A stretch of DNA of 64,000 nucleotides from Immundisolibacter cernigliae (lineage in GTDB: Bacteria; Pseudomonadota; Gammaproteobacteria; Immundisolibacterales; Immundisolibacteraceae). The stretch is from positions 186,001-250,000 of the forward strand of contig NZ_CP014671.1 in assembly GCF_001697225.1 (NCBI RefSeq). Reading direction: 5' to 3'. The first letter of the stretch is position 1, and each line of letters starts with the position of its first letter. Positions 1 through 64,000 of the stretch are shown one piece after another. A model generated the notes under the pieces. It was not told the DNA's origin. It did no database searches and saw only the letters and a program-made list of their open reading frames with translations. The position numbers were made by a program, and so were the translations under genes.

Positions 1-675
1 GTCGATGGCCGCCAGGCGGGCCATGTGGGCAAGCATCTCGGCCTCGGTCGGTGTGGTCACCGGCAGCGCCGGTCGGTCGGCACGAACGCGCATCGGCTGG
101 GACCCATCGCCGTCGTGCGCGGCGTTGGCCTCGTCGCCCAGCAGCAGCGTGACCTGGCCGCCGGTCATGGCCAGGTACACATCCGCCAGAATCTGCGCGT
201 CCAGCAGCGCGCCGTGCAGGCTGCGCCCGGAGTTGTCCACGCCGTAGCGGCGGCACAGGGCATCGAGCGTGTTGCGCTGGCCGGGGTGCATGCGCCGCGC
301 CATCGGCAGCGTGTCGAGGACGCTGCACAGCGCATCGATGCGCTCGCATTCGCTATTTTCCAGACGCGCCAGCTCGGCGTTCAGAAAGCCAATGTCGAAG
401 GCCGCGTTGTGGATCACCAGTTCGGCGCCGGCGATGAACTCCAGGAATTCCGCCGCCACGTCGCCAAAGCGCGGCTTGTCGGCCAGGAACTCGTTGCTGA
501 TGCCGTGCACTTCTTCGGCGCCGGGGTCGATCGGCCGGTCCGGCTGCAGGTAGTGGTGGAAATGCTTGCCGGTCAGGCGACGGTTCAGCAGCTCGACCGC
601 GCCGATTTCGATCACGCGGTGGCCCTCGGACGGCGACAGGCCCGTGGTCTCGGTATCCAGAACGATCTGCCTCAT
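1..675 (-). CDS. dnaQ: DNA polymerase III epsilon subunit (3'-5' proofreading exonuclease), 3' end outside window
   Basis: This is the proofreading exonuclease of the replicative polymerase. The visible 225 residues begin [13 protein letters not shown], which is the ExoI motif with its Asp-x-Glu metal ligands. ExoII follows as [10 protein letters not shown] near residue 98, and ExoIII-epsilon as [12 protein letters not shown] near residue 160. The C-terminal polymerase-binding tail lies beyond the left edge. The ATG overlaps the rnhA stop (ATGA), so translation is probably coupled. The methyltransferase-rnhA-dnaQ order is the one known from gammaproteobacteria, where gloB usually lies next to it. 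Here gloB is about 7.5 kb away. Confidence 0.96.
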
Positions 676-1145
676 CGCCGCGCGCCCGCACCGGCCGCGG
701 CCTTGCCGCCCAGCAGTTCATCGATGCCGCGATTGGCCAGGGCGTCGGCGCGCTCGTTTTCCGGATGCCCGGTATGGCCACGCACCCAGGTCCACTCGGC
801 CTGATGCGGCGCCAGCAGCTCATCCAGACGCTCCCACAGCTCCTGGTTCTTGACCGGCTTGCCGTCGGCGGTGCGCCAGCCACGGCGCTTCCAGCCGGCC
901 AGCCACTGCGTGATGCCGTGCAGCACGTACTGCGAGTCGGTGACGATGTGCAGCCGGCTTGGCCGTTGCAGCACCTCCAGCGCACGAATCACGGCCGTCA
1001 GTTCCATGCGGTTGTTGGTGGTGTGGGCCTCGCCACCCCACAGCTCGCGCTCCTGCTCGCCGTAGCGCAGCAGCGCGCCCCAGCCGCCAGGACCCGGATT
1101 GCCGCGGCAGGCGCCGTCGGCAAAGATTTGCACCGGCTGGCTCAT
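672..1145 (-). CDS. rnhA: Ribonuclease HI
   Basis: RNase HI cleaves the RNA strand of RNA-DNA hybrids such as R-loops and primers. The 157-residue protein has the normal length. It shows the four catalytic acids in order: Asp in [15 protein letters not shown], Glu in [14 protein letters not shown], Asp in VTDSQYV, and Asp in NERADALAN, with the expected HTGHPENE loop before the last. I chose the ATG at 1145 because it overlaps the upstream methyltransferase stop as ATGA, and because longer starts add non-conserved Ala/Arg-rich sequence. The tail [12 protein letters not shown] is not conserved. It is the middle gene of a three-gene coupled operon. Confidence 0.97.
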
Positions 1146-1882
1146 GCCGCCGCCCGCCCGGCCGGCAGGCGCTGCGGGCGTGCACCGTAAACCGGCAGGC
1201 GCTGCCACTGCAGGCGCAGCGGGCGCACCGCAAAGCGCCGCTTGCTGGCGGCCAGGCAATACAGGCCGCCACTGCGCGGCAGCAGGCGCGGGCCGAGGCG
1301 TTCCATGACGCGCGTACCACGCAGCGCCCATTGCCGCTCCAGCGGCAGGCGGAAAAACGCTGTCGTGACGTCCTCCACCTGCATCGGCAAGCGGGCCAGC
1401 TGCTGGCGCAGTTCGCCCACCGAGCGCAAATGCTGCGGCCACCAGTCGCGGGAATGATTACCGAAGCGCTCGGCCAGCCCACGCAGGCCGCACAGGCTCC
1501 ACGGGTTGAAGCCGGCCACCAGCAGCCGCCCGAACGGCATCAGCACCCGCTCGGCCTCGGCCAGGATCGGTACCGGATCGGCCACCTGTTCCAGCACGTG
1601 CAGCAGGATCACCACCGCCGCGCTGTCGCTGGCCAACGGCCAGGCGGCCGAATCGGCGCGCAGGCCGACACCCGCAGCAGGCGCACCCGGCCCGGCCATG
1701 ACGACCGACCAGGCGCGGTCGCCGCGCACGCCCAGGTCCACGGCCGGCCAATGCCCCGGCACCTGCACCACCAGACCCTGCAGACCCCGCGGCAGCAAGG
1801 CACAGACCTGCGCGTGCAGGGTCTGCGCGAGGGCGGCAGCCAGTGGATCGGGCGCCTGGATAGGGGACGGTGTGGAACTCAT
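1142..1882 (-). CDS. SAM-dependent methyltransferase, YafS-like
   Basis: The 246-residue protein resembles the class I methyltransferase found next to rnhA/dnaQ in gammaproteobacteria (yafS in E. coli). A degenerate Rossmann start is followed by LPLASDS-type and [13 protein letters not shown] segments (post-motif I/II region). The segment [21 protein letters not shown] matches the end of the fold and is characteristic of this subfamily, as is WWPQHLRSV after it. The substrate is unknown. It lies first in the operon and overlaps rnhA by four bases. The first glycine-rich SAM motif is weak (DLGVRGDR), so catalytic activity is assumed from the family and not evident here. Confidence 0.8.
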
Positions 1883-2004
1883 GTGATCAGGATACAGCGC
1901 GCAACAGCAGGCTCTGGCAGGTCGGCGACGGCGGGGGTCTCAAGCCACAGCCGGCTTTTCAGCCGCCGTGTGCGCCGGACGGCTGCCACCGGCACGACCG
2001 ATTC

Positions 2005-2508
2005 CTAAAACGGGATGTCGTCGTCGAAATCGCCGCCGAAGTCATCGGCCGCAGGCTTGCTGGCGCCGCCACCCTGTCGACCGCCGGCCGCAGGTGCTGC
2101 GCCGCCCCAGGCCGGCTCTTCACCACCGCTCTGGCGGCCGCCGTAGCTGCCACCGCCCTCGCCGCGGCCCTCACCGCCACCGAGCATCTGCATGTCCGAG
2201 GCGACGATTTCGGTGCTATAGCGCTCGACGCCTTCCTTGTCCTGGTACTTGCGCGTCTGCAAACGGCCTTCGATGTACACCGTGCGGCCTTTCTTGAGGT
2301 ACTCGCCGGCAATCTCGCCGAGCTTGCCGAACAGCACCACGCTGTGCCACTCGGTGGCTTCCTTCTTCTCGCCGGTCTGCTTGTCCTTCCACGACTCGGT
2401 GGTGGCGATGCGCAGGTTGGCCACCGCCGAGCCGCCTGCCGTGTAGCGCACCTCCGGGTCCTTGCCCAGGTTGCCGATCAGAATCACCTTGTTGATGCCG
2501 CGCGCCAT
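2005..2508 (-). CDS. ssb: Single-stranded DNA-binding protein
   Basis: SSB coats single-stranded DNA and recruits repair and replication proteins. The 167-residue protein has an OB fold in residues 1-110 ([21 protein letters not shown] at the start, [21 protein letters not shown] in the middle). A Gly/Ser/Ala-rich linker follows, then the conserved acidic tip DFDDDIPF that binds partners. The start at 2508 has a good GGAGG ribosome site 7 bases upstream; the longer reading frame adds unrelated residues. It lies just downstream of an MFS gene on the same strand, with uvrA divergent beyond that, an arrangement known from pseudomonads. Confidence 0.97.
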
Positions 2509-2533
2509 GACCGCCTCCGTAATGTCGAAATCA

Positions 2534-3883
2534 TCAAATTTTCGCCGCCGCGAACCGCTCCAGGCTGGCCGGCTCGAAACGCTGCCCATCCACCCGCAGG
2601 TAGGCTACACCTTCCTCCGGAATCACAACCGCCTCGACCACGCCGACCAGCGCCGTCAGCTCGTCGGTCAACGTGCGCGCCCGCTCGGGGCTCAACCGAC
2701 CCACGTCGATGAGCTGCGTTTTCAGGTGGACAGGTGCCTGCAGGCCGATCGACACCGCCAGCCAGATCACGCACAGCGCAAGGCCGGCCAGCAGCACGCC
2801 CGTGGCGCCGTGATGGCCGCGCAACCAGCCGGCCCCTGCCCCGCCGATGAATGCCCCCAGAAACTGCGCGGTTGAATACACGCCCATCGCCGACCCGCGG
2901 CCTGCCATGGGTGCCAGGCGCGACATCATGGACGGCAGCGTGGCCTCCAGCACGTTGAACGCGATCAGGAAGGCCAGCAGCCCGGCCGCCACACCCCACA
3001 GCGCGTGGCTGCCCTCCAGCAGCACCAGCAGGCCGCCGGTAAGCAGGCCCACCATGGCCACGAACACCTGCTTCAGGCGGGCACGCCGCTCGGCGTAGAC
3101 GATCAGCGGCACCATGGCCGCGATCGACAGCAGCACGGTCGGCAGATACAGCCACAGATGCTGCGCCGCTGGCAGGTGCAGGTTGTCGCGCAGCAGCGGC
3201 GGCAGCACCACGAAGGTACCGGTCATCAGCATGTGCAGCGCCATGATGCTGAAGTACAACCGCAGCAGATGCGGGTCGCTCAGCGCCCCGCGCAGTTGCC
3301 CACTCGGCCGGCTGACCGCGCGCGACACCACGGGGGTCGGCACCTGCCACCACAGCAGGCCGATCATGACCAGCGCCAGCACGGCGATCATCAGGAAAAT
3401 GCCCGGCACCGTCAGCCAGGCCGCCAACACCGGCCCCAGCGGCAGCGACACCAGATAGGCCCCGCCGATGCTGATGCCGATGGCGGCCATGCCCTTGCTG
3501 CGCTGCTCCGGGCGCAGCAGATCGGCCAGCAGGGCCATGATCGGCGCCGCCACCGCGCCCGCACCCTGCAGCGCCCGGCCGGCGATGATGACGGTCACGC
3601 TGTGGGCAGCCGCCGCCAGCACGCTGCCGGCGGCAAACAGCAGCAGGCCGACCGTGATGACCGGCTTGCGCCCGAAACGGTCCGACGCGCTGCCAAACGG
3701 AATGCCGAACAGCGCCTGCGTCAGCCCGTACATGCCCAGCGCAAGACCAATCATGGCCGGCGTGGCGCCGGGCAGTGTCTCGGCGTACAGCGCCAGCACC
3801 GGCAGCAGCAGGAACAGCCCCAGCATGCGCAGTATGTAGATGGCCGACAGGGTGCCGGTAACGCGCCGTTCGCTGGGTGTCAT
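2534..3883 (-). CDS. MFS transporter with C-terminal YAM-like domain (YajR-like)
   Basis: This 449-residue membrane protein has twelve hydrophobic segments. The MFS loop 2-3 signature appears as [13 protein letters not shown], and an Arg-containing segment [20 protein letters not shown] forms TM4. After the last membrane segment, about 65 soluble residues ([18 protein letters not shown] onward, ending near [16 protein letters not shown]) look like the small ferredoxin-fold YAM domain of E. coli YajR. The substrate is unknown. The ssb start lies only 26 bases downstream, so the two may be cotranscribed, and uvrA diverges from a shared 167-base promoter region. The ATG at 3883 starts MTPSERR. 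Confidence 0.85.
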
Positions 3884-4050
3884 GTAAGCGGGGGTCGGAT
3901 CGGGTCGTTGGCGGCGCGACGGTGCACGCGGCCGGGTCGGCATTATCCGGCCGCGCCGCCCGCCGCCACAAGGCGCGCCGCTTTGCGCAGCGCTTGGCGC
4001 GCCCCGTAACATGGCCGGTTTGCAGCCGCCGCCCGTCGCAAGCCCACCCC

Positions 4051-6930
4051 ATGAGCAGCATTCCCGAAGGCCAGCCCGCCATCCGCATCCGCGGCGCGCG
4101 CACGCACAACCTGAAGAACATCGACCTGGATCTGCCACGCGACAAGCTGACGGTCATCACCGGCCCGTCCGGGTCCGGCAAGTCTTCGCTGGCCTTCGAC
4201 ACGCTGTACGCGGAAGGCCAGCGCCGCTACGTGGAGTCCCTGTCCGCCTACGCGCGCCAGTTCCTGTCGGTCATGGAAAAGCCGGACGTCGATCACATCG
4301 AGGGCCTGTCGCCGGCCATTTCCATCGAGCAGAAAAGCACCTCCCACAACCCGCGCTCGACGGTCGGCACCATCACCGAGATTTACGACTACCTGCGCCT
4401 GCTGTACGCCCGCGTCGGCGAACCGCAGTGCCCCGAGCACGGCGTGGTGCTGCGCGCGCAGACGGTCAGCCAGATGGTCGACACGCTGCTGGCGCTGCCC
4501 GAGGAAACGCGCGTGATGCTGCTGGCGCCGGTGGTGGCCGGGCGCAAGGGCGAGCACGCGCAGCTGATCGAGGGCCTGCGCGGGCGCGGCTACGTGCGGG
4601 CGCGCATCGACGGCGAGCTGGTGGAGCTCGACCAGGCGCCGCCGCTGGACGGCAAGCGCAAGCACCACGTGGAGGTGGTGGTCGACCGCCTGCGCCTGCG
4701 CCCGGACGCGCAAAGCCGCCTGGCCGATTCGCTGGAAGCGGCGCTGGCGCTGGGCGACGGCATCGTCAAGGTGGCGTTTCTGGACCAGGACGCGGCCGAG
4801 CTGCTGTTCTCGGCCCGCTTTGCCTGCCCGCACTGCGGCTATTCGCTGGCCGAGCTCGAACCGCGGCTGTTCTCCTTCAACAACCCGGCCGGCGCCTGCC
4901 CGGAGTGCGACGGCCTGGGGGTGGCGCAGTTCTTCGACCCGCAGCGCATCGTGGCCGACCCGACGCTGAGCCTGGCCGCCGGCGCCATTCCCGGCTGGGA
5001 CCGGCGCAATGCCTATTACATGCACATCCTGCAGGGCCTGGCCCGGCATTACGGCTTCGACATCGAAACCCCGTTCGAGGAACTGGCGCAGCTGCACCAG
5101 CAGGCGATCCTGTTCGGCAGCGGCGAGGAGCCGATCAATTTCACCTACGCCGGCCCGGACGGGCGCGGCAAGCGCAAGCGGCACGCCTTCGAAGGCATCG
5201 TCAACAACTTCGCCCGCCGCTATCGCGAGACCGACTCGAACGCCGTGCGCGAGCACCTGTCGCGCTTTCTGGGCAACCGGCCGTGCACCGCCTGTGGCGG
5301 CAGCCGGCTGCGGCGCGAGGCACGGCACGTCTACATCGCCGGCCGGCCGCTGCCGGAGCTGGTGGTGCTGCCGGTGGGCCAGGCACGGGCCTTTTTCAGC
5401 ACGCTGGAACTGCCCGGCGCGCGCGGCACCATCGCCCAGAAAATCCTGCGCGAGATCGAGGCCCGGCTGGGCTTTCTGGTCAACGTCGGCCTCGACTACC
5501 TGACCCTGGCGCGCTCGGCCGACACCCTGTCCGGCGGCGAGGCGCAGCGCATCCGCCTGGCCAGCCAGATCGGCGCCGGCCTGGTCGGCGTGCTCTACGT
5601 GCTGGACGAGCCGTCCATCGGCCTGCACCAGCGCGACAACCAGCGCCTGCTGTCCACGCTCACCTACCTTCGCGATCTGGGCAACACGGTGATCGTGATC
5701 GAGCACGACGAGGACGCCATGCGCCTGGCCGACCACCTGGTCGACATCGGCCCCGGCGCCGGCGTGCACGGCGGCTACATCATTGCCGAGGGCACGCCGG
5801 CCCAGATCATCGCCAACCCGGATTCGATCACCGGCCAGTACCTGTCCGGCAAGCGCGCCATTGCCCTGCCGGCCACGCGCACGCCGCCGGACCCGCAGCG
5901 GGTGCTGCGCATCGAGGGCGCCAGCGGCAACAACCTGCGGGACGTGACGGTGGAAATCCCGCTCGGCCTGCTGACCTGCATCACCGGCGTGTCCGGCTCC
6001 GGCAAGTCCACGCTGATCAACGAGACGCTGTACAAGGCGGTGGCGCAGAAGCTGAACCAGGCGCGCGACGAGCCGGCCCCGTATCAGGCCATCCATGGCC
6101 TGGAGCAGATCGACAAGGTGGTCAACATCGACCAGAGTCCGATCGGCAGAACACCCCGTTCGAATCCAGCCACTTATGCCGGTCTTTTCACACCGATCCG
6201 CGAACTGATGGCCGGCACGCCGGAGGCGCGCGCCCGCGCCTACGGACCGGGGCGTTTCAGCTTCAACGTGGCCGGTGGCCGCTGCGAGGCCTGCCAGGGC
6301 GACGGCATGCTGAAAGTGGAGATGCACTTCCTGGCCGACATCTACGTGCCCTGTGACATATGTCACGGCCGGCGCTACAACCGCGAGACTCTGGAGATTC
6401 AATACAAGGGCAAAAACATCCACCAGATTCTGGACATGACCATCGAACAGGCGGGCGAGTTCTTCAGCGCGGTGCCCATCGTCAAGCGCAAGCTGGACAC
6501 GCTCAGCGCCGTCGGCCTGGGTTACGTGCGTCTGGGTCAGGCCGCCACCACCCTGTCCGGCGGCGAGGCGCAGCGCGTGAAGCTGTCGCGGGAACTATCG
6601 AAGCGCGACACCGGTCGCACGCTGTACATCCTGGACGAACCGACCACCGGCCTGCATTTCCAGGACATCGAACTCCTGCTGGGCGTGCTCACGCGCCTGC
6701 GCGACGACGGCAACACGCTGGTGGTGATCGAGCACAACCTGGACGTGATCAAGACCGCCGACTGGCTGATCGATCTTGGCCCCGAAGGCGGCAGCGGCGG
6801 CGGCGAGATCCTGGCCTGCGGCACACCGGAAGACCTGGCGCTGGAACCGCGCTCGCACACCGGACGCTTTCTGGCACCCTTGCTGGCGCGGCAGGCCAAA
6901 ACACCCCAACGAGGCAGACGCAGCGCGTGA
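4051..6930 (+). CDS. uvrA: Excinuclease ABC subunit A (UvrA)
   Basis: UvrA is the damage-sensing ATPase of nucleotide excision repair. The 959-residue protein has two ABC modules: Walker [10 protein letters not shown] near residue 33 and GVSGSGKST near residue 650. Two signature motifs (both LSGGEAQR) and two aspartate boxes ([18 protein letters not shown]) are present. Both zinc modules are complete: CPHC...CPEC in the first half and CEAC...CDICHG in the second. The frame is open further upstream, but the ATG at 4051 begins the conserved [14 protein letters not shown] region. The stop overlaps the GTG start of the following MFS gene. Confidence 0.98.
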
Positions 6931-8132
6931 GTTCCACCGTCCCGGCGGGCGCCCCACTTCGCCCGCTGCAACGCGCCCTGGTCTACGCCAGCGCGTTTTT
7001 CGGCATCACCACCGAGTCGCTGATCGGCATGCTGCTGCCGCTGTGGGCACTCGACCGCGGCCTGCCACCGGCACAACTGGGCATTGCGGTGGCGCTGGCC
7101 TCGCTCAGCCCGCTGCTGCTGGCGGTGCCGGCCGGCGCGCTGTGCGACCGTTACGGCGACCGACGCATCATGATCTGGGCGGGGCTGGGTGCCGGCGTGA
7201 CGGCGGCGCTGTATCCGCTGGCCGGCGGCTTTCTGACTGCCTGCGGCCTGCAGTTGCTCGGCGGACTGGCGCGCAGCATGAGCTGGCTGTCGGCTCAGTC
7301 CTACGCCATTCGCGCCACGCCGACCGGCGAGCGCAACAGCTTCATGGGCCGATTTTCCTTTGCCGGCAGCATCGGCATGTTGCTGGCGCCGCTGGCAGCC
7401 GGCGCGCTGGTCAGCTGGCAGGGCCTCGGCGCCGGTTTCCTGCTGATGGCCGTGTGGGGCGGACTGCTGACGCTGGTGGCTCTGCCCCTGCCCGACATCC
7501 GCGAGCACGAGCGCGTCGGCACGTTGTGGCAGGTCAGCAGCGGCGCCTATCGACAGGCCTTGCCGCTGCTGTGGCAGGCACCGCTGCTGATCGTGATGCT
7601 GCTGACGCTGCTGCGGCTGTCGTCGGCCGCCGTCAATGCGTCGTTCTACCCGGTGCACCTGGACCAGATCGGTTTCTCGGCGGCGCGCATCGGTTTCATG
7701 TTTGCCTGCATCAACGGGGCGGTTTCGGTCGGTTCGCTGCTGGCCGCGCAGCTCATCCGGCGCAGTTCTATGACCGCGGTACTGTTCGGGTCCATCGTGC
7801 TGGCCACGCTGTCCATCAGCGCGGTGCCGTTCGTAACCGCCCCGATTGCGGTCGGGCTGCTGAGCGCCCTGCACGGCCTGGGCCTGGGCCTGAGCCTGCC
7901 GACCCTGCTCATGGCCATCGGCCGCCAGACGGCGCCCAGCCAGCGCGGGCTGGTGATCGGCCTGCGCACGCTGTTCAACCGGCTCGGCTACTTCGCCGTG
8001 CCGGTGCTGCTGGGCGGGCTGGTGCACGCGCTGGGCCTGAAGGGCGCGTTCCTGGCCACCGGCGCGCTGCTGCTGGCGGGCCTGGGCGGCACCTACGCCT
8101 ACCTGCGCCGCAGTCGCCTCACGTACGATTGA
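6927..8132 (+). CDS. MFS transporter
   Basis: This 401-residue protein is composed of about twelve hydrophobic helices. It has the MFS loop 2-3 pattern [17 protein letters not shown] and a Gly/Ala-rich second half. I start it at GTG 6927, which overlaps the uvrA stop as GTGA and yields [20 protein letters not shown]. The reading frame upstream of that is a shadow of uvrA. Coupling to uvrA suggests co-expression but not shared function. The substrate cannot be read from the sequence. No drug-family signature motif C is convincing. Confidence 0.85.
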
Positions 8133-8184
8133 CTGCCGCTCGCAACCCGGCGGCGCCATTGACCCACCCGAGGAGAGCCTTGCC

Positions 8185-8823
8185 ATGACCGTCGTATTCG
8201 GTGCCCCGATTTCCCCGTTCGTGCGCAAGGTGCGCGTCGCATTGGCGGAAAAGAACATCCCGTACGAGCTGAATCCGGTGTTCCCGGGCAGCGACGACCC
8301 CGAGTTCCGGGCGCTCAGTCCGTTCGGCAAGGTGCCAGCCTTTCGCGACGAACACATCGGCCTGGCCGATTCGAGCGTGATCTGCGCCTATATCGAGAAG
8401 CGCTACCCGACGCCGGCCCTGCTGCCGGCCGACCCGGCCGCCTACGCCACCGCGCTGTGGCTGGAGGAGTACGCCGACAGCAAGCTGTTCGAGGTGCTCA
8501 CCGCCGGCGTGTTCTTCGAGCGCATCGTCAAGGGCAAGCTGCGCGGCCTGCCGGTGGACGAGGCCAAGGTCGCCGCCGCCTTGCACGAACTGCCGGCGGT
8601 GTGCGGGTACCTCGAACAGCAGATCAGCACCGGTGCCCTGGGCGGCAACACGCTGACGCTGGGCGACATTGCGGTCGCGACACAGTTCGTGAACCTGCAA
8701 TACGCCGGCGAACAGGTAGACGCCGCGGCTTTCCCGAAACTCACGCAGTTCCTGGCGCGCACCCTGGCGCGGCCGAGTTTTGCCGATTGCCTGACGCAGG
8801 AACGGACCCTGATGCAGGGTTGA
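8185..8823 (+). CDS. Glutathione S-transferase family protein
   Basis: The 212-residue protein has the two-domain GST layout. The N-terminal thioredoxin fold (FGAPISPFVRKVRVALAEKN) includes the cis-proline region FGKVPAF and the glutathione-gamma-glutamyl binding pair ADSSVIC at residues 64-70. An all-helical C-terminal domain follows, with a conserved N-cap box LTLGDIAVAT. The catalytic residue is probably Ser in the SPFVRKVR segment. A strong GAGGAG site precedes the ATG. It stands alone between the MFS gene and a broken toxin-antitoxin locus. The substrate is unknown; stringent-starvation-protein-like relatives are an alternative reading. Confidence 0.88.
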   Translation: MTVVFGAPISPFVRKVRVALAEKNIPYELNPVFPGSDDPEFRALSPFGKVPAFRDEHIGLADSSVICAYIEKRYPTPALLPADPAAYATALWLEEYADSKLFEVLTAGVFFERIVKGKLRGLPVDEAKVAAALHELPAVCGYLEQQISTGALGGNTLTLGDIAVATQFVNLQYAGEQVDAAAFPKLTQFLARTLARPSFADCLTQERTLMQG

Positions 8824-8839
8824 GCCCTGCCGCCCGGAT

Positions 8840-8950
8840 CTATGCCGGAGTCTTGGCGACTGCCATGAAAACCCCGGCCCGGGCGACGTTTGTTCCGACA
8901 GGCGCTGCGGCGCTCCCGCGGCCCACAGCGGCCCACAGCGGCAGCTTCAT
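8840..8950 (-). pseudogene. Remnant of a VapC-type PIN toxin gene
   Basis: Immediately after the antitoxin gene, an ATG overlaps its stop (ATGA) as is usual for TA pairs. The 36-codon frame begins MKLPLWAAVGRG. VapC-like PIN toxins usually begin MKLLLDTH...LWA, so this looks like the first three codons joined to the LWA segment after an internal deletion, followed by nonsense sequence. A 10-base tandem duplication (GCTGTGGGCC twice) lies at the junction. The active-site acids are absent. The interpretation is inference from position and a few residues. Confidence 0.4.
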
Positions 8951-9192
8951 CGGTCTGCGCCAAACAGCTGCGCGATGTGCGCTGCGCCCATGCGGTCAAA
9001 GTCGTCCGGCACCTCGATCTGCCCGGCCAGAAACCCGAGACGCTGGCGCGGCGGTTCGTCCGCGGCTTCCAGCCGGGAGACCTTGACCAGCGGCTTGCCA
9101 GCCTTGGCGATCACAAACGGCTGTCCACGCACCGCTTGGTCGATCAGTTTCGACAGATGGGTCTTGGCTTCGTGAATGTTTATTGTGCGCAT
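8947..9192 (-). CDS. Phd/YefM-family antitoxin, orphaned
   Basis: The 81-residue protein begins MRTINIHEAKTHLSKLIDQ and continues with GQPFVIAKAGKPLVKVSRL. This is the DNA-binding and dimerisation half of Phd/YefM antitoxins that partner PIN-domain toxins. The C-terminal half (LAGQIEVPDDFDRM) is the toxin-neutralising segment. It normally represses its own operon and neutralises a toxin encoded immediately downstream. Here only a toxin scrap remains, so its present role is probably limited to DNA binding, or nil. Confidence 0.88.
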   Translation of the reverse strand: MRTINIHEAKTHLSKLIDQAVRGQPFVIAKAGKPLVKVSRLEAADEPPRQRLGFLAGQIEVPDDFDRMGAAHIAQLFGADR

Positions 9193-9365
9193 AGCAAACC
9201 TTGGTTATGAATTTAAGTTCAGTGAGTCCAGCTCAACAACATGCCGACGGCACCACCCCCTGTCACGACGTGCCGCGATAAGCTTCATCCGAAACTGCCC
9301 CCTGCGCCGAACCTGCGCAAGCGCCATGTTCCTCATCCCGACACCGCAAAACGCGAGACATCACC

Positions 9366-10157
9366 ATGGTCATCGAGCAAATCTATTCCGATAACCGCTA
9401 TCGCAACTTCCACTACCTGATCGGCTGCCCCGACACCGGCGAGGCGCTGGCCGTTGACCCGCTGGAAGTCGACCTGGTGCTGGCCAGGGCGGCCGAGAAA
9501 GGCTGGCGCATCACGCAGGTGCTGAACACCCACGAGCACCCGGACCACATCGGCGGCAACGAAAAAATCATCGCCGCCACCGGCGCCAAGCTGCTGGCCC
9601 ATGCCGGCGCGAAAGACCGAATCCCAGGCATCGACCGCGGCCTGCACGCCGGCGACGTCATCGTCATCGGCAAGACCGGCGAACTGGAAGTGCTCGACAC
9701 CCCCGGCCACACCATGAGCCACGTGTGCCTGTTCTGTCGCGGCGATCAGCCGGGCCTGATCAGCGGCGATACGCTGTTCAACGCCGGCGCCGGCAACTGC
9801 CACGGCGGCGGCCACCCGGAGCACCTGTACCGGACCTTTGCCGAGCAACTGGCCAAACTGCCGGACGCGACCGTGCTGTATCCCGGCCACGACTACATCG
9901 CCAACAACCTCAAGTTCACCCTGGACCGCGAACCGACCAACCCGCGCGCCGGTGCACTGCTGGCACAGGTGGAACAACAGGACCCGCATGCCGCTCGCCT
10001 GACCACGCTGGGCGAGGAAAAACAGGTCAACACCTTCTTTCGCCTGAGCAACCCAACCGTCATCGCCCGCCTGCGCGAGGCGTTCCCGGACCTGCCGGAT
10101 CAGCCCTCGCCCAAGGACGTATTCCTGCGGCTACGGGAGTTGCGCAATAGCTGGTGA
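9366..10157 (+). CDS. gloB: Hydroxyacylglutathione hydrolase (glyoxalase II)
   Basis: Glyoxalase II hydrolyses S-D-lactoylglutathione to lactate and glutathione in methylglyoxal detoxification. The 263-residue metallo-beta-lactamase-fold protein has the zinc motif THEHPDHIGGN (family THxHxDH), the later ligands in DTPGHTMSH and ISGDTLFNAGAGN, and the C-terminal glutathione-binding region beginning YPGHDYIANNLKF. The C-terminus is LRELRNSW. In relatives this gene is divergent from the yafS-rnhA-dnaQ block, from which it has been separated here. An integrase relic lies immediately beyond its stop. Confidence 0.96.
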   Translation: MVIEQIYSDNRYRNFHYLIGCPDTGEALAVDPLEVDLVLARAAEKGWRITQVLNTHEHPDHIGGNEKIIAATGAKLLAHAGAKDRIPGIDRGLHAGDVIVIGKTGELEVLDTPGHTMSHVCLFCRGDQPGLISGDTLFNAGAGNCHGGGHPEHLYRTFAEQLAKLPDATVLYPGHDYIANNLKFTLDREPTNPRAGALLAQVEQQDPHAARLTTLGEEKQVNTFFRLSNPTVIARLREAFPDLPDQPSPKDVFLRLRELRNSW

Positions 10158-10169
10158 GGGGCCGGGTCG

Positions 10170-10453
10170 CGCGACGCGGCCGCGTACAAAAACAACAACG
10201 CGGACAACGCTTGTGTCTCGTCGGAGGCCGCCACGTTGCGTTCCACCGCCAGCGATGTCAGAAACGCCTCGACCGCCTCCTTGCCAGCCCCGTGGGTGGC
10301 GCTTGCGGTGAAAGTAGACGTATCGTTTCACACATCGCGCCTATGCACGCTCTGTACGCAGGCTGTAGTGCTTCAGCCGCACACGCTCCCGAAGCTGATC
10401 GAGCAGCTTGGGCGAGGCCGGGACACCGAATGATCGGCAGGAGCAGTGTTCAT
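10170..10453 (-). pseudogene. intI: Integron integrase remnant (N-terminal part only)
   Basis: Read on the minus strand in pieces, this stretch gives the N-terminal SAM-like domain of integron integrases. KLLDQLRERVRLKHYSLRTE (start near 10409) matches LDQLRERIRYLHYSLRTE of IntI1. An in-frame TAG at 10343-10341 replaces the usual Tyr codon, then KRYVYFHRKRHPRG continues. After a one-base frameshift, VEAFLTSLAVERNVAAS and QALSALLFLY (10286 to about 10185) match EAFLSWLANERKVSVS and QALAALLFFY. The catalytic tyrosine-recombinase domain is missing, and the fragment ends against gloB. It points away from the cassettes, the standard integron polarity. Confidence 0.8.
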
Positions 10454-10579
10454 GTGCAGGTCCAGCTTATCGGACAGGGTGAACGTTATGAATCGTGAGG
10501 TTGGCACACGACGCCCAGGTTGCCGGGCGTGTCGGATAATACATTTATTCCGACAAATGTCGGATAACTCACGTTAGGC
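10454..10579 (+). other. Putative integron attI / left cassette boundary
   Basis: Between the intI relic and the first cassette gene lies an AT-richer segment ending in the 7-base core GTTAGGC (10573-10579), which fits the integron R-box consensus GTTRRRY. Just upstream, TGTCGGATAA occurs twice as a direct repeat with an inverted copy (TTATTCCGACA) between them, and a further imperfect palindrome CGACGCCC...GGGCGTGTCG precedes it. The sequence before the core, AACTCACGTTAG, is almost the same as AACTCCACGTTAG at the attC site near 11268. I cannot identify a Pc promoter with certainty. Confidence 0.55.
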
Positions 10580-10595
10580 CTGATAGGCGCGTGCC

Positions 10596-11201
10596 ATGAC
10601 CACTTCTCCTCAGATCGCAATCGTTCACATCGACTCAATTCCGGAGGAGGTCTTCTCCGAGTTTGTGCGAACAATTGCTACCGAACGCCTGAAGCTCGAT
10701 ATTGAGTCACGCGAGAATGGCGAAATTTACGCCGGGTTGGAGTGGCTAATCCCTACGGCGGCCATCATCTACATCGGAAAGTCATACTTCGATGGCTTCT
10801 TGACGGAGATGGGGAAAGATCACTACAACCTATTGAAGGCCGGCTTCATGACACTTCGAGAGAAACTCTTGGGACCCGCCGCGCCGCAAATGGCTGTGGT
10901 ATCGAGCGCAGGGAAGACGTCGCCGAACCAGCCTTACTCTCTTGTCTATTCCATCATGGCAGAGGGTAATGGCAATTTGCGTTTCAAGCTTCTTATTCAG
11001 CGAGAAGTTTCTGAACGCGAGTACGACGAAATTCTTAATGCCTTTCTTGGATTTCTTGAGGCATATCATTCGCATGCGCCAGAGGCCGAATTTGCCGCGA
11101 ATCTGGAAGTACCAAGAGCCTCGGGCGGCATCGTTCTCTTGGCGTTCAATCTGGAAACAAAGACTCTCGAAGCCATCGACCCAATTCCGCGGAAGCCATA
11201 A
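10596..11201 (+). CDS. Hypothetical protein in integron cassette
   Basis: I do not recognise this 201-residue soluble protein. It begins MTTSPQIAIVHIDSIPEEV and has one moderately hydrophobic stretch (LIPTAAIIYIGKSYFDGFL, residues 51-69), mixed alpha/beta content, and no cysteine or obvious catalytic motif. Base composition is visibly less G+C-rich than in the flanking chromosome. The gene sits between two integron recombination cores (10573 and 11268), forming a cassette of about 695 bp with a short leader and its own attC site. That is the classic single-gene cassette layout. Its function is unknown. Confidence 0.75.
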   Translation: MTTSPQIAIVHIDSIPEEVFSEFVRTIATERLKLDIESRENGEIYAGLEWLIPTAAIIYIGKSYFDGFLTEMGKDHYNLLKAGFMTLREKLLGPAAPQMAVVSSAGKTSPNQPYSLVYSIMAEGNGNLRFKLLIQREVSEREYDEILNAFLGFLEAYHSHAPEAEFAANLEVPRASGGIVLLAFNLETKTLEAIDPIPRKP

Positions 11202-11213
11202 ACATGAGGCATA

Positions 11214-11274
11214 GGCCTGCGTTCGAGGCGACCTGCGCGAAAAGCCGCGCAGGCGCCTCAACTCCACGTTAGCT
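11214..11274 (+). repeat. attC recombination site (59-base element)
   Basis: Directly after the cassette gene is an imperfect palindrome with integron attC anatomy. The left arm CGTTCGAGGCG pairs with CGCCTCAACTCCACG with one extrahelical base. The inner arms CCTGCGCG and CGCGCAGG surround a short loop, and the site ends with the core GTTAGCT at 11268-11274. The arrangement closely parallels the aadA attC (CGTTCAAGCCG ... CGGCTTAACTCAAGCGTTAG). The left outer core (expected RYYYAAC) is degenerate (GCCTGCG), so the site may be inactive. Confidence 0.75.
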
Positions 11275-11290
11275 GTCACGAGACAATTAA

Positions 11291-11433
11291 ATGCTAAATC
11301 TCCTGATCGACACTAGCGTGCTTCGCCAAGACCCGCAGAGGAAATCAGCGGCCTTCCAGGTGGTAGGGCGTATCGGCAACGCCCGCGGATTGAAAACTCA
11401 TATACCTGACCTGGTTCGAAGAGAATTCCTTAG
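11291..11433 (+). pseudogene. PIN-domain protein, 5' part (interrupted by IS)
   Basis: The frame starts at ATG 11291, shortly after the attC core, with MLNLLIDTSVLRQDPQRK. This is a PIN-domain start with the first metal-binding Asp in LLIDTSVL, and VRREFL carries the second acidic position. It is cut at codon 48 by an IS5-group element. Removing the IS and one copy of the TTAG duplication joins it in frame to 12658-13663, giving one 382-codon gene. It was therefore the second cassette gene of the relic integron. Confidence 0.75.
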
Positions 11434-12653
11434 GGAAACGCTGATTTATTCCCTCCCGTTGGAGGCATGAGACCTTGGTCCTGAGACAATGTGACCTGGT
11501 CCGCAGCGGTGGTGAGCAGACGTCATGCAAACGAGCTTTTCCGACCTCGAGTACGCCGGCAAGAAGAAGCAGACGCGCCGCGAGCGCTTCCTGGCGCAGC
11601 TGCAGGCGGTGACGCCGTGGGCGCAGCTGGAGGCGGCGCTGGCGCCGTTCTACCCGGCCGGCAAGGGCCCGGGCCGCCCGCCGCTGGGGCTGTCGCGCAT
11701 GCTGCGCATGTACGTGGCGCAGCAGTGCTTTGGGCTGTCGGACGAGGGCATCGAGGACGCCGTGTACGACAGCCACGCCATCCGCTGCTTCATCGGCATC
11801 GACCTGGCCCGCGAGGCGGCGCCGGATGCGACCACGCTGCTGAAGTTCCGCCGCCTGCTGGAAGATCAGGGTCTGAGCCGGGTGATCTTCGAGACGATTC
11901 GCGATCACCTGGCCCGCCAGGGCCTGCTGCTGCGTGAGGGCACCCTCGTGGATGCGACGCTGATCGCCGCCCCGCCGTCGACCAAGAACCGCGACCGGGC
12001 GCGCGATCCGGACATGCATCAGGCCAAGAAGGGGAACCAGTGGCACTTTGGCATGAAGGCGCACATCGGGGTCGACCTGGACTCGGGGCTGGTGCACACG
12101 GTGCTGACCACGCCGGCCAACGTCAACGACGTGACCCAGGCGCACGCCCTGCTGCACGGGCAGGAAACGGACGCGCTGGGCGATGCCGGCTACCAGGGCG
12201 TAGCCAAGCGCCCGGAGAATCGGGACACGCCGGTCACCTGGCACGTGGCGCTGCGCCCGGGCGTGCGCCGGGCCCTGCCCGATGACGCGCTGGGCCGCCT
12301 GCAGGAACGGATCGAACAGGTCAAGGCGAGCCTGCGGGCCAAGGTCGAGCATCCGTTTCACATCATCAAGAACCTGTTCAAGCACCGCAAGGCGCGTTAC
12401 CGGGGGCTGGCCAAGAACCAGGCGCAGCTGTTCACGCTGTTCGGCCTGGCCAACGTGGTGATTGCCGGCTGGCGCCTTCGGGCGCGGCACACCCTCCGTG
12501 CGTCCTGAGGGAGCCCAAAACCGGAATATCCGGCCAGAACACGCACATTGGCCCGATCCACACCCGAAAACGGGCCGTTTTTCCCCAGGGGCGGTCACGC
12601 GTCAGCGCCGTCATGTCCATAGCGCTGGTTTCGGGGGATTGATCAGCGTTTCC
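11434..12653 (+). mobile_element. IS5-family (IS5-group) insertion sequence
   Basis: The 1220-bp element has 12-base terminal inverted repeats GGAAACGCTGAT (left) and ATCAGCGTTTCC (right). It is flanked by a 4-base target duplication TTAG (11430-11433 and 12654-12657), which fits the YTAR target of the IS5 group. It carries one full-length transposase gene and looks structurally complete. Its insertion broke the PIN-domain cassette gene, whose frame is restored exactly when it is removed, so the insertion appears recent relative to decay of that gene. Confidence 0.93.
11525..12508 (+). CDS. IS5-family DDE transposase
   Basis: The 327-residue transposase begins MQTSFSDLEYAGKKKQTRRE, with the IS5 N-terminal domain (LSRMLRMYVAQQCFGLSDEG, FIGIDLAREAAPDATTLLKFR). 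The DDE residues are visible as Asp in GTLVDATLIAAP, Asp in LGDAGYQG and Glu in AKVEHPFHIIK, with the Y-(2)-R-(3)-D-(6)-K like spacing ending RYRGLAKN. The frame is intact and the length is normal for IS5-group enzymes, so the element could be active. Confidence 0.95.
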   Translation: MQTSFSDLEYAGKKKQTRRERFLAQLQAVTPWAQLEAALAPFYPAGKGPGRPPLGLSRMLRMYVAQQCFGLSDEGIEDAVYDSHAIRCFIGIDLAREAAPDATTLLKFRRLLEDQGLSRVIFETIRDHLARQGLLLREGTLVDATLIAAPPSTKNRDRARDPDMHQAKKGNQWHFGMKAHIGVDLDSGLVHTVLTTPANVNDVTQAHALLHGQETDALGDAGYQGVAKRPENRDTPVTWHVALRPGVRRALPDDALGRLQERIEQVKASLRAKVEHPFHIIKNLFKHRKARYRGLAKNQAQLFTLFGLANVVIAGWRLRARHTLRAS

Positions 12654-12657
12654 TTAG

Positions 12658-13663
12658 CTACAGAGATGATGAATATGTCGCTCCTCTAAGAGAAATCGAC
12701 CGGTTGTCGAATAAGATGCTGAAGAAGCCGATGGCTTCAGACCTAAAGGAAACTTTAGAAAAGCAAGCGGCGGCAGGTAAAGGCTCAATTTCTGAAGCGC
12801 AAAGATGGATAGAAGATGAGTTCGCGCAATGGTGTGACCATATTGGCGCTGAAGTCCACACGGTCGCGCCGCATCATGGACAAAGGGTGATAGACGCATA
12901 TTTCTCTGGCTCGCATCCGTTCAAATCACCCAAGAATAGGCAAGACTTTCCAGATGCCTTCATTTTCGAATGTGCACAAGATATTGCGGGCAAGGAGGAG
13001 CATCTTCACGTCGTCGCAGCGGATCGACAGCTACGAGAATCATGTGCATCAATTAACAATATTTCTGTATACGAGTCTCTGGACGACTTTGTGCGGTCAG
13101 CGGCCTGCCAATCTGTCATTAAGGACGCCGACGCGAAGCACCATTTTGCTGAGATCCTAGAACTAATAAAGGCGCGCGCCTCGATCGTAGGCGAAGCGGC
13201 GTCTAAGAAGATATTCGACGCTCTCGTTTGGTACACGTTTCGAGATTCATCAATACCCGATGATAACAATGAGGCCACGATTTCAATGTTGGACGTGCCA
13301 ACCAACGGGGGCCTCATCTGGGACGAGGCGGAGTACTATGGAGATGGCGTAATTTCAATGCCTTTCGAATTTGAAATGACGGTCTTGGCCGATTTCTATA
13401 TTTTCAAATCCGACTGGTACTGCATGCCCGAAGATAAGTCATCGCAAATTAGCATTTCAGAATACGACAATAAGCACTACTTTGAGGCCGAACAGGAGTT
13501 CGAGTTACATGTGCGTGGAACGATTGCAATCAGCTTGGACCTATCAAGGGCGGCGCACGGACCAGAGTTCGTCTCGTCATTGGGGCCGATCCTAGACACT
13601 ATGCAGATTGAGATGTCGGAGATCGAAGAGGTCACCGTGATAACAGACGAGACCGCGCAATAA
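12658..13663 (+). pseudogene. PIN-domain protein, 3' part (interrupted by IS)
   Basis: This is the continuation of the gene that starts at 11291. After excision of the IS, the frame reads FLSYRDDEYVAPLREIDRLSNK and on to FPDAFIFECAQ and HVVAADRQLRES, which look like the third and fourth acidic positions of a PIN nuclease fold. A C-terminal extension of about 200 residues of unknown type follows and ends VTVITDETAQ. An isolated frame could start at TTG 12704 but would lack the N-terminal catalytic Asp. Base composition is low in G+C. No attC follows; a REP element begins 31 bases after the stop. Confidence 0.75.
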
Positions 13664-13694
13664 GCCCAGCGCATTGCGCCGCATTGTGTTTGAG

Positions 13695-13730
13695 CCCGCG
13701 TAGGGCGGAATAGCGCAGCGTATTCCGCCT
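13695..13730. repeat. REP palindrome, left of RAYT
   Basis: The element begins CCCGCGTAGGGCGGAATAG and closes with GCAGCGTATTCCGCC; GGCGGAATA and TATTCCGCC form its stem. The same sequence recurs in opposite orientation at 14307-14344, bracketing the RAYT relic. REP pairs around RAYT genes are the known source arrangement of these repeats. Confidence 0.85.
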
Positions 13731-13766
13731 TCCGGGTTGCCCCGCAGCCACCGTTACACTCCCGCC

Positions 13767-14294
13767 ATGCCGCACTACGTTCGTGCTGACATCCCTGGCG
13801 GAACCTTCTTCTTCACTGTCGCCCTGCTCGAACGCCGCCGCCGGCTGTTGGTCGAGAACATCGGGACGCTGCGCGAAGCGTTTCGCGGCGTCCGGCATCG
13901 GTATCCGTTCACCATCGACGCCATCGTGATCCTCCCGGATCACCTGCACTGCGTCTGGACACTGCCGCCCGGCGATGCCGATTTTTCCACCCGCTGGCGA
14001 CCGATCAAAGCCGCCTTCGCGCGCGGCATCGCGGCTGGGGAACGGCGGTCCGAACGACGCCAGCGCACCGGCGAGCGCGGCATCTGGCGGCGGCGCTTCT
14101 GGGAACACGCGATCCGCGATGCGGCCGACCCGAGTTGACCCGTGGACTCCATCCATCCCAACCCCGTGAAACACGGCCACGCCGACCGGGTTGTGGACTG
14201 GCCGTATTCGTCGTTTCACCGCTACGTCGAGCGGGGTGTTTATCCACCGGATTGGGCCGCCGGATCAGCAGTGCGCGGGGTGAGTTTCGAGTAG
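13767..14294 (+). pseudogene. REP-associated tyrosine transposase (RAYT), inactivated
   Basis: RAYTs are IS200-like HUH nucleases linked to REP repeats. The frame begins MPHYVRADIPGGTFFFTVAL and shows the HUH metal motif in ILPDHLHCVW. The segment GIWRRRFWEHAIRDAAD follows, where an in-frame TGA at 14136-14138 interrupts the gene. The same frame resumes with VDSIHPNPVKHG and DWPYSSFHRY to a TAG at 14294. The usual DYIHYNPVKHG box has lost its tyrosines (DSIHP), so the catalytic Tyr appears gone as well. It is a dead copy between inverted REPs. Confidence 0.85.
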
Positions 14295-14306
14295 CCTTGC
14301 TCTCGG

Positions 14307-15824
<1,518 letters not shown>

Positions 15825-15874
15825 GGCTCTATCCTCTCAAGGGAATGAGCCTCCGGGAAAGCCGGGGCGGTTCA

Positions 15875-16043
15875 GTTCGGAGGTGGCCGGCCCGTCGAAG
15901 GCAACCAGGATGTCGACGTCGCTATCGCTGCGCGCGGCGTCACGGGCGGTGGAGCCGAACAGGGCCAGCCGCACAACGCCGTAGCGCTCGGCCAGCGTGG
16001 GCTTGCAGTGGGCGAGCAAGTCAAGGGCGCGCGAGCGATTCAT
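15875..16043 (-). pseudogene. MntA-like nucleotidyltransferase antitoxin, N-terminal remnant
   Basis: The frame begins MNRSRALDLLAHCKPTLAER and carries the minimal nucleotidyltransferase signature GSTARDAARSDSDVDILV (family GSxAxG...SDxDL). MntA antitoxins AMPylate or otherwise silence HepT. The frame runs into the IS3-family terminal repeat after about 57 codons, so the C-terminal half is lost. With 14335-14566 it forms a broken mntA-hepT module. Confidence 0.8.
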
Positions 16044-16398
16044 CACAACTTCCGTGCGCAGGTCAGTTGCCGGCTAGTGTAAGACGCAACAGCGCGGCAC
16101 GCCGACGTCGAAGGTGGCCGGCTGCGGCCCGGTACACGAGCTTTGCGTCGGGCACTCGGTGCACGCCTGACGGGTTTGCGCGCGCCTGCGCGTTGCTTGA
16201 GGCAACACACGAGGTGCCGAATTGGAAACACGCCTTCGCGAACTTCCGCCGACCGAACGAATCAAGCGCGCACCCGGAAAGGCGGACCGATCGCGGACAC
16301 CTTCGATAGCGTCGGCGTACCCCACGCAGGTGGCAGGCACAATACGCGCCGCGCGTTCGGAAAATCCGCCGTGCCCCAGCATCCACGGACGTGAATAA
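16044..16398. other. Intergenic region without recognised gene
   Basis: I see no gene here. Reading frames on both strands are short, and none shows a motif or a ribosome site. It holds the promoter region of the downstream yaeQ gene. A minus-strand frame continues into arginine-rich sequence of no recognisable family. Confidence 0.5.
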
Positions 16399-16944
16399 AT
16401 GGCCCTCAAAGCCACCATCTACAAAGTCGACCTGCAAATCGCCGACATGGACCGGCATTACTACGCCGAGCACAACCTGACGCTGGCGCGGCATCCGTCC
16501 GAAACCGACGAACGCATGATGGCGCGCGTGCTGATGTACGCCCTGAACGCGCAGGAAGGCATCGCCTTCACCCGCGGCTTGTCGGAGGCCGACGAACCGG
16601 AAATCTGGGTCAAGGACCTGACCGGCCAGATCACGCTGTGGATCGACATCGGCCAGCCGGACGAGGCCCGCCTGCGCAAGGCCTGCGGTCGGGCCGGGCA
16701 AGTGATCGCCCTGTGCCACAGCAGCAGTTGCGATCTGTGGTGGAAGCAGATCCAAAGCAAGCTGACGCGCCTGACTAATCTGAGCGTGCTGCAACTGCCG
16801 GTGGCCGACAGCCAGGCCCTGGCCGCGCTGGCGCAGCGCACCATGCGCCTGCAATGCCTGGTGCAGGACGACGAGGTGTGGATCAGCACCGACGCCGAGC
16901 GCGTGTCGGTCAGGCTCAGTCCGCTCAAGGTGGCGGCGCAATAG
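16399..16944 (+). CDS. yaeQ: YaeQ family protein
   Basis: The 181-residue protein matches the full length of E. coli YaeQ. It begins MALKATIYKVDLQIADMDRHYY, with the family features HPSETDERMMARVLMYAL, FTRGLSEADEPEIW and the C-terminal half SSSCDLWWKQIQSKL. The fold is related to the PD-(D/E)xK nuclease superfamily, with candidate acidic and basic residues around DEPEIWVKDLTG and WIDIGQPD. The biological role is not established. It is a single gene with no obvious partner. Confidence 0.95.
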   Translation: MALKATIYKVDLQIADMDRHYYAEHNLTLARHPSETDERMMARVLMYALNAQEGIAFTRGLSEADEPEIWVKDLTGQITLWIDIGQPDEARLRKACGRAGQVIALCHSSSCDLWWKQIQSKLTRLTNLSVLQLPVADSQALAALAQRTMRLQCLVQDDEVWISTDAERVSVRLSPLKVAAQ

Positions 16945-16992
16945 CATCGACCGCCGCACCCCGCGGCAGTTCGGAAGGTTCCGATCGCGATC

Positions 16993-17026
16993 CGGCGGGT
17001 GACGGCTTCGCCTAACCCGCCCTACG
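16993..17026. repeat. REP-like palindrome
   Basis: A hairpin-forming sequence (GGCGGGTGACGGCTTCGCC, then TAACCCGCCCTACG) belongs to the widespread family of REP-type repeats reading GTAGGGCGGGTTAGGCGAAGCC on the other strand. It abuts the ppsR-like fragment that follows. Confidence 0.7.
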
Positions 17027-17110
17027 TGAACTGCGCGTTCCAGAGCCTGGACATCCCGCGCCTGGACTCGACCCACAAGTCGATCGAGGAAATCTCGACC
17101 AACGTGATTC
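17027..17110 (+). pseudogene. 3' fragment resembling PEP synthase regulatory protein
   Basis: This 28-codon frame reads NCAFQSLDIPRLDSTHKSIE, then EISTNVIQ. The C-terminus of PpsR-type kinase/pyrophosphorylases has the pattern IPTINTTHYSVEEIATKIL, so this looks like the tail of a deleted ppsR gene. The rest of that gene is absent. The frame then runs into the converging HDOD gene. The match is short and rests on recall of the family. Confidence 0.45.
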
Positions 17111-18245
17111 AGCCGTTCGGACGGCGGCCGGGCAGCCCGGCCAGTCGGCGCTCGACGGCCGGCTCGCCCAGCACTGCCTGCACGTCGTCAATACCAATCG
17201 CCGCCATATAGTCCGCCAGGTAGTAAGCCTCCGGACGGGCGAACATGTCCTGCAATGCGGCGGGCAGATCGAAATCGACCTGCCGCGACAGCGCCCGCGC
17301 CAACCGCGTGGAGAAATGCCCGAGCGCCACGCCGGGCAGCATGTCGGTCGCCACTGACTCCGGTCCCCCAACCAGCGGAGCCAGGCTGCACCGCAGCAGT
17401 GTGTGCAGTTGCGGCGGCAGGCCCCAGACCTGCGCCAGGTGCGCGCCGATCATGGCGGAATTGAACCCGAAGCGCTGCTGCGTCTGATCGACCAGCTCGA
17501 TCAGGTCCGGATCGGCGTGATACAGGCCCGCCATCTGCGGATGATGTGAAACCAGCACGATATCGCCCAGCCTGAACAGCAGGGCCTGCGTAGCCAGAAT
17601 GGAGGGCGACGGCATTCGCAGACGCTGCGCCAACGCCAGCGTAATGCCGCTGGCCAGATAGCTGTCTCGCCACAGCCCCTGATAGATGCGCTCGGCGGTC
17701 AGGTCGCGGATATCCGAGGGGATCGCCATGGAGTGGCGCACCGCGATGTCACGCACCAGGTTGGCACCCAGGAACGTGATGGCATGCTGCACGCTGATGA
17801 TTTCGCGGCTCAGGTTGAACTGCGCGGAGTTGACCGTGCGCAGCAACAGCGCGACGGTGGCCGGGTCCGTGGCGACGACACGCGCCACCTCGGCCGGATC
17901 ATCACCGGCCTGCACCAGTTGCAGCATGATGCCGCGGGGCCGGGGCAGCGCATCGACCAGGCTCGTCAGCTGCAGCGCCACGTCCGGCGCCAGCATGTCG
18001 TAGTCGAGCAGGTGCAGGACCGGAGCGGCGATTGGCTCGACGGCGGGCATTGCGCCGGCCGCGGGCGCCGGAATTGTCGTCGATGCCGTCCCGCCCAGGT
18101 CACCGCTCGCCTTGATGGCCGTGCTGCGGGACAAACGCTGCGCCCGGGGCGCCGTTCGCTTGCGCTCGGGCTGCGCCGAACGAGTCGCCGGCCACAGGAA
18201 CACGAGCAAGCCGACAAGCAATCCGCTCAATACGAGGTATGACAC
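17109..18245 (-). CDS. HDOD domain protein with N-terminal membrane anchor
   Basis: The 378-residue protein has an N-terminal hydrophobic segment (YLVLSGLLVGLLVFLWPAT, residues 3-21), then an Ala/Pro-rich basic linker of about 55 residues. An HDOD domain follows from about residue 90 (LTSLVDALPRPRGIMLQLVQ, VARVVATDPATVALLLRTVNS, SVQHAITFLGANLVRDIAV). HDOD domains resemble HD phosphohydrolases without the metal site and act as signalling adaptors. The TM anchor suggests a membrane-proximal role. It is monocistronic as far as I can see, and its partner is unknown. Confidence 0.85.
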   Translation of the reverse strand: MSYLVLSGLLVGLLVFLWPATRSAQPERKRTAPRAQRLSRSTAIKASGDLGGTASTTIPAPAAGAMPAVEPIAAPVLHLLDYDMLAPDVALQLTSLVDALPRPRGIMLQLVQAGDDPAEVARVVATDPATVALLLRTVNSAQFNLSREIISVQHAITFLGANLVRDIAVRHSMAIPSDIRDLTAERIYQGLWRDSYLASGITLALAQRLRMPSPSILATQALLFRLGDIVLVSHHPQMAGLYHADPDLIELVDQTQQRFGFNSAMIGAHLAQVWGLPPQLHTLLRCSLAPLVGGPESVATDMLPGVALGHFSTRLARALSRQVDFDLPAALQDMFARPEAYYLADYMAAIGIDDVQAVLGEPAVERRLAGLPGRRPNG

Positions 18246-18406
18246 GACAGGTCCTGTGCGGGCGATGGTCGGTGACGGCGTTAACGGCCTGGCGCGGTTG
18301 TGGACTCAGTCATCCGGCACGGCGCCGGCACGCGGACGAACCGTCGCATGGGGCATGAACGGCTGCGCCCGCCCACGCTCCAACGTCGCCGGCCGAACTG
18401 CACGGT

Positions 18407-19126
18407 TCACACCGTCACCGGGGCCAGAAAGGCCTGTGACAGGAAGCCGTCGATGGCGCCGTCACCTTCCAGATCAACCGCGGCCCAGCCGTTGATTTCG
18501 CGCTCGACGAACACTTCCGTACCCAGCGGCAGCAGGCGCAATACCTCGTGCTCCAGCCCCGGCCCGCTGCGCAGACGAAGACCGGAGCGCGCGTTGACCC
18601 GACTGGTGGCGCGCTGCTCGTCGGCCTGCACTCGCTGCGGCATGTCGGGGCTGGCGCGAAAGGCGTCATCCCCGGCCTCGCGCAGCCATAGCTCGCCCTC
18701 GGCCGCACGGCGCCTGACCAGACCGGCCAGGCTGACCTTGCGGCCGGTGTTCGGATCAATGGCCTTGACCCACTTGGCCAGCTCGCTGGGCACGCAGTCG
18801 TAGTCGCCGGCGTTCAGGCGTCGCCGCAGGGTGCTGCTGCGCAGCGCGCCCGCGCCGGCGTTGAACACGAAGCTGACCAGGGCCGCGTACTGGCAGTCCG
18901 ACAGCGGCACGCTGATCAGACCTTCGACCTGCCCGCCGCAGGCGGCCAGATCGTCGCGCAGGATCTTTTCGGCCTGCCTGGCGGTAATGCTCTGGCCGGG
19001 CTGCACATCGCCGGTATGGCCGTAGCCGATGGTCCATACGCCGGCCGGGCAGCGGTAGGCATCGGTACGCAGGCCCTCGAAGGTGCGCACCAGGTCGAGA
19101 CCGGCATCGTTCACGGGTCGGGGCAT
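18407..19126 (-). CDS. GH24 lysozyme-like endolysin with SH3b domain
   Basis: The 239-residue protein has a phage-type lysozyme (muramidase) domain in residues 1-150. The catalytic pattern Glu-8-Cys-5-Thr is visible (FEGLRTDAYRCPAGVWTIGY), the Cys replacing the Asp of T4 lysozyme as in many GH24 members. A C-terminal bacterial SH3 domain follows (VNARSGLRLRSGPGLEHEVL ... FLSQAFLAP). No signal peptide is seen. The ATG at 19126 has GGAG ten bases upstream and is preferred to the TTG farther out. No phage neighbours surround it, so it could be a domesticated endolysin or a cell-wall remodelling enzyme. Confidence 0.88.
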   Translation of the reverse strand: MPRPVNDAGLDLVRTFEGLRTDAYRCPAGVWTIGYGHTGDVQPGQSITARQAEKILRDDLAACGGQVEGLISVPLSDCQYAALVSFVFNAGAGALRSSTLRRRLNAGDYDCVPSELAKWVKAIDPNTGRKVSLAGLVRRRAAEGELWLREAGDDAFRASPDMPQRVQADEQRATSRVNARSGLRLRSGPGLEHEVLRLLPLGTEVFVEREINGWAAVDLEGDGAIDGFLSQAFLAPVTV

Positions 19127-19225
19127 GCAAGCGTGCTCCTGCTGGGCCAATCAGACATTCCCGATGTACGGTCCAGTCCGACGAAGGACCGTCATTATGC
19201 ACACCTGCTTGGCGCACGCGGCCGC

Positions 19226-20656
19226 TCAGGCGCGCCCGTACAGATCGAGCAAGCTGCGCAGGCGCGCCGCCAGGGCGGGCACCAGCTGCCCCGACTCCAG
19301 CCGCCACCCCCAGTTGCCGATCGTCGTGCCGGGCGTGTTCATGCGTGCCGCGCCGCCCAGGCCCAGCAAGTCCTGCATCGGCAGCACGGCCAGCGCCGCC
19401 ACCGAGACCAACGCGGCGCGGATCAGCGGCCAGGGCATGGCCTCCCCCGGCTGGCCGAGGTAGTCCAGCGCCCGCTGCGCCGTGGCGTCGGGCAGACCGC
19501 TGAACCAGGACAGTGTGGTGTCGTTGTCGTGCGTGCCGGTATAGGCCACATCGCTGCGGTCGTGGTTGTGCGGCAGATGCGGATTGCTGCCATCACCGTC
19601 GAAGGCGAACTGCAGCACCACCATGCCCGGCAGGTCGAACTGCGTCCGCAGGGCCTCGACCTCGGGCGTGATGATGCCCAGGTTCTCGGCCACCAGCCGC
19701 AGGTCGGGAAGCGCGTCCCGCATGGCTGCCAGCAGTTCCGCACCGGGCACCGGCTGCCAGAAGCCGGTGGCAGCCGTCGGGGCTTCGGCCGGAATCATCC
19801 ACACCGCCTCCAGGCCGCGGAAATGGTCGATTCGCAGCAGATCGAACAGCCCGGCCAGCGTGCCGACCCGCGCCCGCCACCAGGCAAAGCCGTTGGCCTC
19901 GTGCCAGTCCCAGCGGTACTGCGGGTTGCCCCAGCGCTGGCCATCGGCGGCAAAGTAATCGGGCGGCACGCCGGCCACGAAGGTTGGCTCGCCGTTTTCG
20001 TCCAGCAGGAAAGCTTCCGGCGCCGCCCAGACGTCGGCGCTGTCGTGCGCCACGAACAGGGGCAGGTCACCGAACAGGCGCACGCCGTGCCGGTGGGCGT
20101 AGTCGCGCAGCTCCTGCCACTGGGTGAAGAACGCGTACTGCTCGAAGCGCACCTGCGCCAGCGCCGCCGCGTGATGCTCGCGGGCGCTGGCCAGCGCCCG
20201 CCGGCTGCGGTTGCGCTCGCCCTTCGGCCACGTGGTCCAGGCCCGCCCGCGATGCGCCACCTTGAGCGCACTGTAGAGGGCGAAGTCCTCCAGCCAGTGC
20301 GCCTCGCGGACGCAGAAATCCGCAAAATCGACCGCCGGTGCGGCGCAGAACGCAACGCCAGCCGCCTGCAGATGCTCGGCGCGTGAGCGTGCCGGATCGA
20401 CGACTGCCAGCCAGCCCCGATCGCGCAGCCAATCCAGGCTGATCAGCTCGCGACAGCCGGCATGCGCCGAGCTGGACTGGTACGGACTGCCGCCGTCGCC
20501 GGCCGGACCGACCGGCAGCATCTGCCACACGCTGCAACCGGCGGCGGCCAGGAATTCGACGAAGCGGTAGGCCTCGTGCCCCAGGTCGCCGCGGGCGAAG
20601 GGGCCAGGCAAGGACGTTGGATGCAGCAGTACGCCAGCCCGTCGCTCAGCGGGCAT
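19226..20656 (-). CDS. malQ: 4-alpha-glucanotransferase (amylomaltase)
   Basis: MalQ transfers alpha-1,4-glucan segments between maltooligosaccharides. The 476-residue GH77 protein begins with the typical [20 protein letters not shown]. It carries [20 protein letters not shown], the nucleophile region [18 protein letters not shown] (Asp), the acid/base region [17 protein letters not shown] (Glu), and [12 protein letters not shown] with the third Asp. The ATG lies 11 bases inside the end of glgC, so the genes are translationally linked. With the glg genes it forms a glycogen and maltodextrin module. Confidence 0.96.
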
Positions 20657-21917
20657 GGTGCAGCGCCTGGCCCAGCATCTCCGGAATGACCAGCGTCACG
20701 CCGCCGGGCGTGACGCTGAAGCGCTGCGCATCGGCAGCCGGATCCTCGCCGATCACCATGCCCGGCGGGATCACGCAGCCGCGCTCGACGATGGCGCGAC
20801 GGATGCGGCAGCCCTCGCCGATCTTCACCTGCGGCAGCACCACGCACTCCTGGACCTGCGCGCCAGCCTCGATGTGCACGTTGGTGAACAGCAGCGACCG
20901 GCGCACCGTGGCGCCGGAGATGATGCAGCCGCCGGACACCACCGAATCGACCGCCATGCCGCGGCGGCCGTCATCGTCGAACACGAACTTGGCCGGCGGC
21001 ACCTGCTCCTGCAGGGTCCAGATCGGCCACTCGGTGTCGTACAGGTTCAGTTCCGGGGTCACGCCGACCAGGTCCATGTTGGCGGCGTAGTAGGCGTCCA
21101 GCGTGCCGACGTCGCGCCAGTAGGCCTGCCCGCCGGTGGCAGGATCGACGAACGGGTAGGCGAAGGCCCGGTAGCGCTCCAGCAGACCGGGAATGATGTC
21201 GCGGCCGAAGTCATGCTTGGAGCCGCGCGTGTCGGCGTCCTTGTACAGCTGCTCGAACAGGAAGCGCGTGTTGAACACGTAGATGCCCATCGAGCACAGC
21301 GCCACGTCGCTGCGACCGGGCATCGGCGGCGGCTCGGCTGGCTTCTCGACGAAGCTGTGAATGCGCAGCTCGTCGTCCACGCCCATCACGCCAAAGCCGC
21401 TGGCCTCGCCGACCGGCACCTCGAAGCAGCCCACGGTCACGTCGGCCTGGCGCGTCACGTGCGCCGCCAGCATCGGGCCGTAGTCCATCTTGTAGATGTG
21501 GTCGCCGGCCAGAATCAGCACGTACTCGGGATTGTGGGCCGAGATGATGTCCAGGTTCTGCCACACCGCATCGGCGGTGCCGGCGTACCAGGAGGTCTCC
21601 AGCCGCTGCTGGGCCGGCAGCAGCTCCACGAACTCGCCGAACTGACCGCTCAACTGTCCCCAGCCGCGCTGGATGTGCAGCAGCAGCGAGTGCGCCTTGT
21701 ACTGCGTGAGCACGCCGATGCGGCGGATGCCCGAGTTGACGCAGTTGGACAGCGGAAAGTCGATGATGCGGAACTTGCCGCCGAAGGGCACCGCCGGCTT
21801 GGCCCGCCACAGGGTGAGCTGCTCCAGGCGGCTGCCGCGCCCGCCGGCCAGGATCAGCGCCAGGGTGTCGCGCGTCAGTTCGCTGATGAAGCGTTCTGGG
21901 CGTTTGGCACCGTTCAT
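20646..21917 (-). CDS. glgC: Glucose-1-phosphate adenylyltransferase
   Basis: GlgC makes ADP-glucose, the committed step of bacterial glycogen synthesis. The 423-residue protein has the nucleotide-binding start [21 protein letters not shown], with [15 protein letters not shown] after it. The substrate sites [14 protein letters not shown] and [13 protein letters not shown] are present, and then [20 protein letters not shown]. The C-terminal half is a left-handed beta-helix of hexapeptide-like repeats. A GGAGA site precedes the ATG at 21917; the longer frame is not conserved. It is divergent from glgB over 85 bases and runs into malQ. Confidence 0.97.
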
Positions 21918-22002
21918 GCGAAGCGTCTCCGGTTGATCGTGGTGGGACCAGGCTGGGCCATTGATACCATGCGGCAACGTGCAGCGAATTGACCCGGATC
22001 GA

Positions 22003-24168
22003 ATGAACGCAATAAGCATTCCAGAATTGCCGGCGGCCGAGTTGCGGCGCCTCGCGGACGGCCGCCTGTACGACCCATTCACGCTGCTCGGCCGGCACGG
22101 CGCGGCACTGCGCGTGTGCTGTCCGGGTGCCCGGCGCGTCTGGCTGAGCGATGCGCCCGACCCGCCGCTGAGACGCCTGCCGGACAGCGACATCTTCGAG
22201 GGCAATCCTGGCGATCGGTCCCTACCGGAGCATTACACCGTGTGCTGGCAGGACGCCGCCGGCCACTCGCGTCAGGCGGTGGATCCTTACACCTTCCCGC
22301 CGCAACTGGCCGAGTTCGACCTGCACCTGCTGCGCGAGGGCCGCCACTGGCATCCGCAGAATTTCCTGGGCGCCCATCCGCGGCGGGTGGACGGCATCGA
22401 CGGGGTGCTGTTTGCGGTCTGGGCACCGAATGCCGATGGCGTGTCGGTGGTCGGCGACTGGAACGGCTGGGATGGCCGCTGGCAGCCGATGCGCTGTCGC
22501 GGCGACAGCGGCGTGTGGGAGCTGTTCGTGCCGGGCGTGACGGCCGGCGCGCTGTACAAGTTCGAGCTGCGCACTGCCGGCGGCCTGCTGCTGAAGGCCG
22601 ATCCCTACGCCCGCGCCGGCGAACTGCGCCCGAGCACCGCCAGCCGCGTGACCGCCAACAGCGTCTATCGATGGGGCGACCAGGACTGGCTGCAGCGGCG
22701 CGCCGAAAGCGACTGGCGCCATGCGCCGATGAGCGTCTACGAGCTGCACCTGGGTTCCTGGCGGCGGCGCCCGGATGGCGGTTTTCTGAGCTACGCGGAG
22801 CTGGCCGAGCAGCTGGTGCCGTACGTCGCGGACCTGGGCTTCACGCACGTCGAGCTGCTGCCGGTGACCGAGCATCCGTACGACGCCTCATGGGGCTATC
22901 AGTGCACCGGCTATTTCGCCCCGACCAGTCGCCACGGCGACCCGGACGGCCTGCGGCTGCTGATCGACCGCCTGCACCAGGCCGGCATCGGCGTGATCCT
23001 GGACTGGGTGCCGGCGCACTTTCCGCGCGACGCGCACGCGCTGGCCCGCTTCGACGGCACGGCGCTGTACGAACACGAGGACCCGCGCCTGGGCGAGCAC
23101 CCGGACTGGGGCACGCTGGTGTTCAACTACGGCCGCGCCGAGGTGAAAAGCTTCCTGATCGGCAGCGCCCTGCACTGGGTGGAGGCCTTTCACGTCGACG
23201 CCCTGCGCGTGGACGCGGTCGCCTCCATGCTGTACCTGGATTACTCGCGCGAGCCCGGCCAGTGGCTGCCCAACCGCTACGGCGGCAACGAGAACCTGGA
23301 AGCGGTCGAGTTCCTGCGCGAGGTCTGCGGCGTGGTGCAGGGCCAGAACCCCGGCGCCCTGATGATCGCCGAGGAATCCACCGCCTGGCCGCAGGTCTCG
23401 CGCCCACCGTGGACCGGCGGCCTGGGCTTTGCCCTCAAGTGGAACATGGGCTGGATGCACGACACGCTGGATTATTTCCAGCACGATCCGGTGCACCGCA
23501 TGTACCACCACGACCGGCTAACCTTCGGCATGCTTTACGCGTACACGGAAAACTTCGTGCTGCCGCTGAGCCACGACGAGGTGGTCCACGGCAAGCGCGC
23601 ACTGCTGTCGAAGATGCCCGGCGACGACTGGCAGAAATTCGCCAACCTGCGCCTGCTGTACGCCTACCAGTTCACCTTTCCGGGCAAGAAGCTGCTGTTC
23701 ATGGGCAGCGAGTTCGGGCAGTGGACCGAGTGGAACCACGACACCGCGCTCGACTGGCCGCTGCTGGATTTTGATACCCACCGCGGCGTACACGCCGTGC
23801 TGCGCGACCTGGCACGGCTTTACCGCGAGCACCCGGCGCTGCACAGCCACGAATTCGAGCCGCAGGGCTTCGAGTGGGTGGACTGCCACGACGCCGCCCA
23901 GTCGGTGGTCAGCTACCTGCGCCACGGCGGCGGGCGCACGCTGCTGGTGGTGCTCAACTTCACGCCCATCGTGCGCCATGCCTACCGCCTGGGCGTGCCC
24001 CGGCCCGGTTGGTACCGCGAGCTGCTGAACTCGGACTCCGCGTACTACGGCGGCAGCAACGTCGGCAACAGCGGTGCCCACGCCCAGGCCATCCCGTGGA
24101 TGAGCCGCCCGTGGTCGATCACGCTGGACCTGCCGCCGCTGGCGGCGCTGGTGCTGGAACTGCCGTGA
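22003..24168 (+). CDS. glgB: 1,4-alpha-glucan branching enzyme
   Basis: GlgB introduces alpha-1,6 branches into glycogen. The 721-residue protein has an N-terminal CBM48 region ([20 protein letters not shown]), a second CBM48 ([20 protein letters not shown]) and a GH13 barrel. The nucleophile Asp lies in [20 protein letters not shown], the acid/base Glu in [14 protein letters not shown], and the transition-state Asp in [12 protein letters not shown]. The ATG at 22003 gives a length close to E. coli GlgB (728); an upstream TTG at 21961 is possible. Its stop overlaps the glgA start. Confidence 0.97.
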
Positions 24169-25628
24169 GCCGGCGCCTGCGGGTTCTGCTGGCGGCCAGC
24201 GAGGCCTATCCACTCATCAAGACCGGCGGTCTGGGCGACGTGGTGGGCGCTCTGCCCGCCGCACTGCGCGCCGTCGGCGTCGATGCGCGACTGGTATTGC
24301 CGGCCTACCCCGCCGCCCTGGCGGCCCTGCCCACGACGCGCCTCATTGCCCGCTCGGCCCTGTACGGGACGCCGCTTGCCCTGCTGCAGGCCGAACTGCC
24401 GATCGACGGCGGCCGCCCACTGCCGGTTTACCTGATCCAGGCGACGGCCTTCGAGCGCAGCGGCAACCCCTACCAGGACGTCACCGGTCAGGACTGGCCG
24501 GACAACCCCGCGCGCTTTGCGCTGTTTTGCCGCGCCGCGGCGGCCCTCGCACTGGGCCACCTTGCACCAGATTGGCGCGCCGACGTGGTGCATGCGCATG
24601 ACTGGCAGGCCGGCCTGCTGCCGGCCCTGCTCAGCCTGGAACCCAAACGCCCCAGGACCGTCTTCACCGTCCACAACCTTGCCTATCAGGGGCTGGTGGC
24701 GGGCGCGGATGCCGACGCGCTCGGTCTGCCCGTGGACTGGTGGTCACCGGACGCGCTGGAGTTCTACGGCCAGCTGGCGCTGATCAAGGGCGGACTGGCC
24801 TTTGCCGACCGCATCACCACCGTCAGCCCGCGCTATGCACAGGAAATCCAGACCGCCGAGTTCGGCTGCGGCCTGGACGGGCTGCTGCGGTATCGCGCCG
24901 GTGTGCTGTCGGGCATCCTGAACGGCATCGACACGGAGCTTTGGAACCCCGCTGCGGACCCGGCACTGGTGGCGCCCTACGATGCCCAGAGCCTCGCCGC
25001 CAAGGCACAGAACAAGGCGGCACTGCAAGCCGAACTGGGGCTTGCCGCCGAACGCGACGCCCTGCTGCTGGGGCTGGTCGGCCGCCTGGTGGAACAAAAG
25101 GGCATCGACCTGCTGCTGGGGGTTCTTAATCGGCTGCCGGCCGCCACGCAGGTGGCGGTACTTGGCAGCGGCGAGGCCGATTATGTCGCCGCGCTGCAGG
25201 CAGCGGCCCGTGCCAACCCGCGCCGGATCGCGTTTCGATCCGGCTATGACGAAGCACTTGCCCACCGCATCCAGGCTGGCGCGGATGCCTTTCTGGTGCC
25301 GTCGCGTTTCGAGCCCTGCGGCCTGACGCAGCTGTACGCCCTGCGCTACGGCACGGTGCCGATCGTGCGCGCCGTCGGTGGGCTTGCGGACACCGTGGTG
25401 GACGCCAGCCCGGCCAATCTCGCCGCCGGGCGCGCCACCGGCATCGTCTTCAAGCAAGCCAGCGCGGCGGCGCTCGCCGCAGCCATCCGGCGCGCCCTCG
25501 GCCTGTACCGGGCCGGGACATCCTGGCGGGAAATGCAGGCCGCCGGGATGGCCGAGGATCACTCCTGGACCACCGCCGCCCAGGCCTACAACGCGCTCTA
25601 CCAGGACCTCGTCCGAACACCGGACTGA
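24165..25628 (+). CDS. glgA: Glycogen synthase (ADP-glucose)
   Basis: GlgA extends the alpha-1,4 chain from ADP-glucose. The 487-residue GT5 protein has the N-terminal substrate motif [30 protein letters not shown], and the C-terminal GT-B half with [20 protein letters not shown], where the catalytic Glu sits. The GTG at 24165 overlaps the glgB stop (GTGA) and places the first strand [12 protein letters not shown] correctly. It converges with the dioxygenase beta gene only 14 bases away, with no obvious terminator between. Confidence 0.97.
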
Positions 25629-25642
25629 GGCGCCGGCTCTCC

Positions 25643-26146
25643 CTACACGCTGAACACGTCCAGCTGGCGCGGGATGATGTCGTTGTTGATCACCACCTTC
25701 TTGTGCACGATGCCGAAGCCCTCGGCCCGCCGGCGCAGCGCGTAGCGGTAGGTGCCGAAGAAGAAATCGACGCGCTTTTCATCGTGCTTGAAGGCGTCGG
25801 TCTGGAAGTTGGCGCTGACCAACTGGCAGCCGTCACGCGCACCGGCCAGGCGAACGTTGGTCACCAGGTGCGTCACGCGCGGCATGCGCAACAGCGACGA
25901 GGACAGACCCGAACGGATGCGCCAGATGCGCTCCTCCAGACGCGGCTTGCCTTCCAGGTAGATCAGCGACAGCTGCGTGTCCGGGTCTTCGTTGAGCACG
26001 TCATCGTCGTCCCAGGCCGGCAGCCAGAACACGCAGTCGTCCTCGTACAGGGCCAGCCAGTCGTCCCAGCGGCGCTGGTCGAGACAGGCCGCCTCTTCGA
26101 GCAGGCAGTCGGCGACTTGCGCCAGCAGTTGAATGTCGATTGCCAT
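25643..26146 (-). CDS. Aromatic-ring-hydroxylating dioxygenase beta subunit (locus A)
   Basis: This 167-residue protein is the small structural subunit of a Rieske dioxygenase (NTF2/cystatin-like fold). It starts MAIDIQLLAQVADCLLEEAA, with the family segments DDWLALYEDDCVFWLPAW, TQLSLIYLEGKPRLEERIWR and SGLSSSLLRMPRVTHLVTNV. The sequence is close in style to benzoate/toluate dioxygenase beta chains. It follows the alpha gene after one base, so the two form a two-gene unit. No reductase or ferredoxin gene follows; glgA converges from the other side. Confidence 0.92.
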   Translation of the reverse strand: MAIDIQLLAQVADCLLEEAACLDQRRWDDWLALYEDDCVFWLPAWDDDDVLNEDPDTQLSLIYLEGKPRLEERIWRIRSGLSSSLLRMPRVTHLVTNVRLAGARDGCQLVSANFQTDAFKHDEKRVDFFFGTYRYALRRRAEGFGIVHKKVVINNDIIPRQLDVFSV

Positions 26147-26147
26147 C

Positions 26148-27497
26148 TCAGGCCACCTCGCGTGCGTTGGCGTCGCGCTCCAGACCCTTGCACAGGGTGT
26201 TCATCCAGTGCCGGTATTCGCCGTGGTAGAGGGTCTCGTCGGCCGCGTCGGGGGCGCTCACGCGCGCCTTGATGCCGACCTCCTGCGCATACGCATCCGG
26301 CCCCATCACGCGCCGCGCCATGCCGCGGTCGAAGTCCTGCCACTGCGCATTGCGCCCGTAGTAACCGGACTGGCAGGCGTCGAACTCGGTCAGGTCGTCC
26401 GGCGTGGCCAGGCCGCTGGCGCTGTAGAAATCCTCGTACTGGCGCAGGCGCCGGCGGCGCTGTTCGGGAGCCTCGCCCTTCATGGCGATGCACTTGACGG
26501 TGACCTCGGTCTCGTCCGCCGACAGCGGTCGCCAGGAACGCACCTGCGTGGAAATGCCGTCGAACAGGATCACGTTCGGGTAGATCAGCACCTGGCGCAG
26601 GCGGGCGGCCATCCAGCGGGCGCGCGGCTCGCCGAAGCGCTCGACCAGGCTCTCGAACTGCATGCCGGCGGCCCGGTCGCGGTAGTTGGCGACATCGAAC
26701 CAGATCAGCACGTGCCCGTTGCCAAGGTCGTAGTTGCCGTTGGCCAGCTGCGGATTGAGCACCTGGATGGCCTTGACTTCGTCCTTGCCGGCCGCCTGGG
26801 CGGCCTTTTTGGCCCGCTGCCCAGCCAAATTGAAATACGAGGCGTGCACCACGTCGACGTGATAGCCGTCGACGCCGTTCTCGGCCTGCATCTTCCAGTT
26901 GCCGTGGTGGGTGTACACCGACTGCCCCGGCAACACCTCCAGCCCCTGCTCGGACTGGTCGGCGAACATGTCCAGGAAGATCGCCGCACCGGCCAGGTGC
27001 TCCTTCAGCGGCAGCACGTCGGCATTCAGGCTGGCGAAGATGAAGCCGCGGTAGGACTCGACCCGCGGCACCGGCGTCAGGCCGTAGGCGTCCTTGCTGA
27101 AACCGGCCGGATAGGCGCCGCCGGCCTCGTTCTTGATGTCCAGCAGGCCGCCGCGATTGTCGAACACCCAGCCGTGATACGGGCAGGCCCACTGTTTGGC
27201 GTTGCCCTTGCGCTTGCGGCACACATTGGCGCCGCGGTGGCTGCAGGCGTTCACGAAGCCGCGCAACTGGCCGTCGCTGTCGCGGTTGATGATCACCGGC
27301 TGGCGACCCATCACGGTGGTGATGTAGTCGTTGGGCTTGGGCAACTCGCTGTCGTGGGCGATGTAGATCCAGTTGCCCTCGTAGATGTGCTTCAGCTCCG
27401 CCTCGAAGATATCGGGGTCGGTGTAGATCGAGCGGTGAACCTTGAAGGTCTCGCCGGGCTTGTCGACAACTCGCCACTGCAAGTCTTGCGGTCGCAT
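26148..27497 (-). CDS. Aromatic-ring-hydroxylating dioxygenase alpha subunit (locus A), benzoate-dioxygenase-like
   Basis: The 449-residue catalytic subunit has a Rieske [2Fe-2S] site in residues about 88-115 (CSHRGANVC ... CPYHGWVFDN) and a mononuclear iron site in AENGVDGYHVDVVHASYFN. In that site the two His and the bridging Asp are intact. Overall layout and length match BenA/XylX-type enzymes, which dihydroxylate benzoate-like acids, but the substrate here cannot be read from sequence. The ATG at 27497 has a GGAGT ribosome site. It is divergently transcribed from locus B over a 296-base region. Confidence 0.92.
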   Translation of the reverse strand: MRPQDLQWRVVDKPGETFKVHRSIYTDPDIFEAELKHIYEGNWIYIAHDSELPKPNDYITTVMGRQPVIINRDSDGQLRGFVNACSHRGANVCRKRKGNAKQWACPYHGWVFDNRGGLLDIKNEAGGAYPAGFSKDAYGLTPVPRVESYRGFIFASLNADVLPLKEHLAGAAIFLDMFADQSEQGLEVLPGQSVYTHHGNWKMQAENGVDGYHVDVVHASYFNLAGQRAKKAAQAAGKDEVKAIQVLNPQLANGNYDLGNGHVLIWFDVANYRDRAAGMQFESLVERFGEPRARWMAARLRQVLIYPNVILFDGISTQVRSWRPLSADETEVTVKCIAMKGEAPEQRRRRLRQYEDFYSASGLATPDDLTEFDACQSGYYGRNAQWQDFDRGMARRVMGPDAYAQEVGIKARVSAPDAADETLYHGEYRHWMNTLCKGLERDANAREVA

Positions 27498-27617
27498 GGG
27501 GTACTCCTGATCGGGCGGCCATGTGCCGGACGGCGACGATCGCCGACGACAACATGGGCGTGGCGGATGTTGGCAGGGTCGCTGCGGCAGCCATTGACGG
27601 TCGTCAAGCCGACCCGA

Positions 27618-27633
27618 CCGACCAAACGGTCGG
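27618..27633. promoter_or_regulatory. Palindromic operator candidate between divergent dioxygenase loci
   Basis: CCGACC-AAAC-GGTCGG is a perfect 6-base inverted repeat in the 296-base region (27498-27793) separating two divergent dioxygenase units. Palindromes of this type (CCGACC/GGTCGG) are typical of TetR-family operators. No regulator gene lies next to it in this window. The rest of the region contains no gene I can support. Confidence 0.4.
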
Positions 27634-27793
27634 CGCTGCTTTACAAGCGTTCGTCGGCCGGATACCGTGCGCGTATCCCCTGCCGGGCGCGTTTCACGCC
27701 CGAACTGACCACGACGCAGCGCACCGGCTATTGCCTGTGCCGCCGCGCATTCGGCGTCCCCGCGCCGACCATGATTTTCAGAGGAGTCCGGAC

Positions 27794-29041
27794 ATGAACA
27801 AACCGCGGGACTACGACGACCTGGCCCAGGTCGATCGCACCCACATCAGCCTGTATACCGATCCTGCCGTGCTGCAGGACGAGCTGGAGCGCATCTTTTA
27901 TCGCTCCTGGGTGTACGTGGCGCACGAGAGCGAGCTGCCCAATCCGGGCGATTACAAGACCACGTTCATCGGCCTGGTGCCGGTCATCGTCAGCCGCGAC
28001 ATGGCCGGCAAGGTGCATGTGCTGGTCAACCGCTGCATGCACCGCGGCGCCACGGTGTGCGCCACGGAAAAAGGCCACGTCAAGAGCTTCACCTGCCCCT
28101 ACCACGGCTGGGAGTTCGGGCTCGACGGCTCGCTGGCGGCGATCGCCATGCCGCGCGGCTACAACCCGGGCGAGCTCGACAAGGAATCGCTGAACATGGT
28201 TTCCGCGGTTCGGGTCGAGAGCTATCGCGGCATCATCTTTGCCAGCCTGCTGGCCGAGCCGGACATCTCGCTGAAGGAAAAGCTCAGCGGCGTGAAGGAA
28301 TACATCGACCTGTACATGGACTTCTCGCCGGTCGGCGAAATCCTGGTCGGCCACAGCGGCGTGTCGAAGCACCTGTACAAGGGCAACTGGAAAATCCAGG
28401 TCGAGGGCAGCGTCGAGGGCTATCACGCGCCGGTCACGCACGCCACGGCCTTCGACGTGATGATCCGCAAGATGGGTTTCCCGGGCAATTACCAGGACCA
28501 GCCCCTGCACGGCATCGACGGCGGGCACGGCAACAACGTGCTGGAGGTGTACCGCATGCCCGACGAGGCAGTGTTCAAGCGCTGGGGGCCGGAGTTCATC
28601 GACCTGCTGACGCAGGCACACGGCCGCGAGCGGGCGATGGAAGTGCTGCGCACGCGTTTCAACTTGGTAGTGTTCCCCAATTTTGCGATTCTGGAGTACC
28701 AGTTCCGCGTCATCCGGCCGATCGAGCCGGAACTGACCGAGGTGCGCCTGTACCACACCACCCTCAAGGGCGTACCGCCGCAGTTCAACACCCGCCGCGT
28801 GCGCGAGCACGAGTTCTTCTACGGCCCGGCTTCGTTCGGCGGCCCGGACGATTACGCCGTGTTCGATCGCATGGGTGCCGGCTACCACGCGCGCATGGCG
28901 CCGTGGGTGTATCTGAATCGCGGCTACCTGTCGGAGACAACGGACGACAAGGGCCGCCGTGTCGGCGGCCACACGCAGGAAACCCAACAACGTGCGCCGT
29001 ACTACGAGTACCGGCGGCTGATGGCGCAGGCAGGAAAGTAA
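27794..29041 (+). CDS. Aromatic-ring-hydroxylating dioxygenase alpha subunit (locus B)
   Basis: The 415-residue catalytic subunit has the Rieske motif CMHRGATVC ... CPYHGWEFG and an iron-site region KIQVEGSVEGYHAPVTHATA with both His. The residue aligned with the bridging Asp of classical enzymes is Glu (SVEGYH where BenA-type proteins have GVDGYH), which is unusual. The start ATG has GGAG 10 bases upstream. It is only distantly similar to the locus A alpha subunit. It heads a four-gene unit with its beta subunit and two VOC proteins. Confidence 0.9.
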   Translation: MNKPRDYDDLAQVDRTHISLYTDPAVLQDELERIFYRSWVYVAHESELPNPGDYKTTFIGLVPVIVSRDMAGKVHVLVNRCMHRGATVCATEKGHVKSFTCPYHGWEFGLDGSLAAIAMPRGYNPGELDKESLNMVSAVRVESYRGIIFASLLAEPDISLKEKLSGVKEYIDLYMDFSPVGEILVGHSGVSKHLYKGNWKIQVEGSVEGYHAPVTHATAFDVMIRKMGFPGNYQDQPLHGIDGGHGNNVLEVYRMPDEAVFKRWGPEFIDLLTQAHGRERAMEVLRTRFNLVVFPNFAILEYQFRVIRPIEPELTEVRLYHTTLKGVPPQFNTRRVREHEFFYGPASFGGPDDYAVFDRMGAGYHARMAPWVYLNRGYLSETTDDKGRRVGGHTQETQQRAPYYEYRRLMAQAGK

Positions 29042-29043
29042 CC

Positions 29044-29535
29044 ATGGATCGCAATGCCGTAGAAGCGTTTCTGATCGAGGAAGCGCGCCTGATCGACGAG
29101 AAGCGCTGGCGCGAGTGGCAAAAGCTGTTCAGTACCGACGCGCTGTACTGGATCCCGTCCAACCGCCTTGACGCCGACCCGCTGCAGCACGTGTCGTTCG
29201 TGTACGACGACATGGAGTTGCTGAACGAGCGCCTGATCCGCCTGGAAAGCGAGTTCTGTTTTGCCCAGGCGGTGCCGTCGAGCACCCTGCACCAGATCAG
29301 CAACATCGCCATCGCGCCCGGCGAGCAGGACGGCGAAATCGCCGTGCGCTCGAACCAGGTGATCTACGAGTTCAAGAACAACTCGCAGCGGCGCCTGGAA
29401 CCGCTCAATATCTTTCCGGCCTTCTGTGAACATATCCTGCGGCGTGCCGATACCGGCGTGTGGCAGATTCGCTACAAGAAGGTTGGCCTGCTCAACTGCG
29501 ATTCCGAGATCACCAACCTGACCTTCCTGCTCTAA
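29044..29535 (+). CDS. Aromatic-ring-hydroxylating dioxygenase beta subunit (locus B)
   Basis: This 163-residue small subunit starts MDRNAVEAFLIEEARLIDEK two bases after the alpha stop. It shows WREWQKLFSTDALYWIPSN, VSFVYDDMELLNERLIRLES and the C-terminal RYKKVGLLNCDSEITNLTF, all normal for the SnoaL/NTF2-like beta chains. It supports the trimeric architecture and has no catalytic iron. A CMD-VOC fusion gene follows after 23 bases, so the unit is probably one operon up to the terminator at 30582. Confidence 0.91.
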   Translation: MDRNAVEAFLIEEARLIDEKRWREWQKLFSTDALYWIPSNRLDADPLQHVSFVYDDMELLNERLIRLESEFCFAQAVPSSTLHQISNIAIAPGEQDGEIAVRSNQVIYEFKNNSQRRLEPLNIFPAFCEHILRRADTGVWQIRYKKVGLLNCDSEITNLTFLL

Positions 29536-29558
29536 CGGGCCCCACCCGCGAGGTCGCC

Positions 29559-30548
29559 ATGAAAAACGAAGGCACGTTCAACATCGAAGCCGCCGACGGC
29601 TTTCCGTTCTCCCGCGACAGCAAGGACTTCCAGCAGGGCGTGGCCCTGATGCGCAAGGTGCTGGGCGCCGAGGACGCCGCCAAGGTCGAGGGCCTGATCG
29701 ACAACCCGCTGTTCGGCAGCGAACTGGGCTACCTGTTCTCCAAGACCTGGGGCGCGCTGTACGCCCGCGACAACCTGCCGCTGCGCGACCGCGCCCTGCT
29801 GCTGATGGGCACCGATCTGGCGCTCGGCCGCGAGGGGCCGCTCAAGGACCACATGCGCGTGGCCCTGCATGCCGGCCTGAGCCCGGCGCAGATCATCGAG
29901 GTGCTGTTCCAGTCCATGTTCTACATCGGCGCACCGGGCATGGTGCTGGGCCTGAAGGTGGCCAGCGAGGTGCTGGCGCCGCACATGGAGGCGCTCAAGC
30001 ACGCGCCGGCAATTCCGCAACGAGTAAGGGAGGGGACGATGATCAACGATCTTGGCGTACGCCTGGGGCCGATCAACCACGTCGCGATGGCGGTCAAGGA
30101 CTGGGAGACGACGGCGCGCGGCTTCGCCAGCCTGATGGGCCTGAAAACCTGGCGCAAGATGGAAATTCCGTCGGCCATCATGGAAAAGGCCGAGTACTAC
30201 GGCAAGCCGGCCGAGTTCGTATGGATTTCGGCCTTCGCCAAGCTGGGCGACACGCTGATCGAGCTGTGCCAGCCGGTGTCCGGGCAAACCATCTTTGGTG
30301 ACTTCGTGCAGCAGTACGGCGACGGCATGCAGCACGTCGGCGACCTGTCGCACCCGGAACCGCTGGAGCTGGTGCGCCGCTACACCAGCCAGGGCGTGAA
30401 GGTCGCCAACTACTGCAAGATCGCCGGCATTGCCGAGCTGTTCTTCCTGGACACCCGCGAGCAACTGGGCGGCATGTTCCTGGAAGTGGTGGCGCCGCCC
30501 ACCTACGCGCAGATCGCCGCCATGGGCGAGGACGTCACCTTCACCTGA
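29559..30548 (+). CDS. Fusion of carboxymuconolactone-decarboxylase-like (CMD) and VOC domains
   Basis: This 329-residue protein joins two small folds. Residues 1-145 resemble the AhpD/CMD family (LPLRDRALLLMGTDLALGRE, LKDHMRVALHAGLSPAQIIE) but lack the redox Cys pair, as in the decarboxylase branch. Residues 165-329 form a VOC (glyoxalase/dioxygenase) module whose metal ligands look intact: His in INHVAMAVKD, His in GMQHVGDLS and Glu in GGMFLEVVAPP. Both folds act in aromatic ring-cleavage pathways, so a lactone or ring-cleavage product processing role is likely. The reaction is unknown. Confidence 0.8.
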   Translation: MKNEGTFNIEAADGFPFSRDSKDFQQGVALMRKVLGAEDAAKVEGLIDNPLFGSELGYLFSKTWGALYARDNLPLRDRALLLMGTDLALGREGPLKDHMRVALHAGLSPAQIIEVLFQSMFYIGAPGMVLGLKVASEVLAPHMEALKHAPAIPQRVREGTMINDLGVRLGPINHVAMAVKDWETTARGFASLMGLKTWRKMEIPSAIMEKAEYYGKPAEFVWISAFAKLGDTLIELCQPVSGQTIFGDFVQQYGDGMQHVGDLSHPEPLELVRRYTSQGVKVANYCKIAGIAELFFLDTREQLGGMFLEVVAPPTYAQIAAMGEDVTFT

Positions 30549-30581
30549 GCGCGCCCCGCACGGCGCACGCGAACAAACCCC

Positions 30582-30612
30582 TCAGGCCGGCGCAACCCGG
30601 CCTGATTTTTTT
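30582..30612 (+). terminator. Rho-independent terminator
   Basis: A 9-bp GC-rich stem TCAGGCCGG/CCGGCCTGA with a short loop is followed directly by seven T. It lies after the CMD-VOC gene and only 27 bases before the ATG of the double-VOC gene. It either ends the upstream operon, leaving the next gene to another promoter, or acts as an attenuator. Confidence 0.85.
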
Positions 30613-30638
30613 GTGAACCGCAAACGAGGAGATTCCCC

Positions 30639-31694
30639 ATGTCCGCAACTATCCCGGTCGACAAATGGCAATACACCACCGTCGTCGTGCGCGACTACCG
30701 GCAGGTGGTCACCAACTTCGCGCGCTTCTTCGGCATCGACCGCTGGGAAGTGATCCGCGTCGACGGCAAATACCTCAGCAATTCCATGTTCGAAGGCAAG
30801 GCCGCCCAGCACCGCTGGATATCCGTGTTCGGCCATAACGGTGAGCTGGGTATCGAACTGATCCAGCCCGTGGACGGCCCGTCCGGCTACCAGGCCATGC
30901 TCGACAGCGTCGGCGAGGGCATGTACGGCGTGGCCGCCAGCGTGTGCGAGCCCGCGCAGTTCGAAACGCTCAAGGCGGAGCTGGCCGCCCAGGGCATCGG
31001 CATCCGCCAGAGCGGCACCTTCTTCGACGCCGTCGACTACTACCAGCTCGACACCCGCGACGCGCTGTCGAACGTGATCATCGAAGTGCACTGCCCGCGC
31101 CGACCGGACTGGCGCAGCGCCATCAAGCCGGACGAAGTGCTGCACATGGACCTCAAGCACCTGGGGCCGAAGTTCCTGCCGACGCAGAAAATGCTGCACA
31201 TCGGCGTGGTCTGCAAGGACCGCAACCGCACCAAGGCCAACCTGCAGAACCTGTTCGGCATGCAGCGCTGGATCGAGTTCCAGATCGAATCCGGCGTGAG
31301 CATGGAAGAAACGACTTACTACGGCCAGCCCTGCTACCACGCCTACGACAACCACGTCGGGCGCGCGGGCGAACTGTGCTTCGAGCTGATCACCCCGCGC
31401 AGCGACAAGTGCGTCTACGACGAATTCCTGAAAGAGCGCGGCGAAGGCATGCACCACACCTTCCCCACCATCTGCTCGAAGGAAGAATTCGCCGCCGCCC
31501 TGCCGGAACTGGAAAAACACGGCATGCCCGTCATCCAGGGCGGCCGCATCGGCGACATGATGGAGTACTACTACATCGACACCCGCCGCTACCTGCCCGG
31601 CATTACGACCGAAGTCGTCATCCCGCTGCGGCCGGACTGGCTGTCGCTGTTCTTCCCGAATCCGGGCGATGCGTCGATTTTGATGGGGGATTGA
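30639..31694 (+). CDS. Tandem VOC-domain protein (dioxygenase/glyoxalase superfamily)
   Basis: This 351-residue protein has two VOC modules, the architecture of type I extradiol dioxygenases. The C-terminal module keeps a plausible metal triad (His in KMLHIGVVCKD, His in GMHHTFPTIC, Glu in TTEVVIPLRPDW). The N-terminal module has lost it (Tyr in KWQYTTVVVRD where His is usual, and no His at the second site). That matches extradiol enzymes, where only one module is catalytic. A GAGGAG site precedes the ATG. The context is dioxygenase locus B; the substrate is unknown. Confidence 0.82.
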   Translation: MSATIPVDKWQYTTVVVRDYRQVVTNFARFFGIDRWEVIRVDGKYLSNSMFEGKAAQHRWISVFGHNGELGIELIQPVDGPSGYQAMLDSVGEGMYGVAASVCEPAQFETLKAELAAQGIGIRQSGTFFDAVDYYQLDTRDALSNVIIEVHCPRRPDWRSAIKPDEVLHMDLKHLGPKFLPTQKMLHIGVVCKDRNRTKANLQNLFGMQRWIEFQIESGVSMEETTYYGQPCYHAYDNHVGRAGELCFELITPRSDKCVYDEFLKERGEGMHHTFPTICSKEEFAAALPELEKHGMPVIQGGRIGDMMEYYYIDTRRYLPGITTEVVIPLRPDWLSLFFPNPGDASILMGD

Positions 31695-31891
31695 GGCGGC
31701 TTTGGCAGGCGCATCCCCTCCCCCGCCCGTCCGCTACCGACCGCCACCTGCGATGCGGTGGTGCCCCTCGGCAGCGGTGTGCTAAAAAGCTTCAGTACAA
31801 GTAATTCCAAGGCCCAGGCCATGCCGCGCCAAGTTACACACCGGTCCATCCTCCAGATTCGGCTTGACTATAGCTCGGTGATCGTGTTCCG

Positions 31892-33559
31892 GTGAACGTA
31901 AACGAACTCCTTGCAGAAGCGAACCGGCTGGTCACAGGCGGCATGCGCAAGGCCGCCATCGACCTGTTGCTGGAGTACCTGGAAACCGACCCACACTCGT
32001 CAGTGGTGCTAAGTACGCTGGGGAGAGCATATCTCTTGGACCAACAGCTCGAGAAGGCCGTAGTCTACCTCCGAAAATCTCTTGAGGTTAGCCGGAGTGC
32101 TGGCCGCAAGGGATCAGCGGAATCGACGTATCAGCCTGATCACTTCGACGACGAAGACTTCGCCTATATCGAGTCGCAGACAGAACAAACAGACGAGATA
32201 GCGTACTCAATCACCGCCGATGCGGGCGCGCATGATAACAGCGTTCCGCAGCCGCCCTTGTCGATCGACGTTTCCAATGTTTCTGCTGTTCCACATTGCC
32301 ATCCGGGGAAAGATGGTTACACCGCATCCCATGAGGATGCCCACTCGGAAGCGACGACTGGCACAAATAGCGTCCATTCCACAGCTGCCGCGCTTCATGC
32401 TTACATAAAACCTGATGAGACCCTCCCGCTAGACTCTGCTCCTGCTGGCTCCGAAGAGTATGAGTCTGGAGCCGGCGAAGCTACGATCTTCACCGAGCAG
32501 CTCGATGAGACAGATGATAACGATCTCCGGCCGACATCTGTGGACAGATGGCACCAGCGGGAGGAGATTGGTGAGACCGATACTGACGATAGTGATGAAT
32601 TCGCAGATGACCCGGGATATTCGGGTCTTATGTCCCATTCGGATTCTTGGGGCAGAGCAGATCAGGTCTATGAAGGTGAACCCGATGAAAGCGAGTTTTC
32701 CCAAGAGGAAGCCGCTGACGATGAGGATATATTTATAGAACCGGATCGTTCAGGAGCGCTGGGCTCCATGGAGGAAGAACCATATGAATTAAATTGGGAT
32801 GATCTTGCGGATTTGGATGAGTTCAACGAGGAAGCGCAACGCGGGTTTGCTGACCCGCCTGTTGAAGATGATCTGATAACCAGAGAGAAGAGAGCGAGAC
32901 AGATCGCAGCGGAAGTGTTGGCGAGAACCTACTGGGCCATTGAGCATCTTCCGCTCCTCCAGCAGGTATTCGTCGAAAATGGCTGGTCGGCGGCCCGTGT
33001 CGCCGTCGAGCGGGAGATCGAAAATGGCATGCTCCCGGAGGAACTAGCCCTAGCAAGGAGGATCAAGCGCTTCTGGGGATGGAACGATCAGTTCTGGACC
33101 ACATTTCACAAGATAAGAACAAACAGCCCATATGCCCAAGCAGACGCCGCATACAAAAATATGAGCTGGGCGGAGGCGCTTAGAATTATTCGGTCCTTCC
33201 CCAATTTGCCTGACATCGAAGAGATCTATGCATTCATCGAAACAGAGTATGAGAGTTGGTACTACAACGATTCGCTCCGACGCACATTCAAGGCGTTCTT
33301 CAAATATCTGAAATATCGGACGGGATCGATGCGTGGAGCCTTGCCCGGGGATGTCCCATTTTCGTTTAACGTTATGACCGATTCGGAGTTCTCTTTTCTG
33401 CATAGCCTACTCATGCCGGAGAGCCAAACCTTGTCAACTCTTGGAATCAACATGGATAAGGTCTCACGACCAACTGAAGGAAGAATGAAGGTGAACCAGG
33501 AATATTTGGTCCTTGAATCACTGCCTCCTCCACCGAAGAACAAGGATTCAAAGGTATAA
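31892..33559 (+). CDS. TPR-like protein with acidic linker, partner of SNF2-type helicase
   Basis: I do not recognise this 555-residue protein as a named family. Residues 1-70 form TPR-like helices (LLAEANRLVTGGMRKAAIDL, VVLSTLGRAYLLDQQLEKAV). Residues 75-325 are low-complexity and very acidic (Asp/Glu/Ser-rich). Residues 330-545 form an alpha-helical domain with many aromatic residues (RRIKRFWGWNDQFWTTF, YESWYYNDSLRRTFKAFFKY). The start is a GTG with a weak ribosome site. Low G+C and codon use unlike the flanks suggest horizontal transfer. The helicase gene follows after about 140 bases on the same strand. Confidence 0.75.
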   Translation: MNVNELLAEANRLVTGGMRKAAIDLLLEYLETDPHSSVVLSTLGRAYLLDQQLEKAVVYLRKSLEVSRSAGRKGSAESTYQPDHFDDEDFAYIESQTEQTDEIAYSITADAGAHDNSVPQPPLSIDVSNVSAVPHCHPGKDGYTASHEDAHSEATTGTNSVHSTAAALHAYIKPDETLPLDSAPAGSEEYESGAGEATIFTEQLDETDDNDLRPTSVDRWHQREEIGETDTDDSDEFADDPGYSGLMSHSDSWGRADQVYEGEPDESEFSQEEAADDEDIFIEPDRSGALGSMEEEPYELNWDDLADLDEFNEEAQRGFADPPVEDDLITREKRARQIAAEVLARTYWAIEHLPLLQQVFVENGWSAARVAVEREIENGMLPEELALARRIKRFWGWNDQFWTTFHKIRTNSPYAQADAAYKNMSWAEALRIIRSFPNLPDIEEIYAFIETEYESWYYNDSLRRTFKAFFKYLKYRTGSMRGALPGDVPFSFNVMTDSEFSFLHSLLMPESQTLSTLGINMDKVSRPTEGRMKVNQEYLVLESLPPPPKNKDSKV

Positions 33560-33700
33560 GACATCCAGTAACGTCGAAAGCGGCCAACGCGGAGGACTAC
33601 GCATTCACATTTGGAAAGTCAGCCTAGTGACTAGTCGAGTGTTATCCGTCAGATTCAGAAATTTTCATAACGATCAACAGGAATGTGCGGGGTATCGCGA

Positions 33701-36547
33701 ATGTCTCAAAGTAGAGAACGGCTTCTGCCTGTGGGTGGTTGTGTCGTAAGTCGCATAATGCAGGATAACCGTATCCTACGGGGCCGGGTTCAGACTGCGG
33801 TTGACACCCGTTCTAGGATCGAAGTTACGGTCAAGTGGAACGGCAGTAATGGCACGAGCGTTCTTCCTCTGTCCGAAATCCGCAGTGGGTTCTGCCCGTT
33901 CATGGAGGTGCAAGACATTCCCAACTCCCGAACCCGTCAAACGCTCGGTGAAGGTGTCGTCCTCAAGACCCGTACCTTAGGGGGTAGGGATCAGGTGCTG
34001 GTCGATTTTCCCGAGGCTGGACGACAGGCTTGGCTGCCCTATGAGAACCTGCGCCAGATCAAGGGAGTCCGGCATCGATTCATTCTGGGGGACAAGGGGC
34101 CCAAGGACAGTGCGGAGCGGTTCAGGCTGAAGGCCCTCGCCCATGCACTAGAGATGTGGAACGAGAACACTGGGTCGCTCTCCCGTATGGAGATCGACCC
34201 TTTACCCCACCAGATCCACCTCGTACACCACATCCTCGCGTCTGGCAATCTCAACTGGCTAATCGCAGACGATGTTGGTCTCGGCAAGACCATCGAGACC
34301 GGGATGTTGCTTGCCGCCCTCAGACAACGTGGGAGTCTGCAGCGGGTGTTACTCGTAACTCCGGCGGGGCTTACGAAGCAGTGGCAGGAAGAACTTCACA
34401 ACAAGTTCCAAATGGGGGAATTTCAGATCTACGGAGAGGACTTCCATATCAATGAGCCTCGACACTGGAAGATGTATGACTATGTGATCGCTTCCATTGA
34501 TCGGCTCAAGAGTGAGGCGCATCTCCAATCTATTCAACAGGCGGGCACCTGGGATCTGGTGATCTTCGATGAAGCGCACCGTTTGAGCCGCCGTCAGTAC
34601 GGGATGACGTTGGATGCCTCCCAGCGGTTTCAGTTGGCGGCGAGCCTGCGGGGCAGCACGGATGCCATGGTGCTGCTCACCGCCACCCCCCACCAGGGTA
34701 TGCAGGACAAGTTCCAGGCACTTCTGGAACTCCTCCGTCCTGAGCACAAGGACAAGATCATAACCCTGGCGCTTAATCCAGAGATCATTGGTGATATGGT
34801 CTTCCGAAACAACAAGGCCGACGTAACTGATGCGGAGGGTAATTTTATCTTCAAGGGCAAGACGACCAAAGCGCTACGCGTTGCCGTCTCCGAAGCCGCA
34901 ATCGAGTTCGACAGGCGCCTTCAGGATTACCTGAGGCGGGGCTATGCCGCGGGCGCAGCGTTGGGCATAAAAGGCAATGCCATCGGTTTCGTGATGACCA
35001 TCTACCGAAAACTGGCGGCATCGAGTGTCGCAGCTATACATAGCGCGTTAATCAACCGGCGGGCGAGATTGGAAGGTGATGCTAAGAGCGGTTGCACCAT
35101 CACGGATCTGGATGAGCGCGATCAGCGCTTCCTTGGGGAATGGGAGGAGCAGTTGCAGACGGATGCAAAGCAGTTTTTCGAGGGGGAGCTCGAGCTGCTC
35201 GATGAACTCTTGGCGGAAGTGGAACAGCTTCGTATGGATGATCGCAAGCTTGAGCTTTTCATGGAAGCGCTCATCGACAGAGTTCTAGCCAATAATGGGG
35301 ATGAGAAGATCCTGATCTTCACCGAGTACAGAACCACGCAGAGTTACCTCAAGGAGGCGCTCGAAAGGCGGTTTGGAGCAGGTAGTGTCGAACTGATTAA
35401 TGGTTCAATGGCGCATCCCGCCCGACGTGAGTCCATTGCGCGGTTCGAAGAAGGCGCGCAGTTTCTGATCTCCACCGAGGCGGGCGGAGAAGGTATCAAC
35501 TTGCAACGTAAATGCCACATCATGGTCAACTACGACCTGCCATGGAACCCGATGCGCCTCGTCCAGCGTATTGGACGATTGTACCGGTACGGCCAGGATA
35601 AGCCCGTGGTGGTTTTCAATGTGCACTCCCCGGATACGGTGGACGAGCAGATTATGGAACTGATGTATGCGCGCATCGATCAGGTTGTCGATGACTTGGC
35701 GGATGTCAGCGATGAGTACAATGACCAGTTACGCGACGATATTCTTGGCGAGATTGCCGATCTCATGGATGTGAATCAGATTCTTGAGGAGGCGACAGTT
35801 GCCGGCATTCAGCGTACGCAGGCACGCATCGACGACGCGCTGGCCAAGGCCAAGGAATCTGCAATCAAACAACGGGAGCTCTTCGAGCACGCAGCCAGCT
35901 TCGACCCGGACGAAGCGCACCATGAACTGCGGATCAGCCAAGAGCACGCATCCGCCTTAGTTAGGGGCATGTTCCGGGCGTTGAACATCGAGATTGTGGA
36001 GAGCACACACAACGATCATGTTCTGCACATCCGTCTGTCAGAGTCTGTTCAGAAAGAACTCGGCGTCACAAGGAGCCGCTATGAGGTCACGCTGGATCGG
36101 GTACTTGCCACCAGCCGCCCCGGAACACACATGCTGGATCTCGAGTCCTTCCTGATGCAGTACCTGGTGCGTAAAGCCAAGAGTTATGACTTCCTGGGGC
36201 TTAGTGCCGTGATTCGTTCGGACAAAATGGGTGGTAAGACTGTTCTGACCAGCCTACTTCGCTGGCAGAACGATCAGGGGCAGAGACGGCGCCAGGAATT
36301 TACCGCCTATTTGGTGGGCGAGGGTGGTGAAATCAGCATCAATCCGGAAGCGTTCGCGGAGTGGTTGAAGCATCCTGCAGAGACGGGTGACGTCAGCACC
36401 GACCGTGAACAGAATGAAGCATGGTTCACGGCAGTCGAAGCGGCCGCGGACCAGCGGCTGGCCGAGGTTAGCAACCAAAATTTGCACCCCGAGAGCAATC
36501 ACTGGGTGGCCGGAGCCTGGGTAGACCCAATCATTGCTAAATTTTGA
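33701..36547 (+). CDS. SNF2/RapA-type superfamily 2 helicase
   Basis: This 948-residue protein has an N-terminal beta-rich region (about 20-110, KOW/Tudor-like by appearance). A two-lobe SNF2 ATPase follows: Walker A DDVGLGKTIETGM, DEAH box VIFDEAHRLSRRQYG, motif III LLTATPHQG, motif V STEAGGEGINLQ and motif VI QRIGRLYRYGQD. The C-terminal 300 residues hold a coiled coil and an unclassified domain. It resembles HepA/RapA and the DISARM DrmD helicase but has no methylase or DUF1998 neighbours. The start is uncertain: ATG at 33701 has a GGGG site, while 33683 and 33758 are alternatives. With the TPR gene it forms a probable two-gene system of unknown role. Confidence 0.88.
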   Translation: MSQSRERLLPVGGCVVSRIMQDNRILRGRVQTAVDTRSRIEVTVKWNGSNGTSVLPLSEIRSGFCPFMEVQDIPNSRTRQTLGEGVVLKTRTLGGRDQVLVDFPEAGRQAWLPYENLRQIKGVRHRFILGDKGPKDSAERFRLKALAHALEMWNENTGSLSRMEIDPLPHQIHLVHHILASGNLNWLIADDVGLGKTIETGMLLAALRQRGSLQRVLLVTPAGLTKQWQEELHNKFQMGEFQIYGEDFHINEPRHWKMYDYVIASIDRLKSEAHLQSIQQAGTWDLVIFDEAHRLSRRQYGMTLDASQRFQLAASLRGSTDAMVLLTATPHQGMQDKFQALLELLRPEHKDKIITLALNPEIIGDMVFRNNKADVTDAEGNFIFKGKTTKALRVAVSEAAIEFDRRLQDYLRRGYAAGAALGIKGNAIGFVMTIYRKLAASSVAAIHSALINRRARLEGDAKSGCTITDLDERDQRFLGEWEEQLQTDAKQFFEGELELLDELLAEVEQLRMDDRKLELFMEALIDRVLANNGDEKILIFTEYRTTQSYLKEALERRFGAGSVELINGSMAHPARRESIARFEEGAQFLISTEAGGEGINLQRKCHIMVNYDLPWNPMRLVQRIGRLYRYGQDKPVVVFNVHSPDTVDEQIMELMYARIDQVVDDLADVSDEYNDQLRDDILGEIADLMDVNQILEEATVAGIQRTQARIDDALAKAKESAIKQRELFEHAASFDPDEAHHELRISQEHASALVRGMFRALNIEIVESTHNDHVLHIRLSESVQKELGVTRSRYEVTLDRVLATSRPGTHMLDLESFLMQYLVRKAKSYDFLGLSAVIRSDKMGGKTVLTSLLRWQNDQGQRRRQEFTAYLVGEGGEISINPEAFAEWLKHPAETGDVSTDREQNEAWFTAVEAAADQRLAEVSNQNLHPESNHWVAGAWVDPIIAKF

Positions 36548-37145
36548 TTGGTCAGCGAGCTGCGGGTGGGCAAAGCGCAGCGTGTCCACCAAATTCCCCG
36601 CTACGGCTACTTGTTCCCCGCGGCTGAAAGAAGGGGCTCAACCTGGGGAAACCGGGGACAGACCACAGTTTTCCGACATGTGAGCGACAGCTTACTGGAT
36701 TCTGGCTCCGCAGACTTGCGCGGCCGCCCGCCTTCCGAAAAGCGGCGGACACCTGCGCCGCGAAGCCCTACCTGGGCTGGAATCGCCCGGGTAGCGCAGC
36801 TTCGCTGCGCGATGATCGCCCGGCATAGCCGGGCTCCTACGGTTTTCCGAAGGCCCGCGGAATCGGCGCTTACGGGCAGCCGGCTTGGCAACCCGTCGCT
36901 GCGCTGCAGGAAGCGAATGTTCAGCAAGCGTAGCCTGGATGGAGCGCAGCGGAATCCAGGGTGATGAGGCGACCGGTTTTCCCCGTATTGCGCTGCGCTG
37001 CATACGGGCTACCACGCTACCACGCTCAGTCGTTCGGCCCGAGGGCGGGCCTCCCACAGGCCCGGGCTCCGACGGCCCAGGCCATGTAGATACTGTTATC
37101 CGGCCGCCGGATGCAAGGCCGGAAACAGTATCTACACGATGGCAC
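36548..37145. repeat. REP-rich intergenic region
   Basis: About 600 bases without a supported gene are packed with short palindromic repeats. A GCGATGATCGCC...CTCCTAC element at 36809-36840 is identical to 41750-41781. Others include GTAGCCTGGATGGAGCGCAG near 36929, a CCCGTATTGCGCTGCGC palindrome near 36982, and a TTCGGCCCGAGGGCG block at 37033-37057 that recurs inverted at 53981-54005. Short frames here (for example 36548-36964) are spread across the repeats and show no family features. The region separates the helicase island from glpK. Confidence 0.75.
37085..37136. repeat. Long inverted repeat downstream of glpK
   Basis: TGTAGATACTGTT and AACAGTATCTACA form perfect 13-base arms around a 26-base centre that itself contains CCGGCC/GGCCGG. 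The stem lies 9 bases beyond the glpK stop. It could be a transcription terminator hairpin without a T-run or the ends of a tiny MITE. Only one copy occurs in the window. Confidence 0.6.
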
Positions 37146-38633
37146 TCAGGTCTCCCAGCCACGCGTGCGCGACACCGCCTCGCGCCAGCGCGCCAGGCGC
37201 GCGCCCGCCTCGTCGGCGGAAATGGCCGGCTCGTAGGTGCGTTCCGACTGCCAGTAGGCGGCAACCTCGGCCGCCGATCCCCACACGCCGGCGCGGATGC
37301 CGGCCAGATAGGCTGCACCCAGCGCGGTGGTCTCCAGGATGCGCGGCACCACCACCGGGATGCCCAGCAAATCGGCCTGAATCTGCATCAACAGCGCGTT
37401 GACCGCGGCACCGCCGTCGACGCGCATGGCCTCGATGCGCTGCCCGGCATCGGCACGCATGGCGTCGAGCAGATCGGCCGACTGGAAGGCGATGGCTTCC
37501 AGGGCGGCGCGGGCGATGTGCGCACGGTTGGCGCCGCGGGTGAGGCCGACCATCGCGCCACGCGCGCTGGCATCCCAGTACGGCGAGCCCAGCCCGGCGA
37601 AGGCCGGCACCAGGTACACGCCGGCGGTATCGGGCACGGAAGCCGCCAGCGTCTCCACCTCGGCCGAGCTGCGGATGATGCCCAGCCCGTCGCGCAGCCA
37701 CTGCACCACGGCGCCGGCCACGAAGATGCTGCCCTCGAGCGCGTAGCCGGGGACATCACCGGCGTGCGCCGTGGCGGTGGCCAGCAGACCGCTGGGCGAG
37801 GCCACCGGCGCATCGCCGGTGTGGATGAGCATGAAGCAACCGGTGCCGTAGGTGTTCTTGACCATGCCGGGCACCGTGCAGGCCTGCCCGAACAAGGCCG
37901 CCTGCTGATCGCCCGCCACGCCGCCGATACGCACCGGCGCGCCCAGCAGATCGGCCTGCGTGGTGCCGAAATCGTCGGCCGAGGCCAGCACCTCGGGCAA
38001 CAGGGCGCGCGGCACGCCCAGGTGGCCCAGCAGCTCGTCGTCCCAGCGGCGGTGGTGGATGTCGAACAGCAGCGTGCGCGAGGCATTGGTCACGTCGGTG
38101 ACGTGGGCGCGCCCCCCGGTCAGGCGCCAGATGAGGAAGCTGTCGACGGTGCCGAAGGCCAGTTCGCCGCGCTCGGCGCGTTCCCGCGCGCCGGGCACGT
38201 TGTCCAGCAGCCAGGCCAGCTTGGTGCCGGAAAAGTACGGGTCCAGCAGCAGACCGGTGCGCTGGCGAAACAGCGTCTCCAGGCCCTGCGCCTTGAGCGC
38301 CTCGCAGGCGGCGGCGGTGCGCCGGTCCTGCCAGACGATGGCGTTGGCCACCGGGCGACCGGTGGCGCGCTCCCACAGCACCACCGTCTCACGCTGGTTG
38401 GCGATGCCCAGCGCCAGCACCTGATCGGCGCGGACATCGGCCTTGGCCAGCACCTCGCGCGCGGTGTCCAGCTGCGACTGCCAGATCAGCTCGGGGTCGT
38501 GTTCCACCCAGCCCGGGCGCGGATAGTGCTGAGTGAATTCCTCTTGGGCGATGGCCACCAGGACGCCCTGGGTGTCGAACAGCGCCGCCCGCGAACTGGT
38601 CGTGCCCTGGTCCAGGGCCAACAGGTATGCCAT
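37146..38633 (-). CDS. glpK: Glycerol kinase
   Basis: GlpK phosphorylates glycerol to glycerol-3-phosphate. The 495-residue FGGY kinase starts [20 protein letters not shown]. It carries the FGGY signatures ([13 protein letters not shown] region and GRKVS-like [16 protein letters not shown]), [10 protein letters not shown] near residue 100, and [20 protein letters not shown] with the nucleotide site. A GAGG site precedes the ATG; the longer frame is not conserved. It lies 22 bases after glpD and is last in a glcF-like/glpD/glpK series. No glpF or glpR is nearby. Confidence 0.97.
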
Positions 38634-38655
38634 TGCGTGCCTCCTCAGGTTCTCG

Positions 38656-40173
38656 TCAAACGGTTTTCGCGGCCTGCACGGCACCCACACCAACGCCGGC
38701 GAGCCAAACATCGAGCCGCGCCGCAGCATCCGGCGGCGCGCTCAGGCCCAGCCGGGTACGCCGCCACAGGATGTCCTCGGCGGTGCGGGCGAACTCCTCG
38801 CGCACCAGGTAATTCAGCTCGCAGGGATACAGGTCCGCGACCACCGGCGCGCCCAGCGCCGCAGCGCTGTCGATGCCGTCCAGGATTCGCAGCGCCCGTG
38901 TGCCGTAGCTGCCGGCCAGGCGCCGGGCCAGCGGCGGCGCCAGCCACGGCCGCTCGCGGCGCAGCCGGGCCTCGAACGCCGCCGGATCACCGTCCTCCAG
39001 GTCGCCGCCGGGCAGGGGCACGCCGGCGGTCCATGCCGCCCCGCCGCCCAGCAGCGGCGCGATGTGATCCACCGCCTGCTCCGCCAGCTTGCGGTAGGTG
39101 GTGAGCTTGCCGCCGAACACGGACAGCACCGCCGCGCCGGCCTGATCCAGATCCAGCCGGTAATCGCGCGTCACGCGGGCGGCGTTGCTGGTCGCGTCAT
39201 CCAGCAGCGGGCGGACGCCGGCAAAGGTCCAGACCACCTGCGCCGGCGTCACCGTGCGGGCCAGATAGCGGTTCACCGTGCCGCACAGGTAATCGATTTC
39301 CTCGGCCGAGATGGCCGCCTGTGCCGGATCGCCGTGATAGTCCACGTCGGTGGTGCCGATCAGGGTGAAGCGCTCCTCGAACGGCAGCGCGAACACCACC
39401 CGCCCGTCGGGGTTCTGGAACAGGTAGCCGAAGTCGTGATCGAACAGCCGCGGCAGCACGATGTGGCTGCCCTTGACCAGGCGCAGCGTGTGCCGGGCGG
39501 CGACGCCCAAGGGGCCGCCGAGCAGCGTGCCGACCCACGGCCCGGCGGCGTTGACCACCAGGCGCGCCTGCACGCTGCACGCGGCGCCATCGGCGGCGCG
39601 CAGGTCCAGCGACCAGGCGTCCGCCGTGCGACGGGCGCCGATCAGCGCCGTGCGGGTGGCGATGTGCGCCCCGCGCTCGCGCGCATCGACGGCGTTCAGC
39701 ACCACCAACCGCGCGTCCTGCACCCAGGCATCCGAATAGACGAAACCGCGCGAGAACGCCGGCCTGAGTCCGGCGCCGGCCGGATGACGGCGAAAATCCA
39801 CGCCGCCCGATCCGGGCAGACGCGCGCTACGCGCCAGGTGGTCGTACAGGAAAAGGCCCAGGCGGATCAGCCAGGCCGGTCGCTGGCCGGCGTCGTGCGG
39901 CATCACCACCCGCAGCGGACGGATGATGTGCGGCGCGGCCGCCAGCAGCACCTCGCGCTCCTGCAGGGCCTTGCGTACCAGGCCGAACTCGTAATGCTCC
40001 AGGTAGCGCAGCCCGCCGTGGATCATCTTGCTGCTGGCGCTCGAGGTATGCGCGGCCAGGTCGTGCTGTTCCACCAGCAGCACCGACAGACCGCGGCCGG
40101 CAGCATCACGGGCAATGCCGGCGCCGTTGATGCCGCCGCCGATCACCGCCAGGTCGAAGGTGGATTCCGTCAT
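38656..40173 (-). CDS. glpD: Glycerol-3-phosphate dehydrogenase (FAD, aerobic)
   Basis: GlpD oxidises glycerol-3-phosphate to dihydroxyacetone phosphate at the membrane and passes electrons to quinone. The 505-residue protein has the FAD dinucleotide motif [20 protein letters not shown] and the conserved [20 protein letters not shown]. Also present are GVRPLLDD and [19 protein letters not shown], and the C-terminal DAO_C domain. The ATG at 40173 fits the first FAD strand. It sits between the glcF-like gene and glpK, and the cotranscription makes a minimal glycerol catabolic unit. Confidence 0.96.
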
Positions 40174-40411
40174 GAGCCTGCGGGGATCCTCCGTGAAGCG
40201 CTGCGTCGGCACCGGGCCGGGCATGCGGCTGTCAGGCTGCCGGCAAACCGGCCGTCTGTCGACCCCCGCCCCGGTCGACCGAACGCCGGTGGACGACCCG
40301 ACGCTGACGCAGATCGGCTACCGGCTGATGGCCTTGGAAGTGAACGACATCGTGGCGGCGAAGGTCGGAAGTGCCCGCACGATTTGACAAGGCATGTCCA
40401 GCGGGAGCGCT

Positions 40412-41629
40412 TCAGTCCGCCGGGTCGAACAGCTCAATCCAGTGGCGCACCGGCACCTGCGCCCTGCCCTGCAGATGGCTCAGGCAGCCGATGTTGGCGG
40501 TGACGATCAGTTCCGACCCGCTGGCGGCCAGGTTGGCCAGCTTGCGGCCGCGCAGCTCGTGCGACAGATCACGCTGCAGCAGCGCATAGGTGCCTGCCGC
40601 CCCGCAGCAGACGTGTCCGTCCGCCACCGGCAGCAGTTCGAAGCCGGCGCGGCGCAGCAGGCCCTCCACCACGCCGCCCAGGCGCTGGCCGTGTTGCAGC
40701 GTACAGGGGCTCTGGAAGGCAATGCGCCGCGGCGCGCCGGGGGCCGGCTTGAGGCTCGACAGGTCTTCGGCGGCGAGCATCTGCGACAGGTCCCGCGCGC
40801 AGTCGGCGATTTTCTGCGCGCGCTCGGCGTAGGCCGGATCGTCGGCCAGCAGGCGGCCATAGTCCTTGACCTGCACCGCGCAGCCGCTGGCGGTGACCAC
40901 GATGGCCTCGGCGCCGGCTTGCAGCTGCGGCCACCAGGCGTCGATGTTGCGGCGCATGAAATCCCGCGCCTCGTCCGTGGCCGTCAGGTGGTGGCTGATG
41001 GCGCCACAGCAGCCGGAGCCGGCGATCACGTCCAGTTGAATGCCGAGCCGATCCAGCACCCGAGCGGTGGCGGCGTTGATGCGCGGATCGAGCGCGTCCT
41101 GCACACAGCCGGCCAGCAGCAGCATGCGCCGGGCGTGGCGGATGGTCGGCCGTGGCCCGGCCGCGCGGGCCGGCGGGATCAGGGCTTTCAGGCTGGCCGG
41201 CAACAGCGGGCGCGCCAGTCTGCCCAGGCCCAGTAAGGCCGCAAAGCGGCCGGCGTGCGGCAGAACCTGGCGCAGGCCCCAGCGCGCGAGACGCTCGCTG
41301 GTGCCGCGCGGTGCCGCCTGTTCGGCGACTTCGCGGCCATAGTCCAGTACGCGCCCGTATTCCACGCCCGCCGGGCAGGTGGTCTCGCAGGCGCGGCAGC
41401 TCAGGCAGCGGTCAAGGTGCGTGCGTAGGGACGGCGCGACGACGCCGGTCTCGATGGCGTCCTTGATCTGGTAGATGCGGCCGCGCGGGCCGTCGAGCTC
41501 GTCGCGGCGAATCTGAAACGTCGGGCAGGTGACGTTGCAGAAGCCGCAGTGCACGCACTTGCGCACGATGCGCTCGACGGCGGCGCCCTCGGCGGTAGCG
41601 CGCACGCTGTGCGGAAATCGCGTCTGCAT
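40412..41629 (-). CDS. glcF: Glycolate oxidase iron-sulfur subunit-like protein
   Basis: The 405-residue protein matches GlcF in length and layout. Two [4Fe-4S] motifs (CVHCGFCNVTCP, CLSCRACETTCP) are followed by two CCG domains (GSGCCGAISHHL ... GCAVQVKDYGRLL and GHVCCGAAGTYALLQRDL ... ANIGCLSHLQGR). GlcF normally works with GlcD and GlcE, which are absent here. Its place just before glpD suggests it may instead serve electron transfer for glycerol-3-phosphate oxidation, like GlpC, or the partners lie elsewhere. About 240 bases without a recognised gene separate it from glpD. Confidence 0.85.
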   Translation of the reverse strand: MQTRFPHSVRATAEGAAVERIVRKCVHCGFCNVTCPTFQIRRDELDGPRGRIYQIKDAIETGVVAPSLRTHLDRCLSCRACETTCPAGVEYGRVLDYGREVAEQAAPRGTSERLARWGLRQVLPHAGRFAALLGLGRLARPLLPASLKALIPPARAAGPRPTIRHARRMLLLAGCVQDALDPRINAATARVLDRLGIQLDVIAGSGCCGAISHHLTATDEARDFMRRNIDAWWPQLQAGAEAIVVTASGCAVQVKDYGRLLADDPAYAERAQKIADCARDLSQMLAAEDLSSLKPAPGAPRRIAFQSPCTLQHGQRLGGVVEGLLRRAGFELLPVADGHVCCGAAGTYALLQRDLSHELRGRKLANLAASGSELIVTANIGCLSHLQGRAQVPVRHWIELFDPAD

Positions 41630-41749
41630 GGAATCCCCGGCTGAGACTGGCGCCGCCGGAAGGCCCGGCCGCGCGTAGCCGCGAACCTTAGGGGGAAGCG
41701 CGGAACAAATCCATCCCGGAGTTCTCGGCGCCTGCCGGCGATGAAAAGC

Positions 41750-41781
41750 GCGATGATCGCCCGGCATAGCCGGGCTCCTAC
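41750..41781. repeat. REP element copy
   Basis: These 32 bases (from GCGATGATCGCCCGG to CTCCTAC) are identical to 36809-36840. The core hairpin is GCCCGGCATAGCCGGGC. The element lies between the converging ends of motD and the glcF promoter region. Confidence 0.85.
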
Positions 41782-41845
41782 AATTTTCTGATAGCGCGAA
41801 AAATCAACGGCCTATAGCCACACGCCGCCGGGCATGGCGATCAGC

Positions 41846-42910
41846 TCACAGCGGCGGCACCAGCTGCGGCGGCTGTGGCGAGGGCACGAAGTCCGGCACC
41901 TGGCCGGCGGCGCGCCGATCGGCGGGCCAGCGGGAAGTGCCGATCTTCGAGGCCGGATCTGTCTGGTCGGACCCCGACTGGGCCGTCGCGGTGGGCGCCA
42001 TCGCCTGCGTCACGATCGACACTGCGTCCGGCGTCCCGTCCGGCACGCGGAAACCGACGTCGTCCGGTCCCTGCCGAATCAGACTCAGTTCCAGTTCGCG
42101 CTGCGCGCTCGCGTCGGGCGTCGCCAGCACCACCAGCACCACGCGCCGGTTGCGGCTGCGGCCGTCGTCGCTGGCGTTGTCGGCAATCGGGCGGTACTCG
42201 CCGTAGCCGGCCAGCGACAGGCGCAACGGGTCCAGGCCGCGCTGCAGCAGGCGATGCACCATGCTGCCGGCTCGCGCGGCCGACAGGTCCCAGTTGGAGC
42301 GGTACTGACCGGCGCTGATCGGCACGTTGTCGGTGTAGCCCTCCACGCGCACGGAGTTGGGAATGCCGGCCAGGATGTCGACCACCTGGTCGACCACCGG
42401 CAGGGCGTCGGGCTTGACCTGGGCGCTGCCGGAATCGAACAGCACCGCGGCGCGGATTTCCACCTCCAGCCACAGCTGGCCCTCGCGCACGGTGACCAGG
42501 TCCTGCGCAATCAACGCTTCGAAGGCCTTGGCAAGGTCGTTGGCCAGCTGGTGCAGTACGGCCTGTGCGGCATCGCCATCGGCGGAACCGGCGCCGGCGC
42601 CCTCCCCGCCCCCGACCTTCCCGCGCCGGGTCTTGTCGATCAGACGGTTGGTGGCCATCGGCGGCAGCTCGACGGCACTGCCGGACGGGCTCTTGACGAT
42701 GTTGCCGACCTGGATCGGCATGAGCGACTTGGTGGGCGAGCGAAAGGCCGCCACCATCGAGTCCGACAGCACGCGGTACTTGCCCTCGTTGACCGAGGAG
42801 ACGGCGTACATCACCACAAAGAAGGCGAACAGCAGGGTGATGAAATCGGCGTACGAGACCAGCCAGCGCTCGTGGTTCTCGTGTTCCTCGTGCTTTTTCT
42901 TGCGGGCCAT
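41846..42910 (-). CDS. motD: Flagellar motor protein MotD (MotB family)
   Basis: MotD is the peptidoglycan-anchored half of the stator. The 354-residue protein has a charged N-terminus (MARKKKHEEHENHERW), one membrane helix carrying the ion-binding Asp in YADFITLLFAFFVVMYAVSS, and a periplasmic OmpA-like domain (VEGYTDNVPI ... NWDLSAARAGSMVHRLLQ ... RRVVLVVL). The C-terminal 80 residues are Pro/Ser/Thr-rich and not conserved. It follows motC after 10 bases. The motC/motD pair behind fliA is the Pseudomonas arrangement of the second stator. Confidence 0.94.
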   Translation of the reverse strand: MARKKKHEEHENHERWLVSYADFITLLFAFFVVMYAVSSVNEGKYRVLSDSMVAAFRSPTKSLMPIQVGNIVKSPSGSAVELPPMATNRLIDKTRRGKVGGGEGAGAGSADGDAAQAVLHQLANDLAKAFEALIAQDLVTVREGQLWLEVEIRAAVLFDSGSAQVKPDALPVVDQVVDILAGIPNSVRVEGYTDNVPISAGQYRSNWDLSAARAGSMVHRLLQRGLDPLRLSLAGYGEYRPIADNASDDGRSRNRRVVLVVLATPDASAQRELELSLIRQGPDDVGFRVPDGTPDAVSIVTQAMAPTATAQSGSDQTDPASKIGTSRWPADRRAAGQVPDFVPSPQPPQLVPPL

Positions 42911-42920
42911 GACGGTGGCG

Positions 42921-43661
42921 TCAGTGCAGGTAGCCCTGCAGCTTCAGCTCGATGTTGCGCGGGTTCTCGCCGGCGGCGATGGCCGCCAGGCCCTCGATGG
43001 TCAGCTCCTTGAACTGGCTGCGGTGATGCACCACGCCCTTGAGCTTGTTGGCCATCGGCAGGAAGAACAGGTTGGCCAGCGCCACGCCGTAGATGGTGGC
43101 CACGAAGGCGACCGCGATGCCGCCGCCGAGCTTGCTCGGATCCGACAGGTTTTCCATGACGTGGATCAGACCCATCACGGCGCCGATGATGCCGATGGTC
43201 GGCGAGTAGCCGCCGAAACCGTCGTACACCTTGGCGGCGGCGTTTTCCTGGTGCTCGGCGGCCGACAGCTCGACCTCCAGCACGCCGCGAATGGTGTCCG
43301 GCTCGCTGCCGTCGACCAGCAGTTGCAGGCCCTTCTTCACGAACGGGTCGGTCTCGGACTCGGCCATCGTCTCCAGGCCAAGCAGACCCTCGCGGCGGGC
43401 GACGTTGCCCCATTCGACGATCTTCTCGACGGCGGCTGCAAAATCGAGCTTGGGCGGCAGGAACACCCAGGCGGTCATCTTCATGGCTTTCACGAAGGTC
43501 GACAGCGGCGTCTGCACCATCACCGCCCCGACGGTGCCGCCGGCGACGATCAGGAAGGCCGTTGGCTGCACCAGCGAGCTCAGATGCCCGCCCTCCAGCG
43601 CGTTGCCGCCCAGGATGGCGATGAAGGCCATCGCCACGCCGGCAAAACTCAGAATGTCCAT
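42921..43661 (-). CDS. motC: Flagellar motor protein MotC (MotA family)
   Basis: This 246-residue, four-TM stator subunit shares the MotA/TolQ/ExbB layout. It shows MDILSFAGVAMAFIAILGGN, the large cytoplasmic loop with KGLQLLVDGSEPDTIRGVLE, and the conserved proline-glycine region GYSPTIGIIGAVMGLIHVM followed by AFVATIYGVALANLFFLPMA. It partners MotD in torque generation. It follows fliA by 25 bases. In pseudomonads cheY, cheZ, cheA and cheB sit between fliA and motC; here none does. Confidence 0.95.
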   Translation of the reverse strand: MDILSFAGVAMAFIAILGGNALEGGHLSSLVQPTAFLIVAGGTVGAVMVQTPLSTFVKAMKMTAWVFLPPKLDFAAAVEKIVEWGNVARREGLLGLETMAESETDPFVKKGLQLLVDGSEPDTIRGVLEVELSAAEHQENAAAKVYDGFGGYSPTIGIIGAVMGLIHVMENLSDPSKLGGGIAVAFVATIYGVALANLFFLPMANKLKGVVHHRSQFKELTIEGLAAIAAGENPRNIELKLQGYLH

Positions 43662-43686
43662 GTGTCTGGCCCCGCGCCGCCAGGGC

Positions 43687-44427
43687 TCAATCGCGGCCGC
43701 CGAGGCGGGCGCGCAGGCGGATCAGTGCCTGGCCGTGGATCTGACACACGCGCGACTCGCTCACGCCCAGCACCTCGCCGATCTCGCGCAGGTTCAGGTT
43801 CTGTTCGTAGTACAGGGACATGACCAGTTTTTCGCGCTCCGGCAGCAGGTCCACGGCGCCGGCGATGCGCGTGCGAAGGTCATCGTCCTCCACCTGCGCC
43901 TGCGGGCCGGGGCTGGTGTCGGCGATGCCGTTCTCCCAGGGTTCGTCCTCTTCGCCGCCCAGGTCCGCAAAGCGCACCACGCCGAACTCGGACGCCTCGC
44001 GCGCCAGCGTGTAGTAGCCGTCCATGTCCATGCCCAGCTGGCGCGCGATGGCCTCCGGCGATGCCTCGCCGCCGAGTTCACGCTCGGCGGCACGCGTCGC
44101 TTCGGTCAGCTGGCGCAGCTTGCGCAGGGCCGTGCGCGGCAGCCAGCCGCCGCGGCGCAGCTCGTCGAGCATGGTGCCGCGAATGCGGATGCCGGCGTAG
44201 GTCTCGAAACTGGCACCGTGGCCATCGTCGTAACGTCGGGCCGCTTCCATCAGGCCCATCATGCCGGCCTGGATCAGGTCGTCCACCTGCACGCTGGCCG
44301 GCAGGCGGGCCAGCAGGTGATAGGCGATACGCTTGACCAGCGGCGCGTGGGCACGCACCAGCCGGTCCACTTCCTGTGCCGCCACCTCGGGCCGGCCGGC
44401 CTTGTCGTAGGCGAGAACTGCGCTCAT
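43687..44427 (-). CDS. fliA: RNA polymerase sigma factor for flagellar operon (sigma-28)
   Basis: FliA directs transcription of late flagellar and chemotaxis genes. The 246-residue protein has region 2 (RLVRAHAPLVKRIAYHLLAR, VDDLIQAGMMGLMEAARRY, FETYAGIRIRGTMLDELRRG), region 3, and region 4 helix-turn-helix (LNLREIGEVLGVSESRVCQI). Its ATG overlaps the fleN stop (ATGA). It is normally held inactive by FlgM until the hook is complete. Confidence 0.97.
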   Translation of the reverse strand: MSAVLAYDKAGRPEVAAQEVDRLVRAHAPLVKRIAYHLLARLPASVQVDDLIQAGMMGLMEAARRYDDGHGASFETYAGIRIRGTMLDELRRGGWLPRTALRKLRQLTEATRAAERELGGEASPEAIARQLGMDMDGYYTLAREASEFGVVRFADLGGEEDEPWENGIADTSPGPQAQVEDDDLRTRIAGAVDLLPEREKLVMSLYYEQNLNLREIGEVLGVSESRVCQIHGQALIRLRARLGGRD

Positions 44428-45296
44428 GCTGAACCTCCCACCGCGGCCGTGGCCGGCCGCAACATGCGCTCGAAAAAGAACTCCAGATGCCCGCTGGCGC
44501 CGCTTACGCGCGGCCAGTGCTCCACCTGCTCGGCCAGTTGGCGCAGGGCGAAGGCCGCCGGACTGCGCGGGTAGGCCTCCAGCACCGACTGGCGTTGCTG
44601 CACGGCCTTGCGCAGGTAGTCGTCGAACGGCACCGCGCCGGCGAACTCCAGCACCACGTCCAGGTACTGATCGCACACCGACAGCAGCTTGTGAAACAGC
44701 TCGCGCCCGTCGCGGGCGCGGCGGACCATGTTGGTCAGCACCCGGAACCGGCTCACGCCGTGCTGGGTGCTCAGCAGCTTGATCAGGGCGTAGGCATCGG
44801 CCAGCGAGGCCGGCTCGTCGCAGACCACCACCAACACGTCCTGCGCCGCGCGGGCAAAGCTCATCACGCCTTCCGAGACGCCGGCGGCGGTATCCACCAG
44901 CAGCACGTCAAGGTCGACCGCCAGTTGCCCGAAGGCCTGGATCAGGCCGCCGTAGACACTGGGCGGCAGATCGGCCATGCCCGCCACGCCGGATGCCGCC
45001 GGCACGATGCGCAGCCCGGCCGGGCCCTCGACGATGACCTCGGGCAGCTCGCGCTCGCCGCTGAGCACATGGGCCAGGGTCCAGCGGGGCCGCAGTCCCA
45101 GCAGCACGTCCACGTTGGCCAGACCCAGGTCGGCGTCGAGCAGCATCACGCCGCGTCCGCGCTGGGCCAGCGCCACGCCCAGGTTGACCGATACATTGGT
45201 CTTGCCGACACCGCCCTTGCCGCCGGTGATGGCAACCACCTGCACCGGCTTGGTGGCGCGCAGGCCGCGCGCCTGGTCGAAGGCCGCTTCAAGCAT
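44424..45296 (-). CDS. fleN: Flagellar number regulator FleN (FlhG), MinD-like ATPase
   Basis: FleN limits flagellar number in polar flagellates by antagonising FleQ. The 290-residue MinD/ParA-type ATPase has the deviant Walker A VVAITGGKGGVGKTNVSVNL, the switch II-like VDLDVLLVDTAAGVSEGVM, and a C-terminal amphipathic stretch. The ATG at 45296 (MLEAAFDQARGLRATKPVQ) overlaps the flhF 3' end by 8 bases. The extended frame upstream is a shadow of flhF. Confidence 0.95.
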   Translation of the reverse strand: MLEAAFDQARGLRATKPVQVVAITGGKGGVGKTNVSVNLGVALAQRGRGVMLLDADLGLANVDVLLGLRPRWTLAHVLSGERELPEVIVEGPAGLRIVPAASGVAGMADLPPSVYGGLIQAFGQLAVDLDVLLVDTAAGVSEGVMSFARAAQDVLVVVCDEPASLADAYALIKLLSTQHGVSRFRVLTNMVRRARDGRELFHKLLSVCDQYLDVVLEFAGAVPFDDYLRKAVQQRQSVLEAYPRSPAAFALRQLAEQVEHWPRVSGASGHLEFFFERMLRPATAAVGGSA

Positions 45297-46491
45297 GGGC
45301 GGCCACCCGGCGGGCAGCGACGGCCGGCTCCGGCGCGACCGCCGCCGCCTGCTCGGCGCGGGCATGCATGCGCTGGGCGGCAACGCTGACCAGATCGCGG
45401 GCGCGCGCCGGGCGCAGGTCCTCGGGCACGCGCTGGCCGTCGGTGACGCAGGCCACCGGCAGGCGGTGGCGGATCACCGCCGACAGGGTGGCGCCAAGGC
45501 TCGGACATTCGTCGAGCTTGGTCAGCACGCAGCCGGCCAGCGGCAGCTTGCCAAAGGCGCTGATGGTCTCGTCCAGCATCGTCTCGTGGGCGTTGCTGGC
45601 CAGGGTCAGGTAGCTGCGCAGGCCGCTGTGCTGCAGGCCGGCCAGGGCCTCGCCCAGGCGCAGGTCACGCTGGCTCATGCCGGCGGTGTCCACCAGCACC
45701 AGGCGCTTGTTGGCCAGCGCCGCCAGGGCGGTGGTCAGGTCCTCCGCCGAGTCCACCATCTGTACCGGCACGCCCAGCAGGCGGCCGTAGTTCTGCAGTT
45801 GTTCGTGGGCACCGATGCGGTAGTTGTCCGTGGTCAGCAGGCCCAGGTGCCGGGCACCGTGCTCACGCACGAAGCGCGAGGCCAGCTTGGCGATGGTGGT
45901 GGTCTTGCCGACGCCGGTCGGGCCGAGCAAGGCCACCACGCCGCCTTCGGCCAGCATGTCGTCGTCGGCGATCGGGATGCGCGCGGTCAAATGCTGGCCC
46001 AGTACCTCGCGCCAGGCGGCGCCCAGGTCCTGCGTTTCGGTGAGCTGCTCCAGCAGCGATCCGATCAGCGGCGCTGCCAGACCGAGCTGCTCCAGATACT
46101 GCGCCAGCTGCGCCTGCAGCGGGCTGCGGCGGGCCAGCGCGGACTGGCGCAGTTCGGTTTCGAGCAGCGCGCGCAGGGTGGTCAGTTCACTGCGCAGCTG
46201 AGCGATGGCCGGGTCGACCGCCCAGGCGAGTCGATCCAGATCGGCCGGGCCCGGCAGATCGCCGTGGCCGCCGGGCGGCAGTTCCCTGCCGGTGCCGGGC
46301 GGCAAGGCGTCGCCGTGGTCGGCGGCCGCGAGGCGCTCGACCAGGGCGGCGTCGTATTCGTCGGCGGCGATCACTTCGACCCCGTCCGACAGGCGGCGAC
46401 TGGACAGGATGACCGCCTGCGAGCCCTGGGCCTGGCGCACCAAGTGCAATGCCCGGCGCATGTCCGGAGCGCTGTAGCGCTTGATCTGCAT
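45289..46491 (-). CDS. flhF: Flagellar biosynthesis GTPase FlhF
   Basis: FlhF sets the polar position of the flagellum. The 400-residue protein is an SRP-type GTPase. The N-terminal domain MQIKRYSAPDMRRALHLVRQ is followed by a linker and then the NG domain: G1 ALLGPTGVGKTTTIAKLASR, a G2/G3 segment LVDTAGMSQRDLRL and G4 LTKLDECPSLGATL. It lies between flhA and fleN, as in Pseudomonas and Vibrio, which predicts polar flagellation. Confidence 0.96.
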   Translation of the reverse strand: MQIKRYSAPDMRRALHLVRQAQGSQAVILSSRRLSDGVEVIAADEYDAALVERLAAADHGDALPPGTGRELPPGGHGDLPGPADLDRLAWAVDPAIAQLRSELTTLRALLETELRQSALARRSPLQAQLAQYLEQLGLAAPLIGSLLEQLTETQDLGAAWREVLGQHLTARIPIADDDMLAEGGVVALLGPTGVGKTTTIAKLASRFVREHGARHLGLLTTDNYRIGAHEQLQNYGRLLGVPVQMVDSAEDLTTALAALANKRLVLVDTAGMSQRDLRLGEALAGLQHSGLRSYLTLASNAHETMLDETISAFGKLPLAGCVLTKLDECPSLGATLSAVIRHRLPVACVTDGQRVPEDLRPARARDLVSVAAQRMHARAEQAAAVAPEPAVAARRVAAHA

Positions 46492-46522
46492 GCTCGTGTC
46501 TCCGTGTCTGGGCGAACGCGCT

Positions 46523-48607
46523 TCAGCGTCCACCGATGTTTGCAACAACCCGCACCTGGCGGTTCTCCGGCAGCTCTTCGTAGGCCAGAACCTTCAGGTC
46601 CACCGCCAGGTGGCGCACAAAGCGCGCCAGCCACAGCCGCAGCGCATTCGGGGCCACCAGCACCGCCGGCTGACCGAGCAGCTCCTGGCGCTGCGCCGCG
46701 TCGGCCAGCAGGCCCCGCAGGCGTTCGGCGAGGCCGGGCTCCAGACCCAGGGCGCCGTCGCCGCCTTGAACGGCTTTCAGCAAGATGCGTTCCAACTCTG
46801 GGTCAAGCGTCATCAGTGCTAGCTCTGGCGCCATTCCGAACAGCTCCTGCACGATGCCGCGACCGATCGCCACCCGCACCAGGGCGGTCAGAACGTCGGG
46901 ATCTTGACTGCGCGCGCCGTGCTCCGCCAAAGACTCGGCAATGCTGCGCAGATCGCGCACCGGCACGCCTTCCTGCAGCAGGTTGCGCAGCACGCGCAGC
47001 ACGGTGCCCAGCGGCAGGACCTTGGGCGTGAGGTTCTCGACCAACTTGGGCGCCTGCGCCGCCAGGCGGTCCAGCAGTTGTTGGACTTCCTCGTGGCCCA
47101 GCAGCTCGTGGGCCGAGTGCATCAGCACCTGCGACAGGTGCGTGGCGACCACGGTGGCCGGATCGACCACGGTGTAGCCGGCCATCTGCGCCTGCTCGCG
47201 CAGGCCCCGCTCGATCCACAGCGCGTCCAGGCCAAAGCTCGGATCCTTGGTGGCGATGCCCGGCACCGGCGTGGTGACGTGGCCGGGATTGATGGCCAGG
47301 TCGCGGTCCGGCAGCAGCTCGCCCTGCCCGGCCGTGGCGCCCATGAGCGTGATGCGATAGCCGCCCGGCGGCAGGTCCAGGTTGTCGCGGATGTGCACCG
47401 GCTGCAGCAGGAAGCCCAGTTCCTTCGACAGCTTCTTGCGCACGCCCTTGATGCGGGTCAGCAGCTCGCCGCCCTGCGCCTTGTCGACCAGTGGAATCAG
47501 CCGATAGCCGACCTCAAGACCCACCAGGTCCACGCCGGCCACCTCTTCCCAGCCCAGTTCCTTGTGTTCGTCGGGCGCCGGCAGGGCCTTGGCGCCGGCA
47601 TCCGGGCTGGCGACAGCGGTGGATTGGCGCTTGGCGATACGCCAGGCGGCGCCACCTAATCCCGCGCCCAGTGCCAGAAAGGCAAAGTGCGGCATGCCCG
47701 GCACCACACCCAGAATGCCCACCAGGCCGCCGGCCATGGCCAGCGCCGTCGGGTTGGCCAGCAACTGCTTGCTGACCTGCGTGGCGACGTTTTGCGACTG
47801 CGACACGCGCGTCACCAGGATGGCCGCCGCCACCGACAGCAGCAGCGAGGGCACCTGCGCCACCAGGCCGTCGCCGATGGTCAGCAGGCTGAACACGCGC
47901 ACGGCGTCGCCGGCGCTCATGCCGTGCTGGCCCATGCCGATGGCGATGCCGCCCAGGATGTTGATGATCAGGATCAGCACGCCGGCCACGGCATCGCCGC
48001 GCACGAACTTGCTGGCGCCGTCCATGGCGCCGTAGAAGTCGGCTTCCTGGCGCACTTCCTCGCGCCGGACCTGCGCCTGCTGCTGGGTGATGACGCCGGC
48101 CGACAGATCCGCATCGATCGCCATTTGCTTGCCGGGCATGGCATCCAGGGTGAAGCGGGCGTTGACTTCCGACACCCGCCCGGCGCCCTTGGTGACCACC
48201 GCGAAGTTGATGATCATCAGGATGATGAACACCACCAGGCCGACGGCGTAGTTGCCGCCGATGACGAAGGCGCCGAAGGCCTCGATCACGTGCCCGGCGG
48301 CGCCGGGGCCGGTGTGGCCCTGCAGCAGCACCAGCCGGGTCGAGGCCACGTTCAGCGCCAGCCGCAGCAAGGTCGCCACCAGCAGCAGGGTCGGGAACAC
48401 CGCGAAATCCAGCGGCCGCAGCGCGTACACCGCCACCAGCAGCACCACCAGCGACAGCGCGATGTTGAACGTGAACAGCAGGTCCAGCAGCAGCGGCGGC
48501 AGCGGCACCAGCATCATGCCCAGCAGGGTCAGCACCAGCAGCGGGGTGCCCAGACCCAGCCCGACCAGGGCACGTACGTTGTTGCCCATGCCGACTGCGG
48601 TATTCAC
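46523..48607 (-). CDS. flhA: Flagellar type III export gate protein FlhA
   Basis: This 694-residue protein is the largest export-gate component. It has eight hydrophobic segments in residues 1-330 (from TPLLVLTLLGMMLVPLPPLL onward), the family signature around INFAVVTKGAGRVSEVNARFTLDAMPG with the FHIPEP-like PGKQMAIDADL, and a cytoplasmic C-terminal domain that docks export chaperones (VDPATVVATHLSQVLMHSAHE, LGTVLRVLRNLLQEGVPVRD). It starts 21 bases after flhB. Confidence 0.97.
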   Translation of the reverse strand: MNTAVGMGNNVRALVGLGLGTPLLVLTLLGMMLVPLPPLLLDLLFTFNIALSLVVLLVAVYALRPLDFAVFPTLLLVATLLRLALNVASTRLVLLQGHTGPGAAGHVIEAFGAFVIGGNYAVGLVVFIILMIINFAVVTKGAGRVSEVNARFTLDAMPGKQMAIDADLSAGVITQQQAQVRREEVRQEADFYGAMDGASKFVRGDAVAGVLILIINILGGIAIGMGQHGMSAGDAVRVFSLLTIGDGLVAQVPSLLLSVAAAILVTRVSQSQNVATQVSKQLLANPTALAMAGGLVGILGVVPGMPHFAFLALGAGLGGAAWRIAKRQSTAVASPDAGAKALPAPDEHKELGWEEVAGVDLVGLEVGYRLIPLVDKAQGGELLTRIKGVRKKLSKELGFLLQPVHIRDNLDLPPGGYRITLMGATAGQGELLPDRDLAINPGHVTTPVPGIATKDPSFGLDALWIERGLREQAQMAGYTVVDPATVVATHLSQVLMHSAHELLGHEEVQQLLDRLAAQAPKLVENLTPKVLPLGTVLRVLRNLLQEGVPVRDLRSIAESLAEHGARSQDPDVLTALVRVAIGRGIVQELFGMAPELALMTLDPELERILLKAVQGGDGALGLEPGLAERLRGLLADAAQRQELLGQPAVLVAPNALRLWLARFVRHLAVDLKVLAYEELPENRQVRVVANIGGR

Positions 48608-48628
48608 GTCAGGTGCTCCTTGGCGTCA

Positions 48629-49777
48629 TCAGTGGGCAACGCCGCCGCGCGGACGCTGCAGTTCATCGGGGACCGACAGCGGCTGCAGGTCCGGCAGGTT
48701 GTAGCGACCGGCCGCCATCAGCGTGCGCAGCTGGTAGACATAGGCCAGCACCTGCGCCACCACGGCGTACAGCTCGCGCGGCACCTCGGCGCCCAGCCGG
48801 GTGCTGTAGTACAGGGCGCGCGCCAGGGGCGGCTGCTCCAGGATCGGCACGTTGTGCTCCTTGGCCAGCGCGCGGATCTGCGCCGCCACAAGGTCGGCGC
48901 CCTTGGCCACCAGTCGCGGCGCGCCGTTGCCACCCACGTCGTAACGCAGGGCGATGGCGTAGTGCGTCGGGTTGGTGACCACCACCGACGCGGTGGGCAC
49001 GTCCTGCATCATCCGGCGGCGCGACAGCTCCTGCTGGCGCTGGCGGATGCGGCCGCGCACTTCGGGTCGGCCCTCGCTTTCCTTCATCTCGTCCTTGATG
49101 TCCTGGCGGGTCATGCGCAGCTGCTTGGCGTGGTTCCACAGCTGAAACGGCACGTCCACGGCGGCGATCAGCAGCAGACCAAGGGCGGTCAGGAAAAACG
49201 CCCGCGCCGTCAGCTGCGCCGCGTGCAGCAGGGCCGCCGCCGCCGGCTCGCCGCCAAGGCCGAGCAGCGCCGGCGCCATCTGGCGCATCACCAGCAGGGC
49301 GATGCCGCCGAGCAGCAGGAACTTCGCCAGCGCCTTGACCGTCTCCATTCCACCCTGGGCGGAGAACACGCGCTTGAGGCCCTTGGCCGGGTCGAGGCGC
49401 TCGAATTTCGGTTGCAGGTTCTCGCCCGACAGCAGAAATCCGCCCAGCAAGAGCGGCGCCGCGGCGGCTACTGCCACCGCCAGCACCAGCCACGGCGCCA
49501 GCGCCAGCAGTGCCTGGCCGGCGGCCTCGCCCAGGCGCGTCGCCAGGGTGGTCGGATCGAGGGCGGTTGCCCGGTCGAACACGAAACCATGGCGCATCAG
49601 CCCCAGCAGGCTGCCGCCGATACGATCGCCCAGCGCCCACAGGCCGCCGGCGCCCAGCAGCACCAGCGCGGCCGAATTGAGTTCCCGCGAGCGCGCCACC
49701 TGACCCTTGTCACGGGCGTCCTGCAGGCGTTTGGCGGTGGCCTTTTCCGTGCGTTCCTGTGCGCTGTGTTCGGCCAT
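48629..49777 (-). CDS. flhB: Flagellar type III export protein FlhB
   Basis: FlhB switches export specificity from rod/hook to filament substrates. The 382-residue protein begins AEHSAQERTEKATAKRLQDA and has four membrane segments. The self-cleavage motif Asn-Pro-Thr-His lies at residues 269-272 (VVVTNPTHYAIALRY), at the canonical position. The start follows the fliR stop by one base. Confidence 0.97.
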   Translation of the reverse strand: MAEHSAQERTEKATAKRLQDARDKGQVARSRELNSAALVLLGAGGLWALGDRIGGSLLGLMRHGFVFDRATALDPTTLATRLGEAAGQALLALAPWLVLAVAVAAAAPLLLGGFLLSGENLQPKFERLDPAKGLKRVFSAQGGMETVKALAKFLLLGGIALLVMRQMAPALLGLGGEPAAAALLHAAQLTARAFFLTALGLLLIAAVDVPFQLWNHAKQLRMTRQDIKDEMKESEGRPEVRGRIRQRQQELSRRRMMQDVPTASVVVTNPTHYAIALRYDVGGNGAPRLVAKGADLVAAQIRALAKEHNVPILEQPPLARALYYSTRLGAEVPRELYAVVAQVLAYVYQLRTLMAAGRYNLPDLQPLSVPDELQRPRGGVAH

Positions 49778-49778
49778 C

Positions 49779-50555
49779 TCAGCGCACTCCGAGCAGCGCC
49801 GACAGGCGCCCGGTGGCCTGCCCGAAGATGCCGGCCCACTGCCCGGGCAGCGCCGGCAGCGTGAGCAGCACGATCAGCAGGCCGACCAGCAGCGACACCG
49901 GAAAGCCGATCGCGAACAGGTTCAGTTGCGGCGCCGCCCGGCTGATGACCGCAAAGGCCAGATTCACCACCAGCAGCACCGTGACCGCCGGCAGCGCCAC
50001 CAGCAGGCCGAGTGCGAACATGTCGCTGACGAAGCCGGCCACGGCGCGGAAATCCTCGAAGCGCAGCCCGACCGGCCCCACCGGCAGCGTGGTGAAACTC
50101 CGCGCCAGCAGCTCCAGCAGCAGCAGGTGGCCGTCGACCGCCAGCATGAGCAGGATCACCAGCATCACGTACAGCTGCGCCAGCAGCGGCACGCTGACGC
50201 CGTTTTGCGGATCGACCAGCGAGGCGAAACCCAGGCCCATGCCCAGCGACACCATCTCGCCGGCAAAGCTCAGTGCGGCCAGGAACAGCTGCAGCAGGAA
50301 GCCGCCCAGCACGCCGATGCCGACTTGCTGCACGGCCGTAAGCAAGCCGGCCGGCGACAGCACATCCAGCGCCGGTGCGGCCGGCAGCGTGGGCAGCAGC
50401 ACCACCGTCAGCGCCAGACCGATGGTGATGCGCACCCGCACCGGCACGCTGCGGGCGCCGAACACCGGCGCTGCCAGCAAGAACGCCGACAGACGCAGGA
50501 AGGGCCAGAAGAACTGACCCACCCAGGCGCCGATGCGGGCACTGTCGATGTCCAT
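49779..50555 (-). CDS. fliR: Flagellar export protein FliR
   Basis: FliR is part of the export pore. The 258-residue hydrophobic protein has about six membrane segments, from WVGQFFWPFLRLSAFLLAAP to VSLLVGLLIVLLTLPALPG. GEMVSLGMGLGFASLVDPQN is the conserved central segment. The ATG at 50555 overlaps the fliQ stop by one base. Confidence 0.95.
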   Translation of the reverse strand: MDIDSARIGAWVGQFFWPFLRLSAFLLAAPVFGARSVPVRVRITIGLALTVVLLPTLPAAPALDVLSPAGLLTAVQQVGIGVLGGFLLQLFLAALSFAGEMVSLGMGLGFASLVDPQNGVSVPLLAQLYVMLVILLMLAVDGHLLLLELLARSFTTLPVGPVGLRFEDFRAVAGFVSDMFALGLLVALPAVTVLLVVNLAFAVISRAAPQLNLFAIGFPVSLLVGLLIVLLTLPALPGQWAGIFGQATGRLSALLGVR

Positions 50556-50824
50556 CAGCCGATCAGGCCCGGAATGCCGGCTACCAGCCGCTGCGTGTAG
50601 TCGACCAGCGTCTGCAGCAGCCACGGGCCGGTCAGCACCAGCAGCAGGGCCATCACGATCAGCTTGGGCACGAAGCTGAGCGTCATTTCGTTGATCTGCG
50701 TGGCGGCCTGCAGCATGCCCACCAGCAGGCCGACCAGCAGCATCGCCAGCAGCGGCCCGCCGGCCAGCAGCAGGCACATCCACAGCGCGTCGCGGCCGAC
50801 GTCGAGCACGGTTTGCGGGGTCAT
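50555..50824 (-). CDS. fliQ: Flagellar export protein FliQ
   Basis: This 89-residue, two-helix membrane protein starts MTPQTVLDVGRDALWM. The family signature VGLLVGMLQAATQINEMTLS is followed by FVPKLIVMALLLVLTGPWLL. It assembles into the export gate with FliP and FliR. It lies 10 bases after fliP and overlaps fliR. Confidence 0.96.
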   Translation of the reverse strand: MTPQTVLDVGRDALWMCLLLAGGPLLAMLLVGLLVGMLQAATQINEMTLSFVPKLIVMALLLVLTGPWLLQTLVDYTQRLVAGIPGLIG

Positions 50825-50834
50825 CGGCGCGTGC

Positions 50835-51572
50835 TCACTGGTAAAAGCTACCGGCGAGCGTGCCCATGACCAGCGCCCAGCCGTCGACCAGCACGAACAG
50901 CATGATCTTGAACGGCAGGGAAATGATCATCGGTGAGAGCATCATCATGCCCAGCGACATCAGCACGCTGGCCACCACCAGGTCGATCACCACGAACGGG
51001 ATGAACAACAGAAACCCGATCTGAAACGCGGTTTTCAGCTCGCTGGTCACGAAGGCCGCCGTCAGCAGCGTGAACGGCACCGCGTCCGGGCTCTCGAATG
51101 CGGCGTCATGCCCGGAGATGCGGGCGAAGGTGGCAATGTCGCTCTCGCGGGTCTGCGCCAGCATGAACTGGCGCAGCGGCGCTGCGGCCTTGAGGGCGGC
51201 ATCGGGCAGGCTGAGCTTTTCTTCCATGTACGGCTGCAACGCCTCGCCGTTGATCCGGTTCAGCACCGGCCCCATCACGAACAGCGTCAGCAGCAGCGCG
51301 AGGCCGGCCAGGATCTGGCTCGACGGCGTCTGACCGGTGCCCAGCGCCTGGCGCAGGATGGCCAGCACGATCACGATGCGCGTGAAGGAGGTCATCGCCA
51401 GCAGCACGCCAGGCAGCAGCGTCAGGAAGGTCATCACCGCCAATACCTGCAGGCTGACGCTCCAGGTCTGGCCGCCACCGGCGGCCTGCGTCAGCGTCAG
51501 CGCCGGCAGGCCGGCCTGCGCCAGCGCCGGCAGTGGCGCCAGCAGCAGCAATGCAAGCAGCAGGCGTTTCAT
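50835..51572 (-). CDS. fliP: Flagellar export protein FliP
   Basis: The 245-residue export-pore protein has a cleavable signal peptide ([20 protein letters not shown]) and the family segments [33 protein letters not shown] and [21 protein letters not shown] set the start at 51572, where the ATG overlaps the fliO stop (ATGA). The longer frame is not conserved. Confidence 0.97.
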
Positions 51573-51961
51573 GGTGCGCCCTGCCCGGCCGCGCCGACGG
51601 CCGCATCCAGACTGGCGCCAAACGACTCGGCCGGCACGCTTGTCGGCACGTTGGCCGGAGAGTCGCCGAGCACCAGCAGCGCCTGCACGCGTCCCGGCGC
51701 GACGCCGATCAGCAGTTGCCGGCCGGCCACTTCCAGCAGCACCACCCGCTCGCGGGTGCCGACGCTGTGCGCCGCCAGCGTGCGGATGCTGCCGGCGCCG
51801 CCGGTGCGCAGCTGCAAGCGGCGCAGCAGCACGAACAGACCGCCGATCAGCGCCACCACCAGCGCCAGGCTGACCAGCATCTGGCCACTGGCGGCCAGCA
51901 CCGATGGCGCCGCCAGTGCGGGCAGCGGGCACAGCAGCAACACGGTCGGCGCGACACGCAT
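51569..51961 (-). CDS. fliO: Flagellar biosynthetic protein FliO
   Basis: This 130-residue protein has a signal-like N-terminus, one membrane segment ([20 protein letters not shown]) and a soluble tail with [20 protein letters not shown] and [19 protein letters not shown], typical of FliO. It assists FliP assembly. The identification rests on both sequence pattern and position between fliN and fliP. Confidence 0.93.
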
Positions 51962-52308
51962 CAGCGCACGCCCTTGGCGCGATCGGTGGGGCTGATGACC
52001 TCCGTCAGGCGGATGCCGAACTTGTCCTCCACCACCACCACTTCGCCGCGCGCCACCAGCGTGCCGTTGGCCAGCACGTCGAGCGGCTCGCCGGCCACGC
52101 GGTCCAGTTCCACCACTGCGCCCTGGCCGAGCGCCAGCAGGCGCCCGATGCTCATGCGCGCCTGGCCGACTTCCACCGTCAGCGTGATCGGGATGTCCAT
52201 GATCATCCCCAGTCCCACGTCGGCACCGCTGCGCGGCAGCGCCGCTTCTGCTGCCGCGGCGGGCGCCGGGGCGTCATTCGCCACGTTCTGGTCGAGTTCG
52301 AGTTCCAT
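51961..52308 (-). CDS. fliN: Flagellar switch protein FliN
   Basis: This 115-residue protein is the C-ring component. After an acidic N-terminal stretch, the SpoA domain reads [20 protein letters not shown], with [20 protein letters not shown] and [20 protein letters not shown] after it. It overlaps fliM and fliO by one base on each side. Confidence 0.97.
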
Positions 52309-53300
52309 CAGCGGGGTTCTCCCTGGGTTCCATGTGCGGGGCCGGCGGATGGACGGCGCACCGGGCCCGTCACCGACACGGCGTTGTTACCGTTAAAGAC
52401 ACCGAACTCGCCGGTGAACAGAGGCTTGCCGGCCACCTCCAGCCGCGCGCCGTCGGCCCGTTCGAAGGTCAGCAGCTCGCCCACCTGCAAGCCCAGCACA
52501 TGGCGCAGGGTCGACTGGCGGCGCGCCACCACCGCCGTGAGCGACAGGCATGTTTCCAGCACCCGCGCCTGCAGGGCGGAGCGCCAGGCGCTGTCATCGG
52601 GCACGGCCGCCGGGGCGCCGGCCCGCAGCGCCGGCCACACGCCCTGCAGGGCCGACATCGGCAGCGCCAGATGAAAATCACCGCCGCCGCCCAGCAGCGC
52701 CACTTCGTAGCTTTGCAGCAGCACCATCTCGGCCGGGTCGACCAGCGACACCAGCAGCGGGTCGACGTCGTTCGCGGCCACGGCGGGGCTCAGCGGCAAC
52801 ACGGGCGCCCAGGCGGTCTGCAACTCCGGCAGCAGCAGATCCAGCAGATTGCCCAGCATGCGTCGCTCGGTCGGGGTCAGGTCGCGGTTGCTGGGCGGTG
52901 GCGAGGCGCGCCCGCCGCCGAAGAAACTCTCCACCACCGTGAACAGCAGCGCCGGTTCCAGGACCAGCACGCCGGAACCGGCCAGCGGCGCGATGTCCAG
53001 CCCGCGCACGCTGGCGCGCTCGGGCAGGGCATGCACGAAATCGCGGAACTCGCGAACCTGCGAGCCGCGTATCGACACCAGCGTGTCGCGGCCCAGGTAG
53101 CGGGTCAGGCTGCGGGTCATGCCTTCGCAGAAGTATTCGGTGATGCGGGTCAGGGCCGGCAGATCGGCACCGTCCAGCGCCGGCACGCGGCAGGTCAGGT
53201 CGTAAGGCTCGATGCCCCGTGCGCCGGCCCGCGCCGCAGGCGGCGCCGGGTCCAGCAGGGCGCTCAGTTCGGCCTGGGACACCAACTCGTCCTGAGCCAT
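52308..53300 (-). CDS. fliM: Flagellar motor switch protein FliM
   Basis: FliM receives the CheY-P signal and sets rotation direction. The 330-residue protein starts with the CheY-binding segment VSQAELSALLD. The middle domain includes ITEYFCEGMTRSLTRYLGRD, and the C-terminal SpoA domain includes LRHVLGLQVGELLTFERADG. It follows fliL by one base. The CheY-binding helix is recognisable although no che gene lies in this window. Confidence 0.96.
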   Translation of the reverse strand: MAQDELVSQAELSALLDPAPPAARAGARGIEPYDLTCRVPALDGADLPALTRITEYFCEGMTRSLTRYLGRDTLVSIRGSQVREFRDFVHALPERASVRGLDIAPLAGSGVLVLEPALLFTVVESFFGGGRASPPPSNRDLTPTERRMLGNLLDLLLPELQTAWAPVLPLSPAVAANDVDPLLVSLVDPAEMVLLQSYEVALLGGGGDFHLALPMSALQGVWPALRAGAPAAVPDDSAWRSALQARVLETCLSLTAVVARRQSTLRHVLGLQVGELLTFERADGARLEVAGKPLFTGEFGVFNGNNAVSVTGPVRRPSAGPAHGTQGEPR

Positions 53301-53301
53301 G

Positions 53302-53814
53302 TCACTGCATCACGAAGTTGGTGAAGTACAGGCCTTCGATGGCGTCCGGCGCGCCCTGGGCCTTGAGGATCTTCTTCAGGGTGTCCAGGGCCTGCTGGCG
53401 CAGCTGGTCCTTGCCTTCGCGGCTGGCGAGCGTGGCGTAGTCGGAGCCGCTGAACAGCACGATCAGCTGGTCGCGGATGGCCGGCATGTGCAGCTTGACC
53501 GCCTCGGCGACCTTCGGCTCACGGCTCATGACCTCGATCGTGACCTGCAGAAAGCGGATCGCGCCCTCGTCCTCGAAATTCACCACGAAGGGCGGTTCCA
53601 GGGCGGTGTAGGTAGCCGGCGCCTCGACCTTCGCCGGGGTGTGCTCGGCGGCCGGTGCCGGCCCCGACTTGCCACCGACCAGAAAGACCGTGGCGCCGAT
53701 GCTGACGGCCACCAGCGCCAGCGCGCCGCCGCCCATCATCAGCAGCGATTTTTTACCGCCGGCGCTTTTCTTGGCGTCGCCGCCGAGCTCCAGATCCGCT
53801 TCCCGAGTCGCCAT
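53302..53814 (-). CDS. fliL: Flagellar basal body-associated protein FliL
   Basis: This 170-residue membrane protein supports stator function. A charged N-terminus is followed by one membrane helix (LLMMGGGALALVAVSIGATVF), then a periplasmic domain with YTALEPPFVVNFEDEGAIRF and the C-terminus IEGLYFTNFVMQ, typical of FliL. It is the first gene of the fli operon, with a sigma-54-type promoter about 40 bases upstream. Confidence 0.95.
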   Translation of the reverse strand: MATREADLELGGDAKKSAGGKKSLLMMGGGALALVAVSIGATVFLVGGKSGPAPAAEHTPAKVEAPATYTALEPPFVVNFEDEGAIRFLQVTIEVMSREPKVAEAVKLHMPAIRDQLIVLFSGSDYATLASREGKDQLRQQALDTLKKILKAQGAPDAIEGLYFTNFVMQ

Positions 53815-53854
53815 GCCTGATCCGCTCCTGTGTAAGGGGTCAGGCCGAGACTAA

Positions 53855-53869
53855 GCAAGCGTGATGCCA
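53855..53869 (-). promoter_or_regulatory. Sigma-54 (RpoN) promoter for fliL operon
   Basis: On the minus strand the sequence TGGCATCACGCTTGC has the GG and GC dinucleotides at the -24/-12 spacing (consensus TGGCAC-N5-TTGCW). It lies 40 bases before the fliL ATG. An AT-rich tract follows immediately upstream (53870-53910), suitable for IHF or an enhancer-binding activator such as FleQ. This fits the class of middle flagellar promoters in polar flagellates. Confidence 0.8.
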
Positions 53870-53980
53870 ATTTATTTATTTAAATTTTTCAATAAGTTAG
53901 AAATATTTCCTGCGCCCATGGCGCCGTATCGCCGGCACGATCCCCGCTGCCCCGGTCCCGGCGACAGGAATTTGACACCC

Positions 53981-54005
53981 GTGGGAGGCCCGCCCTCGGG
54001 CCGAA
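53981..54005. repeat. Dispersed repeat copy
   Basis: GTGGGAGGCCCGCC followed by CTCGGGCCGAA is the exact reverse complement of 37033-37057. It lies in the 262-base gap between fliL and the acetoacetyl-CoA synthetase gene. The rest of the gap is promoter sequence without a gene. Confidence 0.75.
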
Positions 54006-54076
54006 GGCTTGATCAGGGATTCGCGGCGGGGGCGCCGCTCCACAAGGGCACGGCTCCCCACGGTCGTTGCCGAGCT

Positions 54077-56014
54077 TCAGGAAGCGTCGAACAAGCCCTG
54101 GAACAGGGCGATCGCCTGCGGGTTGGCCAGCGCGTCCAGGTTCCTGACCGGCCGCCCATGAATGGCCTCGCGCACCGCCAGTTCGGCGATCTTGCCGCTG
54201 ATTGTGCGCGGGATGTCGGCCACCTGCAGGATGTGCGCCGGCACGTGGCGCGGGCTGACGTCGGCGCGGATGGCCGCGCGCAGGCGCTGGCGCAAGACAT
54301 CGTCGAGGGTCAGACCCTCGACCAGGCGCACAAACAGCACAACCTCGACGTCGTCGTCGATCTGGTGGCCCACGGCCACCGCCTCCTGAATCTCGGCAAA
54401 GCGCTCGACCTCGCGGTACAGCTCGGCGGTGCCGATGCGCACGCCGCCGGGATTGAGCACGGCATCCGAGCGGCCGTGCACGATCATGCCGCCGCGGGCG
54501 TTCAGTTCCACGTAATCGCCGTGGCACCACACACCGGGAAATTTTTCGAAATACGCCGCCCGGTAGCGGCTGCCGTCGGGATCGTTCCAGAAGCCGACCG
54601 GCATGCTCGGAAACGGCTTCACGCACACCAGCTCGCCTTTCTCGCCCAGCAGTTCGTGGCCGGCTTCGTCGAAAACCCGCACCGCCATGCCCAGCGCGCG
54701 CGTCTGCAATTCGCCGCGATACACCGGGCCGATCGGGTTGCCGGCGATGAAACAGCCGCAGATGTCGGTACCGCCGCTGATCGACGCCAGCAGCACATCG
54801 GCCTTGATGTCGCGGTAGACGTAGTCGAAGCCCTCGGGCGCCAGCGGCGAGCCGGTCGACAGCAGCGTGCGCAGGGCCGAAAGATCGTGGCTTTGCGCCG
54901 GCTTCAGGCCGGCCTTCTCGGCCGCGGCCAGGTACTTGGCGCTGGTGCCGAACACGCTCACACGTTCCTGCGCAGCGATGTCGAACAGCTCGGCCGGACG
55001 CACGAACGGCGCGCCGTCGTACAGGATCAGCGTGCAGCCGGTGGCAAGCGCGCTGGCCAGCCAGTTCCACATCATCCAGCCGGTGGTGGTGAAGTAGATC
55101 AGCCGGTCGTCGCGCGTCAGATCCGTGTGCAGCGTGTGCTCCTTGCGGTGCTGCAGCAGCGTGCCACCGGCGCCGTGCACGATGCCCTTGGGCACTCCCG
55201 TGGTGCCGGACGAATACAGCACGTACAGCGGATGATCGAACGGCAGCGGCGTGAAGGCAGGCTCAGTGCCGGCGTTTTTGGCGAGCAGCTCGTCCCAGTC
55301 GTGCAGCGGCACGGGTGCCTGCGACACGCGCCCACCGCCGCAGGACACCGCCACCACCTGCTCGGCGCTCGGCAGGCCGGCGAGGATTTGCGCCACTGCC
55401 GCGCCACGATCCTGCGGCCGGCCGTTGTAGTGATAGCCATCGCAGACGAAAACTACTTTGGGCGCGATCTGGCCGAAGCGATCCAGCACCGCCCGGGCGC
55501 CGAAATCCGGCGAGCAGGACGACCAGATGGCGCCCAGGCTCGCCGCCGCCAGCATGGCGATGATCGCCTCCGGAATGTTCGGCAGATACCCCGCCACCCG
55601 GTCGCCGGGCTGCACGCCAAAGGCCCGCAGCGCAGCGGTCATCGCGCCGACCTGCGCGGCGAGCTGGGCGTAGCTCAGCTCGCGCCGCGCGCCGGTCTCG
55701 CCCCGAAATACCAACGCCGGGCGGTCATCACGGTAGCGCAGCAGGTTCTCGGCGAAATTGAGCGTCGCACCACGAAACCATACCGCCCCCGGCATGCGGT
55801 CGGCATGTTCGAGCACCGCCTGCGCCGGCGCGTGGTGGACGATGCCGCAAAACGCCCACACCGCCGCCCAGAAAGCTGCCGGCTCGGCCACCGACCACGC
55901 GTACAGCCGCGCGTAATCGGCGCCCGGCAGATAGCGGTCGATGAAGGCCGTCAGGTTCGCATTCGCGACGCGCCGGGCATCCGGCTGCCACAGCGGGCGG
56001 GTCGTTTCGGTCAT
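54077..56014 (-). CDS. Acetoacetyl-CoA synthetase
   Basis: The 645-residue ANL-superfamily ligase activates acetoacetate to acetoacetyl-CoA with ATP. It carries the P-loop [18 protein letters not shown], the A5/A8-like motifs [15 protein letters not shown] and [20 protein letters not shown], and the catalytic Lys in [20 protein letters not shown]. Residues near the N-terminus ([20 protein letters not shown]) are typical of the acetoacetate-specific branch. The ATG at 56014 has GGAT upstream. It lies downstream of the CDGSH gene and may use ketone bodies or polyhydroxybutyrate products. Confidence 0.93.
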
Positions 56015-56086
56015 GGCGGTATCCGGAAATGACGGCGCCCGCGCTTTCGCCTGAAAACGCGGGCGCCGGGACAAGCGGGGCGGGAA

Positions 56087-56323
56087 TTACAGCGCGCGGT
56101 GCGAGCCGTCACAGAACGGCGGCGTCTTGGTGTGCTTGCAGCCACACCAGGCCAGGGTGCCGGCTTCCGCCACGTCCTGCTGCAGGGGCGTGAAGGCGGT
56201 GCCCTTGTGCGCGCCGTCGCAGAACGGCTGATCGCCCGACTTGCCGCAGGCGCACCACCAGTAGGTGCCGGGCTCGGTCTGTTCGACGTAAGGACTCTTC
56301 TGGGCTACCTGCGGATCGGACAT
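56087..56323 (-). CDS. CDGSH iron-sulfur domain protein
   Basis: The 78-residue protein carries two CDGSH-type [2Fe-2S] motifs, CACGKSGDQPFCDGAH and CGCKHTKTPPFCDGSH, each with the C-x-C-x2-S/T-x3-P-x-C-D-G-x-H pattern. The start at 56323 has AGGAG upstream. Family members act in redox sensing or iron-sulfur handling; the partner is unknown. It precedes acetoacetyl-CoA synthetase by 72 bases and diverges from dusA. Confidence 0.94.
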   Translation of the reverse strand: MSDPQVAQKSPYVEQTEPGTYWWCACGKSGDQPFCDGAHKGTAFTPLQQDVAEAGTLAWCGCKHTKTPPFCDGSHRAL

Positions 56324-56484
56324 GTCGGGCTCCTGCTCTGAACAAATGAGGGTGTTGCCGCCGACCGGCCACCAACCGGCCCGGCGCGCGAACGATGGAA
56401 CACGCGCCAACCGGCAGTGTCAAGCAAGCGCGCCCCCGCCGGCGCTGCTGGCACAATGCCGACCCCGCCGCACCGGAGACACGC

Positions 56485-57513
56485 TTGCCACCCGCCTGCC
56501 CCGCCCCGCTGTCGCGTCGCCTGTCGGTGGCGCCGATGATGGACTGCACGGATCGCCACGCGCGCTTCCTGCTGCGCCTGATTTCGCGCTGCACACTGCT
56601 GTATACGGAAATGGTCACCGCCCAGGCCCTGCTGCGCGGCGATGCGGATTACCTGCTCGCCTACAGCCCGGCCGAGCACCCGCTGGCGCTGCAACTGGGC
56701 GGCAGCGATCCGGCGCAGCTCGCGCAGGCGGCGCGCATCGGCGCCGATTTCGGTTACGACGAGATCAACCTGAACGTCGGCTGCCCGTCGGATCGGGTGC
56801 AGTCCGGCCGCTTCGGCGCCTGCCTGATGGCCGAACCCAAGCTGGTCGGCGAGTGCGTGGCGGCCATGCAGGCGGCGGTATCCATCCCGGTAACGGTCAA
56901 ATGCCGCATCGGCATCGACCGCACCGACCGCGACGAGGACTTGTTCGAATTCGTCGAGACCGTCGCCGCCGCCGGCTGCCGGCACTTCACCGTGCACGCC
57001 CGCAAGGCCTGGCTGGATGGCCTGTCGCCGCGCCAGAACCGGGAGATTCCGCCGCTGCGCCACGACACCGTACACCGGCTGAAGCGCCTGCGTCCGGAGC
57101 TTGAAATCGTCATCAACGGCGGCATAACCGACCTGGCACAGGCGCTGGCGCACCTGCAGCACGTGGACGGCGTGATGATCGGCCGCGCCGCCTATCACTC
57201 GCCGTGGCTGCTGGCCGAGGCCGACCGGCTTGTGTTCGGACAGATCACACCCCTGCCCGAGCGCGCCGCCGTGCTGGCGAATTACCTGGCCTATATGCAG
57301 GCGCGCCACGGCTTGGGCACGCCGCTGAGTGCCCTCACGCGGCCGCTGCTCGGGCTGTTCCAGGGCGAACCGGGCGCCCGCGCCTGGCGGCGAGCGCTGA
57401 GCGCGCCGGCTAACGGCGAGCGCGCCATGGCGCAGATCATGGCCGCCGGCCGGCGCGTGCTTGCGGCCGGCGATGAACCCGCCGCGGTGGGGCAACCCCA
57501 ACCGTCGGGCTGA
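56485..57513 (+). CDS. dusA: tRNA-dihydrouridine(20/20a) synthase
   Basis: DusA reduces uridine to dihydrouridine at positions 20/20a of tRNA using FMN. The 342-residue protein has the FMN-binding start RRLSVAPMMDCTDRHARFLL and then LQLGGSDPAQLAQAARIGAD. The active-site Cys lies in INLNVGCPSDRVQSGRFGAC, and ARKAWLDGLSPRQNR is characteristic of the DusA subgroup. I start it at TTG 56485, which has GGAG seven bases upstream; the ATG farther out adds arginine-rich sequence without conservation. It converges with feoB. Confidence 0.96.
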   Translation: MPPACPAPLSRRLSVAPMMDCTDRHARFLLRLISRCTLLYTEMVTAQALLRGDADYLLAYSPAEHPLALQLGGSDPAQLAQAARIGADFGYDEINLNVGCPSDRVQSGRFGACLMAEPKLVGECVAAMQAAVSIPVTVKCRIGIDRTDRDEDLFEFVETVAAAGCRHFTVHARKAWLDGLSPRQNREIPPLRHDTVHRLKRLRPELEIVINGGITDLAQALAHLQHVDGVMIGRAAYHSPWLLAEADRLVFGQITPLPERAAVLANYLAYMQARHGLGTPLSALTRPLLGLFQGEPGARAWRRALSAPANGERAMAQIMAAGRRVLAAGDEPAAVGQPQPSG

Positions 57514-57517
57514 GGCC

Positions 57518-59404
57518 TCAGCCGCCCAGCCAAAGGGCGGTGCGATAGGTAATGAACGACGCCAGATAGGCCAGCGCAAACAGGTAGCCGGCCGCCAGCA
57601 GCGGCATCCGCCAGCCGCCGGTTTCGCGCTTGATAGTCGCCAGCGTGCTCAGGCACTGCGGCGCAAATACGTACCATGCCAGCAGTGACAGAGCGGTGGC
57701 CAGGCTCCAGCCCTGCGCGATCAGCGGTGTCAACGCGCCAGCGGTGTCCTCGCCGGTGGCCGACAAGGCGTAGACGGTGCCCAGCGCACCGACCGCGACC
57801 TCGCGGGCGGCCAGCCCCGGCACCAGCGAGATGCTGATCTGCCAATTGAAACCGATCGGCTCGAACACCACCGCCAGGGCACTGCCCAGAAGACCGGCCA
57901 GGCTGTATTCGATTGCCGGCCCGGTCGCCCCAGCCGGGGGCGCCGGGAAACTGGCCAGAAACCAGAGCAATACCGTGAGGGCCAGAATGATCCCGCCCAC
58001 GCGGCGAACGAAAACCGTGATCCGCTGCCACAAGCCGATGGCCAGATTGCGCAGCGTCGGCCAGTGATACGTGGGCAGTTCCATCATCAGGGTGCGCACC
58101 TGGCGACGGGCGGTGAAACGCTTCAGCACCCAGGCCACCCCCAGCGCACCGACAATCCCGGCCACATACAGACAAAACAGCACCAGACCCTGCAGTTCGA
58201 TGCCGCCCCACACCTGCCGCCGCGGAATGAAAGCGCCGATCAGCAACGCATAAACCGGCAGCCGCGCCGAACACGTCATCAGGGGCGCAATCATGATCGT
58301 GACCAGACGATCGCGCGGATTGGCGATCGTGCGCGCGGCCATGATGCCGGGAATCGCGCAGGCAAAACTGGACAGCAGCGGGATGAACGAGCGCCCGGAC
58401 AAACCCACGCCGCCCATCAGGCGGTCCAGCAGGAAAGCCGCCCGCGGCAGGTAGCCGGATTCCTCCAGCGCCAGGATGAAAAAAAACAGGATCACGATCT
58501 GCGGCAGAAACACCAGCACGCCGCCGGCACCGGCGATCACCCCATCGACCAGCAGGCTGCGCAGCCAGCCGGCCGGCGCGACCTTGGTCAACAGATCGCC
58601 CAGCCACGCGGTACCGGCCTCGATCCAGCCCATGGGCGCTTCAGCCCAGGCAAACACCGCCTGAAAGACGAGGAACAGCAACGCACCCAGCACCAGCGGA
58701 CCCACCAGCGGATGGAGCACCACGCGGTCGATGCGATCGCTGAGCAGGTGCGGCACGGCCTCGTCCAGACCCAGGCGCGCCAGGATGGCCCGCACCGCCT
58801 CATGGTCGCCGTGCGGATCGGCTTCCGGGCCGCTGCCGGCGTCGCCAGTGATCGGAACCTTGGGCCATGCGCCGGGCTGATCCAGGATCGCGCGCAATGC
58901 AGCGGCGCCCTCGCCCCTGACGGCAACCGTCGACACCACCGGCACGCCAAGCTCGGCCGCCAACGCGGCAGCGTCCACCCGCAGTCCGCGCCGCTGCGCC
59001 ATGTCGGCCATGTTCAGCGCCACCACGCAGGGCAATTTCAGGCGCTTTACCGCCAGAACCAGGCGCAGGTTGCGGCGCAAATTGGTGGCGTCCACGACGC
59101 AAACCACCAGATCCGGCCGCTTCTCGCCGGCCGCCTGGCCGGACAGCACATCGCAGGTCACCCGCTCGTCGGGCGAGCGCGGATGCAGGCTGTAAGTACC
59201 CGGCAGATCGAGCACCCGCACCACCTTGCCGGCGCGGTCGAACAAGCGTCCTTCCTTGCGTTCGACCGTCACCCCGGCATAGTTGGCCACCTTCTGCCGG
59301 CTGCCGGTCAGCAGGTTGAACAGCGCGGTCTTGCCACAGTTCGGATTGCCGACCAGCGCCACCAGCGTGCCGCCAGGCTTGAAGTGCAGGACCGCCTCGC
59401 TCAT
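57518..59404 (-). CDS. feoB: Ferrous iron transporter FeoB
   Basis: FeoB imports Fe(II) across the inner membrane. The 628-residue protein has an N-terminal G domain (G1 VALVGNPNCGKTALFNLLTG, G3 VLDLPGTYSLHPRSPDER, G4 VALNMADMA), a helical spacer, and about eight membrane segments including the Gate motifs around IPGIMAARTIANPRDRLVT. It is shorter than E. coli FeoB (773), with a compact C-terminus, as in many bacteria. The ATG overlaps the feoA stop. No feoC is seen. Confidence 0.96.
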   Translation of the reverse strand: MSEAVLHFKPGGTLVALVGNPNCGKTALFNLLTGSRQKVANYAGVTVERKEGRLFDRAGKVVRVLDLPGTYSLHPRSPDERVTCDVLSGQAAGEKRPDLVVCVVDATNLRRNLRLVLAVKRLKLPCVVALNMADMAQRRGLRVDAAALAAELGVPVVSTVAVRGEGAAALRAILDQPGAWPKVPITGDAGSGPEADPHGDHEAVRAILARLGLDEAVPHLLSDRIDRVVLHPLVGPLVLGALLFLVFQAVFAWAEAPMGWIEAGTAWLGDLLTKVAPAGWLRSLLVDGVIAGAGGVLVFLPQIVILFFFILALEESGYLPRAAFLLDRLMGGVGLSGRSFIPLLSSFACAIPGIMAARTIANPRDRLVTIMIAPLMTCSARLPVYALLIGAFIPRRQVWGGIELQGLVLFCLYVAGIVGALGVAWVLKRFTARRQVRTLMMELPTYHWPTLRNLAIGLWQRITVFVRRVGGIILALTVLLWFLASFPAPPAGATGPAIEYSLAGLLGSALAVVFEPIGFNWQISISLVPGLAAREVAVGALGTVYALSATGEDTAGALTPLIAQGWSLATALSLLAWYVFAPQCLSTLATIKRETGGWRMPLLAAGYLFALAYLASFITYRTALWLGG

Positions 59405-59670
59405 GGGTAATCCTGCACCAGCACGCACGCCGCTTCGGCGCGGCGCAGGGCGAAGGTGGATGCGCCGATCCGCACCACCAGCGGGTCGCCACCGGGCACG
59501 CCGCGGGCCAGCACGGTTACCGGCTCACCCGGTACGAAACCGATTTCCTCCAGCCACAGCTGCCACTGCGGCTGCGCGTCGGGAACCTGGACCGCCACCA
59601 CGCGCATGGGCTGGCGCAGATCCAGCGCGTCGAGCGTCAGGTGTGACGAATCCTTGCCTTCGGTATCCAT
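59401..59670 (-). CDS. feoA: Ferrous iron transport protein FeoA
   Basis: FeoA is a small SH3-like protein needed for FeoB function. The 89-residue protein shows the beta-barrel pattern LWLEEIGFVPGEPVTVLARG, with LVVRIGASTFALRRAEAACV after it. The start at 59670 is chosen for length and position after the Fur-box promoter. It overlaps feoB by four bases (ATGA). Confidence 0.92.
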   Translation of the reverse strand: MDTEGKDSSHLTLDALDLRQPMRVVAVQVPDAQPQWQLWLEEIGFVPGEPVTVLARGVPGGDPLVVRIGASTFALRRAEAACVLVQDYP

Positions 59671-59784
59671 GTAGCGATGTCTCGGTCGGAAATACGCGCC
59701 TGCCGGGAGCCCGCCACCGCCGACCGGCCGGGGATCAGGCTGCTGCCGAACTGGGCACACTCGCGGTGGGCACGGGCTCGCCAA

Positions 59785-59799
59785 TGATAACGATTATCA
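59785..59799. promoter_or_regulatory. Fur box upstream of feoAB
   Basis: TGATAACGATTATCA is an almost perfect palindrome that matches the core of the Fur consensus (GATAATGATAATCATTATC). It lies 115 bases before the feoA start and within AT-richer sequence. Repression of feoAB by Fe(II)-Fur is the expected regulation. Confidence 0.85.
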
Positions 59800-59842
59800 A
59801 CCCTATCCGTAGCGGAACGGGATCGCGATTTCGTGATCGTCA

Positions 59843-61507
59843 TCAACCCTGTGCACGGCAGCGCACGCCGTTTCGCGGCGCCGACACCCGGCACCGGACA
59901 GCGTGAGGCGCTGAACGAATCGATTCGGCATTTTCTGGGCCTGCCACCGGCGAAGCGCGACCACTGGTCTGGCTGTGCCTCCCTGTGCTGTGGAAAGCGC
60001 TGGATGGCTCAGCGTTCCCCAGCAGCCGGTCGACCATCGCCTGGTACTGGCCGCGGCGCGGCGTGAAGTAGTGCAGCTGGCGCGACAGGAACGGATCGCC
60101 GGCAAAGAAAATCTCGTAAATCTCCTGCCGCCCGCCAAACTCGCCGGCCACCGCGTCCCAGGCCAGCTTCATCACCTGCACCCGCTCGCGGGCGGATGTT
60201 TTGTCGTTACCGAGGAACTGTTCAAGATCGGTCGCCGTTTCCGGGTTGGCGAAATCGGCTTCCGTGACGCTCATCACCAGGCTGGAGCTGCCCATCAGAC
60301 GGATCAGCTCGTTGACCTTGGTGTTCACCTCCGGCAGGAAGAAGCGCAGCATCGAGATGCCGACCATGCCCCGAGTGGGCGAGGCAAACAGCGAGGCCGT
60401 CTCGCGCGCCACGTCCTCCAGCACAAAGCCAGCATCGGTCTGTTTGGCGAATTCCTCCTGCGCATGCACCAGCAGTTCCCGGGCGCTGGCCTCGACAAGA
60501 CCGTCGGCGATTTCGTTCAGGGCCAGGAACTCGCCCAGCAGCTCCTGATAGCGCGGCAGCTCGCTGCGGCCGAGCACGTCCGCCATCTTGCAGGCCAGAC
60601 CGGTCATGAAACGCAGCTTGGCCCGGCCGCGGGCGTTGGCCTGCAGCAACAGGTAGCCGGGGAAGCTTGGCGCCATCATGTTGTAGGCGACGATGTCGCG
60701 GTAGATGAACACCCGCTCCCAGGGCACCAGCACATTGTCGAACACGGCCAGCGCATCGCCCTCGTCGAAGCGTTCGGCCAGCGGGCGGTCGAAGCGGCTG
60801 CCGCCGCGGGCATAGCTCTCGCGGGCGATGAACTTCAATCCCGGCGTCGCTACCGGCACGGCGAACGACAACGCGTAGTCCTCCTCGCCCGGCCGGCGCG
60901 GCATGAACGGACCGACCCAGATTTCGTTACTGACCGGCGCCAGCGTGGACAGCATGCGCGCGCCGCTGACCACGATACCGGCGTCGGTCTCGCGCACCAC
61001 CTTCAGCGCCCGCTGCGCCGACAGGTCCTTGCCGTAGTCGCGCTTGGGATCGACCAGCGTGTGGGTGAGGCAGATGTCCTGGTCGCGGCAGTATTCCCAG
61101 TAGCGGATGGCGTTGTCGGCAAACGCCTTGTCCCTGTGCCCCAGCACGTGCGGGGCAATTACCGCCGCGTCGGTGACGAAGGCGTTCATGAAATCCGGCA
61201 GCCGGCCCATCAGGCCAAAGGTGGCCTCCTTGCGCAGCGACTCGCCGCGCAGGCGCTGCTGCACCTCGTCCCATGTGCGCGCCGGCAGGAAGGAATTGCT
61301 GACCGGCTGGCCGTCCGTGGGCGAGGCGTAGGTGTAATCGGCCTGTAGTTCAGGCTTGTGAAACGCATCGAAGTGCTCGCCGATGCTGCCAAGGATGCCG
61401 GCCAACGGCGCGTACGCGGTCACGTCGCGCACCCGTTGGCCGGCGATGTAGAGCGCCCGATCGTCCCTGAGGCTCGCGATGTACTGCGCCCCGGTGCGAA
61501 TACCCAT
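59843..61507 (-). CDS. HpaB-family flavin-dependent aromatic monooxygenase, C-terminally extended
   Basis: The 554-residue protein matches the oxygenase component of 4-hydroxyphenylacetate 3-hydroxylase-type enzymes (acyl-CoA dehydrogenase-like fold). It begins MGIRTGAQYIASLRDDRALY and contains THTLVDPKRDYGKDLSAQRA, FDNVLVPWERVFIYRDIVAY and the C-terminal FAGDPFLSRQLHYFTPRRGQ. The last 55 residues after VDRLLGNAEP have no counterpart in the family, suggesting a lost stop codon. A reductase partner (HpaC type) is not seen. It lies downstream of a DUF1329 gene in a third dioxygenase locus, pointing to aromatic or steroid-like catabolism. Confidence 0.9.
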   Translation of the reverse strand: MGIRTGAQYIASLRDDRALYIAGQRVRDVTAYAPLAGILGSIGEHFDAFHKPELQADYTYASPTDGQPVSNSFLPARTWDEVQQRLRGESLRKEATFGLMGRLPDFMNAFVTDAAVIAPHVLGHRDKAFADNAIRYWEYCRDQDICLTHTLVDPKRDYGKDLSAQRALKVVRETDAGIVVSGARMLSTLAPVSNEIWVGPFMPRRPGEEDYALSFAVPVATPGLKFIARESYARGGSRFDRPLAERFDEGDALAVFDNVLVPWERVFIYRDIVAYNMMAPSFPGYLLLQANARGRAKLRFMTGLACKMADVLGRSELPRYQELLGEFLALNEIADGLVEASARELLVHAQEEFAKQTDAGFVLEDVARETASLFASPTRGMVGISMLRFFLPEVNTKVNELIRLMGSSSLVMSVTEADFANPETATDLEQFLGNDKTSARERVQVMKLAWDAVAGEFGGRQEIYEIFFAGDPFLSRQLHYFTPRRGQYQAMVDRLLGNAEPSSAFHSTGRHSQTSGRASPVAGPENAESIRSAPHAVRCRVSAPRNGVRCRAQG

Positions 61508-61799
61508 GGTCTCCCCCCTGCCCGACCGGCCTTCGGAGTGAGGCCGTGGCGGCGGTTTTATCCCGCCACGGCAGGGCGGTGCAAGCGGTCCTGGCCCGCC
61601 CGCGGAAACTCCGGCTAAATGCGCACGCCGCCCGCGGCCGTCGACCCTTCGGCAAGCGCCCGGCGGCGCCTGCGACACATGCGTCGCTCGGTGCGCCGTA
61701 GGCGATGTGTCGGCGGCCCGGCGCGCCGGGCCCCGAGCACTCCTTACGCGAGCTGTCTTGGCCTATTCAAACGTGTCCGTGAATCACCGGTCGATCCGC
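61508..61799. other. Intergenic region with GC palindrome
   Basis: No gene is supported in these 292 bases. It holds the promoter/leader of the HpaB-like gene. An 18-base perfect palindrome GGCCCGGCGCGCCGGGCC at 61715-61732 lacks a T-run, so a terminator role is uncertain. Confidence 0.45.
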
Positions 61800-63077
61800 T
61801 CATTGCAGCAGACGTGGAATGGCCTGCGGGCTGTAGTTGGCAGGATCGGCGTCGGCAAAGTTGGCGTGCGCCGTGGTCGGGTTCAGGTAGGCAAAGGTGG
61901 CACGCTCGCGCTGCAGGTCGGGCACCCAGATGATGCTGGGGTAGATGCCCGGCTGGCCGTCGTCACGCACCGTGCTGACCCAGCTGTGGTACAGCAGGCG
62001 CCACAGTTCGTCCTTGCGGTCGTAGATCTCCTGCCAGTGCATGAGCGGGTAGTAGGGATCGGCGTCGACGTAGATCAGCTTGCGGCCGGCCAGGTGCCCC
62101 CTGGGCATGGTCGCCTCCAGCGTCCACACCTCGCGCGGCTCGTAGTTCTCGGTGAAGCCCATGCCGTCGCCGGGCTTCAGGGTCAGCTGCGCGTAGCGCG
62201 CCTCGGCGGTGCCGGCATCAAGCTTGGCGCCGGCCGACTGGCTATGCAGTGAGGCCAGGATCCAACGCTTGCCGGTGATCTTGTACTCGGGGTACCAGAT
62301 GGGGTCGATGTTCAGGCCAAAGGTTTCGTCAGTCAGCAGATCGGTGCCGACCACCGGGTCCGCCCAGGCGCTACCCGACAGGCGCCGCACCCGGCGCACG
62401 GCCTTGATATAGGCGTACACGTCCGGCAGTCGGCCGTCGGCGTACTGCACCGTCAGCGTGCCGACGCCGCGCACGTCGTTGGGGTAAGTGAACATCAGCA
62501 TCTCGCGCTTGACCACGCCGTCGTCAGCCAAGATGTAGGGCTGACTCAGACGCCCGTTCTGCAGCAGCCGGCCGTACTTGGTGTGCAGTTCCTTGCTGAG
62601 CCCCTGCGCCTTGGTGGTGGTCAGGAACACCATCGGGTCGAAGTCGACGGCATCGGCGAACCAGGGTGAACGCATGATGTTGTAGATCAGCTTCAGGCCG
62701 CCCTGCGGGTCGGTATCGCTGATGTTCATGAACGGGATGCCGGTGGTGAAGCCGGTCAGGTGCCGCTTGTCGTCGATGCCGGCCGTGGCGCCCTGCAGCT
62801 TGGTCGCCTCGATGACACGCGCGTTGTACTTCATCGGCGTCGACGCCTTCAGGTCGATGACCATGCCGGCCTCCTTGACCGCCCTTAGCATGGACGGCGG
62901 CATCAGGTCGGCGATGGTGTGCCCTTCGAAGCTGTCGGTCTGTACGGCATCAACGTTTTTGGCGTCGATACGTGTGCCGGGCGGCAGTTCAGCGGCGTCG
63001 GCCAGGGTCGACCCGGCGGCCAACAGGCCGCACAGGGCCAGCCTGGCAGCTGTGCGTGGGGTGAATAAGCTGTCCAT
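61800..63077 (-). CDS. DUF1329 secreted protein
   Basis: The 425-residue protein has a clear signal peptide (ARLALCGLLAAGSTLADAAE, cleavage after ADA) and the DUF1329 outer-membrane-lipoprotein-sorting-like fold. It carries MKYNARVIEATKLQGATAGI, FMNISDTDPQGGLKLIYNIM, REMLMFTYPNDVRGVGTLTV and EYKITGKRWILASLHSQSAG. DUF1329 genes are common in gene sets for degradation of aromatic, terpenoid and steroid compounds, where a role in uptake or envelope transport is suspected but unproven. The start at 63077 has GGAG upstream. It is followed after 292 bases by the HpaB-like gene. Confidence 0.88.
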   Translation of the reverse strand: MDSLFTPRTAARLALCGLLAAGSTLADAAELPPGTRIDAKNVDAVQTDSFEGHTIADLMPPSMLRAVKEAGMVIDLKASTPMKYNARVIEATKLQGATAGIDDKRHLTGFTTGIPFMNISDTDPQGGLKLIYNIMRSPWFADAVDFDPMVFLTTTKAQGLSKELHTKYGRLLQNGRLSQPYILADDGVVKREMLMFTYPNDVRGVGTLTVQYADGRLPDVYAYIKAVRRVRRLSGSAWADPVVGTDLLTDETFGLNIDPIWYPEYKITGKRWILASLHSQSAGAKLDAGTAEARYAQLTLKPGDGMGFTENYEPREVWTLEATMPRGHLAGRKLIYVDADPYYPLMHWQEIYDRKDELWRLLYHSWVSTVRDDGQPGIYPSIIWVPDLQRERATFAYLNPTTAHANFADADPANYSPQAIPRLLQ

Positions 63078-63305
63078 AGCGTGTCTCCAGGTGTGAATTC
63101 GGCCCGCTCGGGTGTGGTCGCCAGTGCGACGTCCTCGACCGGTACCACTCCTCCTCCTGAAGAGCACTCGGGCAACTACCATCCGCTGGCGGGCGGACGG
63201 CGCAAAACAGCGGCCAGGGTCTGGCGGCCAACGCGCGCGGGGTCTTCCAGGTCCCGTTTGCGGTGGCTACAGATGGGCTGGCCAGTACGGACATTGGCGG
63301 GTCCG

Positions 63306-63848
63306 TCAGATGAAGAAGCTGAGGTTCGGCTGGCGCACGCTGACCTGGTCGAGCTGTGCCAGGCGCGAGGCCAGGCGCAGGCCGCACGGCGTTTCGACCA
63401 GCAGATCCACACGCCGCGCCGATACCAGGGCCGGCTCCGGCTCGGTCGAGCGCACGCGCAGCACCAGCACGTTGCTCAGTGCCTCGATGCCGTCGTCCGT
63501 CCGTGCCGCCCGGATGTTGGTCACGAAGTGGCGGGCGATGGTGCGCGGGTTCTCGGCGATGGTGAAGCTCGGTGTGCTCAGCTGGCGCACGCGGATGCCC
63601 AGGCTATGGGTGTCCTCGTCGAAATACGGCGTGCCACGCCCGTAGTGGCGCGGCCGGGCCGCGTCCATGAACGCCGGCGCCATCACCCGGTAGCGGATCT
63701 GCGGCGCCAGCAGGGCGTACCAGGCCGTCAGATCGCCCACGCCCAGGCAGTCGGATTCGAGACTCAGGAACTCGTACACGGCACGAAAGGCGTCATCGCC
63801 GAGCGGTGCGCCCGCCGGCATGGTGCGTCGTAGCGTCGGTGCGTTCAT
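63306..63848 (-). CDS. Aromatic-ring-hydroxylating dioxygenase beta subunit (locus C)
   Basis: This 180-residue small subunit has the NTF2-like beta fold: FLSLESDCLGVGDLTAWYAL, then LLAPQIRYRVMAPAFMDAAR, PYFDEDTHSLGIRVRQLSTP and FVTNIRAARTDDGIEALSNV. It differs clearly from the locus A and B beta subunits. Its ATG overlaps the alpha subunit stop (ATGA). The C-terminus is QVSVRQPNLSFFI. The DUF1329 gene starts 229 bases downstream. Confidence 0.88.
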   Translation of the reverse strand: MNAPTLRRTMPAGAPLGDDAFRAVYEFLSLESDCLGVGDLTAWYALLAPQIRYRVMAPAFMDAARPRHYGRGTPYFDEDTHSLGIRVRQLSTPSFTIAENPRTIARHFVTNIRAARTDDGIEALSNVLVLRVRSTEPEPALVSARRVDLLVETPCGLRLASRLAQLDQVSVRQPNLSFFI

Positions 63849-64000
63849 GCCGCTGCCTCCCCGCGCATGAGCTTCTGCCAGTGGATCAGCAGCGCGAATT
63901 CGGACATTTCGGAATAGGTTGATGGGTAGGCGGTGCCCGGCCCGTGGAAATCGGCGATCGGCTTGTCCCGGTAGTAGCGCGTGCCGCGAAAGTCGACCGG
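63845..64000 (-). CDS. Aromatic-ring-hydroxylating dioxygenase alpha subunit (locus C), C-terminal end only
   Basis: The last 51 codons of a gene entering from the right edge read RYYRDKPIADFHGPGTAYPS, then TYSEMSEFALLIHWQKLMRG and EAAA. Position in front of a beta subunit with ATGA overlap and the tail style of ring-hydroxylating alpha subunits support the call. The Rieske and iron sites lie outside the window. Confidence 0.7.
   Translation of the reverse strand, partial: PVDFRGTRYYRDKPIADFHGPGTAYPSTYSEMSEFALLIHWQKLMRGEAAA

Follow-up and report, generated by a model that had tools for sequence, protein, structure and literature searches.

An integron relic of Immundisolibacter cernigliae among the seven or more attI platforms of its chromosome, and the probable reshuffling of such platforms in trans after local integrase loss

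The locus beside gloB in the chromosome of Immundisolibacter cernigliae raises the question of whether it is a single dead integron, as the initial annotation had it, or part of something larger, and when its cassettes last changed. Positions are those of the window, the 64-kb stretch of the 3.24-Mb, single-contig chromosome (G000) that was analysed; comparisons are with a draft sister genome of the same genus (G001), whose contigs break off within four arrays, and a further genome from that genus (G002). What remains of the locus today is a fixed relic, and the chromosome has at least seven attI platforms in all. We consider it probable (roughly 0.6) that the catalytic part of the integrase was lost from this integron platform, and that an integrase acting in trans reshuffled the headless attI sites after the local intI had been lost, before disappearing itself.

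The intI relic occupies 10163–10406 on the minus strand. The profile TIGR02249 matches it in two pieces lying in different frames, positions 42–82 at 10163–10285 (chromosome positions 196163–196285; E 1.6e-7) and positions 1–39 at 10290–10406 (chromosome positions 196290–196406; E 3.9e-6), with one frameshift and, in the latter piece, one TAG stop. Since TIGR02249 also gives matches in 14 of 14 control genomes, the relic pieces were compared directly with intact IntI, which yielded 63.2 and 43.5 bits (57% over 44 aa and 71% over 34 aa), as against at most 19.2 bits for the two complete tyrosine recombinases of G000. Our sequence model R3 gives 138.4 bits at 10297–10473, with the window itself among its training sequences. 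The IntI N-terminal motifs previously read in broken frames on this strand are thus real, and the locus holds only this broken N-terminal profile in place of a functional intI gene. The catalytic domain, likewise described as gone, is absent here and throughout G000, where a genome-wide profile search found no C-terminal integron-integrase part and no IntI match over the cut-off; two complete genes below the TIGR02249 cut-off are read as XerC/XerD.

Next to the relic, on the plus strand, lies a region that aligns with other type-A loci (10407–10572) and carries the 10-base direct repeats TGTCGGATAA at 10530 and 10558. It leads to the core GTTAGGC at 10573–10579, with the crossover G^TT at 10573. 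This core had already been picked out, and the direct repeats together with alignment to the attI of other loci support it as a putative attI adjoining the intI relic; the distance from the codon-40 anchor to the core is 276 bases here and 274 at the loci near 2797 and 3066 kb. Cassette 1 (10596–11201, plus strand) encodes a 201-aa protein with no Pfam match above the cut-off. It has relatives at four loci in the searched genome contigs, among them an 87% identical protein on contig DIKT01000095.1, where the cassette is followed by an attC whose GCATAAC box is intact.

The attC of cassette 1 (11209–11274, plus strand) retains an intact R' box, GTTAGCT, but scores only 11.1 bits (E 1.3) with our attC covariance model because its R'' box is GCATAGG rather than RYYYAAC. 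Four of the nine matches of this model in the window outrank it; one of these falls on the attI core and the other three in unrelated sequence. Taken alone, this result comes close to refuting the attC-like palindrome that the initial annotation had placed near 11214–11274. Homology rescues it: over 57 bases it shares 95% identity with the attC at 3,111,041–3,111,106, which is intact and scores 35.6 bits. From this kinship and that with the DIKT01000095.1 cassette, the site is judged to be a true but decayed attC. An Rfam search found only an IS3 ALIL element.

Cassette 2 carries the PIN-domain gene that had been recognised after the attC, although the insertion sequence splitting it had gone unseen. 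The 5' piece (11291–11433, delimited from the sequence) alone has no Pfam match; it is followed by an IS5-type element of 1220 bp (11434–12653, with a DDE transposase at 11525–12508) and a 3' piece (12654–13663) that matches PIN_12 at 12704–13660 (E 8.2e-11), all on the plus strand. TTAG is duplicated on either side of the element, at 11430–11433 and 12654–12657. Two tandem copies of this insertion sequence, 99.8% identical, occur at the 3107-kb locus. At E 1e-5 no plasmid relative of the PIN piece was found, and the covariance model, run over the window, found no attC after it. Downstream of attI, the cassettes thus share one orientation, the first with a decayed attC and the second without one. 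The default of IntegronFinder 2 for a CALIN is given as at least two attC sites without intI (PMC9024848), and the window holds a single decayed one. Relic, attI core, cassette and homology-identified attC together bear out a fossil integron at this place, but not a solitary one, since six further loci in the same chromosome had escaped notice.

These loci are named here by their position in kb in G000 (133.5, 1700, 2797, 3066, 3107) and by C numbers in G001 (C1, C3, C6, C13, C14); a head is an intI fragment plus the attI region, and the attI regions fall into types A, B and C. Six of the seven G000 loci keep a 5' intI fragment, and the 133.5-kb locus, having lost its whole head, keeps an attI-like site and two attCs. 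G001 has eight 5' intI fragments, five of them at positions common with G000. Sites of the attC kind occur at most of the seven loci, two of them at 1700 kb. The covariance model gave at least six matches in G000 (E 1.5e-8 to 0.015), five at these loci; it was built from 11 attCs of eight other genomes, picked from 39 matches by length and position, with one (L050) entered on the wrong strand, and its hand-drawn structure replaced that of an earlier model having five pairs only. Genome-wide, it scored 150 of 3204 first-look candidates in G000 and 150 of 3163 in G001, and did not pick up attCs that local searches revealed at loci 2797, 3066 and C14, so that attC counts are lower bounds. Of our own two scanners, the first found few sites and the second gave eight matches at a score of at least 17 per 119,000 background bases, and we therefore relied on the covariance model and homology. 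The chromosomal integron beside gloB is present in both G000 and G001. As no intI relic was found there in G002, and the locus is one of seven, gloB is not established as the ancestral seat.

The timing of cassette change can be read from four orthologous pairs (1700/C1, 3107/C14, 2797/C13 and 3066/C6), at each of which the intI truncation junction is common to both species but the first cassettes differ, divergence setting in within four bases of the attI crossover. At 1700/C1, homology begins in the last bases of the acyl-CoA dehydrogenase gene of G000, continues without a break across the junction and attI (85.7%; L108 255–640), ends exactly at the crossover G, and picks up at 94.7% past two unrelated arrays. 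At 3107/C14 the left junction is common, homology restarts after an insertion in C14 and ends three bases past the crossover G, and the right flank resumes. Contiguous left junctions are found at 2797/C13 (93.8% over 1673 bases) and 3066/C6 (94.2% over 1678 bases), with divergence four bases past the crossover G in each; both flanks were available at the former two pairs only. Apart from insertion sequences, orthologous arrays have no gene-length match, four of the eight G001 arrays ending at contig ends. Because the junction is common and the cassettes differ, cassette change is placed after local truncation.

Ordinary decay, in which several independent chromosomal integrons had their own integrases and the cassette differences predate local intI death, seems unlikely to us. 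Almost a third of intI genes are reported to be pseudogenes (PMC2426708), and among genomes with intI, 22% are reported to carry more than one (PMC9024848). Differences over all pairs of type-A copies are also skewed to third codon positions (191/139/282), and part of the divergence therefore arose while the copies were coding. Singleton differences among them, however, fall 13/8/11 over codon positions, as in dead sequence, and decay of this kind leaves truncation junctions common to both species at four loci, with cassettes that are not, against it.

Shuffling of arrays from locus to locus, through homologous recombination or gene conversion among similar heads and with no integrase, is less credible still. 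It would suit the star-like tree of type-A heads, in which orthologues are not clearly paired, and the AMP-ligase position, which has a type-B head in G000 and a type-A head in G001. However, homology ends at the attI crossover and not within the head, the 1700/C1 and 3107/C14 pairs have collinear right flanks, and different loci have in common only insertion sequences and pieces of 41–189 bases, which, as far as identified, are an attC, insertion-sequence ends, REP-like repeats and a type-C attI piece. A 124–154-base segment in three G001 arrays was considered as a shared cassette; because its flanks differ, it is taken, by eye, for the end of an insertion sequence.

We propose that reshuffling in trans proceeded as follows: (i) by the time the two species separated, platforms would already have occupied several host loci; (ii) local intI genes would then have been cut down; (iii) an integrase encoded elsewhere would for a time have recombined cassettes at the headless attI sites; and (iv) this enzyme would have been lost, whereupon the arrays froze and were later struck by insertion sequences. 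The mixed attI types of the C3 array in G001, described below, also speak for this account. No such integrase was found in G000, nor did any of seven close relatives yield a match above the family cut-off, which leaves the actor hypothetical. The account leaves the copying of whole heads to several loci unexplained. The broader possibility that one integrase served all of at least seven headless platforms, with three attI types, as a distributed integron whose platforms froze on its loss is put forward tentatively, at somewhat less than even odds; if true, gene capture by one integrase would have been spread over many host loci.

Why 5' ends of intI persist is a separate matter. They may have been kept for the cassette promoter Pc, with deletions tolerated only up to its upstream edge, which would be compatible with the other explanations and which we regard as doubtful. 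Codons 1–40 are kept in all 14 aligned intI-bearing heads of G000 and G001, several of which break, by eye, at about codons 40–45, although this count is biased because heads were found through their intI part. The codon-40 anchor lies 221–276 bases from the crossover in the 12 heads measured, and the class 1 Pc is reported 223–252 bp from attI1 (PMC8876359). Against this, 13 of 14 heads have no sigma-70 candidate that reaches the 95th percentile of shuffled sequence (9.5), the candidate common to the three type-B heads scores 7.4, and head 3107 reaches 10.2 while the best of its orthologue C14 is 3.7. On the plus strand of the window segment no promoter was found, and head scores are near background. 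Orthologous intI parts are 80, 85, 89, 90 and 95% identical, compared with 89.5–93.7% at third codon positions, which shows no constraint, with type C as a possible exception, and the 133.5-kb locus has dispensed with its head altogether. The idea of a mobile unit whose left end is fixed at intI codon 40 was also considered, and was weakened by breaks seen by eye at about codons 40, 43–45, 54, 65 and 82.

Integron decay itself is well known. A literature search, with most subscription papers outside its scope, returned no description of several attI sites in one chromosome exchanging cassettes after loss of their own integrase, and no paper combining integrons with Immundisolibacter. Seven platforms with three attI types form an ordered series, from truncation through later cassette change to final freezing, and make service of attI in trans, and selection for the promoter part of intI, testable questions. 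As here, the ilvD integrons of Xanthomonas are described as having a lost or truncated intI next to a host gene, short arrays stable after inactivation, and CALINs elsewhere (PMC12444791); they have a single intI seat, whereas in G000 attI is present at seven loci or more, and an integrase was found at none of them. CALINs, which are stated to be mobilisable in trans by a functional IntI (PMC12444791), likewise comprise attC cassettes without intI, but the G000 loci keep attI, plus a 5' intI fragment at six of seven, which makes them degraded platforms and not simply clusters of attC sites. Frequent pseudogenes, and genomes with more than one intI, are reported (PMC2426708); in G000, by contrast, every copy found is a 5'-only remnant, with truncations common to two species. 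In G001, the C3 array has a type-A attI and a first cassette gene after which, in place of an attC, comes a stretch of 80 bases that is 80% identical to type-C attI and has a GTTAGGT core of its own, and then a second gene. It resembles the attI-type cassettes described for class 1 and 2 integrons, in which a partial attI takes the place of the attC as 3' site (PMC12901181); those sit in mobile resistance integrons, whereas the C3 array is chromosomal and joins two attI types. The individual parts are already known; their arrangement is new.

Within 10150-10460, where the initial annotation had placed an intI relic as part of a fossil integron beside gloB (10170-13663), two minus-strand pieces match the integron-integrase family profile TIGR02249: 10290-10406 (profile positions 1-39, with one TAG) and 10163-10285 (profile positions 42-82, in a different frame). 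The IntI N-terminal motifs reported there lie in these two pieces, in broken frames as described. Because tyrosine recombinases share the family, TIGR02249 also matches in all 14 control genomes, and the pieces were therefore compared directly with an intact IntI (63.2 and 43.5 bits) and with the two complete recombinases of I. cernigliae itself (G000, one contig; 19.2 bits at most), which we read as XerC and XerD. Apart from these two genes, the profile search found no IntI C-terminal part in G000. A Phd/YefM antitoxin gene (8947-9192, minus strand) lies upstream of gloB.

The attI core GTTAGGC at 10573, preceded by two 10-base direct repeats, is followed by a first cassette gene (10596-11201) whose 201-aa product matches no known family. 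A relative (87% identical protein) is encoded in DIKT01000095.1, a contig from a Desulfobulbaceae-labelled MAG, and the attC behind it there has kept its R'' box intact. The proposed attC near 11214-11274 scored weakly with a covariance model (11209-11273, 11.1 bits, E 1.3, with four of nine window matches ranking higher), trained on 11 attCs from 8 other genomes of the class, one of them on the wrong strand. Its identity holds by homology, since over 57 bases it shows 95% identity with the intact attC at 3,111,041 (35.6 bits to the same model) and the same cassette carries an intact attC elsewhere; by its sequence, the window site is a decayed attC. An IS5-type element (11434-12653), with TTAG on either side, splits the PIN-domain gene. 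No attC is found after this gene; it is followed by a repeat and then by a gene for a REP-type transposase. The latter (Y1_Tnp at the Pfam cut-off, 13767-14138), just past the array, is flanked by a pair of identical inverted repeats, each of 36 bases (13694-13729 and 14309-14344). In 14335-16046, a HepT/nucleotidyltransferase pair seems to have been split by an IS3-type element that contains an ALIL frameshift element (15430-15546); the transposase frame continues into a HepT domain.

The same search revealed five further IntI 5' fragments in G000, at 1700, 2797, 2826, 3066 and 3107 kb. By DNA, the heads (5' intI fragment plus attI) fall into types A (window, 2797, 3066), B (2826, 1700) and C (3107). 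The seventh locus, at 133.5 kb, lacks intI; it consists of a type-B-like attI (29 bases, 90%) whose core is changed, together with two cassette genes and two attCs. A solitary attC lies at 641,886. Nine cassette-type genes of the other loci were compared with Pfam, and four of them matched at 0.01 (DUF6998, UvrD helicase, major intrinsic protein, AAA domain). The draft sister genome G001 holds eight IntI 5' fragments, five at G000 positions with the same head type, namely at gloB and at what we take to be uvrD, a sulP-type gene, an acyl-CoA dehydrogenase and an erpA-type gene. The acyl-CoA dehydrogenase gene is absent from its position in G001, yet the flanks match on both sides. At a sixth shared position, beside a presumed AMP-ligase gene, the head is of type B in G000 (2826 kb, L009), of type A in G001 (C2, L098) and a longer form retaining profile positions 1-122 in the congeneric G002 (C86, L141); because three genomes of the genus have three different heads there, this position may be the ancestral seat. 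At L009, a short palindromic element, perhaps a MITE, directly follows the attI core, with ends resembling those of the window's IS. By eye, seven of nine distinct loci lie directly behind a host gene of the same reading direction, the exceptions being 3066 and C12.

At four shared loci (1700/C1, 3107/C14, 2797/C13 and 3066/C6), left sequence, truncation junction and head align between G000 and G001, the C14 head being interrupted further on by an insertion. Homology stops at the crossover G in 1700/C1 and three or four bases beyond it in the others, and the first cassettes differ between the species at all four. The truncations therefore predate the G000/G001 split, and cassettes changed later in at least one lineage. 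Junctions placed this exactly at the core favour site-specific recombination, in which an integrase would act in trans on attI sites whose local intI is truncated. However, no such enzyme is known in this lineage, and right flanks are available at only two of the four loci; they are collinear again at 1700/C1 and 3107/C14 and missing at 2797/C13 and 3066/C6. Above the family cut-off, TIGR02249 matched 33 of 95 genomes of a wider set and none of seven closer relatives, which share genus, family or order with G000. The locus in the window itself does not contribute to this comparison, since in G001 the attI side at gloB is unrelated and other genes occupy the stretch before yaeQ; no relic was found beside gloB in G002. 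In G001 the yaeQ neighbourhood (16399-18245) has undergone rearrangement, with its homologue divided over contigs C8 and C23.

For five host genes, identity at third codon positions between G000 and G001 ranges from 89.5 to 93.7% (the acyl-CoA dehydrogenase, without a G001 counterpart, lies outside this yardstick). Against this neutral measure, the intI parts of the five orthologous relics (80, 85, 89, 90 and 95% identical) are below it in three cases, level in one and above it in the type-C pair. The type-A tree is star-like (support 11 to 86), and this fits head copying shortly before the species split. All 14 aligned heads retain codons 1-40, and it is possible that the intI 5' ends were kept as a promoter segment; PMC8876359 places the class 1 Pc at a similar distance from attI. 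The sigma-70 candidate common to type-B heads scores 7.4, and the 95th percentile, obtained by shuffling three heads, is 9.5. Only head 3107, at 10.2, lies above this value; its orthologue falls below, and no promoter was found on the plus strand of the window's segment.

Contig C3 of G001 (L130) carries a type-A attI, a gene, an 80-base stretch with its own core that is 80% identical to type-C attI (E 3.4e-14), and a second gene; by eye, no attC separates the first gene from this stretch, and an attC model match follows at 7362 (16.7 bits, E 0.13). On sequence grounds, sites of two attI types are thus joined at one locus. The partial type-C attI (6942-7020) looks like an attI-type cassette, resembling those which PMC12901181 describes for class 1 and 2 integrons; alternatively, it may be a decayed tandem platform. 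In the literature searched, no description was found of so many attI platforms or of truncation that precedes cassette change. Pseudogene integrons and multiple integrons are common (PMC2426708, PMC9024848), Xanthomonas integrons decayed at a single seat while CALINs lie at other loci (PMC12444791), and routes of CALIN formation include off-target insertion by IntI elsewhere in the genome (PMC8618304); the component parts seen in G000 and G001 are thus already known.

Follow-up and report, generated by a model that had tools for sequence, protein, structure and literature searches.

A RapA-type helicase and its partner protein as a probable two-gene phage-defence module in Immundisolibacter cernigliae

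Two adjacent genes of Immundisolibacter cernigliae, one for a partner protein and one for a RapA-like SNF2 helicase, probably make up an undescribed two-gene phage-defence module, since they are found together across unrelated bacteria and tend to adjoin known phage-defence genes. Some role of the pair in defence against mobile DNA is likely; for the fuller reading, a stand-alone mobile module that acts against foreign DNA in the general way set out below, we put the probability at about one half. The observations beneath this reading are an operon conserved in searches from either gene, a single helicase clade, intact motor residues, a modular partner, an enrichment of defence genes nearby, and a patchy distribution. 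The location of the pair in defence islands is statistical, not functional, support for a defence role. In the window, i.e., the whole 64,000-nucleotide stretch of DNA that was analysed, the genes are arranged as follows:

31892-33559, plus strand: partner gene, an ORF of 555 amino acids with a GTG start
33560-33682, plus strand: intergenic spacer from partner to helicase, 123 bp in the window (in relatives often a -4 bp overlap)
33683-36547, plus strand: RapA-like SNF2 helicase gene, an ORF of 954 amino acids from the first ATG

Both ORFs lie where an earlier note, made from the letters of the DNA, had placed them; the helicase length of 948 amino acids given there matches the next ATG, at 33701, but not the first. 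The operon of the window consists of these two genes only. It is flanked upstream by a VOC/Rieske (ring-cleavage) catabolic operon and downstream by glpK (minus strand, 37146-38729). The G+C content at 32-36 kb is 50-57%, compared to 64-72% on both sides, which bears out the earlier description of a low-G+C insert between the catabolic operon and glpK. No defence-gene neighbours of the window copy were seen in the stretch examined. In G002, other genes and not the pair come after the upstream operon (~84-88% DNA identity); synteny breaks there, but the comparison gave no exact insertion ends, and the site was rejected as a precise empty site. The REP-rich stretch of the earlier note is present after the helicase (a REP-like dispersed repeat at 36785-36885), but with 47 matches in its own genome and ~50 in a same-genus genome it is an ordinary dispersed element, and thus says nothing specific about the pair. 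A second low-G+C patch of the window (10596-15504) contains two transposase-like ORFs (11525-12508 and 14335-15504) that surround two ORFs without assignment (10596-11201 and 12704-13663).

The linkage of the two genes was followed in both directions. A search of genome contigs with a helicase-only alignment gave 80 loci, 55 with closer relatives of the helicase (37-78% identity) and 25 with distant ones. Using a profile of the partner C-terminal domain (CTD) grown from five sequences, we found this domain in the gene just upstream, on the same strand, for all 55 closer helicases except that of L025, where the contig starts 185 bp before the helicase. The order was always partner then helicase, and the gap was commonly -4 or -8 bp (a 4-8 bp overlap); the gap computed at L058 looks large because the helicase frame is split into two pieces. 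None of the 25 distant helicases, of which the typed ones are HmaA, had the partner CTD upstream. In the reverse test, the partner domain was detected in 6 of about 767 sampled genomes, drawn from the class and phylum, and the helicase adjoined it in 6/6; one of the six is the genome of the window, and G016 and G548, at least, repeat loci of the forward scan. Seeding of the CTD profile from pairs could make the forward test favour partners that stand beside helicases; the 0/25 outgroup result and the 6/6 reverse test argue against such a bias. Thus, within the pair clade, partner homologues lie directly upstream of the helicase at all loci but the contig-edge case, and the earlier reading of an undescribed two-gene system, in which the helicase has a dedicated partner, is supported. 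Absence of such linkage in other genomes, which the note had named as grounds for dropping its reading, was not observed.

The pair was present in ~0.8% of the sampled genomes and absent from the sampled same-genus genomes, i.e., its distribution is rare and patchy. Bacteria that carry it belong to the Gamma-, Beta-, and Alphaproteobacteria, Thermodesulfobacteriota, Myxococcota, Bacteroidota, and Deinococcota. Partner and helicase stand side by side on a contig of G016 and on the Nitrosococcus halophilus plasmid pNHAL01. In Deinococcus, two plasmids carry, ahead of the helicase gene, a gene for a ~1300-aa protein, the last 150 residues of which are the partner CTD; in the protein at L012 (6018-9920, 1300 aa), this CTD is preceded by a long N-terminal part that is coiled-coil-like and proline-rich. 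A scan of genome contigs with a single partner sequence found nothing, probably due to fast divergence of the partner. Searches of viral contigs returned only weak, unrelated helicases, and phage records gave one partial 27% match; there is thus no sign of phages carrying the pair.

The helicase contains the Pfam domains SNF2-rel_dom and Helicase_C. Its AF2 model has a pLDDT of 83, and the best structural matches obtained with Foldseek were to E. coli RapA, over the full length of the protein. The following parts were delimited:

33725-34072, plus strand: two N-terminal beta-barrel regions in a Tudor-like position (residues 15-130; AF2 model)
34193-35782, plus strand: SF2/SNF2 ATPase core (residues 171-700; conserved motifs)
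35930-36532, plus strand: RapA-type C-terminal alpha+beta region (residues 750-950; AF2 model, Foldseek matches to RapA, conserved columns)

In the model, the strands of the barrel region (residues 21-62 and 75-125) occupy the position of the RapA Tudor pair, and the tandem N-terminal barrels, the SNF2 motor, and the two C-terminal alpha+beta domains of RapA are all present, in the same domain order. Residues of the Walker A (GLGKT), DEAH, TPHQG, and QRIGR motifs were invariant or nearly so among 37-38 relatives; judged by these residues, the motor motifs are intact. The conserved C-terminal columns, read by eye, contained no nuclease signature of the D/E-x-K type.

RapA, the RNA polymerase recycling factor of E. 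coli, is a transcription factor, and since the helicase has the same fold, an RNA-polymerase-directed role is possible. The pair could accordingly be a RapA-like RNA polymerase recycling system, or a DNA-repair remodeller, with a regulatory subunit, which is horizontally mobile by chance. The full-length structural match speaks for this, and AddAB-like (L064, by Pfam) and SbcD-like genes (L045, L066, and L068, by sequence) near some copies point the same way. However, identity to RapA in the structural alignment is 16-17%, the helicase reaches 180 bits where the RapA equivalog model of NCBIfam has its cut-off at 576 bits, and an operon partner together with a patchy distribution is unlike a housekeeping gene. 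A match to a housekeeping RapA, which the earlier note had named as evidence against its own reading, was therefore not what we found. Given also the presence in so few sampled genomes, the absence from those of the same genus, and the enrichment of defence genes described below, we hold the non-defence explanation to be quite improbable.

Among defence models, the best PADLOC match of the helicase was to BrxHI/BrxHII (326 bits, residues 169-925), followed by 277 bits on the HmaA model. BrxHII, the helicase of type 3 BREX, consists of Tudor, SNF2, degenerate REase, and C-terminal alpha+beta domains, in parallel to RapA (PMC12839542). The 326 bits do not exceed what true HmaA obtains: on the BrxHI/BrxHII model HmaA reaches 310-330 bits, compared to 2162 bits on the HmaA model. 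These cross-family scores imply that at the HMM level the helicase behaves as a family of its own, with no BrxHII sequence included in the tree described next. That tree, calculated quickly by maximum likelihood, comprised 39 helicases; the 27 pair helicases sampled all fell on one side of a branch with an SH-aLRT of 100, apart from HmaA (its own group, SH-aLRT 98), DrmD-like helicases, the helicase of a Klebsiella DUF499 system, and RapA. The nearest sampled outgroup was the DUF499-type helicase of a Klebsiella plasmid; the RapA and Klebsiella branches are long, and only the unity of the pair clade was therefore used.

Gene content separates the pair from the known systems as well. A BREX core of the BrxC, PglZ, and PglX type was not recognised beside the window pair (ORFs at 26-42 kb) and does not recur in relatives, a few of which have single BREX proteins nearby; in turn, descriptions of BREX include no such partner. 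The Hma and DUF499 BREX-related systems use SNF2 defence helicases of the same superfamily, but these form a separate clade, HmaA exceeds the pair helicase in length, and the partner is missing beside the 25 distant helicases mentioned above; the pair has no obligatory DUF499 ATPase or methylase, and no DUF499-type gene recurs among its neighbours. DrmD of DISARM and ArmA of ARMADA are likewise RapA/BrxHII-like defence helicases (for ArmA, PMC12458937). The helicase of the pair, however, is below the DrmD cut-offs (315 of 610 bits and 183 of 950 bits), and neither YprA/DUF1998 nor PglX is required by the pair. The most fitting description of the pair is a defence helicase of the RapA/BrxHII type joined to a new partner that is dedicated to it.

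The partner is built of a short N-terminal domain, a long linker, and the CTD:

31892-32107, plus strand: N-terminal TPR-like domain (residues 1-72; AF2 pLDDT >93 to residue 70)
32204-32791, plus strand: acidic linker, predicted to be disordered (residues 105-300; pLDDT mostly <50)
32807-33451, plus strand: helical C-terminal domain (residues 306-520; AF2 model)
32876-33319, plus strand: conserved core of the CTD, shared by partners (residues 329-476)

The N-terminal TPR noted earlier is real, with TPR structures as best matches (Z ~12.5 over ~70 residues), but it is very short, at about two hairpins. The TPR family was found in 21/58 partners; as most relatives lack it, the partner is not defined by its TPR. 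Other partners begin with a zinc ribbon (L038, L048), a coiled coil (Deinococcus, and L044; read from the sequence), or no recognisable fold, i.e., the N-terminus is swappable among TPR, zinc ribbon, coiled coil, and disorder. The acidic linker was also described correctly: counted before the CTD, it contains 31% D/E and 4% K/R. An acidic linker is present in all relatives (net charge of -9 to -22 in the most acidic 40 residues) except the Deinococcus pair, where the corresponding part is proline-rich and not acidic. The CTD, helical and mostly with pLDDT >90 in residues 331-480, is the only part common to all partners and contains conserved tryptophans; the earlier note had called it novel, and it has no Pfam match. 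Beyond weak TPR matches, no model for the partner was found in PADLOC, Pfam, NCBIfam, or PHROGs. A fold search with the model of the whole partner returned TPR alone. Identity to the closest relative was highest in the motor core (83%), lower in the TPR (71%) and the partner CTD (65%), and lowest in the linker (21%).

A helicase with a dedicated non-helicase partner recalls Hachiman, whose two genes, HamAB, encode a helicase that restrains its partner (PMC12278908). By analogy, the pair could be a two-part abortive system in which sensing falls to the helicase, which then unleashes the partner as effector; the two-gene size and logic fit, and so does the faster evolution of the partner compared to the motor. 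HamA, however, is a DUF1837 nuclease and HamB a helicase of a different type. The partner gave no Pfam match to DUF1837 at E up to 1, nor to any nuclease at E up to 1 for the window copy or 0.01 for relatives; its all-helical, tryptophan-containing CTD has no recognisable catalytic set, and the N-termini of many relatives' partners have no recognised fold. No nuclease or other killing activity was identified in either the partner or the helicase. A Hachiman-type arrangement is thus unlikely.

Association with defence islands, which the earlier note had suggested, is supported by the genes next to the pair in relatives, and location beside known defence genes is recurrent. The neighbours include type I and type III restriction-modification genes (HsdM/HsdS/HsdR, Mod), Z1, McrC-like genes, and WYL regulators, as well as AriA, AbiLi, PDC-S02, BrxL, BrxA, BrxB, and AddAB-like genes. 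The BrxR family of WYL regulators has been published as a marker of defence islands (PMC9122601). A full-length HmaA (2162 bits) lies beside the pair at L050, BrxL (1000 bits) at L038, Dsr1 and a restriction endonuclease near the copy on Nitrosococcus pNHAL01, and DrmD-like genes near the pair in several loci. The earlier remark that no methylase or nuclease is found nearby is true at the window copy, in the stretch examined, but relatives often stand beside methylase or restriction genes. Quantification with PF02384 (N6_Mtase) gave 96 matches in 43 pair-bearing genomes (~197 Mb), while the 0.819 Mb of pair loci contained at least 6 (L028, L030, L040 twice, L061, and L068) against ~0.4 expected, a ~15-fold enrichment over the genome background (Poisson ~4e-6). 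Contig coordinates were mapped to loci by hand, for L068 and L061 by matching positions, not contig names; without these two, 4 matches are left and the enrichment is still ~10-fold.

Several further neighbours were recorded. At L064 (11885-17784), AddB-like and AddA-like helicase-nuclease genes lie directly downstream of the pair, and SbcD-like genes were seen near it in the three loci named above. L017 (1174-6567) carries a four-gene SMC operon (413, 185, 936, and 277 aa) with a Wadjet/MksBEF-like layout, next to the pair and a WYL regulator. The matches in PADLOC were weak and to LmuB only, and a Wadjet assignment was not confirmed; the operon may be a condensin-type system without an existing model. 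At L123 (11440-11940), a 166-aa gene stands directly upstream of the SNF2 helicase of a Klebsiella plasmid system that is of the DUF499 type and includes SIR2; the gene showed no relationship with the partner domain and was discarded as a short partner.

Restriction neighbours raise another explanation: the pair could be an accessory of restriction-modification or BREX-like systems that unwinds or clears DNA for its neighbour, with no defence of its own. It abuts a type III Mod gene in L018 (46 bp), or Z1 and then Mod in L022, L024, and L057, and follows type I genes in L028, L030, and L061, as an accessory might. Yet no companion gene is common to more than 8 of about 59 loci, the companions are unrelated to one another (type I, type III, BREX, Hma, AddAB-like, SbcD-like), and the window copy, among others, has none nearby. 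An accessory function is therefore rather unlikely, and, with no constant companion, the minimal unit is the pair itself.

For the pair as a self-contained defence module, we suggest the following mode of action. The helicase would be a dsDNA translocase of RapA/BrxHII architecture, with N-terminal barrels, an SNF2 motor, and degenerate C-terminal domains, and the partner would be its dedicated regulator. The partner CTD may dock on the helicase, so placing the acidic disordered tether on the DNA-binding surface of the motor, where it would act like a DNA mimic and hold the motor idle. The exchangeable N-terminal sensor of the partner (TPR in the window copy) would detect invader DNA or an infection cue. 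Sensing would release the tether and let the motor load on its presumed target, foreign DNA; the released motor would translocate and strip proteins, and might thereby block transcription, replication, or packaging of the foreign DNA. No separate nuclease would be needed. In its specifics, this tether-and-sensor mechanism is tentative. Equally speculative is the general principle that it would embody: a new class of immunity, nuclease-free, by a RapA-type motor that is kept in check by a DNA-mimicking acidic tether, with interchangeable sensor heads on a constant docking domain.

No description of the partner or the pair was found in the open-access literature to August 2026; an earlier naming in subscription papers or newer defence catalogues is possible. 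To our knowledge, helicases of the SNF2/RapA-like type are met repeatedly in BREX, DISARM, ARMADA, Hma, and Zorya, in each case accompanied by other components, and for this reason their own contribution is hard to tell. If our reading is true, the pair adds a family that PADLOC 2.0.0 does not contain. With two genes and a dedicated regulator, it would then offer the simplest setting in which to study the recognition of foreign DNA by such a motor, and to see if the motor can defend without a nuclease.
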